From Bacteroidota bacterium (GTDB taxonomy: Bacteria; Bacteroidota; Bacteroidia; AKYH767-A; OLB10): 34,029 bases of DNA. Every line of letters begins with the position of its first letter. Within the stretch, counting starts at the first letter, position 1. The DNA lies in contig JANXSD010000006.1 in NCBI GenBank assembly GCA_025352785.1, positions 1 through 34,029 on the forward strand, read 5' to 3'. A program made the position numbers and the translations under genes. Below are positions 1 through 34,029 of this stretch, in pieces. The notes beneath the pieces were generated by a model. It was not told the DNA's origin. It did not search any database and was given only the letters and a program-made list of their open reading frames with translations.

Positions 1-833
1 CTTATGATGAGCGACCATGTCCAAATGGAGTTTCACCTTATTTATGCGCAAATTCTATTGGAAATCCATTACGTCCGCAACCTTGGTTTGTGCAAACATT
101 CCCTGATTTACAAGGCACTTGGAAGAGATTGCAGTTTACAAGTACTCCATATACTTTCAGTACATATATGATTAATACAATTGCAAACACGAATTATAAT
201 TCTGGTGTGGTTAATTTCCCTTGGTTATATGGTAATTATAATCCATGGACAATCACTACGCAAAATCAACCGTTGCCAGTTGAGTTAATATCATTTGGTG
301 CGAACTTGAAAGGAGAAGATGTATTGTTAGATTGGACGACTGCTAGTGAGAAAAACAATGATTACTTTACAATAGAACGCACCCTTGACTTCGAAAATGT
401 TTCGGATATTGCAAAAGTGAAAAGCTATGGTGATGGAAATAGTACAAGCATCCAAAACTATACAGCATGGGATTTTGAACCTATAAAAGGAGCTATCAAT
501 TATTATCGCTTACGTCAAACAGATGTGGATGGTACTACTACCATTGCCTCTGAATATATTCCTATTCGAATCGGCTTAAAATCAATATTCGAAATCAAGT
601 ATGTGAATACCGAAAATAATAGTATCGAAACATTCTTTGATAACGATAGTGACTCACCAGTTAGCTATAACTTATTCGATATGACTGGAAAAGTGGTTGT
701 AACAGGAAGTGGATTAGGCGTTCAACAAGGAATTAATTTACTGAAAATTGATGGCTCACGATTAGCACGAGGTATCTACATGATAACACTTCGTAATAAA
801 GACAAATCGGTTTCTAAGAAATTCGTTTATTAA
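1..833 (+). CDS. T9SS type A sorting domain protein, 3' part only
   Basis: The frame is open from the first complete codon at position 3 to the TAA at 831-833, so the gene enters from outside the window; about 276 C-terminal residues are visible and the GTG at 90 is not a start. The last ~80 residues form a C-terminal sorting domain of the Por/T9SS type: a beta-rich stretch with 'LFDMTGKVV', then 'LARGIYMITLRNKD' and a basic end. Ahead of it is the segment 'LPVELISFGANLKG...VLLDWTTASEKNND', a linker very common before such tails in Bacteroidota. The family is exported by Sec, crosses the outer membrane through T9SS and is cut and anchored at the surface. The visible part has no catalytic domain that I recognise, so the enzyme or adhesin function lies upstream. 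A strong terminator follows 19 bp after the stop. Confidence 0.88.
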   Translation, partial: YDERPCPNGVSPYLCANSIGNPLRPQPWFVQTFPDLQGTWKRLQFTSTPYTFSTYMINTIANTNYNSGVVNFPWLYGNYNPWTITTQNQPLPVELISFGANLKGEDVLLDWTTASEKNNDYFTIERTLDFENVSDIAKVKSYGDGNSTSIQNYTAWDFEPIKGAINYYRLRQTDVDGTTTIASEYIPIRIGLKSIFEIKYVNTENNSIETFFDNDSDSPVSYNLFDMTGKVVVTGSGLGVQQGINLLKIDGSRLARGIYMITLRNKDKSVSKKFVY

Positions 834-851
834 AAAATATAATTTACTTAT

Positions 852-891
852 AAATGCAAAAAGGTCTTCTTCGGAAGACCTTTTTGCATTT
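852..891 (+). terminator. Rho-independent terminator with UUCG loop
   Basis: A perfect 18-bp inverted repeat (852-869 with 874-891) closes on TTCG, giving the very stable C(UUCG)G tetraloop; the 3' arm contains a run of five T. It ends the T9SS cargo gene and separates it from the metalloprotease. The A/T arms also make it usable from the other strand. Confidence 0.9.
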
Positions 892-957
892 AAACACTTC
901 TTATTCATGTAGTATATAAATATTCTAATTAGTTTTGTTACACACGAAATTTCGAAC

Positions 958-3258
958 ATGAAAAAAATCATTACCTTACTATTAGTTTTGGTCGGATACT
1001 TATCAGCACAGGCCTCTTCCATCAATTATTGGACTCTAATATCTGCTTCGCAGGCAGAAACCAATGGAGAACAAGTTATCAAAGTAAATGCTTGCAAGTA
1101 TTACGAACTAAATATTGCAGCACTTACTAGTTATTTGCAAACCGCTCCAATGGAAAGAAGCAGTAATTCACCATTGGTTTTAGCGCTTCCAATGCCTGAT
1201 GGAACTTCACAAGAATTTGCAATGGTGGAATCACCAGTTATGGAACTCGGATTACAAGTGAAATATCCATCCATAAAAACATACGCGGGACAAAGTTTAA
1301 GTGACCCAACTGCTACTATCCGAATCGATATTACCGAAAGTGGATTTCACGCAATGGTTCTTTCTTCAGAGGAATCAGTTTTTATAGATCCTTTAAATTT
1401 TTCTACTAACCATGCATACATGGTTTACAATAAATCGGATGCTATTAATTCACATCAACATATTTGTAATGTAGGATCTGATGATCTAACGAAAAATTTA
1501 GTTCCAATTAACGTTGAACGCAATGCAAATAATCCCAACAATTCAGTTTTAAGAAATGCAGGTGATACGCTTCGTACTTACCGTTTGGCATTAGCATGCA
1601 CTGGAGAATATGCAAACTATTTTCCTGGAACACCAACGAAACTAAGCACATTAGGTCACATGGTAACAAGTGTTAACAGAGTGGTTGGGATCTACGAAAA
1701 GGAACTTTCTATACATTTAAATCTTATTGCAAATAATGATACATTAATAAACTTAAATTCAGCTACAGATCCTTATGATAATTCCGTTCCTGATTCTTTA
1801 CTTATACAAAATCAAAGAACATGTAATATTAAAGTTGGCTTTGGTAATTATGATATCGGACATGTATTCAGTACAGCTGGTGGAGGACTTGCTGGACTTG
1901 GAGTGGTTTGTAATATAGGACAAAAGGCTCGAGGTGAAACAGGAACAAATTCTCCTACTGGAGATCCCTTTGATGTTGATTATGTTGCTCATGAAATGGG
2001 ACATCAATTTGGTGCAAATCATCCATTTAATGGAACAACCTCAAGTTGTGGTGGAGGTAATCGAAATAATTCAACAGCATACGAATCAGGAAGCGGAAGT
2101 ACCATTATGGCGTATGCTGGAATTTGCTCTGCAGGAACAACTGTTGACGATATTCAATTACATAGCGATGCCTATTTTCATACAATAAGTTTTGATGAGA
2201 TTAGAAATTATACAACAAATACTGGAGCCACTGGAAATACTTGTGCTGTAAAAACAATTACAGGAAATCACCCTCCAGTAATAACAAGTATTGGAGGGTC
2301 AGCCTACACCATCCCTCTAAGTACACCATTTGTTTTATCAGGAGCAGTAGCAACTGATCAGGATGGAGATCCTTTAACCTATTGCTGGGAAGAATTTGAT
2401 TTAGGATCAGCATGTTTAGCAAACTCACCATCTGGAAACTCTCCAAGTTTTAGATCATTAAATCCTAGTACTTCTACATCAAGAACTTTTCCAAGACAAA
2501 CAATAATTAATGCAAATTATCCAACAGTTTTCCCAAGTCCATATAAAACCGCTGAAGTTTTGCCATCTTATGCTCGTACTATGAAGTTTCGACTAACAGT
2601 AAGAGATAACAGAAGTGGAGGAGGAGGCGTTACTTATAATCCTGGATTTGTAACACTTACTGTAAATGGAACAGCGGGTCCGTTTTTAGTAACACAACCG
2701 AACACAAATGTAACGTGGGTTGGTTTAAGTATGCAAAATATTACTTGGGATGTTGCTAGTACTGATTTAAGTCCAATAGCTGTAAGTACGGTAAATATTT
2801 TACTTTCAGTAGATGGTGGCTTAACATATCCTTATACACTTGCAACGGGAGTTGCAAATAATGGTTTAGCATCGGTACAATTACCAAATGTTACATCAAC
2901 AACTGCAAGAATTAAAGTGGAATCAGTTGGAAATATTTTCTTCGACATTTCAAATGTGAACTTTACAATTACAGCTGTAATAGGATTGAATGAAAATTCT
3001 TTATCGTTCGAAACAGTAAATGTTTATCCAAATCCATCAACAGGAGAATTCACTATTTCGTGGGCAGGAAAATACAATGGCACCATCGATTTAAAAGTTG
3101 TGGATATACAAGGTCGTGTTGTGTTTGCTCAAAAAATTGTAAAGCAAAATGGTGGATTTATCCATACAATTCAGTTGGATCGGGCAGCGAAAGGAGTTTA
3201 CACTTTAGAAGCAAATACCACTGAAGGAAGAATCATTCAAAAGCTTATCGTTCAATAA
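958..3258 (+). CDS. Secreted reprolysin-like zinc metalloprotease with T9SS sorting domain
   Basis: 766 residues. Residues 1-20 are a signal peptide (two Lys, a Leu/Val core, then 'SAQASS'). The catalytic centre is the metzincin motif H345-E-x-x-H349-x-x-G-x-x-H355 ('HEMGHQFGANH'): three His bind zinc and E346 is the base. The Met-turn follows at M384 ('TIMAYAGIC'). This matches reprolysin-like (M12B-type) peptidases of Bacteroidota. Residues ~440-660 look like beta-sandwich domains ('SGAVATDQDGDPLTYCWEE'). From V687 ('VYPNPSTGEF') to the end is a T9SS type A sorting domain, so the product should be surface-attached or secreted. The ATG at 958 is preceded at 930-937 by TAGTTTTG, a -7 box; I see no matching -33 TTG. 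Hairpin terminators bound the gene on both sides, suggesting its own transcript. The substrate is unknown. Confidence 0.92.
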   Translation: MKKIITLLLVLVGYLSAQASSINYWTLISASQAETNGEQVIKVNACKYYELNIAALTSYLQTAPMERSSNSPLVLALPMPDGTSQEFAMVESPVMELGLQVKYPSIKTYAGQSLSDPTATIRIDITESGFHAMVLSSEESVFIDPLNFSTNHAYMVYNKSDAINSHQHICNVGSDDLTKNLVPINVERNANNPNNSVLRNAGDTLRTYRLALACTGEYANYFPGTPTKLSTLGHMVTSVNRVVGIYEKELSIHLNLIANNDTLINLNSATDPYDNSVPDSLLIQNQRTCNIKVGFGNYDIGHVFSTAGGGLAGLGVVCNIGQKARGETGTNSPTGDPFDVDYVAHEMGHQFGANHPFNGTTSSCGGGNRNNSTAYESGSGSTIMAYAGICSAGTTVDDIQLHSDAYFHTISFDEIRNYTTNTGATGNTCAVKTITGNHPPVITSIGGSAYTIPLSTPFVLSGAVATDQDGDPLTYCWEEFDLGSACLANSPSGNSPSFRSLNPSTSTSRTFPRQTIINANYPTVFPSPYKTAEVLPSYARTMKFRLTVRDNRSGGGGVTYNPGFVTLTVNGTAGPFLVTQPNTNVTWVGLSMQNITWDVASTDLSPIAVSTVNILLSVDGGLTYPYTLATGVANNGLASVQLPNVTSTTARIKVESVGNIFFDISNVNFTITAVIGLNENSLSFETVNVYPNPSTGEFTISWAGKYNGTIDLKVVDIQGRVVFAQKIVKQNGGFIHTIQLDRAAKGVYTLEANTTEGRIIQKLIVQ

Positions 3259-3281
3259 AAATAAAATATTTTTACAGTCGT

Positions 3282-3317
3282 AAAAAACCCTGAAGTATCT
3301 CTACTTCAGGGTTTTTT
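3282..3317 (+). terminator. Rho-independent terminator
   Basis: A perfect 16-bp inverted repeat (3282-3297 with 3302-3317), loop TCTC, ending in six T. It lies 24 bp after the metalloprotease stop. Its core CCCTGAAGT/ACTTCAGGG is the same as in the terminator at 24481-24524. Confidence 0.9.
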
Positions 3318-3339
3318 ATCAATACCAAATTAGATTACT

Positions 3340-3347
3340 TATATTTG
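3340..3347 (+). promoter_or_regulatory. -7 promoter box of the acylase gene
   Basis: TATATTTG fits the Bacteroidota -7 consensus TAnnTTTG. It lies 21 bp before the ATG at 3369 and just after the upstream terminator. No good -33 TTG is seen at the right distance. It overlaps the TTG codon at 3345, which argues against translation starting there. Confidence 0.5.
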
Positions 3348-3368
3348 GAAATCTTCGAACAAAACATC

Positions 3369-5792
3369 ATGCTGATCCTGCGAAAAATTTTCTACTTTAT
3401 AATAATTATTTCCATAGTAGGAATAGTAGCAACACTCATTTATCTGACTTCACAAAAACCACAATTTGCTGGAACAATTCAATTAAAAGGTTTAAAGGAT
3501 CAAGTAGAGGTGATGTATGATTTTTACGGCGTGCCTCATATTTATGCAAACAATGAGCAAGATGCCTATTTTGCTTTAGGATATGTGCATGCACAAGATC
3601 GACTTTTTCAAATGGAAATGACTCGTCGCGTTGCATCAGGAAGACTATCCGAAATATTAGGAAATGACTTTGTGAAAATTGATGCTTTCTTTCGAACGCT
3701 AGGGTTAAAAGAACATGCAACAGAATCCGCTGCACGCTATTTAAATTCGGATACCTCAACGTATCAACGGTCAGCAAAAGCGTATTTGGCAGGAGTAAAT
3801 CAGTTTATCTTAAAAGGTAGAACCCCTGTTGAATTTAAGATGCTTGGAATAACAAAGAAAAAATTTACGGAGGTAGATATGTATCTATCTTCTGAATTTA
3901 TGGCTTTTAATTTTGCAATGGCATTTAGAACGGATCCATTAATGAGTTTTATATCTAAAAAACTTGGACCAAAATATTATCATGATTTGAATGCACATTA
4001 TGTGGAAGGAACAGAACGCAATGCAAATTTTCAAATTCCAGATACTGCTGCAGCACATCAAGTAGCATTTAATACGGTTGATAATTTATTAAATCAAATT
4101 CCTATTCCTGCATTAGTGGGCAGTAATGCTTGGGTAGTTGCTCCAGCTCATACTGTAAACGGAAAAGTGCTTTTTGCAAACGATACCCATATCGGCTATG
4201 GTCAACCTTGCGTTTGGTATGAAGCACACCTCGAATATCCGGGATATAGTTTCTATGGAAATTTTTTAGCAGGATTTCCCTTCGCAGCGATTGGACATAC
4301 GCGTGAATTAGCATGGGGATTAACGATGTTCGAAAATGATGATCTTGATTTTTATGCTGAAAGAATTAAGCCGGGCGATAGTACCAAATATTGGAGTTTC
4401 GGAAAATGGAATCCTTTAATGATTCGTATAGATACGATTCATGTTAAAGGGGAGGATGATAAAGTTTTAACTGTTCGTACTAGCCGACATGGGCCATTAA
4501 TGCAAGAGGTAATGCCGGAATGGAAAGGTGTAACAGACGAACCCGTTGCCGCATCATGGACACATTTAAAATTTCCGAACAACCTTATGCAAGTCACTTA
4601 TAATTTAAATCACTCCCATTCATTTGATGAAACAAAAGCTGCTGTTGCCGAATTGATTTCTCCAGGATTAAATATTATGTATGGAGATGCAAAAGGAAAT
4701 ATTGCTTGGTGGGCATCAGGAAAATTAGTAAAACGAAATCCTAAAATGGATCCTGTTTTATTACAAGATGGAACGAATGAAAAAAATGATCCACAAGGAT
4801 ATTTCGATTTTAAAGATAATCCGAAATCCGAAAATCCTCCTGAAGGATTTGTGTTTTCTGCAAACAATCAACCTGATAGCATGCCAGGATGCGGACTGTA
4901 TCCTGGATATTATGTTCCTGAAGATCGTGCCAAACGAATTGAAACATTGTTGCGAGCAAAAGAAAGCTATTCACTAGAAGATATGCAACGTATGAATACA
5001 GATGTAATGTCGCCTGTAGCACCAATTATTGCTAAAACAATTATGGCAGTGGTAAGTAAAAAGATAATGGATAAGTCTGCAAACTATCAAGTAGCGGCTA
5101 AGTATTTAATGCAATGGAATGGTGATCATCAATTAAGAGATGTAGGTCCTACTATTTATTATAAATTAATTTATAATGTACTTCAAGCAACCATGCAAGA
5201 CGAGTTAGGAGCAGATAATTTGAAAGCATTTTTAGGTACACATGTTATGAAAAATTCTTTGCTTCCATTAATGAAAAATGATAGCTCAGTATGGTGGGAT
5301 GATATTCATACTGCAAATGTGAAAGAAACACGAACAGAAATTTTTGGAAAAGCATTTGATGAAACTGTTCAGCAATTAATAGCACAACTAGGCGACAACC
5401 CTAAAACATGGGAGTGGGGTAGAGTGCATTTATTAGAGCACGTACATCCAATAGGAATGAAAAAACCTTTTAATTATTTCTTTAACGTAGGACCCTTCGC
5501 AGTTCCTGGCGGACAAGAAGTTATAAATCAAATAGCATTCGATTATAACGGTGATGGAATTTATAAAGCGAAATACGGACCTGCAATGCGAATAGCTTTA
5601 GATTTTAATGATGTAGAAAATTCGCAAAGTGTTTTGCCAACAGGGCAATCGGGAAATGTGATGAGCCCATATTATTATGATCAATCGGTAATGTACAATA
5701 GTGGAAAGTCGCGTAAGCAAAAGATGAATCGTGTTGAAATTGAAAAAAATAAAAAAGGTAGATTATTATTACAACCAGAATACGATCATTAA
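3369..5792 (+). CDS. Penicillin acylase family N-terminal nucleophile hydrolase
   Basis: 807 residues from the ATG at 3369; the frame extends eight codons to a TTG at 3345, but that codon falls in the -7 promoter box. The N-terminus has one hydrophobic segment (about residues 5-25), a signal anchor or uncleaved signal. 'VYGVPH'-type sequence ('DFYGVPHIYANNEQDAYFALGYVHAQDRLFQMEM') is the family's alpha-chain start. The nucleophile is Ser252 in 'GSNAWVV': family members cut themselves before this Ser, giving alpha and beta chains in the periplasm. Later marks are 'NDTHIGYG', 'AAIGHTRELAWGLTM' and 'YGDAKGNIAWWASG', all usual for the family. Substrates in the family include penicillins, acyl-homoserine lactones and other acyl-amides; this sequence does not say which. 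The gene is convergent with the downstream dehydrogenase, 37 bp away, with no strong terminator between them. Confidence 0.92.
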   Translation: MLILRKIFYFIIIISIVGIVATLIYLTSQKPQFAGTIQLKGLKDQVEVMYDFYGVPHIYANNEQDAYFALGYVHAQDRLFQMEMTRRVASGRLSEILGNDFVKIDAFFRTLGLKEHATESAARYLNSDTSTYQRSAKAYLAGVNQFILKGRTPVEFKMLGITKKKFTEVDMYLSSEFMAFNFAMAFRTDPLMSFISKKLGPKYYHDLNAHYVEGTERNANFQIPDTAAAHQVAFNTVDNLLNQIPIPALVGSNAWVVAPAHTVNGKVLFANDTHIGYGQPCVWYEAHLEYPGYSFYGNFLAGFPFAAIGHTRELAWGLTMFENDDLDFYAERIKPGDSTKYWSFGKWNPLMIRIDTIHVKGEDDKVLTVRTSRHGPLMQEVMPEWKGVTDEPVAASWTHLKFPNNLMQVTYNLNHSHSFDETKAAVAELISPGLNIMYGDAKGNIAWWASGKLVKRNPKMDPVLLQDGTNEKNDPQGYFDFKDNPKSENPPEGFVFSANNQPDSMPGCGLYPGYYVPEDRAKRIETLLRAKESYSLEDMQRMNTDVMSPVAPIIAKTIMAVVSKKIMDKSANYQVAAKYLMQWNGDHQLRDVGPTIYYKLIYNVLQATMQDELGADNLKAFLGTHVMKNSLLPLMKNDSSVWWDDIHTANVKETRTEIFGKAFDETVQQLIAQLGDNPKTWEWGRVHLLEHVHPIGMKKPFNYFFNVGPFAVPGGQEVINQIAFDYNGDGIYKAKYGPAMRIALDFNDVENSQSVLPTGQSGNVMSPYYYDQSVMYNSGKSRKQKMNRVEIEKNKKGRLLLQPEYDH

Positions 5793-5829
5793 GTAAACAG
5801 AAAAGAATGTTTTATAATTTCCGGAAAAT

Positions 5830-6792
5830 TTATTTTAGTTTGTTATTGAAATGAGCAATAATTTTTTCAGCAAGTACGGTGGCAATTTTTACATTCGACT
5901 CCTGCGTCCATCCTCCTATATGAGGCGAGAGAAGCACTTGTTTTGATTGAATTAAAAATTGAAATGGAGCAGGAAGTTTTGATACATCTACATCTTCGAA
6001 AGAAATATTTTCATATTCTAAAACATCTAAAGCTGCAGCAATAACTTTTCCCGATTGTAATGCTTTAACAAGTGATGCTGTTTCTAACACTTTTCCGCGT
6101 GCCGTATTAATTAACCAAATAGACTTCGTAAATGCATTTAAGAAATGATCGTTTACTAAATAATTTGTTTCTGCCGTTAATGGTACGTGTAAACTTAGTA
6201 CATCGCTGTGTTGGTGAATTTCCGCCAAAGAAACTTGTTTTACAAATGGGAATTTTTGTTGGTCTATGTGGATGTATTTATCATAAGCTAAAATGTCAAC
6301 ATCAAACCCTTGTAACTTTTTCGCAAAAGAACTTCCCATATTTCCGAAGCCGATAATGCCAATAGTTTTTCCTTGTAACTCAACACCTCGGTTCTCTTCA
6401 CGTTTCCATAAACCGTTTCTTACTTCAGCATCCGCACGTATCAAATGATTCATTAATGCCAATAACATTCCTATTGCATGTTCTCCAACGGCATCACGAT
6501 TACCTTCTGGAGCATTGATGCATACGATGTTAAATTTGTTCGCAGCATCAACATCAATATTTTCCATTCCTGCACCAGCACGTGCAATAAATTGCAAGTG
6601 AGATGCCTTTTCAAGAAATGTTTTTGTGATTTTAAATCGACTTCTTATGGCAATCCCTGCATATTCTTTTATCTGAGCAAGTACTTCTGATTCTGATAAA
6701 TGATAACCCTCTATACATTCGAAATTATGTTCACTTAATATCTTCGCAAAGGAAGAGTGCAGTGTATCAATAAGCAAAATCTTTTTTGACAT
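5830..6792 (-). CDS. D-2-hydroxyacid dehydrogenase, phosphoglycerate-dehydrogenase-like
   Basis: 320 residues. NAD(P)-dependent oxidoreductase of the D-isomer 2-hydroxyacid family. The Rossmann motif is 'GIIGFGNMG' (GFGNMG at 148-153), followed by 'AYDKY' whose Asp171 suits NAD binding. Catalytic residues are in their usual places: Arg232 ('INTARGKV'), Glu259 ('ALDVLEYE') and His291 ('LSPHIGGWT'). The N-terminal 'ARAGAGMENIDVDAA' is typical of the substrate-binding half. The closest match is 3-phosphoglycerate dehydrogenase (serine synthesis), but the C-terminal ACT-type domains of long SerA are absent, and glyoxylate or hydroxypyruvate reduction is also possible. It lies 8 bp after the mgtE stop on the same strand, so the two probably share a transcript; the operon partner gives no obvious metabolic link. 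Confidence 0.88.
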   Translation of the reverse strand: MSKKILLIDTLHSSFAKILSEHNFECIEGYHLSESEVLAQIKEYAGIAIRSRFKITKTFLEKASHLQFIARAGAGMENIDVDAANKFNIVCINAPEGNRDAVGEHAIGMLLALMNHLIRADAEVRNGLWKREENRGVELQGKTIGIIGFGNMGSSFAKKLQGFDVDILAYDKYIHIDQQKFPFVKQVSLAEIHQHSDVLSLHVPLTAETNYLVNDHFLNAFTKSIWLINTARGKVLETASLVKALQSGKVIAAALDVLEYENISFEDVDVSKLPAPFQFLIQSKQVLLSPHIGGWTQESNVKIATVLAEKIIAHFNNKLK

Positions 6793-6800
6793 GATAAAAG

Positions 6801-8180
6801 CTATAATAACGTACCTTTTAAAATCAATGCAGCGAAACTAAAGTAAATTATTAATCCAGTAACGTCAACAAGTGTAGCAATAAATGGTGCGGAAGAAGTA
6901 GCAGGGTCGAAACCTAATCGCTTTAAAAGTATCGGCATCATTGATCCCATTACAGAACCCCACAATACTACGCCGCAAACAGATACCCCAATCGTTAATC
7001 CGATGAGCATCCAATGTGGCCCATAAATGTCGGTAAATAAGCTCCAAGTTGATATACGTGCAAATCCTATAACTCCAAGTATCACTCCGAGAAGCAATCC
7101 TGTCATAATTTCTCTTCGCATAATGCGCCACCAATCGCGCAATGTTATTTCACCTAATGCGAGTGCTCGAATGATAAGTGTTGATGCTTGTGAACCACTA
7201 TTACCACCACTGGATACAATTAAAGGGATGAACAATGCAAGCACTACTGCCTTGTCAATTTCATGTTCGAAAAACGACATTGCAGTGGTGGTGAACATCT
7301 CACTAACGAAAAGAATAACAAGCCATGGCGCACGTTTACGAATCATCTGTGGAAGTGAAACATCCATGTACGGTTCATCTAATGCTTCAACAGCTCCGAG
7401 TTTTTGAATGTCTTCGGTGTTTTCTTCTTTTGCAAGTTGAAGGATATCATCGATAGTAATAATACCGAGTAATAATCCTCCTGAATTTGTTACAGGCATT
7501 GCAACGCGATTACTTTTCGAGAAAGCATCAACAGCCACTTCTTCATCATCAGTTACCAATAATGAAAGATATTTTCCATCAAGTAAATCTTTGATGTAAA
7601 CATGATCATCCGCTAATAAAATATCTCCTAATCGAATGTCATCAACAAGATATCCCTTTTCATCAATGATATAAACTACATCTAAAGTTTCTGAGTTTTC
7701 TCCAAAATTTCTGATGTAATCGATTACTTGTTTAACACTCCACTCTTTATTTACAGCAATATAATCTGGCGTCATCAAACGTCCAATGGAATCTTCTGGA
7801 TATCCTAAAAGTGATAATGCAACACGCCTTTCTTTTTGTGTAAGTAGTTTTAAAAGTTTATTGAGTCGCTCTTTATCAAGTTGCTCTAAAAATGCAGTCC
7901 GGTTATCCGCCGACATGTCATTCAAAATCAACTGAACTTGTCTACTTCTTAATTCTTCAAGAAGCTCCACTTGCATATTGAAATCAAGCTCTTCGAATGT
8001 TTGACAAGCTTGTTCACGATCGATAACATTAAAAACTAATGCTTGTTCCTCGGGATTAAGTTCTTCGCACAGTTCAGCCAGTTCGAGAGGTAACCATTTT
8101 TTTAGTTTCTCTTCAAGAGCATCCTTATCTTTTGCTGCGATAAGGTCGAAAACTGCCGGTTTTTCAAGTTCCAGCTCCAT
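6801..8180 (-). CDS. mgtE: Magnesium transporter MgtE
   Basis: 459 residues, the usual length. Three parts can be read: an N domain of helical repeats (about 20-130, 'LAELCEELNPEEQALVFNVI'); a pair of CBS domains (about 135-260, with 'SIGRLMTPDYIAV' and 'RVAMPVTNSGGLLLGIITIDDIL') that sense cytoplasmic Mg2+; and a five-helix membrane domain (about 280-459). The membrane signature 'SSGGNSGSQASTLIIRALALGE' is diagnostic, and 'IATLVDVTGLIIYF' in the last helices carries the pore Asp. MgtE is a Mg2+-gated channel in the inner membrane. Its start faces the repeat element at 8274-8416, whose near end has a weak -7-like TACATTTA on this strand. It heads an operon with the downstream dehydrogenase. 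No M-box riboswitch is evident in the 340-bp leader region. Confidence 0.94.
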   Translation of the reverse strand: MELELEKPAVFDLIAAKDKDALEEKLKKWLPLELAELCEELNPEEQALVFNVIDREQACQTFEELDFNMQVELLEELRSRQVQLILNDMSADNRTAFLEQLDKERLNKLLKLLTQKERRVALSLLGYPEDSIGRLMTPDYIAVNKEWSVKQVIDYIRNFGENSETLDVVYIIDEKGYLVDDIRLGDILLADDHVYIKDLLDGKYLSLLVTDDEEVAVDAFSKSNRVAMPVTNSGGLLLGIITIDDILQLAKEENTEDIQKLGAVEALDEPYMDVSLPQMIRKRAPWLVILFVSEMFTTTAMSFFEHEIDKAVVLALFIPLIVSSGGNSGSQASTLIIRALALGEITLRDWWRIMRREIMTGLLLGVILGVIGFARISTWSLFTDIYGPHWMLIGLTIGVSVCGVVLWGSVMGSMMPILLKRLGFDPATSSAPFIATLVDVTGLIIYFSFAALILKGTLL

Positions 8181-8273
8181 AAGGCGAATTAGGTTTAACG
8201 ATTATTACATAGAAAGAAACTGAAGGTATAATTCCTTTAGTACAAATTTTTTATTTTACTGTGGCGAATTTAT

Positions 8274-8416
8274 ACTAAATGTAATTATGATTTACCTCCA
8301 AAATGCGAAGTAGTTTTTTATCAAGTAGATTTAAAAAAATCGTTGCCTAGCCCTATCTACGAAACTATTTTTTAGAGAAGTATTGGTAAAAAAGAACAAG
8401 TATATTGGACTAAATT
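8274..8416. repeat. Intergenic repeat copy A (pairs with 17551-17692)
   Basis: It aligns with 17551-17692 along one diagonal with a single 1-nt gap; I count about 106 identities in 143 columns. Identical runs include GAAACTATTTTT (8361-8372) and AAAGAACAA (8391-8399). It is non-coding: no frame is free of stops in both copies, and differences fall on all codon positions. The 14-bp hairpin of copy B is decayed here (arms around 8320-8345). The rest of the 8181-8522 gap holds only this element and the terminator at 8476-8500. Confidence 0.75.
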
Positions 8417-8475
8417 ATATGTTAATTTGATGATACGTAATCGAAAAGTAAAAGTAACCTATTACTGAAAAGATA

Positions 8476-8500
8476 AATCCGGCCCTTAGGAGACCGGATT
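8476..8500 (-). terminator. Probable terminator of the small lipoprotein gene
   Basis: The inverted repeat AATCCGG/CCGGATT (8476-8482 with 8494-8500) can extend by three pairs including wobbles. It lies 22 bp past the stop of the small lipoprotein. The T-rich tail on the minus strand (TTATCTTTT) is imperfect, so efficiency is uncertain. Confidence 0.6.
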
Positions 8501-8522
8501 AAAGATTTTTAAGATGCCAATA

Positions 8523-8651
8523 TTAAGAAGGTCGGTTTGTGTTCTTTGTCACCGTTTGACCATAAGCAGGACACTTTTCGCGTGACTTGCAAGATGTGAA
8601 AGAAGCAGCAATAAGGAATCCTGCTAAGAAGAAGATGAGATATTTACGCAT
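8523..8651 (-). CDS. Tiny lipoprotein, 42 residues
   Basis: Read from the ATG at 8651. The frame is open further upstream to 8747, but that part has no signal-like character while residue 1 of the short form begins 'MRKYLIFFLAGFLIAASFTSC', a classical lipoprotein signal with the lipid-attachment Cys at position 21. The mature part is only ~22 residues, contains 'KCPAYGQ' and is rich in Lys, Thr and Asn. Very short lipoproteins with a KCPAYG-like motif are common and uncharacterised in Bacteroidota, to my knowledge. It probably sits in the periplasm, anchored to a membrane. No partner gene; a terminator follows. Confidence 0.72.
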   Translation of the reverse strand: MRKYLIFFLAGFLIAASFTSCKSREKCPAYGQTVTKNTNRPS

Positions 8652-9234
8652 GTGTTTTTTGCAAATGATTGATACCCCAAAATAAAGCATTTTTATTGAA
8701 GCTATCGGTTGACTGTTGAAATTTCTTACACATTCTGTATTAAACAATTAACAGCCCAATTTATTGTGCTACTTCCATTATGAATTTTTATACTACTCAA
8801 AGTGATTTGAGTTCAAGAAATAGTTCAATAATTAGGTGGGATAGTTTAATTTTAAAACTAAAAATCATTTTCATTCCTAGGCGGATATTATATCGTTGGA
8901 TATCAGTAATTTATGTCGCAATGTAGTAGAACTTAAAATAATTTGCATGAGTGTAAAATCTGTATTAATCAAAAACCCAAAAGGTGTTTTAAATGGAACA
9001 GGATTTAAAATGGCAAATAGGTTTGATTTTTTCTGATATTATTATATTCATTTCGAAGGATTAAAATTAAGCAATATGTTAATAAAAAAATCAGTGATGG
9101 AATGTTGAAGAGTGCAGATTTGAAATCATTACAAATGAATTCTGTAGGATAAATAAATGGAAGATTAAGAATAACGGTTAAGATTTAACTTGATATTCGC
9201 AAACAGATTTTTTATAAAAAAGGATTGAATCGAA
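8652..9234. other. 583-bp stretch without a convincing gene
   Basis: No RNA gene, insertion sequence or strong hairpin is visible. On the plus strand a 29-codon frame starts at 8947 ('MSVKSVLIKNPKGVL...') and ends at a TGA at 9034 just after a run of six T; one extra T would join it to a following frame reading to 9152. The product is not recognised. An 11-nt match to the repeat hairpin arm, ATCGTTGGATA, lies at 8892-8902. The region may hold decayed sequence. Confidence 0.5.
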
Positions 9235-9912
9235 ATGGAACTAAATATGGGATCTTCGTGGAATGAACACTTGAAAAGTGAATTTTCGAAAGATTATTTT
9301 CGTCAACTATTAAATTTTCTTGATCAACAAAAGATGAAAGGTGAAGTAATATTTCCTCCCACTGACAAAATTTTTGCGGCTTTTAAATATACTCCATTTG
9401 ATAGCGTTAAAGTGGTAATTCTTGGTCAGGATCCTTACCATGGCGATGACCAAGCAAACGGGCTATCATTTTCGGTAAGTAAAGGACTTCGTAAACCGCC
9501 ATCATTGCTTAACATATTTAAGGAGTTGAATCGTGATGTAGGGATGCCTATTCCTGAAAATGGAAACCTTGAATCATGGGCAAAACAAGGTGTTCTCCTG
9601 TTAAACGCAATTTTAACGGTCGGAGCAAATAATCCTGGGTCACATCAAAAAAAGGGCTGGGAACAATTTACCGATGCAGTAATCCAAGAACTCAATTCAA
9701 ATGGAAATGGAATCATTTTTATTCTTTGGGGATTATATGCTAAATCTAAAATAGCAATGATTGACACTACCAAGCATTTTATTTTAGAAGCAGCGCATCC
9801 CTCACCATTGGCAAGAACTGGATTTGCAGGTTGCAAACATTTTTCAAAAGCAAATGAAATATTATTATCGATTAATAAATCACCAATTGATTGGAGCAGA
9901 GATTTATCTTGA
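9235..9912 (+). CDS. ung: Uracil-DNA glycosylase, family 1
   Basis: 225 residues, typical length. It removes uracil from DNA to start base excision repair. All family-1 motifs are present: the water-activating loop 'GQDPYHG' with catalytic Asp66; 'LLLNAILTVGANNPGSH' (about 121-136), whose Asn binds uracil; and 'HPSPLARTG' with catalytic His188 in the DNA-intercalation loop. It is cytoplasmic. The start is either the ATG at 9235 or the in-frame ATG at 9247; an AAAAAGGA stretch 6-13 bp ahead of 9235 supports the first. The BamA-like gene begins 28 bp after the stop, so they may be cotranscribed. No promoter box was found. Confidence 0.96.
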   Translation: MELNMGSSWNEHLKSEFSKDYFRQLLNFLDQQKMKGEVIFPPTDKIFAAFKYTPFDSVKVVILGQDPYHGDDQANGLSFSVSKGLRKPPSLLNIFKELNRDVGMPIPENGNLESWAKQGVLLLNAILTVGANNPGSHQKKGWEQFTDAVIQELNSNGNGIIFILWGLYAKSKIAMIDTTKHFILEAAHPSPLARTGFAGCKHFSKANEILLSINKSPIDWSRDLS

Positions 9913-9940
9913 TTAATAAATTCTGATTAATTTCAACGCA

Positions 9941-11713
9941 ATGTTTTCTAAGATAAAATACAAGAGGTGTTTGAAATTACTGATTTGTTTCGGTCTATTA
10001 TTGCTTTCGAATAATTTGAGTGCGCAATTTATTGTGCATTATCAAGCGATAAATTTTTCAGAAAAAAAAATCGTGAATGACTTAGAAAGCAATCTCCAAA
10101 AAAGTGCTCCTGCTCGAAATGAAAGCGATGTTCAAAATCAAATACGCAATTCCATTTCTTCACTTTATGGCGATGGATATCTCACGGCAAATGCAGATAG
10201 TATTTTAAAAGTGGATTCTATTGTTCAAGTGTGGTGGAATATTGGCGAACGATTTCAGTTTGCCACATTACGTACTAAAAAGTCGGATGAAGGTGTGTTA
10301 TCTGCTGCTGGTGTTCGTGATAGGTTGTATCGAAAAAAGGCATTTTCTCCTTCACGGTTTGCTCGATTAAATAATTCGTTGTTAAACTGGGAAGCGAATA
10401 ATGGTTATCCATTTGCAATTGTAAAAATGGATAGTGTTACCATTAAAAAAAATAATATCGATGGTGTATTGTTAGTTGATAAAGGTCCTTTTATTGTAAT
10501 TGATACAATAGAAATAAAAGGGAACGCGAAACTTTCAAAGATTTATTTATTGAATTATCTTTCATTGAAACCGGGTGAACCATATAACCAAGATTTAATA
10601 AATCGTATTTCCACACGTATTCGAGAATTACCTTTTGTATCAGAAGCTCGGCCATTTGAAATTGCTTTTCTCCCAGGATTAGCTCGTCCCGTTTTTTTCC
10701 TTCAACAAAAAAAAGCAAGTCAGTTTAATGGAATTATCGGACTACAACCTGATAATTCTCAAACAGGTAAAACATACATAACAGGTGATATTCAATTACG
10801 CTTACACAATGCATTTGGAAGAGCAGAGTTGCTTGATTTAAATTGGACAAATCCGCAGCCACGAACACAGGATTTAAAAATAAAATTTAGCTATCCATTT
10901 TTATTCAATACACCACTTGGTGCCGACATTGATTTAACACTTTACAAAAAAGACTCTATTTATCTTGAGTTTAATCGTCAGTTAGGTGCGCGATATTATT
11001 TGAGTGGAAACAATTCGTTCAAAGTGTTTGTTGGAAGAAAAACCAGCAATCTGATTTCTACAAAGGGATATGCTAATGCAACAACACTTCCCACTTTCGC
11101 AGATGTAGCTGCCAATACGTATGGTATCGGATTTCAGTTCGAAAAATTGGATTATAGATTAAATCCACGTCAAGGTTATTCAATTGAATTTACCGCTGCA
11201 GCAGGAATTAGAAAGATAACAAAAAACAGTAAAATAAATGAAGCCGTTTATGATAGTGTTGATTTAAAAACTACGCAATATAAAGGCGAAATGCATGGTG
11301 ATATTTATTTCCCAATAGCAGCGAGAAGTGTTTTGAATATTGGAACAAGCGCCGCATATTTGCAAAGTCCAACAATTTTCGAAAACGAATTATTTCGCTT
11401 TGGCGGATTAAAATCGCTTCGTGGATTTGATGAATCATCACTATTAGCATCACACTATATCATCGGCAAAGCTGAATACCGTTTCATCCTTGAACAAAAT
11501 TCTTACCTTCTTTTATTTTATAACGTAGCTTACTACGAACGAACAGGCTCAACACTATTTTTAACCGACACTCCTTATGGATTTGGTGCGGGATTGACTT
11601 TTGAAACAAGACTCGGAATATTTTCTTTCACGTATGCATTAGGAAGCCAGCAGGACAATCCGATTGTTTTTCGATCAGCAAAAATCCACTTCGGATTAAT
11701 TAATTATTTTTAA
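9941..11713 (+). CDS. BamA/TamA family outer membrane protein
   Basis: 590 residues. A signal peptide spans about residues 1-28 ('LLICFGLLLLSNNLSAQ'). Residues ~30-260 hold POTRA-like periplasmic repeats: 'GPFIVIDTIEIKGNAKLSKIYLLNYLSLKPGEPYNQDLINRISTRI' is a clear POTRA domain. The rest is an Omp85-type barrel: 'FGGLKSLRGF' (G488-F496 holds the conserved (V/I)RGF-type loop that plugs the pore), and the chain ends in Phe. It is shorter than BamA (about 800 residues in this phylum) and has fewer POTRA repeats, so a TamA-like or specialised Omp85 is likelier than the essential BamA. Predicted role: inserting or secreting outer-membrane proteins, or lipid handling. Located between ung and era; gap to era 171 bp. 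Confidence 0.88.
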   Translation: MFSKIKYKRCLKLLICFGLLLLSNNLSAQFIVHYQAINFSEKKIVNDLESNLQKSAPARNESDVQNQIRNSISSLYGDGYLTANADSILKVDSIVQVWWNIGERFQFATLRTKKSDEGVLSAAGVRDRLYRKKAFSPSRFARLNNSLLNWEANNGYPFAIVKMDSVTIKKNNIDGVLLVDKGPFIVIDTIEIKGNAKLSKIYLLNYLSLKPGEPYNQDLINRISTRIRELPFVSEARPFEIAFLPGLARPVFFLQQKKASQFNGIIGLQPDNSQTGKTYITGDIQLRLHNAFGRAELLDLNWTNPQPRTQDLKIKFSYPFLFNTPLGADIDLTLYKKDSIYLEFNRQLGARYYLSGNNSFKVFVGRKTSNLISTKGYANATTLPTFADVAANTYGIGFQFEKLDYRLNPRQGYSIEFTAAAGIRKITKNSKINEAVYDSVDLKTTQYKGEMHGDIYFPIAARSVLNIGTSAAYLQSPTIFENELFRFGGLKSLRGFDESSLLASHYIIGKAEYRFILEQNSYLLLFYNVAYYERTGSTLFLTDTPYGFGAGLTFETRLGIFSFTYALGSQQDNPIVFRSAKIHFGLINYF

Positions 11714-11872
11714 AAGTCGACATTTAGCATCCCAATTATCGATTTTTTTTATTTTAACCTGAAGGAAGGACTTACCAATGAATCCATAGAAATTTCTCTT
11801 TAAAAGAGTCTTCTGCTTGATTATACTAGGGATACGATAGCAATTTAGCCTCCAAACTCCGATCTTAAAGCC

Positions 11873-11880
11873 TATCTTTG
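11873..11880 (+). promoter_or_regulatory. -7 promoter box directly before era
   Basis: TATCTTTG fits TAnnTTTG. Only four bases separate it from the GTG start of era, so a transcript beginning the usual few bases downstream would have almost no leader. No good -33 TTG is seen. It could be a chance match. Confidence 0.4.
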
Positions 11881-11884
11881 CCTC

Positions 11885-12766
11885 GTGGAAAAGCATAAAT
11901 CAGGCTTCGTTAACATTATCGGTAAACCCAATGTAGGCAAGAGTACGCTTATGAATGCTATGCTGGGTCAGGATTTGTCAATCGTTACTTCAAAAGCCCA
12001 AACAACCCGTCATCGGATCAAAGGGATCATCAATACGGAAGAATATCAAATAGTTTTATCAGATACGCCAGGAATAATTAAGCCTGCCTACAAGTTGCAT
12101 GAGCGCATGTTGAATGTTGTTAATGAGACACTTACTGATGCAGATGTCGTAATCTATGTAACTGAAATAAGAGATCTCAAAATCGAAGATGATTTAAAAG
12201 AAAAAATTAAAAGTTTGTTGGTGCCATTTTTCGTGGTCATTAACAAGGTAGATGATTCGTATCAAGAGAAAGTAGAGTCGGCAGTTGCATTTTGGAAAGA
12301 GGAGTTAAATCCGATGGCAATAATTCCTATTTCTGCTTTGCATAATTTTAATTTGGATTCATTGTTAAATCGAATTGTGGAGGTTTTGCCAGAAGGTCCA
12401 GCCTATTTTGATAAGGACGATGATATCAGTGATCGAAATGTTCGTTTTTTTGCTGCTGAAATAATTCGTGAACAAATATTGAAATTATATCAAAAGGAAA
12501 TTCCTTATTCTGTGGAAGTAACCATTCCTACGTATAAAGAAAGTGAAACGATTGATCGTATTACGGCTATTGTATATTGTGCGCGCGAATCTCAAAAGGC
12601 AATTATACTCGGACATCAAGGAAAAGCAATTAAAAAACTCGGAATTGAATCACGAAAAAAATTGGAACTTTTCGTTGGAAAACAAGTGCATTTAGATCTT
12701 ACAATAAAAGTGCTTGATGATTGGCGTAACAACGAACGAATGCTTAAAGGATTCGGTTACGAATAA
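11885..12766 (+). CDS. era: GTPase Era
   Basis: 293 residues. Ras-like GTPase that binds 16S rRNA near its 3' end and helps 30S subunit maturation. G motifs: G1 'GKPNVGKS' (13-20), G2 around T40-T41 ('QTTRHR'), G3 'DTPG' (60-63), G4 'NKVD' (120-123), G5 'SAL' (150-152). The C-terminal KH domain (about 200-293) has 'GHQGKAIKKLG' (243-253), the RNA-binding GxxG loop type. The start is a GTG; there is no in-frame ATG nearby that keeps the G1 region. A -7 box ends four bases before it, hinting at a leaderless message. Der follows 74 bp downstream, a second ribosome-assembly GTPase, but a separate promoter is possible between them. Confidence 0.97.
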   Translation: MEKHKSGFVNIIGKPNVGKSTLMNAMLGQDLSIVTSKAQTTRHRIKGIINTEEYQIVLSDTPGIIKPAYKLHERMLNVVNETLTDADVVIYVTEIRDLKIEDDLKEKIKSLLVPFFVVINKVDDSYQEKVESAVAFWKEELNPMAIIPISALHNFNLDSLLNRIVEVLPEGPAYFDKDDDISDRNVRFFAAEIIREQILKLYQKEIPYSVEVTIPTYKESETIDRITAIVYCARESQKAIILGHQGKAIKKLGIESRKKLELFVGKQVHLDLTIKVLDDWRNNERMLKGFGYE

Positions 12767-12782
12767 AAATTATTCATCAAAA

Positions 12783-12812
12783 TTGATTTATTAAATTACG
12801 TTTATACCTTTC
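12783..12812 (+). promoter_or_regulatory. Candidate promoter of der
   Basis: TTG at 12783-12785, 19-nt spacer, TACCTTTC at 12805-12812: the Bacteroidota pattern with the last base of the -7 box changed from G to C. It lies 28 bp before the der ATG. Confidence 0.45.
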
Positions 12813-12840
12813 GGGAGAAAGAAAATTATATAAAATTATC

Positions 12841-14163
12841 ATGGCAAATATTGTAGCAATTGTAGGTCGACCGAATGTTGGGAAATCCACGCTTTTTAAT
12901 CGTCTTACAGAATCACGTAAAGCTATTGTTGATGAAACTTCAGGAGTAACACGCGATCGTCATTATGGAAAAGTTGATTGGAACGGAAGAGATTTTTCTG
13001 TGATTGATACGGGTGGTTATATCATGGGTTCAGATGATATTTTTGAAAAAGAAATTCAACGTCAAGTACAACTTGCAATTGAAGAAGCAAACATTATCAT
13101 TTTTGTTGTTGATGTTGCTTTTGGATTAAGTGATCTTGATAAAGATGTTGCGAATTTACTTCGTAAATCAAATAAAAAAGTTTTCTTAGTTGCCAATAAG
13201 GTAGATAGTGGAAAACGTGTCTATGACATCAATGAATTTTACGCATTAGGGCTTGGCGAAGTGTACGGAATTTCTGCAATGAGTGGAAGTGGAACTGGCG
13301 AATTGTTAGATGATATGGTTGCTGTTTTTGATCCAGAAGATGTGGTAGATCCAGATTTACCTAAGCTTGCAATTATTGGTCAGCCCAACGTTGGTAAATC
13401 ATCCATGATGAATACATTGATAGGCGAGGAGCGATCAATTGTAACCTCTATTGCAGGTACCACTCGCGACTCCATTTATAAGCGATACAATAGTTTTGGT
13501 TTTGATTTTTTATTAATTGATACTGCTGGCTTACGTAGAAAGAAAAATGTTAAAGAAGATATAGAATTTTATTCTGTAATGCGTTCGATAAGTGCTATTG
13601 AATCTTCTGATGTTTGTATGTTGATGATAGATGCTACGAATGGATTAACTGCGCAAGATTTAAATATTCTCCATCTCTGCGAACACAATAGAAAAGGCGT
13701 TGTGATTGTTGTCAATAAATGGGATCTTGTTGAGAAGGATACGAATTCTACAAAGAAGTTTGAAGAAACTATTCGTCAGAAGACAGCACCATTCGAAGAT
13801 ATTCCAATAGTTTTTACTTCATTGATTACAAAGCAAAGAGTTCATAAGGCACTTGAAACGGCCTTAAATGTTTTTCAGAATAAAACGAAAAAGATACCTA
13901 CCTCAAAACTGAATGCTATTCTATTACCTTATGTTCAGAACTATCCCCCGCCAATGCTGAAAGGGAAATCGGTAAGTATTAAGTACATCACGCAACTTCC
14001 AGGCAGTGTTCCTACGTTTATTTTCTTCTGTAACCATCCACAATATATTGCAGAATCGTATAAACGTTTCCTCGAAAATAAATTGAGAGAGAATTTCGAT
14101 TTTTCGGGTGTTCCGATAACAATCTATTTCAGAAGTAAAGAAAAATCGCGTGATAATGATTAG
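12841..14163 (+). CDS. der: Double GTPase Der (EngA)
   Basis: 440 residues, usual length. Two G domains in tandem followed by a KH-like domain, the unique layout of Der. First domain: 'GRPNVGKS' (9-16), 'DTGG' (56-59), 'NKVD' (119-122). Second: 'GQPNVGKS' (180-187), 'DTAG' (227-230), 'NKWD' (292-295). The KH-like C-terminus (about 350-440) includes 'YVQNYPPPMLKGKSVSIKYITQ' and 'FIFFCNHPQYIAESYKRFLENKLRE', typical of the family. Der acts in maturation of the 50S ribosomal subunit in the cytoplasm and is normally essential. The next gene is convergent and starts with a decayed fragment, 6 bp past the der stop; no terminator was seen. Confidence 0.97.
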   Translation: MANIVAIVGRPNVGKSTLFNRLTESRKAIVDETSGVTRDRHYGKVDWNGRDFSVIDTGGYIMGSDDIFEKEIQRQVQLAIEEANIIIFVVDVAFGLSDLDKDVANLLRKSNKKVFLVANKVDSGKRVYDINEFYALGLGEVYGISAMSGSGTGELLDDMVAVFDPEDVVDPDLPKLAIIGQPNVGKSSMMNTLIGEERSIVTSIAGTTRDSIYKRYNSFGFDFLLIDTAGLRRKKNVKEDIEFYSVMRSISAIESSDVCMLMIDATNGLTAQDLNILHLCEHNRKGVVIVVNKWDLVEKDTNSTKKFEETIRQKTAPFEDIPIVFTSLITKQRVHKALETALNVFQNKTKKIPTSKLNAILLPYVQNYPPPMLKGKSVSIKYITQLPGSVPTFIFFCNHPQYIAESYKRFLENKLRENFDFSGVPITIYFRSKEKSRDND

Positions 14164-14169
14164 AAAAAA

Positions 14170-14382
14170 TTAATTTCCATTATCATCAATCCATTGTCCA
14201 ATAAGTTGAAGTCTCTTTTTCTGAATAATTTCTAACACAACTTCTAGTTGAAAATAATTCATCGGTTTTTCTAAAACAGAAACTACCTATTTGTTATTCT
14301 TAAAAGTATCCATACGATGACTATCTGCATTGCAGGACAATATAATTAAGTGACTATTTTTCCTGTAGTTTTGATCAATATA
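14170..14382 (-). pseudogene. Decayed C-terminal half of a CheY-like receiver domain
   Basis: One minus-strand frame between the patatin and der genes reads about 71 codons broken by a single TAG at 14287-14289. The first part contains 'HLIILSCNADSHRM', like the fourth strand of a receiver domain ending in the conserved Ser/Thr position. The second contains 'VVSVLEKPMNYFQLEVVL', with the conserved Lys-Pro of receiver domains and the following helix. The phosphate-accepting Asp half and any output domain are missing; upstream the frame closes at a TGA (14386-14388) just before the patatin stop codon. So this looks like the tail of a response regulator that was truncated and inactivated. Identification is by motif and secondary-structure pattern only. 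Confidence 0.55.
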
Positions 14383-14389
14383 GTTTCAA

Positions 14390-16684
14390 TTAATACAGAG
14401 CCTTTTTGTTAAATAAAATATATCCTATATGAAACATTAATGCCACTGGTTTGTCACGCTTATAATAATAATTTAAGGAGAGGCTAATGGGTCCTATTGG
14501 ACTGTTGTAAACTGGATTAATTGTTCCAACAAGGTATCGCTTGCCGAATACCTCACCGTATTTTGCTTTATAATTATTGTCAAGCAAAATCTCTTGATAA
14601 GGTTGAAATAAATATCCTTCTAATCGAATATCTATATTATTAGAAATACTTATAATGTTTTTTATCCCCACGCCTGCATAATTATGCGCATGAAAAAATT
14701 CAAGAAATTGTGTTTGCATATCTAAGAGTGGTTGATACGCTGGTGCCTCAGAAACGGAAGCAATATACGTCGAAAAAAAATCTTGTTTACTAAGCGTGGC
14801 CTCAAACGATGCACCAATTTTATATCGTCCTATTTGAGCAAAGTAATTGTCGTATTTTAATAGAGCTGAAAACCATTCATGAAATTGATCTGGATATTTA
14901 CTAAGGATACCTTTGTTTCCAGGTGTTGTTATTTCAGTGCCTCTGGTATACCTTAAGCGCAATTCAAAGTAGGTTCCTTGGTTGGCATATAATTTTCTAT
15001 TTAATGTATTTCTTTCAAATTTTAGAAAACATGAAATTCCTTCAAAACTCGATTGATCAGTTGTGTCGGATTCACTAAAACTACGAGTTAAATAATAACG
15101 ATCTTTTAATTTAAACCAATTTGAACCACCCATCATTTTCCCCTTATTCCGAATAGGCATTCCAATGGATAATCCATAACTACGATCATATTGAACGAGA
15201 AAGGATGGTTTTACGTCCTGATTAAATGCATTACTACTCTTATAATAATCCCATTGATTAACAGTTGCCAACGGTTCTAAATATATCGGAAATTTCCCTG
15301 GCAAATCATAGCGTAATCGTATTTGACCAGAATTATAAAACTTACCAAAATATATATTCCCATTAATCTTTAAACTGTTTTCTCCCCAAATATTATGTTG
15401 AATGCCAATAAACCCAGTATTGGTTGGACGCGAAGAAACATTGCCACCAAAATCGAGAAAAATTCCTTTGTTTTTTTTAACATCTAAATGTAAATCATAA
15501 TTTCCCGTTTCTTTATTAAAAATTAATCTTGGAAAAATATAACGCTGATTATCGTCTGCAACTAGCTTAAACCAATTCTTTTTTAATTGTTGAAGACTCA
15601 TGCATTGATTTCGCGGATTTAAAGTCTTTCGAATGTAGGTAGCTTCATCTTCACTTACTCCATACACATAAATTCCGTCAATAGAAATGTTAAAACACGT
15701 TTCTTGTAATTTATACCGCTTCGCCGTTAACTCTTTACTATTATCTTGTCGTTTTATAGCTAACTTAAGAGCTGGAATATTTCTCAGTGTAGCTTTATAT
15801 CCACTATCAATTGCATTTTTAATATTGTATAAATCAAATGACAATGAACCTATACTTTTAATATTAGGTTCTATTAAAAAATCTTGTACTCTAGGTAAAG
15901 TAGTATTAGTGGTATGTGTAATCATGGTTTTTAACTGACTTAAAAAATTACCTTCATTAGGTATGTCCGGAAGTCCTGCTGCGCTAACACCAATTATTAC
16001 ATCGGGATTAAAATCATTCAGCATAATGTCAGAGGGGAAATTATTATAAATTCCACCATCATATAATATATTATCACCAACTAAAACGGGAGCATAATAA
16101 AAGGGATAAGCCATTGATGCTCTTACTGCAAATGCAAGATCTCCTTTTTTAAAAATAATTGGCTTTTTTGCAGTTATATCCGCTGAAACGCAACGGAATG
16201 GAACTAATAAACTATCGAAATTGTAATTTGCAACAGCGATTGGTGATGCCATGCTTTGCATAAGTCCATAATTTATTTCAGCGGGATTTACTACATTACT
16301 TGGAAGCTGCGTTCTAAAGGTAGAGTCAATAATTAATTTAATAGATATCCATCCTGCATCAAGTGGATCACTTTTAAAATAATATAAATTGTCGTCGCTA
16401 AACTTTCCACTTACCGTTTTAACAAAATCAGTTGAGGTAACCATTTGTTCTATTTGGTCGGGTGTTAATCCAGAAGCATATAAACTACCCACTAATGCTC
16501 CTGCCGAAGTTCCTGTAATATAGTCAATCGGAATATGATTCTCTTCCAGCGCTTTTAATACGCCTATATGCGCCATACCTCTTACTCCGCCACCACTTAA
16601 AACAAGTCCTACGCTTTGTGCACTTGCAACTCCTGAAAGGAAGCAACAAAACATAAGGTATAAAAATGTAAGTTTTATGTTCAT
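14390..16684 (-). CDS. Patatin-like phospholipase with C-terminal outer-membrane barrel
   Basis: 764 residues. Signal peptide about 1-23 ('FCCFLSGVASAQS'). The patatin domain (about 25-300) has all active-site parts: oxyanion-hole loop 'GGGVRGMAHIGVL' (31-43), nucleophile Ser60 in 'GTSAG', and the dyad Asp209 in 'YDGGIYNNFP'. Residues ~320-400 look like a POTRA-type domain ('DGIYVYGVSEDEATYIRKTL'), and the rest is an Omp85-type beta barrel ('LRLRYTRGTE', 'IGPISLSLNYYYK') ending in Leu-Tyr. This is the layout of PlpD-like type Vd proteins and of their Bacteroidota relatives: a lipase carried on its own outer-membrane barrel. It probably hydrolyses phospholipids in or outside the outer membrane. 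It lies 30 bp after the BtuF-like gene but has its own -7 box there. Confidence 0.92.
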   Translation of the reverse strand: MNIKLTFLYLMFCCFLSGVASAQSVGLVLSGGGVRGMAHIGVLKALEENHIPIDYITGTSAGALVGSLYASGLTPDQIEQMVTSTDFVKTVSGKFSDDNLYYFKSDPLDAGWISIKLIIDSTFRTQLPSNVVNPAEINYGLMQSMASPIAVANYNFDSLLVPFRCVSADITAKKPIIFKKGDLAFAVRASMAYPFYYAPVLVGDNILYDGGIYNNFPSDIMLNDFNPDVIIGVSAAGLPDIPNEGNFLSQLKTMITHTTNTTLPRVQDFLIEPNIKSIGSLSFDLYNIKNAIDSGYKATLRNIPALKLAIKRQDNSKELTAKRYKLQETCFNISIDGIYVYGVSEDEATYIRKTLNPRNQCMSLQQLKKNWFKLVADDNQRYIFPRLIFNKETGNYDLHLDVKKNKGIFLDFGGNVSSRPTNTGFIGIQHNIWGENSLKINGNIYFGKFYNSGQIRLRYDLPGKFPIYLEPLATVNQWDYYKSSNAFNQDVKPSFLVQYDRSYGLSIGMPIRNKGKMMGGSNWFKLKDRYYLTRSFSESDTTDQSSFEGISCFLKFERNTLNRKLYANQGTYFELRLRYTRGTEITTPGNKGILSKYPDQFHEWFSALLKYDNYFAQIGRYKIGASFEATLSKQDFFSTYIASVSEAPAYQPLLDMQTQFLEFFHAHNYAGVGIKNIISISNNIDIRLEGYLFQPYQEILLDNNYKAKYGEVFGKRYLVGTINPVYNSPIGPISLSLNYYYKRDKPVALMFHIGYILFNKKALY

Positions 16685-16694
16685 AGCGTTATTG

Positions 16695-16702
16695 CAAAAA
16701 TA
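16695..16702 (-). promoter_or_regulatory. -7 promoter box before the patatin gene
   Basis: On the minus strand TATTTTTG (TAnnTTTG) ends 10 bp before the ATG of the patatin gene, in the 30-bp gap after the BtuF-like gene. No -33 TTG is seen; the two genes may also share a transcript. Confidence 0.4.
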
Positions 16703-16714
16703 AATGTTGCATTC

Positions 16715-17524
16715 TTAATTCCTATTTTTTAATTGAGATAACAACGTTTGGAAATAGGAAGGCGCATTTATTAATCTTGAGCCATACCATGAGAAGAATT
16801 CTCCATCTACCAAAACTACTTCAATTTCAGGTAATAACTCCTCTAAGGCAAATTTATGTTTTTCCTTAAAAGGAAATGGTTCTGAAGAGAGAAATAGGAA
16901 GTCAATGTTTAACGCTTTTAATTCTTCGATGGTTGTTTGTGGATATCGATTCTTCTGCTCAAATACTGGGTGAAGTAAACAGCTTTTTAGCATCTCACAA
17001 ATAAAAGTGTCTTCACCAATGCTAATAAATGGCTGTTGCCAGATTAGATATGCGACACGGTTTTTTATTAATCTATCCTTTGACATGAAATTGGATAGTA
17101 AATTAAAGTTTTTGTAAATCTCATTATTTAAATCTGTAGATTTTAACGTAGTATTAGTGATACTTCCTATTTCTTTAATCATAGATGTAGCATCATCAAG
17201 ATTTTTTATGTCACTAATCCACACGGGAAATTTTTTCATCAAAATGGTTAATCCCTCTTTGGTATTTTCTTCTTTATTCGCTAAGATCAAATCTGGCTGT
17301 AAGGAATTTATTAATTCGATATTAATATCTTTCGTGCCACCAATGTGTTGCTTATTCCGATACCATTTATTGGGATGAATGCAAAATTTTGTAATGCCAA
17401 TAACACGATCCTCCAATCCTAAATCAAAAAGCAATTCCGTTTGTGATGGGACTAATGAAACAATCCTCTTTGGAAAAGCAGGAACTTCAACAAAACGGTT
17501 TAATTGATCAATGTATACTGGCAA
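16715..17524 (-). CDS. Helical-backbone metal receptor, BtuF-like binding protein
   Basis: 269 residues. The fold is that of the cobalamin/siderophore (BtuF/FepB-type) binding proteins: 'PKRIVSLVPSQTELLFDLGLEDRVIGIT' at the start, 'IGGTKDINIELINSLQPDLILANKEEN', then a long helix and 'LIWQQPFISIGEDTFICEML'. Unlike normal members it has no signal peptide or lipoprotein Cys; the family domain begins within the first 20 residues, so as written the product stays in the cytoplasm. The start is TTG (17522-17524): there is an upstream in-frame stop and no ATG that keeps the first strand. No permease or ATPase gene is nearby. It has a good promoter inside repeat copy B. A ligand cannot be read from the sequence; vitamin B12 or another metal chelate is likely. 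Confidence 0.82.
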   Translation of the reverse strand: MPVYIDQLNRFVEVPAFPKRIVSLVPSQTELLFDLGLEDRVIGITKFCIHPNKWYRNKQHIGGTKDINIELINSLQPDLILANKEENTKEGLTILMKKFPVWISDIKNLDDATSMIKEIGSITNTTLKSTDLNNEIYKNFNLLSNFMSKDRLIKNRVAYLIWQQPFISIGEDTFICEMLKSCLLHPVFEQKNRYPQTTIEELKALNIDFLFLSSEPFPFKEKHKFALEELLPEIEVVLVDGEFFSWYGSRLINAPSYFQTLLSQLKNRN

Positions 17525-17552
17525 ATTAATTTTGTTTTATAATTAGTTAAAC

Positions 17553-17585
17553 CAAATGTATTGATGATTATGTTCAAAAATACAA
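17553..17585 (-). promoter_or_regulatory. Promoter of the BtuF-like gene, inside repeat B
   Basis: On the minus strand: TTTG at 17583-17586, 22-nt spacer, TACATTTG at 17553-17560, which is the full Bacteroidota consensus. It ends 28 bp before the TTG start. The matching bases in copy A are TTCG and TACATTTA, so that copy is weaker. Confidence 0.6.
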
Positions 17586-17596
17586 AGTAATTTTTT

Positions 17597-17626
17597 ATCC
17601 AACGATTTTTTAAAATCGTTGGATAG
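17597..17626. other. 14-bp perfect hairpin within repeat B
   Basis: TATCCAACGATTTT (17597-17610) pairs with AAAATCGTTGGATA (17613-17626), leaving two bases between arms (four or more unpaired in practice). It is upstream of the promoter at 17553-17585, so it is not a terminator for that gene; a T-run is absent. A structured inverted repeat of this sort fits a short mobile element or a protein-binding site. Confidence 0.7.
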
Positions 17627-17761
17627 CATTGTCTATGAAACTATTTTTAAACAAAGTATTAATGAAAAAGAACAATAATATTGGATTAAATTTTAGACAC
17701 ACTTAGTGTTTGCTCCTAAATTCCGACAAATAAGTTATAAAGATATTGCTCTAATGAAAAT

Positions 17762-17789
17762 AAAAAATCCTGGCATGATACCAGGATTT
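17762..17789 (-). terminator. Rho-independent terminator after the beta-synthase gene
   Basis: On the minus strand AAATCCTGG (17781-17789) pairs with CCAGGATTT (17765-17773), loop of seven, followed by six T in total. It lies about 20 bp past the stop of the cystathionine beta-synthase-type gene. Confidence 0.88.
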
Positions 17790-17808
17790 AAATAAGATGA
17801 AATTTAAA

Positions 17809-19176
17809 TTATTTTGCCATGATATCAGCAATATCAAATCGCGTAATTATATAGTTTTTATCCTGCTTAAAATCTTTTACTAATACAGCTTCGTTATCTC
17901 CACTTACCATTTTTGCTAAGGTATCAATCGAGGTGCTAATATCAACAAACGGAAGTGCTTCCTTCATGATACTTTCAATAGATTCATTTTTTGAATCCGG
18001 ATTACTTAATATTTTGTCAAACACCAATTTCTCATAAATAGATCCAACAATACGATTGTCGGATGTAACAGGGATTTGAGAGAAGTTATTTTCAGTAATC
18101 ATTTTCATCGCTTTAGAAATAGTATCTTTCTTGTCGATAGTTAATAATTCAACATTCTTACGTGAGGAAACAATATCAGCAGCAGTAAATCCTTTTTTAT
18201 CGAAATAGCCCATTTTACGCATCCATTCATCATTGAAAATTTTTCCAAGATAACGTGTACCATGGTCATGAAAAATAACTACCACTACATCATCTTTTTT
18301 TAATTGATCCTTCAATTGTATTAATCCTGCAATAGCTGTACCCGCAGAATATCCAACCCAAATACCCTCTTGTCTACAAATTTCTCGTGTCATCAAAGCA
18401 CCATCTTTATCGGTCACTTTTTCAAAATGATCTATCAAGGAGAAATCATAATTCTGGGGAATAAAATCTTCACCAATTCCCTCCGTTACGTACGGATATA
18501 TTTCATTTTTATCAAGTACACCTGTTTCATGATATTTTTTCAGCGCTGACCCATAAGTATCCATCGCCCATACTTTGATAGCTGGATTTTTCTCCTTTAA
18601 AAACATCGCTGTTCCAGTTATAGTTCCACCTGTACCAGCGCCAACAACAAGATGAGTAATTTTACCTTCAGTCTGTTCCCAAATCTCAGGTCCCGTTTGC
18701 TCATAGTGAGCCATTCTGTTGGAAAGATTGTCATATTGATTTGGATAATACGAATTTGGAATCTCTCTACTCAATCTCGCCGAAACGGAATAATAAGATC
18801 GTGGATCTTCAGGTTCAACATTAGTAGGACAAACAATTACTTCTGCTCCAAAAGCACGTAAAGCATCTACTTTTTCTTTTGATTGCTTATCTGTTGTTGT
18901 GAAGATACATTTGTATCCTTTAATTATCGCAGCAATTGCTAATCCCATCCCAGTATTTCCAGAAGTTCCTTCAACGATAGTTCCTCCGGGTTTTAATTTA
19001 CCCGACTTCTCTGCGTCTTCAATCATCTTCAGAGCCATTCTGTCTTTAATCGAATTCCCAGGATTAAAGGTCTCCACTTTGGCTAATACAGTCGCTGGAA
19101 TATCTCCTATAACTTTATTCAATTGAACTAAAGGTGTATTTCCAATAGTTTCAAGTATATTTTTACAATAGCTCAT
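17809..19176 (-). CDS. Cystathionine beta-synthase-type PLP enzyme with CBS domain pair
   Basis: 455 residues. PLP-dependent beta-replacement enzyme of fold type II. 'NPGNSIKDRMAL' carries the PLP Lys44; 'TSGNTGMGLA' (71-80) binds the substrate carboxylate; 'GAGTGGTITG' (179-188) binds the PLP phosphate. 'EPEDPRSYYSVSARLSREIPNSYYPNQYDNLSN' (about 121-153) is characteristic of cystathionine beta-synthases rather than short cysteine synthases. The C-terminal ~110 residues are two CBS domains ('ENNFSQIPVTSDNRIVGSIYE'), a regulatory module that often binds adenosyl ligands such as SAM; no haem-binding N-terminal extension is present. Likely reaction: serine plus homocysteine to cystathionine, or O-acetylserine to cysteine. 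It has its own promoter (19205-19234) and terminator. Homocysteine would come from the SAH hydrolase at 23107-24426. Confidence 0.9.
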   Translation of the reverse strand: MSYCKNILETIGNTPLVQLNKVIGDIPATVLAKVETFNPGNSIKDRMALKMIEDAEKSGKLKPGGTIVEGTSGNTGMGLAIAAIIKGYKCIFTTTDKQSKEKVDALRAFGAEVIVCPTNVEPEDPRSYYSVSARLSREIPNSYYPNQYDNLSNRMAHYEQTGPEIWEQTEGKITHLVVGAGTGGTITGTAMFLKEKNPAIKVWAMDTYGSALKKYHETGVLDKNEIYPYVTEGIGEDFIPQNYDFSLIDHFEKVTDKDGALMTREICRQEGIWVGYSAGTAIAGLIQLKDQLKKDDVVVVIFHDHGTRYLGKIFNDEWMRKMGYFDKKGFTAADIVSSRKNVELLTIDKKDTISKAMKMITENNFSQIPVTSDNRIVGSIYEKLVFDKILSNPDSKNESIESIMKEALPFVDISTSIDTLAKMVSGDNEAVLVKDFKQDKNYIITRFDIADIMAK

Positions 19177-19204
19177 CGCACTAGTAATTTGTTTTTATGG
19201 TTTG

Positions 19205-19234
19205 CGAAGGTAGTAAGATTCGTTTGGCTAACAA
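19205..19234 (-). promoter_or_regulatory. Promoter of the beta-synthase gene
   Basis: On the minus strand: TTG (19232-19234), 19-nt spacer, TACCTTCG (19205-19212), the Bacteroidota pattern with TTCG. It ends 28 bp before the ATG at 19176. Confidence 0.65.
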
Positions 19235-19322
19235 CCATATTGAATCGATCAATTGTTAGGTTAATGCATCTCTTGAATTTACTTTTAATTAAATAATTGG
19301 AACTATTCATTGATCCCTGTTT

Positions 19323-19844
19323 CTAACTCAATGTACGATGATGAGAAATTGCAGTAATGGCATTTTCAATACGCGCTTCACCAATTCCAGAAATAATTCT
19401 ATAATTAGCATTCAATAACTTTAGTGATTCAAGATAGAGATTGAATAAAAAATCCCTTTTGTCAGGATGCTCACGCAAAGGATCTGGTTCCCATTCAAGG
19501 TCAATATTGCAAAGCAAAAATAAGTCATACTTCCTACGCTTTTCTTCTTCTATAATCCAAGTATGACAACGATTATATTTTACTTCACACCAAATTTTTA
19601 TGACCAAAAGTGTGGTATCACAAATTAAAATATCATCAACTTTTTTGCTCAATCGATCTTCGGTCTCACATTGAACTTTTGCAATATTTAACAAGTCCCT
19701 TTCTTGATAGGGAGCATTTAATTTTTCAAGATATTCTCGCGCAATTTCTGGAACAAAATCAGTATGAAAATATCCAGCCAATGATTGGGCTAAGGAAGAT
19801 TTGCCAGTACTTTCAGGACCTACAATAGCCACTTTATAAAGCAT
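19323..19844 (-). CDS. NadR-type nicotinamide riboside kinase (stand-alone ATPase)
   Basis: 173 residues. P-loop 'GPESTGKSS' (9-17) with 'FVPEIAREYLEKL' soon after and 'CNIDLEWEPDPLREHPDKR' near the end; this set is typical of the C-terminal kinase domain of NadR. The adenylyltransferase and DNA-binding parts of full NadR are absent, as is usual for the stand-alone form. Predicted reaction: nicotinamide riboside plus ATP to nicotinamide mononucleotide, in the cytoplasm. Its ATG lies inside the end of pnuC: the two overlap by 11 bp, so translation is probably coupled. Trapping of the imported riboside by phosphorylation fits the pairing. Its stop is 146 bp from the next gene and no strong terminator is visible. 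Confidence 0.87.
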   Translation of the reverse strand: MLYKVAIVGPESTGKSSLAQSLAGYFHTDFVPEIAREYLEKLNAPYQERDLLNIAKVQCETEDRLSKKVDDILICDTTLLVIKIWCEVKYNRCHTWIIEEEKRRKYDLFLLCNIDLEWEPDPLREHPDKRDFLFNLYLESLKLLNANYRIISGIGEARIENAITAISHHRTLS

Positions 19845-20403
19845 TATTAGTTGTAATTAATTGCTTTTTCCATGATGAATATCCCCAAATTGCAAATGCA
19901 AAATAGATAAAAAATAGAATTGTATAGAGGTATAAATGTTTGTTAAGATAAATGCCGATGTAAGTAATATTTACCAACATCCAAATAACCCAATTTTCTA
20001 TTTTTTTCTTTGCAATCAACCATTGCGCAACAAATGATGCAGAGGTTGCTGAAGAATCAATCCATGGAAAAGATGCATCTGTAAAATGTTGTAGTAATGA
20101 ACCTAATAGGAGTGACATACCACTTGCTAAGAGTACAACTTTTATCAAAAGTTTTTTACTGGATTTACTTACTAAAATTGCTGTTTCATTTTTGCTTCTA
20201 TCCCAATTCAACCAACCATAGCTGATTAGAAAAAAATAAACAATTTGTTGTAGCGAATCCGCGTAAAGTTTCTGTGAATAAAACAAAATCAATGAAATGG
20301 AAACATTAATAATACCAACAGGAAAACAATATATATTTTCCTTCATTGTTAAATAGATTCCTAATACTCCACAAATAAATCCTATGACTTCTAATGTACT
20401 CAC
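19834..20403 (-). CDS. pnuC: Nicotinamide riboside transporter PnuC
   Basis: 189 residues, mostly hydrophobic with about seven membrane spans. Family marks: 'EVIGFICGVLGIYLTMKENIYCFPVGIINVSISLILFY' at the start, 'YADSLQQIVYFFLISYGWLNW' in the middle (the substrate-site QxxYxxxxxYGWxxW pattern), and 'SFVAQWLIAKKKIENWVIWMLVN' later. PnuC-type carriers let vitamin precursors diffuse in; relatives carry thiamine or riboflavin. The overlapping NadR-type kinase points to nicotinamide riboside here. The start is GTG (20401-20403). A TAACTTTG box lies only four bases upstream, so the message may be leaderless. Upstream is a fragment of a lost gene (20448-20561). Confidence 0.93.
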   Translation of the reverse strand: MSTLEVIGFICGVLGIYLTMKENIYCFPVGIINVSISLILFYSQKLYADSLQQIVYFFLISYGWLNWDRSKNETAILVSKSSKKLLIKVVLLASGMSLLLGSLLQHFTDASFPWIDSSATSASFVAQWLIAKKKIENWVIWMLVNITYIGIYLNKHLYLYTILFFIYFAFAIWGYSSWKKQLITTNNAL

Positions 20404-20407
20404 AGGT

Positions 20408-20434
20408 CAAAGTTAATAAAGCCTAACATCACAA
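20408..20434 (-). promoter_or_regulatory. Candidate promoter of pnuC-kinase operon
   Basis: On the minus strand: TTG (20432-20434), 16-nt spacer, TAACTTTG (20408-20415). The -7 box is exact but the spacer is shorter than usual (17-23). The box ends four bases before the GTG start. Confidence 0.45.
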
Positions 20435-20447
20435 ATTCTCATGTAAA

Positions 20448-20561
20448 TTATTTTTCTTTTGTCATGGTTATATCATCTTTAATATGATTTGTTATAGAAT
20501 CACCATCCATTTTCAATGAATAATTTAATTCCCATTGACCAAAGCTATCATAATCAATATA
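20448..20561 (-). pseudogene. Orphan C-terminal fragment, unidentified
   Basis: A 37-codon minus-strand frame between stop codons (TAA at 20562-20564 and TAA at 20448-20450) with no start codon at its head. It reads like the end of a real protein: 'YDSFGQWELNYSLKMDGD', then 'DDITMTKEK', with alternating beta-strand character and an ordered composition unlike the AT-rich background. I do not recognise the family. It may be the remnant of a gene once upstream of pnuC. Chance is not excluded at this length. Confidence 0.35.
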
Positions 20562-20610
20562 TTAAAACAATTAGTGGAAATGAAGAATTGTACAATTCTA
20601 AGATCGTCCC

Positions 20611-20641
20611 TTGACTTGTATAGTATTCATCATTAGATTTG
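20611..20641 (+). promoter_or_regulatory. Promoter of the AraC-type gene
   Basis: TTG (20611-20613), 20-nt spacer, TAGATTTG (20634-20641): an exact match to the Bacteroidota consensus. It shows that the in-frame TTG at 20611 is a promoter element, not a start codon. It ends 8 bp before the ATG at 20650. Confidence 0.7.
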
Positions 20642-20649
20642 CTTGTTGC

Positions 20650-21591
20650 ATGAAATTTATGAGGGACGATATATTTAACAATATTATAGAAGCTTTACAG
20701 GTAAAATATTACCGTGCTGCTTTGCGAGAAATCGTAAAACCTTCTGAGTTGAATGCGACTATTGAACCTAGAAATGTGCTCGTTCAAGTTAAATCAGGCA
20801 TTTGTTATGGTGAATCGGGGTTCACAAAAATTGAAGCTGGTTATTTCTATTTCATGCCTGTTGGAAGTCCTATTTATTTCAGGCATGGAAAATCAGAAAA
20901 ATACACTGTTTTTGGTAAAGAAGGATTTAGTTCCCCCGAACATCGTGAAGAGTTTGTAAAATCGAGAAGTGTAAAAAACGGTCTCGATGATAAAAAGGAT
21001 ATTTTTTCAATCATCGGATTCGACGTCGCGATTTATGGTGCAATACCTTTTTTTTCTATCCTTGAATTACCATGTTTTATACTTCCAAAAAATGAAGAAA
21101 TGAGTTATTTGATGGACGCAATCATTATTGAAGAAGAGAGTAGAAATTTAGGTCGCGATAGAATGCTGAAAAATCTTACCGAAGAGTTAGTAGTTCATAT
21201 TTGTCGTTATATTCATAGCAAACCACAATACCAAAAGAACTTTGAAAAAATTAGTTATTTACTCGATAAACGATTGGTAAACATTATTCACTTCGTGCAA
21301 AATAATTTAAAAAAAGATCTTTCTAATCATATTATTGCTGAAATCGCATTCGTTTCAAGAGATTATGTCGGACAATTTTTTAAGTCATTAACAAATACCA
21401 ACCTTCAAGATTATATTGAAAATCAACGATTGGAAAAAGCGCATTATTTATTGAGAACTTCAAAAGAAAATATTCAAGAAATTGCTTTAAATGTCGGGTT
21501 TAAAGATCCAGCCTATTTTAGTAGACGATTTAAACTGAGATTTACTCAAAATGCCAATCAAATACGAAGAGACAATATTATTGGGCTTTAA
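20650..21591 (+). CDS. AraC family transcriptional regulator
   Basis: 313 residues from the ATG at 20650; the ATG at 20659 is an equal candidate. The frame is open to a TTG at 20611, rejected because it is the -33 box. The N-terminal ~200 residues form a cupin-like sensing domain ('NVLVQVKSGICYGESGFTKIEAGYFYFMPVGSPIYF'), similar to AraC-type regulators that bind small ligands. The C-terminal ~100 residues hold two helix-turn-helix units: 'HIIAEIAFVSRDYVGQFFKSLTN' and 'IQEIALNVGFKDPAYFSRRFKLRF', the latter the AraC signature. The usual Pro after the signature is missing ('TQNANQIRR'). It is transcribed divergently from pnuC and converges on the GGGPS gene, 16 bp away. Target genes are not evident; the pnuC operon or itself are candidates. 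Confidence 0.88.
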   Translation: MKFMRDDIFNNIIEALQVKYYRAALREIVKPSELNATIEPRNVLVQVKSGICYGESGFTKIEAGYFYFMPVGSPIYFRHGKSEKYTVFGKEGFSSPEHREEFVKSRSVKNGLDDKKDIFSIIGFDVAIYGAIPFFSILELPCFILPKNEEMSYLMDAIIIEEESRNLGRDRMLKNLTEELVVHICRYIHSKPQYQKNFEKISYLLDKRLVNIIHFVQNNLKKDLSNHIIAEIAFVSRDYVGQFFKSLTNTNLQDYIENQRLEKAHYLLRTSKENIQEIALNVGFKDPAYFSRRFKLRFTQNANQIRRDNIIGL

Positions 21592-21607
21592 TTTAATTCC
21601 ATTCCAA

Positions 21608-22354
21608 TTAAATTCTGGAAGTGTTATGCACTGCATTTGCTATAGCTGAAATTAAGGAAGGATCTTCTTCTACTTTATTGCCAATCACAATTAAATCAGC
21701 GCCAGCATTACAATTTGCAACTGCTTTTTCAGGCGTTCGTATTCCTCCTCCAACAATAAGTGGAATAGTAATCATTTTATTTATTGCTTGGATCATTTCA
21801 ATGCTCACAGGATTTTTGGCACCACTTCCCGCTTCTGCAAATATTAATTTCATTCCCAATTGTTCGCCAGCTAAGGCGGTACAAGCTGCAATATCTGTTT
21901 TTTCGGCAGGTATAGGTGAAGTATTACTTACATATTGAACTGTTGTCGTATTCCCACTTTCAATTAAAATATATCCCGTCGGTAAAATTTCAAGTCCAGA
22001 TAATTTTAAACGTGGTCCAGCCAGAATATGCTGACCAATTAATAAATCAGGATTTCTTCCAGAAATTAATGATAAAAGTAAAATGCCATCTGCCGACTCA
22101 TCTATTTGTTGATGACTACCAGGGAAAATAATAATTGGAATCGTGCAACAACTCTTTAAAAAACGAATGGTTTTCCCTAAGTCTCCTTGTGCGAGTAAAC
22201 TACCACCAACAAAAAGATAATCTACTTTGCTCTTGCTACATTCCACAGCTAAATGTGATAGAGAATCCTCGCTTGCCTTATCAGGATCTACTAAAATAGC
22301 CAACAACTTACGACCTTCGTGTTTGGCCTGAATAAGATCTTGATAAATATTCAT
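21608..22354 (-). CDS. Geranylgeranylglyceryl/heptaprenylglyceryl phosphate synthase
   Basis: 248 residues, a TIM-barrel prenyltransferase of the PcrB/GGGPS family. 'AILVDPDK' (19-26) starts the barrel with the Mg-binding Asp; 'LFVGGSLL' (47-54), 'FPGSHQQI' (77-84), 'YILIESG' (128-134), 'IFAEAGSGA' (171-179), 'VGGGIRTPEKA' (201-211) and 'IGNKVEE' (224-230) match the phosphate-binding and prenyl-pocket segments. The enzyme joins a long prenyl diphosphate to glycerol 1-phosphate, the first step of archaeal-type ether lipids; Bacteroidota carry a group with this activity although the end product is not settled. It converges on the AraC gene and is 29 bp downstream of the phosphopantetheinyl transferase, so those two are probably one transcript. 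Confidence 0.92.
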   Translation of the reverse strand: MNIYQDLIQAKHEGRKLLAILVDPDKASEDSLSHLAVECSKSKVDYLFVGGSLLAQGDLGKTIRFLKSCCTIPIIIFPGSHQQIDESADGILLLSLISGRNPDLLIGQHILAGPRLKLSGLEILPTGYILIESGNTTTVQYVSNTSPIPAEKTDIAACTALAGEQLGMKLIFAEAGSGAKNPVSIEMIQAINKMITIPLIVGGGIRTPEKAVANCNAGADLIVIGNKVEEDPSLISAIANAVHNTSRI

Positions 22355-22383
22355 TCTTTAAAAAACGTTTAGGTTTTATAGCT

Positions 22384-23028
22384 TTAATTCTCTGCAATAG
22401 TATACACCAGTAGGTAGTCCTCCAAATAACGGAAATGATATTGGAAATTTTGAATATGTTCGTTCTTAATAAATGTTGCCCTGCCTTTTCCGTTCTGAAC
22501 CATATTCTCATACGGTTTTGAAACGATAATGTTTTTCTTGAAATCGATCCCGCCACCACCAATCGCCTTAAAAACAGATTCTTTAACTCCCCAGATTAAA
22601 CTAAAAGTAGTTTCTTTTGAAATGGAAGCCCATAAATATTCACTTTCATTGATAAATCTACCAGAAATATTAATAACACGTTGGTCTGGGATTTCAATAT
22701 CAACACCTATTAATTTATTTACGTGATAGATCAAAACCACATAATCTCCTGAATGGGATATGGAAATATGACCATCACAAGTTGTTAAAATGGGCTTGCC
22801 TTCAGCTGAATAATGAATATGTAAAGTATTGCTGCTTAATAATCCTAACAGCAAATTAGTAACTAATTTTTGCTTTCTCCGTTGAAAATGGTTAATACCT
22901 GAAAGTAAACCTTCTATGCTATTTTCTGGTAGATTTAAAAACTTTTTCAAGTCTTCTTCTGTTTCTTGAATATTCCAAATTAAAATTCGCACTTCGCTAG
23001 AAGTTAATTCGTCTACTACTAATGGCAT
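22384..23028 (-). CDS. 4'-phosphopantetheinyl transferase superfamily protein
   Basis: 214 residues from the ATG at 23028. An in-frame GTG at 23061 would add 11 residues, but 'MPLVVDELTSSEVRILIWNI' is the usual family start. Motifs: 'HISISHSGDYV' (87-97), 'IGVDIEI' (107-113, Mg-binding Asp and Glu) and 'WGVKESVFKAIGGGGIDF' (146-163, with the catalytic Lys-Glu pair). This is the Sfp-like group in size and motifs. It transfers 4'-phosphopantetheine from CoA to a carrier protein, in the cytoplasm; whether the partner is the fatty-acid carrier or another one cannot be told here. The gene is divergent from ahcY, whose -33 box lies just upstream of this start. Confidence 0.9.
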   Translation of the reverse strand: MPLVVDELTSSEVRILIWNIQETEEDLKKFLNLPENSIEGLLSGINHFQRRKQKLVTNLLLGLLSSNTLHIHYSAEGKPILTTCDGHISISHSGDYVVLIYHVNKLIGVDIEIPDQRVINISGRFINESEYLWASISKETTFSLIWGVKESVFKAIGGGGIDFKKNIIVSKPYENMVQNGKGRATFIKNEHIQNFQYHFRYLEDYLLVYTIAEN

Positions 23029-23055
23029 TTGATTCAGGATTTCATGATTAGGATA

Positions 23056-23086
23056 TTGCACTCTTAAACACTAATTCATAACTTCG
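23056..23086 (+). promoter_or_regulatory. Promoter of ahcY
   Basis: TTG (23056-23058), 20-nt spacer, TAACTTCG (23079-23086). It ends 20 bp before the ATG of ahcY and lies between the two divergent genes, overlapping the first bases of the longer form of the phosphopantetheinyl transferase frame. Confidence 0.65.
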
Positions 23087-23106
23087 CACAAATTAAAATT
23101 GAAACA

Positions 23107-24426
23107 ATGATAAATACTCAAACAGCACAATACGTTAAATTTAAGGTTAAAGATATTTCTTTAGCAGAATGGGGACGTAAAGAAATTAAATTGGCTGAAG
23201 TAGAAATGCCAGGTTTAATGGCGCTTCGTGCTGAATATGGTGCACAAAAACCCCTTAAGGGTGCTCGCATAGCAGGATGTTTACACATGACTATTCAAAC
23301 TGCTGTACTTATTGAAACTTTAGTAGAATTAGGAGCCGAAGTTACTTGGTCGTCCTGTAATATATTTTCTACGCAAGATCATGCTGCTGCTGCCGTTGCT
23401 GCTGCTGGTGTATCTGTTTATGCTTGGAAAGGTTTAAATGAACAAGAATTTGATTGGTGTATCGAGCAAACATTGTTTTTTGGTGAAGATCGTAAACCAT
23501 TAAATATGATCCTTGATGACGGTGGTGATCTTACCAATATGGTTCTTGATCGTTATCCGGAATTAATCGCAGCAATTAAAGGGATTTCTGAAGAAACTAC
23601 GACAGGTGTTCATCGTCTTTACGAGCGTATGAAAAATGGAACTCTCCCTCTTCCAGCTATTAATATCAACGATAGTGTTACAAAATCAAAATTCGATAAT
23701 AAATATGGTTGCCGTGAGTCATTAGTGGATGCGATTCGCCGTGCAACAGATATTATGATGGCAGGTAAAGTTGCAGTTGTCGCTGGTTTTGGTGACGTTG
23801 GAAAAGGTTCTGCTGATTCTTTACGTGATTCAAAAGTTCGTGTTATTGTAACTGAGATCGATCCAATTTGTGCCTTACAAGCGGCTATGGAAGGGTATGA
23901 AGTGAAGAAAATGTCGGATGCAGTGAAAGAAGCTGATATCATTGTAACGGCTACTGGAAATTATAATATTATTACAGAAGCACATTTCAATTCGATGAAG
24001 CATAACGCAATCGTTTGTAACATTGGTCACTTCGACAATGAAATTGATATGGCATGGTTAAACGCTACTCATGGAAAATCAAAGGATACCATCAAGCCTC
24101 AAGTTGATAAATACACAATTGGAAATAAAGATATTCTTATTCTTGCTGAAGGTCGTTTAGTAAATCTTGGTTGTGCAATGGGACACCCTTCGTTTGTTAT
24201 GTCAAATTCATTTTCAAACCAAACTATTGCTCAACTAGAGTTATGGATGAATCCTGGTAAGTATGAGAACAAAGTTTATACTTTGCCGAAACATCTTGAT
24301 GAGAAAGTTGCTCGTTTGCACCTCGCTAAAATTGGCGTTGAATTAGATGAGCTTACACCAGTACAAGCTAAGTATATTGGTGTTGATAAAGATGGTCCCT
24401 ACAAGCCTGAATATTATCGCTATTAA
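23107..24426 (+). CDS. ahcY: Adenosylhomocysteinase (SAH hydrolase)
   Basis: 439 residues. It splits S-adenosylhomocysteine into adenosine and homocysteine, removing the inhibitor of methyltransferases. Family marks: '[17 protein letters not shown]' (His60), '[16 protein letters not shown]' (81-96), 'LDDGGDLTN' (136-144), '[12 protein letters not shown]' (162-173), '[14 protein letters not shown]' (193-206; Lys193 and Asp197 are the expected active-site residues), the NAD-binding 'AGFGDVGKG' (226-234), and the C-terminal 'YKPEYYRY', whose Lys and Tyr reach the NAD of the partner subunit. It is cytoplasmic and usually tetrameric. It has its own promoter and a strong shared terminator. Homocysteine from this reaction can feed the cystathionine beta-synthase-type enzyme at 17809-19176. 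Confidence 0.97.
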
Positions 24427-24480
24427 TATTTAGAAAGTGCTGAAGATTGCATCTTCAAGTATTTATCAAATATTTAATTA

Positions 24481-24524
24481 ATAAAAAATGCCCTGAAGTT
24501 ATTGTACTTCAGGGCATTTTTTAT
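24481..24524. terminator. Bidirectional terminator between ahcY and the Rieske-like gene
   Basis: A perfect 19-bp inverted repeat (24481-24499 with 24506-24524), loop of six, with six T on each strand. It serves ahcY on the plus strand and the lipoprotein gene (stop at 24531) on the minus strand. The core CCCTGAAGT/ACTTCAGGG recurs at 3288-3311. Confidence 0.92.
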
Positions 24525-24530
24525 GACTCA

Positions 24531-24974
24531 CTAATTATAAATATGAAGTGAATTGCTCGAAAGTAAATCCGCATGATATTGCTTAAGGGGTACTACCGCT
24601 GGACCATTTGTTACCGATCCATCAAATAAGCTAAACTGACTACCACAGCAGGAATCAATTGCTAGAATGTTATTGGGAATTACTCTTACTAAAGCACATG
24701 TTGCCGTAGGATCATAGGTGCAAGTCCTGTCATAAACTGCATACTCGGTTCCTGATCGCCTAAAAATTATTAGACCCCTATTGCCAGCACCATAATAAAC
24801 CCAGCCATTAACAGAATTTAAGTTGAGATAAGAGGGTAAACTTAGATTAATGTACTCATTTACATAGGTATATGGGATATCGCTGTTCGTCTTTTTGCAA
24901 GAAGATACGAGCACAATGGAGCAAATTATGATGAGGTAATATACAAATTTTATGTATTTAGATTTATTCTTCAT
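24531..24974 (-). CDS. Lipoprotein with Rieske-like fold lacking the cluster ligands
   Basis: 147 residues from the ATG at 24974; the frame extends to 25055 but the added part overlaps the next gene's start. Lipoprotein signal with Cys26 ('IVLVSSCKK'). The body follows the Rieske pattern: 'NRGLIIFRRSGTEYAVYDRTCTY' leads into box I, and 'SCCGSQFSLFDGSVTNGPAVVPLKQY' matches box II and the Pro-loop tail (GSxFxxxxGxxxxGPAxxPLxxY). In true Rieske proteins the ligands are C-x-H and C-x-x-H. Here box I is C85-T-Y87 and box II reads D107-S-C-C110-G-S, so three of four ligands are replaced. C93 and C109 could still form the usual disulfide. It is therefore probably a cluster-free binding or structural protein at a membrane. 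It has no partner gene. Confidence 0.7.
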   Translation of the reverse strand: MKNKSKYIKFVYYLIIICSIVLVSSCKKTNSDIPYTYVNEYINLSLPSYLNLNSVNGWVYYGAGNRGLIIFRRSGTEYAVYDRTCTYDPTATCALVRVIPNNILAIDSCCGSQFSLFDGSVTNGPAVVPLKQYHADLLSSNSLHIYN

Positions 24975-24994
24975 GATGTAAAAGTACATTCTAC

Positions 24995-25025
24995 TTGCGA
25001 AACGGCATTCATTTTTATACATTTG
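24995..25025 (+). promoter_or_regulatory. Promoter of the small secreted protein gene
   Basis: TTG (24995-24997), 20-nt spacer, TACATTTG (25018-25025), an exact consensus match ending 14 bp before the ATG at 25040. Confidence 0.7.
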
Positions 25026-25039
25026 AAAAAAAATAAGCC

Positions 25040-25444
25040 ATGAACCGTCAATCAATATTACTTATTTCGGCTTTTATGTTCCTATTTGGTGCAGTTAAAG
25101 CTCAAGAAACACAAAAAATTACTGCGCCAACAAATCAATATGAAAGTGGATCTCACGGTGGGATACTATTTACAGAAGGGTTTAATACGATGGAATTTCT
25201 AAAGAAAAATAAATCATTTGTTGTTTTTCCGGATGATCATACCACGCAAACAGCAGAAATTGGAAAAGCAAAATTTACAATCGTTGACGATAACAAAACA
25301 ATTGTAATTGAAAATGTACCTTTCAAATCGGGTATGTTCATGGCAGATACAAAACAAGATTTTGTACATCCAAAAATAAAATTTGAAACAACTATTAATG
25401 GTAAACCTTGTGTGATGAATTTTGAAATGCCTTCAAGACAATAA
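25040..25444 (+). CDS. Small secreted protein, unknown function
   Basis: 134 residues. Residues 1-21 are a Sec signal peptide ('ILLISAFMFLFGAVKAQ', probable cut after Ala20 or Gln22). The mature part, about 110 residues, is beta-rich with alternating polar and hydrophobic residues ('TIVDDNKTIVIENVPFKSG', 'KIKFETTINGKPCVMNFEMP') and a single Cys. No family is recognised. The likely location is the periplasm. It has a consensus promoter and a terminator of its own and is divergent from the Rieske-like lipoprotein gene; the 65-bp gap between them could coordinate the two. Confidence 0.72.
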   Translation: MNRQSILLISAFMFLFGAVKAQETQKITAPTNQYESGSHGGILFTEGFNTMEFLKKNKSFVVFPDDHTTQTAEIGKAKFTIVDDNKTIVIENVPFKSGMFMADTKQDFVHPKIKFETTINGKPCVMNFEMPSRQ

Positions 25445-25500
25445 CATTAATTTTCATTCGTTTTTTATCTATAAACGAAAAATTTATTTAAAAAATTTAC

Positions 25501-25531
25501 AAAAAGACCTTCGTTTTACGAAGGTCTTTTT
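25501..25531 (+). terminator. Rho-independent terminator
   Basis: A perfect 14-bp inverted repeat (25501-25514 with 25518-25531), loop TTT, ending in five T. It closes the small secreted protein gene and lies only 18 bp before the next ATG. Confidence 0.88.
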
Positions 25532-25549
25532 GGTTTGAATAGTGTGAAA

Positions 25550-25849
25550 ATGAAAAAACTTATTTTATTGATTCTCTTATTTGTAAACATTCAATTCACT
25601 CTCGCGCAATCGGAGGGAGGTGGATCTACAAAAATGCAGAAGAAGGCAGCTCAAAAAAAGGAACAACAAGCTAAGGCTTCTGCGAAAGCTGAAGAGAAAG
25701 GTCGAAAACACCATATTTCTATTCAATCAAAGGATGTCAAAAAAAGAATGAAACGAAATAGTAAACGTTATGATCACGTTGCCTCTTTCGATCGTCGTCC
25801 GAATTTTATCCAACGACTTTTTCATCGAAAAAAACCAACTGCTTATTAA
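25550..25849 (+). CDS. Small highly basic exported protein, unknown function
   Basis: 99 residues from the ATG at 25550; a TTG at 25535 lies five codons upstream within the terminator tail and is less likely. Signal peptide about 1-20 ('LILLILLFVNIQFTLAQ'). The mature part is very rich in Lys, Arg, Ala and Gln: 'KMQKKAAQKKEQQAKASAKAEEKGRKHH' forms a charged helix, followed by 'VKKRMKRNSKRYDH' and an Arg/Lys end. Exported proteins of this type could bind acidic polymers such as lipopolysaccharide or nucleic acid, but that is a guess. The gene starts just after a strong terminator, so either read-through or an overlapped promoter must drive it. Confidence 0.65.
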   Translation: MKKLILLILLFVNIQFTLAQSEGGGSTKMQKKAAQKKEQQAKASAKAEEKGRKHHISIQSKDVKKRMKRNSKRYDHVASFDRRPNFIQRLFHRKKPTAY

Positions 25850-25903
25850 TTTTTATTCTTCTTCATTCTTATCGGTAATAGAATAGATAGTAGAACTTAA
25901 TTT

Positions 25904-25943
25904 ATATCCAACAAAAACAACAATTATTGTGCTTGTTGGATAT
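25904..25943 (-). terminator. Long hairpin after smc, possible terminator
   Basis: ATATCCAACAA (25904-25914) pairs with TTGTTGGATAT (25933-25943), with further pairing inside. It lies 3 bp past the smc stop on the minus strand. The T-tail is poor, so termination is uncertain. The outer 8 bp TATCCAAC/GTTGGATA are the same as in the hairpin at 17597-17626. Confidence 0.5.
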
Positions 25944-25946
25944 CAT

Positions 25947-28900
25947 TTAATCAGCGTATTCTCTTAAATCAACAGGAACAACCGTAGTAACTCCTGGCTC
26001 TGCCATAGTGATACCATACATCAAGTCAGTAGCAGCCATTGTCTTTTTATTATGCGTAATAATGATGAATTGCGACTCCGTACTAAAAGTTTTAATGATG
26101 TTGTTAAACTTATCAATGTTATTATCATCAAGAGGAGCATCAACCTCATCGAAAATACAAAATGGCGCAGGCTTCAAAAGATAAATTCCAAACAATAATG
26201 CAGTAGCAGTAAGTGTTTTTTCTCCTCCCGATAATTGATGAATACTCAATGGTTTCTTTCCTTTTGGTTGTGCGATAATATTAATATCCGACTCCAAAGG
26301 ATTGGCAGCGTCTGAAATTATTAAATCGCAATTATCATCTTCTGTAAATAAAGATCTAAAAACACGAATGAAATTCGCACGTACATGCGTAAATGCATCC
26401 ATGAAAACGGTACGCGCTTGCTCATCAATTTCATTGATCGTTTTCAACAGCGCATCTTTAGCGTTTTGTAAATCTGTCTTTTCTTTTACAATGAAATCAT
26501 AACGCTCTTTAATTTCTTTGTATTGTTCAAGAGCCATTGGATTTATTGGTCCGAATTCACCAACTCTCTTTCTTAATTGCTCTGCACGCGGACGTAATTC
26601 TTCTTCCTTCAACTCCTCATCAGGAGCGGTTTCAATTAATTCATTGATGTCGATATTGAACTCAATACTTAATCGCTCTTTTAAAGAGTTCATTTGCAAT
26701 TTGAGTTCATTTAATTCATCATGAACATTCTGTAATATGGAATCAGTTTGTTCTTTATGTTTTCTTAAATCTTGTAACCGTTTCTCCTCAGTTTCAATAA
26801 TTGTCTTTGATTGAAAATATGATTTATCTGCTGTTTGAAATTGTTGCTCAAAATCAACTCTTTCTTCAATCATTTGCTTTAATGCTCCATTTGTAGTTTC
26901 TAATCCAGTCATTAATTGATTAGTTTGTGACACTACAGATTCTAATTCCGCACCATACTGTTCTTTATTTTTTAATAATGTTAACGACTGATTCGTTCGA
27001 TATCCTAAATCACGAATAATATTTTGTATTCTATTTTGTTGTTGTAGTAAAACAATATTTTGTTGATTAAATATTTGTGATTTCTCACCAGACTCTTTTT
27101 GTAATTGCGACGAATGTTCTTGCATTACATTTAATTGTTGAATTAAATTCTCTAAACGCTGACGTAAAATTTCCGGTGATAATTCGGGATTCTCTTTTTC
27201 CTCATCCATCACTCGCGTAATTGTTGAAAGATCAGCTTCTAGTTTTTCTATAGCACGTTTCGCCTGTTCCATGTTGTTGAAAAGGAAATCACGATTACTT
27301 TGAAGCGAATTCACATGGCCACTTAATCGAATAAATTCGGTTTCTTGCTTACTGATTTGCTGTTGCGTTTGTTGAATCTGATTTTTCACATCACTAATAC
27401 TTTGATCAGCTTGCTTGATCTGTTCACGGTATTGTTCAATAATCAATTCATGTTGTTTAACTTCTTCTGCTAATTTTTCTAGATTTCTAAATTTACCTGT
27501 ACGTTTTCCATCAAATAAACCAATCGAACCACCTCCAATTGCATATTTCTGACGAAGGAAATTACCACTTTGTGATAATACTACTAATGATTGGTCGTCG
27601 TTTATTTCAAATTGATTTATTGCTCGATCATTTTCTAATACATAAACATGACCTAATAATAAATTGAATAGATTTTCATAGCGCGGATTTTTTTCCACTA
27701 CCTGTAGAGCGGGCATGCAACCAGTTAAAGATTCTGGCGACTTACTAGGATAATTCCTCAATGAATCTAAAACAAAGAAATGTGCACGACCTTTTGCAGA
27801 CTCCTTTAACAATTGAAGTGCAGCCCATGCTTCATCAATTGATTCAACAACAAAATGATTTAAATAAGGATCAAGATAATTTTCAATAGCTACTTTATAG
27901 GTATCATCACACACGATTATCTCTGATAACAATGGAGCTTGCTTAAAACGATCGTGATTCTTCTTTAAATATCGAATCGATTCTGGATAACCTTCCATCT
28001 GCTCAAGCAGATTTTTTGTTAATTGATATTCGTTATGACGAGCATCCATCTTACGTGATTCTGCTTGCAAAACTTGATTCAATTCACGAAGTTGTATTTC
28101 TGTAATTTTAATTTGCTCATCAAACTCCAAACGATGTTGTTTAAGTTTTCTTAATTCACCATCAGCAATTTCTTTTTGTGGAGTATGTTCATTCAACTGG
28201 CTTTCCAACTGTTCAAGCCTAGCTTTATTTTCATCTTGTTGTAATACTAATCGCTTTAGTTCATCCTGAATCGAATTATAACGTGTATGCCTTACCGCTT
28301 GTTTTGTTTCAAATTCATTTATTGAAGATCTCAATTGATAAATTTGTTGGTTTAATTCCTTAATGGAAACCAAAGAAGATTCGTATTGCTGCTTGCTTTG
28401 TTCCGATTCTGACTTTAATCGTGTTACGTCATCTTCTAGTTTTTTAAGATGCTCCTCTTCACGTACCTTTTCTTCATTTAATTGTACAATCGTTGCATCA
28501 ACTTCTACCAAACTACGATCGTCTTGTTCCGTTTGTTGTTGTAATTGTTTTTGTTTTTCTAATAAATAATTTAATCGTTCGTTGCGATTCTTTTCTTCGT
28601 TTTCGAAGCGAGATATTTCAATCAATTTTTCATTCAGAATTTTCTGAATAGATTGTAATTGTTTTTCTTTTTCAGTACTATCTATTTTTATCTCTTGAAG
28701 ATGTATTTCTAGCTCTTCTAATTCAATTTGTAATTTAGAGCGTGATCCACTTTGTTCTTGATCTCTATTTTGTAAGTGCTCTAGTGATTCACGATGATTC
28801 TTAATGCTGAAAAGCGCAAGTTGAGTACTTACTGTTTTATATTCTTCGCGCAAACGATAATAACGATCTGTTTTTTTTGCTTGACCTTCTAATTGTTTTA

Positions 28901-29504
28901 AACTTTTTTCAATTTCAAAAAGTAAATCATTAACACGATTTAAATCAGAATCCGTTTCTTCAAGTTTTTGAAAAGTTTGACGTTTACGAATTTTATATTT
29001 CGAGATACCGGCAGCTTCTTCTAACAATGTTTTAATGGTGCTGTTCCGATCTTTAAGAATATCATCAACCATATTTAATTCAATGATAGCATAAGAGTCA
29101 GGACCAATCCCTGTATCAAGGAATAAATCATTGATATCTTTTAATCGACAAGTAATCCCATTTAACTGGTATTCGCTTTCTCCTGATCTATACAATCGAC
29201 GTGTAATAGCAACCGTTGTGTATTCTGTTGGAAGTACACCTTTGTTATTTTCAAAAGTTAAACTGACCTCTGCAAGGTTTGCTGGTTTGCGTGTTTTTGT
29301 TCCGTTAAAAATGATGTTCTCCATCTTTTCTGATCGTAACATTCTAGTTTTTTGTTCTCCTAAAACCCAGCGCATTGCATCTACAACGTTAGATTTGCCC
29401 GATCCATTTGGTCCTACAATAGCAGTTACACCTTCATCAAAGTGTATTGTTACTTTGTCGCCAAAACTTTTAAAACCCTTAATTTCGAGTGATTTCAGTC
29501 TCAT
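25947..29504 (-). CDS. smc: Chromosome segregation ATPase SMC
   Basis: 1185 residues, normal for bacterial SMC. Walker A 'GPNGSGKSN' (31-39) is followed by 'MRWVLGEQ'. Long coiled-coil arms rich in Gln, Glu and Lys flank a hinge at about 500-660 ('EGYPESIRYLKKNHDRFKQAPLLSEIIV', 'HVYVLEND'). The C-terminal head has the ABC signature 'LSGGEKTLTA' (1091-1100) and Walker B 'FCIFDEVDAPLDD' (catalytic Glu1120). SMC dimers with ScpA and ScpB condense and align the sister chromosomes; no scp gene is in the window. A candidate promoter lies ~190 bp upstream (29690-29723), with no gene between, so the message may carry a long leader. A hairpin follows the stop. Confidence 0.96.
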   Translation of the reverse strand: MRLKSLEIKGFKSFGDKVTIHFDEGVTAIVGPNGSGKSNVVDAMRWVLGEQKTRMLRSEKMENIIFNGTKTRKPANLAEVSLTFENNKGVLPTEYTTVAITRRLYRSGESEYQLNGITCRLKDINDLFLDTGIGPDSYAIIELNMVDDILKDRNSTIKTLLEEAAGISKYKIRKRQTFQKLEETDSDLNRVNDLLFEIEKSLKQLEGQAKKTDRYYRLREEYKTVSTQLALFSIKNHRESLEHLQNRDQEQSGSRSKLQIELEELEIHLQEIKIDSTEKEKQLQSIQKILNEKLIEISRFENEEKNRNERLNYLLEKQKQLQQQTEQDDRSLVEVDATIVQLNEEKVREEEHLKKLEDDVTRLKSESEQSKQQYESSLVSIKELNQQIYQLRSSINEFETKQAVRHTRYNSIQDELKRLVLQQDENKARLEQLESQLNEHTPQKEIADGELRKLKQHRLEFDEQIKITEIQLRELNQVLQAESRKMDARHNEYQLTKNLLEQMEGYPESIRYLKKNHDRFKQAPLLSEIIVCDDTYKVAIENYLDPYLNHFVVESIDEAWAALQLLKESAKGRAHFFVLDSLRNYPSKSPESLTGCMPALQVVEKNPRYENLFNLLLGHVYVLENDRAINQFEINDDQSLVVLSQSGNFLRQKYAIGGGSIGLFDGKRTGKFRNLEKLAEEVKQHELIIEQYREQIKQADQSISDVKNQIQQTQQQISKQETEFIRLSGHVNSLQSNRDFLFNNMEQAKRAIEKLEADLSTITRVMDEEKENPELSPEILRQRLENLIQQLNVMQEHSSQLQKESGEKSQIFNQQNIVLLQQQNRIQNIIRDLGYRTNQSLTLLKNKEQYGAELESVVSQTNQLMTGLETTNGALKQMIEERVDFEQQFQTADKSYFQSKTIIETEEKRLQDLRKHKEQTDSILQNVHDELNELKLQMNSLKERLSIEFNIDINELIETAPDEELKEEELRPRAEQLRKRVGEFGPINPMALEQYKEIKERYDFIVKEKTDLQNAKDALLKTINEIDEQARTVFMDAFTHVRANFIRVFRSLFTEDDNCDLIISDAANPLESDINIIAQPKGKKPLSIHQLSGGEKTLTATALLFGIYLLKPAPFCIFDEVDAPLDDNNIDKFNNIIKTFSTESQFIIITHNKKTMAATDLMYGITMAEPGVTTVVPVDLREYAD

Positions 29505-29566
29505 CTGAAATGCGTATTTAATTATTATTAGAGGAAATGATAATAGCAGAAATTCATCTGCTAAGG

Positions 29567-29629
29567 TTAATCTTCACAATGACGGAATGTTTTACCATTT
29601 TTGCAAACTGGATATATCAATTCAGAAGT
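29567..29629 (-). pseudogene. Possible SEC-C-like zinc tail, decayed
   Basis: A 20-codon frame between two stops on the minus strand reads 'YPVCKNGKTFRHCED', close to the SEC-C zinc motif (CxCGSGKKxKxCC/H type). The preceding ~60 bp in another frame reads 'WKQLKKIGIKSK', so the stretch may be the frameshifted tail of a small protein. There is no start codon or normal length. The evidence is a short motif only. Confidence 0.3.
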
Positions 29630-29689
29630 TTACTTTTGATACCGATCTTCTTAAGCTGCTTCCAAGCCTTTATTGCGATTAATGTCTTG

Positions 29690-29723
29690 CAAAAGTAAAA
29701 AAGGAAGCCGTTAATGCCATCAA
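29690..29723 (-). promoter_or_regulatory. Candidate promoter upstream of smc
   Basis: On the minus strand: TTG (29721-29723), 23-nt spacer, TACTTTTG (29690-29697). It is at the long end of the accepted spacing. The transcript would have ~180 nt before the smc ATG. Confidence 0.45.
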
Positions 29724-29760
29724 ATATTAAATTGCTGTTGAAAAATTATAACTTTAACTC

Positions 29761-30213
29761 ATGGAAATAAAATTTTTGGTTTACTTAGTGGCTGGAATCG
29801 TTTGGTTTATCTTTAATAATAAGAACAAAATAAAGAAAGATTCACCTACAATTGATGATTCGTTGAGACCTGTTTTAGCACAAACTAGTTCTGCTCAGTT
29901 GCAAAACATTGATAAACAGGCAAGCGCAAATAGAATTCCTATCAATAGCACTAAAAAAGTAATTCAAGGTGGTATGAATAGAAATTCAAAAGGGCAACCA
30001 CCGCAAGAAGGAACGAAAAACAAAATATTTATTGCCCCTGAAACGGAGAAATCTGATGCTACAGCAGCTTTTAAGATTATTGAAATTGACTCAAATACGG
30101 ATTATGAACAATATTCGATAGGAAATAGGATAGGAATGGATATTCGAAACGGTAATTTGGACCTTCGTAAGGCAGTGGTAATCAATGAATTACTTAGACC
30201 TGTATACTTTTGA
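29761..30213 (+). CDS. Small single-span membrane protein, unknown function
   Basis: 150 residues. Residues ~4-20 are one membrane segment ('FLVYLVAGIVWFIF'), followed by a Lys/Asn-rich basic stretch that suggests the rest is cytoplasmic. Residues 30-110 are low-complexity, rich in Asn, Gln, Lys and Thr, and probably disordered. The C-terminus 'GNLDLRKAVVINELLRPVYF' is a conserved-looking short motif that I recall from uncharacterised Bacteroidota membrane proteins of similar build; it could bind a partner. It lies between smc and the TonB receptor, divergent from smc and 126 bp before the receptor. The function is unknown. Confidence 0.68.
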   Translation: MEIKFLVYLVAGIVWFIFNNKNKIKKDSPTIDDSLRPVLAQTSSAQLQNIDKQASANRIPINSTKKVIQGGMNRNSKGQPPQEGTKNKIFIAPETEKSDATAAFKIIEIDSNTDYEQYSIGNRIGMDIRNGNLDLRKAVVINELLRPVYF

Positions 30214-30339
30214 AAAAAAATGAATTCAAATCATTGTAAAATACTTGGTAAGATTTGGGAATTAAATTTAATTGTTCCTATTTTTACCCGCAGTCTTTAT
30301 TAACTAAACATTAACACCAGCTGACACAAACCTAACTCT

Positions 30340-33300
30340 ATGATAAGGAACGTCTACTTAACCCTTGCATTATTACTCTTTACAGGTCTTGGAGCTTTTG
30401 CTCAATCAGGATCCATTAAAGGGAAAATTTATGACAAGGCTACAAAAGAGCCTCTGGCATTCGCCAGCGTGGTTGCAGAAATTAACGGTGCCCAACTCGG
30501 GGGAGCACAGTCCGACTTTGATGGTCAGTTTTCCATCAAGCCATTGCAACCAGGAAAGTACTCTCTGAAAATCAGTTATGTTGGTTACAACGATCTGATA
30601 ATTACTGACGTACTTGTTTCAATTGACAAGATCACTTTCCAAGATCTTGTATTATCTAAAAAGGTAATTGAAACAAAAACTGTTGAAATTGTATCTTATA
30701 AAGTGCCTTTGATTGAAAAGGGTAACACTCAAACAGGTGCAACTATTACCAGGGAAGAAATTCAAGCAGCACCAACTCGTGATGTGAAATCTGTTGCTGC
30801 TCAAGCTGCTGGGATTACGCAAAAGGATGAAGGTGATGCATTAAACGTCCGTGGAGGTCGTTCAAGCGCAACGGATTATTATATAGATGGAATCCGTGTT
30901 CGTGGTTCTGAGCGTTTACCGCAATCAGGTGTTGAACAAGTTACTGCCATTGTTGGTGGAACACCCGCTCAATATGGTGATGCTACATCAGGAATCATCA
31001 GTATTACAACAAGAGGTCCTTCACAAAAATTTGAAGGTGGAGTGGAATATGTTACATCTGAACTTTTTGATAAATATGGTTACAACCTCGTATCTGCTAA
31101 TTTATCAGGTCCAATCTTGAAAAAGAAAATCGAAGGTGGTGGAGATAAAGCAATGTTGGGATTCTTTCTTTCTGGTGAATTGCAGTCTGAAAAAGATGCG
31201 GATCCATCAAACATTGGAATGTATAAATTGAAAGATTCTAAATTTGATGAATTAAAAACAAACCCAATTATTCCTTACACTACGGGCCCAAATGCTTATG
31301 GGTATCATTTTGCTGAGGAATATTATCATGCTGATGATTTCGAACAAACGAAAATAAAAAATAATCAGAAAGCAAAGTCTTATCGTTTTAATGGTAAAAT
31401 TGATTTTCAACCATTAGATAACACAACAATCACTTTAGGTGGTAGCTATAATAGAGATAATACTAAAGGAGCTTTTAACTATGATCGTGAACTTTATAAT
31501 TTCGATGAAAACCCTGAAGCTATTGCAACAGATTATAGAGTTTTTGCACGATTAACTCAACGAATTGCTTCTACTTACAAATCAGAAAAGGATGCAAATG
31601 CATCATTGTTTCGTAATGTGTTTTTCTCTATTCAAGCTGAATACGGTAAGAACTTATCTACGAACCAAGATCCTGATCACAAAAAAGATTTCTGGAGCTA
31701 CGGATATTTTGGTAAATTCCATAATGAGCGTAAATTAGTTCATCAATTTGATTCGTCAAATGTGGTTAATTTGACAAATTTTTCGCATAATGAATACACA
31801 AATAATTATGACTATTCTTCAGTAGGAGCCAATCCAACTTCAGAACAATATAATAATATCGCGTATGATTTTTATAAAGCCAATTCTGGTCAAACAACCT
31901 TCAATAGTATCAATGTATTAAGTGGTATTGGTGGAATTCCAAATGGCTTTGTTGATTTGTTCCGTCCTTTAAACGTTATGGGAGAATGGGAAGCGATAGG
32001 AAGTGCACGTAACGTTTATGCAACTTTAGATAATGACAATTATCGATTTACAATTGGTGGTAGTACTGATATAAAAAATCATTCTATAAAAGTTGGTTTC
32101 GAATTTGAACAACGTATCGATCGTCAATATCAAAATCGTCCACGTGGTTTATACCAATCTGGAAGAGCATTAGCAAATAAGAATTATATTTCTTCTGATC
32201 GTTCTAACCTTCTTAACATAGATACTATTGTTAATCCAGTTTCTGGTGTTATAGAAATTTATTCAAATTTCGGTACTGGTTATTCGCCTGATTCAGTTGA
32301 AGGTGTAGCCGTTGAAGGTTTTTATGAAAACGTACGTAAACAAAATGCAACTAGCAATACACAGTATCTCGATTTTGATGCTTTAAGCCCTGATAAATTG
32401 GACATTAAAATGTTTAGTCCAGATCAATTGTTACAATCAAATCTTGTGGACTTTTACTATGGTTATGATATCTACGGTAATAAAACGAATGACAAATCAA
32501 GTTTTGTAGATTTCTTTACACAAAAGTCTAACGGGAATTATACGAGATCAATTGGTGCATTTCGTCCTACTTATATGGCAGGATATATTCAAGATCAATT
32601 TGCGATTGATAACCTTAACTTCAACATTGGATTACGTATAGATCGCTTTGATGCAAATCAAAAATCGATAAAGGATAAATATTTGTTTTTAGATTCATAT
32701 AATGTAGGCGAATTGCCAGGTGGCATTCCAAACAGACCAGACAACATCAAGGATAATTTCATTCCTTATTTAGGTGTTGCTGCCGATCTAACTACTGTAG
32801 TTGGATACAGAAATGGAAGTACATGGTATGACTTAAATGGAGTAATCGTTTCAGATCCAGATCTTATTGCTAAAACATCTTCTACTGGTAAATTATATTC
32901 TGCGGTAAAACCAGATGCAGGAACAGTAGCTGAAAAGGATTGGAACATAGGTGGTGTATTTGAGGATTACAAACCACAAATATCTATCATGCCTCGTATC
33001 GCATTTGCATTCTCAATTACTGATGAAGCACAATTCTTTGCGCATTATGATGTATTGACACAGCGTCCATCTTCAAATCTTCGTAATGATCCTATAGATA
33101 TTTACAATTATCAAAAATCAGGTTCGGGTGATATCAATAATTCATCTTTAAAGCCAGAACGTACAACAGATTACGAATTAGGATTTAAGCAAGTTTTAAG
33201 TAAAAGTTCTGCATTAACGATATCTGCTTTTTATCGTGAAATGAAAAATATGATTCAGATTGCTAATGTTAAATATGCAATGCCTTACACTTACAGAAGT

Positions 33301-34029
33301 TGGGATAATATCGATTTCGGAACAGTAAAAGGATTCTCCTTCAGCTATGACCTTCGTCGTACAAGTAATGTTCGTTTAACAGCTAATTATACCTTACAAT
33401 TTGCACAAGGAACAGGTTCCGGTTCAAATTCAAACGTTGAGTTAACAAATACCGATCAACCTAACTTGCGCTTAATACTTCCTCTTGATTTTGATCAACG
33501 TCATACATTCTCTGTTTCTATGGATTATCGCTATGGTGAAGGATCAAATTATAACGGGCCTTTAATTGCTGGAAAGCCAATTTTAGAAAGTTTTGGTATT
33601 AATGCAGTGTTTAAAGCTAACTCTGGAACTCCATATACACGTCAATCACGTGCTACACGAGAAGGTGCAGCAATTGGATGGCAAAGTAACGGTCAAAGAG
33701 CCGTTCAAGGTACTGTAAATGGTGCGCGTAATCCTTGGCAGTTCCGTATTGATCTTAAAATCGATAAGGATATTGCAATTAAGGTTTCTGATAAGAAAAA
33801 AGCAAACATCAACGTATATCTTCAAATCCAAAATGTATTGGATACAAGAAATATTGTGAATGTTTATCGTGCAACTGGTAATGCAACTGATGATGGATTT
33901 ATTAAATCTCCAGATGGTCAGCAGTTATCAGCAACTCAAAGTGATTCGCAAGCATTTATTGATCAGTATTATATCAAATTGCAGAATCCTGATAACTACA
34001 GTTTACCACGCAGAGCACGTATCGGCGTT
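30340..34029 (+). CDS. TonB-dependent receptor with carboxypeptidase-regulatory-like domain, 3' end missing
   Basis: 1230 codons are open from the ATG at 30340 to the window edge. Signal peptide about 1-22 ('LALLLFTGLGAFAQS'). Residues ~24-105 form a carboxypeptidase-D regulatory-like domain ('GSIKGKIYDKATKEPLAFASVVAEI', 'YSLKISYVGYNDLIITDVLV'). A plug domain follows (about 120-230), with 'ALNVRGGRSSATDYYIDGIRVRG' and 'IVGGTPAQYGDATSGIISITTRGP'. The rest is a long TonB barrel; the last visible residues 'YSLPRRARIG' are the usual approach to the final strand, so only a few residues are missing. Such receptors take up metal chelates, vitamins or glycans with TonB energy. There is no SusD-like partner visible, so the ligand is open. 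Confidence 0.93.
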   Translation, partial: MIRNVYLTLALLLFTGLGAFAQSGSIKGKIYDKATKEPLAFASVVAEINGAQLGGAQSDFDGQFSIKPLQPGKYSLKISYVGYNDLIITDVLVSIDKITFQDLVLSKKVIETKTVEIVSYKVPLIEKGNTQTGATITREEIQAAPTRDVKSVAAQAAGITQKDEGDALNVRGGRSSATDYYIDGIRVRGSERLPQSGVEQVTAIVGGTPAQYGDATSGIISITTRGPSQKFEGGVEYVTSELFDKYGYNLVSANLSGPILKKKIEGGGDKAMLGFFLSGELQSEKDADPSNIGMYKLKDSKFDELKTNPIIPYTTGPNAYGYHFAEEYYHADDFEQTKIKNNQKAKSYRFNGKIDFQPLDNTTITLGGSYNRDNTKGAFNYDRELYNFDENPEAIATDYRVFARLTQRIASTYKSEKDANASLFRNVFFSIQAEYGKNLSTNQDPDHKKDFWSYGYFGKFHNERKLVHQFDSSNVVNLTNFSHNEYTNNYDYSSVGANPTSEQYNNIAYDFYKANSGQTTFNSINVLSGIGGIPNGFVDLFRPLNVMGEWEAIGSARNVYATLDNDNYRFTIGGSTDIKNHSIKVGFEFEQRIDRQYQNRPRGLYQSGRALANKNYISSDRSNLLNIDTIVNPVSGVIEIYSNFGTGYSPDSVEGVAVEGFYENVRKQNATSNTQYLDFDALSPDKLDIKMFSPDQLLQSNLVDFYYGYDIYGNKTNDKSSFVDFFTQKSNGNYTRSIGAFRPTYMAGYIQDQFAIDNLNFNIGLRIDRFDANQKSIKDKYLFLDSYNVGELPGGIPNRPDNIKDNFIPYLGVAADLTTVVGYRNGSTWYDLNGVIVSDPDLIAKTSSTGKLYSAVKPDAGTVAEKDWNIGGVFEDYKPQISIMPRIAFAFSITDEAQFFAHYDVLTQRPSSNLRNDPIDIYNYQKSGSGDINNSSLKPERTTDYELGFKQVLSKSSALTISAFYREMKNMIQIANVKYAMPYTYRSWDNIDFGTVKGFSFSYDLRRTSNVRLTANYTLQFAQGTGSGSNSNVELTNTDQPNLRLILPLDFDQRHTFSVSMDYRYGEGSNYNGPLIAGKPILESFGINAVFKANSGTPYTRQSRATREGAAIGWQSNGQRAVQGTVNGARNPWQFRIDLKIDKDIAIKVSDKKKANINVYLQIQNVLDTRNIVNVYRATGNATDDGFIKSPDGQQLSATQSDSQAFIDQYYIKLQNPDNYSLPRRARIGV

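Follow-up and report, generated by a model that had tools for sequence, protein, structure and literature searches.

The gene at positions 24531 to 24974 of the window, the whole stretch of 34,029 nucleotides analyzed here, raises the question of what remains of a Rieske protein when the ligands of its iron-sulfur cluster are replaced. The original prediction described the product, P0001, as a Rieske-fold lipoprotein with three of four cluster ligands gone, and proposed ligand binding or redox chemistry by the pair C109-C110 as a new role. Our best explanation, to which we assign a probability of roughly 0.62, is that P0001 belongs to a family of lipid-anchored, cofactor-free Rieske-fold envelope proteins that has a wide distribution among Bacteroidia and serves in binding or scaffolding and not in electron transfer.

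Identification of the gene and its parts

The gene is real but lies on the minus strand; the plus strand across 24531-24974 contains many stops, and the coordinates are valid on the minus strand only. The residue numbering of the prediction (C85-T-Y87, C93 and D107-S-C109-C110) proved exact, as did the kept pattern GSxFxxxxGxxxxGPAxxPLxxY, which is matched without deviation by the segment GSQFSLFDGSVTNGPAVVPLKQY. At the ligand positions C85 is kept, while H87 is replaced by Y, C107 by D and H110 by C. The N-terminus consists of a hydrophobic stretch ending in LVSSC26, by sequence the signal of a bacterial lipoprotein. On one side the gene is flanked by S-adenosylhomocysteinase (23107-24426, plus strand) and on the other by a divergent exported gene at 25040; here and below, names of neighboring genes such as S-adenosylhomocysteinase were assigned by us from sequence. 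The following features are referred to throughout, and the conservation counts cover 164 non-redundant members of the family.

24531..24974, minus strand: gene of the putatively cluster-less Rieske-fold lipoprotein P0001, 147 amino acids plus stop, ATG start (from translation and orthologues)
24897..24974, minus strand: lipoprotein signal peptide with lipobox Cys26, residues 1-26 (LVSSC; C26 in 163/164 members)
24774..24785, minus strand: family-specific loop G64-N-R-G67, closing the stretch 61-66 (G67 in 164/164, G64 in 161/164; loop lengths)
24696..24722, minus strand: former box I, C85-T-Y87-D-P-T-A-T-C93 (Rieske: C-x-H-x-G-C)
24639..24656, minus strand: former box II, D107-S-C109-C110-G-S112 (Rieske: C-x-C-H-G-S)
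24534..24536, minus strand: C-terminal Asn147, the final residue (Asn in 155/164, at the very last position in 143/164)

P0001 is a Rieske protein by descent and fold

Single-sequence scans against Pfam and NCBIfam returned weak matches only, all below the cut-offs; even at E up to 10 the matches of P0001 did not include PF00355, and its curated score was not reached. The best phmmer match in the PDB was a Rieske protein with a weak E of 0.8, and a PDB search with an alignment from the window's order recovered solely Rieske proteins (E 0.15-0.17). Profile-profile comparison by hhalign of alignment A3 (P0001 and 80 relatives) with alignment A4 (21 Rieske proteins of the cluster type, taken from Bacteroidota genomes) gave E = 4e-29 over 123 columns. 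The AlphaFold2 model of P0001 has a mean pLDDT of 90.9 and a pTM of 0.77. Foldseek with this model listed Rieske proteins in its first rows (8hn2 at E 2.9e-5), and VIA-align returned Z scores of 11.9 for PetC3 (5cxm), 11.6 for 9rk4, 11.4 for 8hn2 and 11.2 for AioB (1g8j_B), with Rieske entries present throughout its 50 rows. The match of P0001 to Rieske proteins is far above chance, and the Rieske fold proposed for it is supported.

The cluster-type proteins in A4 are Bacteroidota Rieske [2Fe-2S] lipoproteins with a twin-arginine-like start (MDRKEFL...). They resemble P0001 in fold, are homologous over the full length, and share with it a lipobox-like Cys and the GPA..PL..Y tail. They differ, however, in that C-x-H and C-x-x-H are kept in 33 of the 34 relatives of this type, the remaining one carrying S in place of the second Cys. 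The best structural neighbors, the b6f/bc1-type Rieske domains of PetC3 and of Chlorobaculum (8hn2), likewise differ from P0001 in holding a [2Fe-2S] cluster, and are 18% identical to it over the aligned part. The Rieske-like fold of NirD, the small subunit of NADH nitrite reductase (4aiv), appeared at Foldseek rank 28; NirD is an earlier example of such a fold that contains no cluster. NirD is a soluble cytoplasmic enzyme subunit and not a lipoprotein; since it is the cytoplasmic partner of NirB, the lipoprotein signal of P0001 speaks against an identity with NirD. The Rieske subunit of arsenite oxidase, AioB, also shares the fold but, unlike P0001, binds its cluster through Cys60-X-His62-X15-Cys78-X2-His81, as given in PMC3758308. 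P0001 is thus a Rieske protein by descent and fold, yet it lacks the ligand set that defines a Rieske [2Fe-2S] protein.

Ligand loss is the rule in the family

We collected 184 distinct members, 148 from the earlier searches and 36 from a class search (one per family code). The full C-H-C-H set occurs in none of them. Members were told from cluster-type proteins by H87 together with H110, and hence the independent part of the ligand-loss claim is the split in the tree. From this tree the ligand and cysteine columns 84, 85, 87, 93, 105, 107, 109 and 110 were left out. One branch with an SH-aLRT of 99 separated the 164 non-redundant members from the 34 cluster-type proteins, and an earlier tree gave the same split with 129 members against 34; the tree rests on few columns (105) with many open forks, and its inner detail is unresolved. 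Ligand-bearing homologues therefore exist but form a separate side of the tree, which excludes a one-off loss in P0001. Ligand loss is the rule in this family.

The residues that replaced the ligands vary. Among the 148 members, positions 85/87/107/110 read C-Y-D-C in 67, C-F-D-C in 19, C-Y-C-C in 19, C-N-C-D in 15, A-H-C-D in six and S-Y-D-S in five, with 16 combinations in total. All 30 aligned members from the window's order carry C85, D107 and C110, and position 87 is mostly Y or F. Of the three residues whose conservation had been asked about, D107 and C110 thus stand within the order, while Y87 is replaced by F in some members.

Cysteines at the old cluster site change in pairs

The usual Rieske disulfide joins the last Cys of box I and the middle Cys of box II, and this bond is absent from some Rieske proteins. 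C93 and C109 occupy these positions. Both are present in 115 of the 184 members, neither in 65, and only four members split the pair. Mapped onto the tree, the two positions changed jointly in 5.7 of 6 independent pairs (median p 0.031). These counts support the placement that the prediction gave to C93 and C109, where they could form the usual disulfide.

A second pair emerged at the former ligand positions. C85 and C110 occur together in 141 of the 184 members, and both are missing in 24; C85 occurs without C110 in 19, and C110 never without C85. All 19 members with C85 but without C110 carry C107. As 65 of the 184 members were retrieved with a search pattern requiring C85, we repeated the count without them (n=119) and obtained both in 76, neither in 24, C85 only in 19 and C110 only in 0. 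With one genome per family (36 families, rows read by eye), C85 is accompanied by C110 in 31/31 cases and S or T85 by S110 in 5/5; L247 carries C85 and C110 in the refined alignment. The control pairings C85/C109 and C93/C110 showed no link in the 184 members, with C85 lacking C109 in 60 and C110 lacking C93 in 62. Fisher p-values for the cysteine pairs ignore relatedness, and with no more than 2 to 4 changes of C85/C110 on supported branches, the tree-based test of this pair lacks the numbers to become significant (median p 0.5).

The paired changes point to two disulfides, the usual C93-C109 and a second one, C85-C110, made from former ligand positions. A C85-C110 bond closing the emptied cluster site is, judged by this covariation, the more likely arrangement. 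The redox pair C109-C110 of the original prediction was rejected: C109 goes with C93 and C110 goes with C85.

Some members deviate from these patterns. In L065, L102 and L116 the old site contains an uneven count of cysteines, a point against our best explanation. In the group L053-L067, members with S85 and S110 often carry a Cys at position 84, which again gives an odd cysteine count. Several Bacteroidales members (L161, L167, L171, L175, L199 and others) have the arrangement C105-x-C107-P-V-C110 in addition to C85, so that a new metal site could be built from four cysteines.

What might occupy the old cluster site

The main rival to a cofactor-free protein is a new metal site at the old cluster position, formed by C85, D88, D107 and C110 here and by C85, C105, C107 and C110 in some Bacteroidales, and holding Fe, Zn, Cu or a cluster with unusual ligands. 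The invariance of C85, D107 and C110 in the window's order fits this idea; that D107 and C110 would also be explained by a metal site counts against our best explanation. Position 107 is mostly D or C (D 114, C 46 and H 2 among 164), C105 is found in 22 of the 164 members, 15 of which also have C107, and a protein with a heavy-metal-binding domain (PF19335) adjoins the gene in some f2 loci. On the other hand, S85 and S110 are found in 13 of the 184 members, comprising a whole group and scattered families, and one further member each has T85/S110 and S85/N110. Such members leave no plausible site while the rest of the protein is kept, which counts against a metal site as the role of the whole family. 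Moreover, position 88 is variable (D 91, Q 29, N 9, E 8, H 7 and K 6 among 164), and residues of ligand type show no joint conservation. We therefore consider a metal site unlikely.

Alternatively, the C85-C110 disulfide could be redox active, making P0001 a thiol-disulfide exchange factor or allowing covalent docking to an envelope partner. The joint retention of C85 and C110 in 141 members would be in line with such a function, as would the report that gliding and type 9 secretion in Flavobacterium are driven by disulfides between envelope proteins (PMC12635249), although the text of that article available to us does not mention Rieske proteins. However, members with S85/S110 manage without the bond, a conserved CxxC motif is lacking, and the partner of C85 depends on the lineage (C110 or C107). 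A redox-active disulfide is possible in those lineages that keep C85-C110, but as an account of P0001 and its family it appears quite improbable.

It is far less probable still that a [2Fe-2S] cluster is bound with fewer or exchanged ligands, much as in an ordinary Rieske protein. The member closest to a complete ligand set, L062 (C-H-C-D), keeps C85, H87 and C107 and exceeds the Rieske Pfam cut-off with 25.2 against 20.3 bits. P0001, however, retains one of four ligands with both His gone, and not one member has the full set.

The family is widespread and under purifying selection

Within the window's own taxonomic family an orthologue was found in 23 of 24 genomes, with a single match each, the missing one being G017 (80% complete). 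In the order, 39 of 42 genomes carry the lipoprotein family; the raw tally of 40 was lowered because the sole match of G039 is a canonical Rieske protein (L084). In the class, the A3 profile matched 242 of 295 genomes when E was limited to 1e-10, of which twelve have a best E above 1e-20 and could be canonical; a minority of the 242 was read individually. In the phylum, a search with A1 matched 140 of 395 genomes, but this tally mixes the lipoprotein family with cluster-bearing Rieske proteins (canonical L104 reaches E 1.9e-18) and was for this reason not used as a family count. PF00355 exceeds its cut-off in 21 of the 42 genomes of the order and was not found in the window's own genome at E up to 1 (0/1). 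The lipoprotein family thus outlasts its cluster-type relatives in this order.

In five of nine close pairs dN/dS was 0.027, 0.027, 0.065, 0.081 and 0.029, dS being saturated in the other four, and reading frames are open in nearly all matches listed. The low values indicate that the family is under purifying selection and functional. Although ligands were lost in many ways, the reading of P0001 as a decaying, functionless relic is already contradicted by this selection, by the open frames, by the presence of the family in nearly the whole order, and by a conserved gene order and newly conserved features. The family of P0001 is large, occurs in many Bacteroidia and has yet to be named; our search of the open-access literature, with subscription journals mostly outside its scope, found no paper on it.

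Gene order is conserved around the lipoprotein gene

We examined 109 loci, including five cluster-type loci and 11 in which the anchor was missed by the gene caller or by clustering. Neighbors were S-adenosylhomocysteinase in 38, a small Lys-rich exported protein in 41 and SMC in nine loci. In 15 Flavobacteriaceae-like or Weeksellaceae-like loci (these lineage labels are a guess) greA adjoins the gene, and L169 and L177 combine the greA side with the S-adenosylhomocysteinase side. The conserved order argues for descent in place. Neighbors in the examined loci are mostly housekeeping genes, giving synteny but no functional lead or partner, which counts against the explanation that we favor.

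The small Lys-rich exported protein has about 90-100 amino acids and a KHH..IQSK motif (window 25550-25849, plus strand; L161:6621-6896, minus strand) and is divergent to the lipoprotein gene. Pfam gave no family over cut-off for these two proteins; a partnership with the lipoprotein is possible. The window gene at 25040-25444 (plus strand) encodes an exported protein of 134 amino acids with distant similarity (E 8.5e-6 to 3.7e-4) to the product encoded at the corresponding site in L139-L142, and Pfam found nothing over cut-off for it. In several loci of another family its place is taken by a heavy-metal-binding-domain protein (PF19335; L094). At 24484-24521, between convergent genes, we noticed by eye a perfect inverted repeat (TGCCCTGAAG, a loop of 8, CTTCAGGGCA) flanked by A and T runs, which is absent from the list of the repeat scan and would look like a two-way terminator. 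Four loci (L214; L169, L177 and L202) are labelled Alphaproteobacteria and Chlorobiota. Their gene content and sequence fit Bacteroidota, with L214 nearly the same as L211, and they are probably mislabelled bins.

Conserved features suggest a binding or scaffold role

Residue 82, before box I, is acidic in all 164 members and in 3 of the 34 cluster-type relatives. Position 83 is R or Q in 146 of 164, and Y133 is invariant (164/164) and common to the cluster-type proteins too. The loop at 61-66 has at least six residues in the members, whereas the cluster-type relatives mostly lack the G64/G67 insertion (a two-residue loop in 21/34), as well as the acidic residue and the C-terminal Asn. The best-conserved features, namely the lipid anchor, acidic residue 82, the two-Gly loop and the C-terminal Asn, lie outside the old cluster site. 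From the conservation of anchor, loop and C-terminus we propose that the protein, tethered by its lipid, serves in binding or as a scaffold, through an interface that may lie near the loop and the C-terminus.

The cofactor-free envelope protein that we favor would have arisen as follows. Judging from homology and from the ligand-bearing relatives, its ancestor was probably a [2Fe-2S] Rieske protein. The cluster ligands would have been lost and the site closed by a C85-C110 disulfide, or by C85-C107 in Flavobacteriaceae-like members, with the usual C93-C109 bond alongside, kept or lost as a whole. After export and lipidation at C26, the protein would stay in the envelope and may there bind or scaffold a partner instead of carrying electrons. 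Homology, predicted fold, family-wide ligand loss, paired cysteine changes, purifying selection and conserved gene order carry this explanation; from them we infer the absence of a metal, the C85-C110 bond, the membrane and side of residence, and the binding role.

A bolder version, which we regard as doubtful, holds that a single early conversion in Bacteroidia turned a Rieske electron carrier into a core envelope lipoprotein. The cluster would have been replaced by a disulfide with a shifting second half (C85-C110, C85-C107, or the pair lost), and the C-terminal Asn and the glycine loop would dock, perhaps by thiol exchange, to a class-wide envelope machine.

The family occurs in most sampled Bacteroidia genomes, and P0001 matches none of the curated Pfam or NCBIfam models; a major class thus has a common envelope protein to which no function is assigned. 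In this family a redox fold appears to have been retained for very long without its cofactor, and its members illustrate how evolution takes a cluster site apart, with many ligand combinations and with cysteines lost or gained pairwise.
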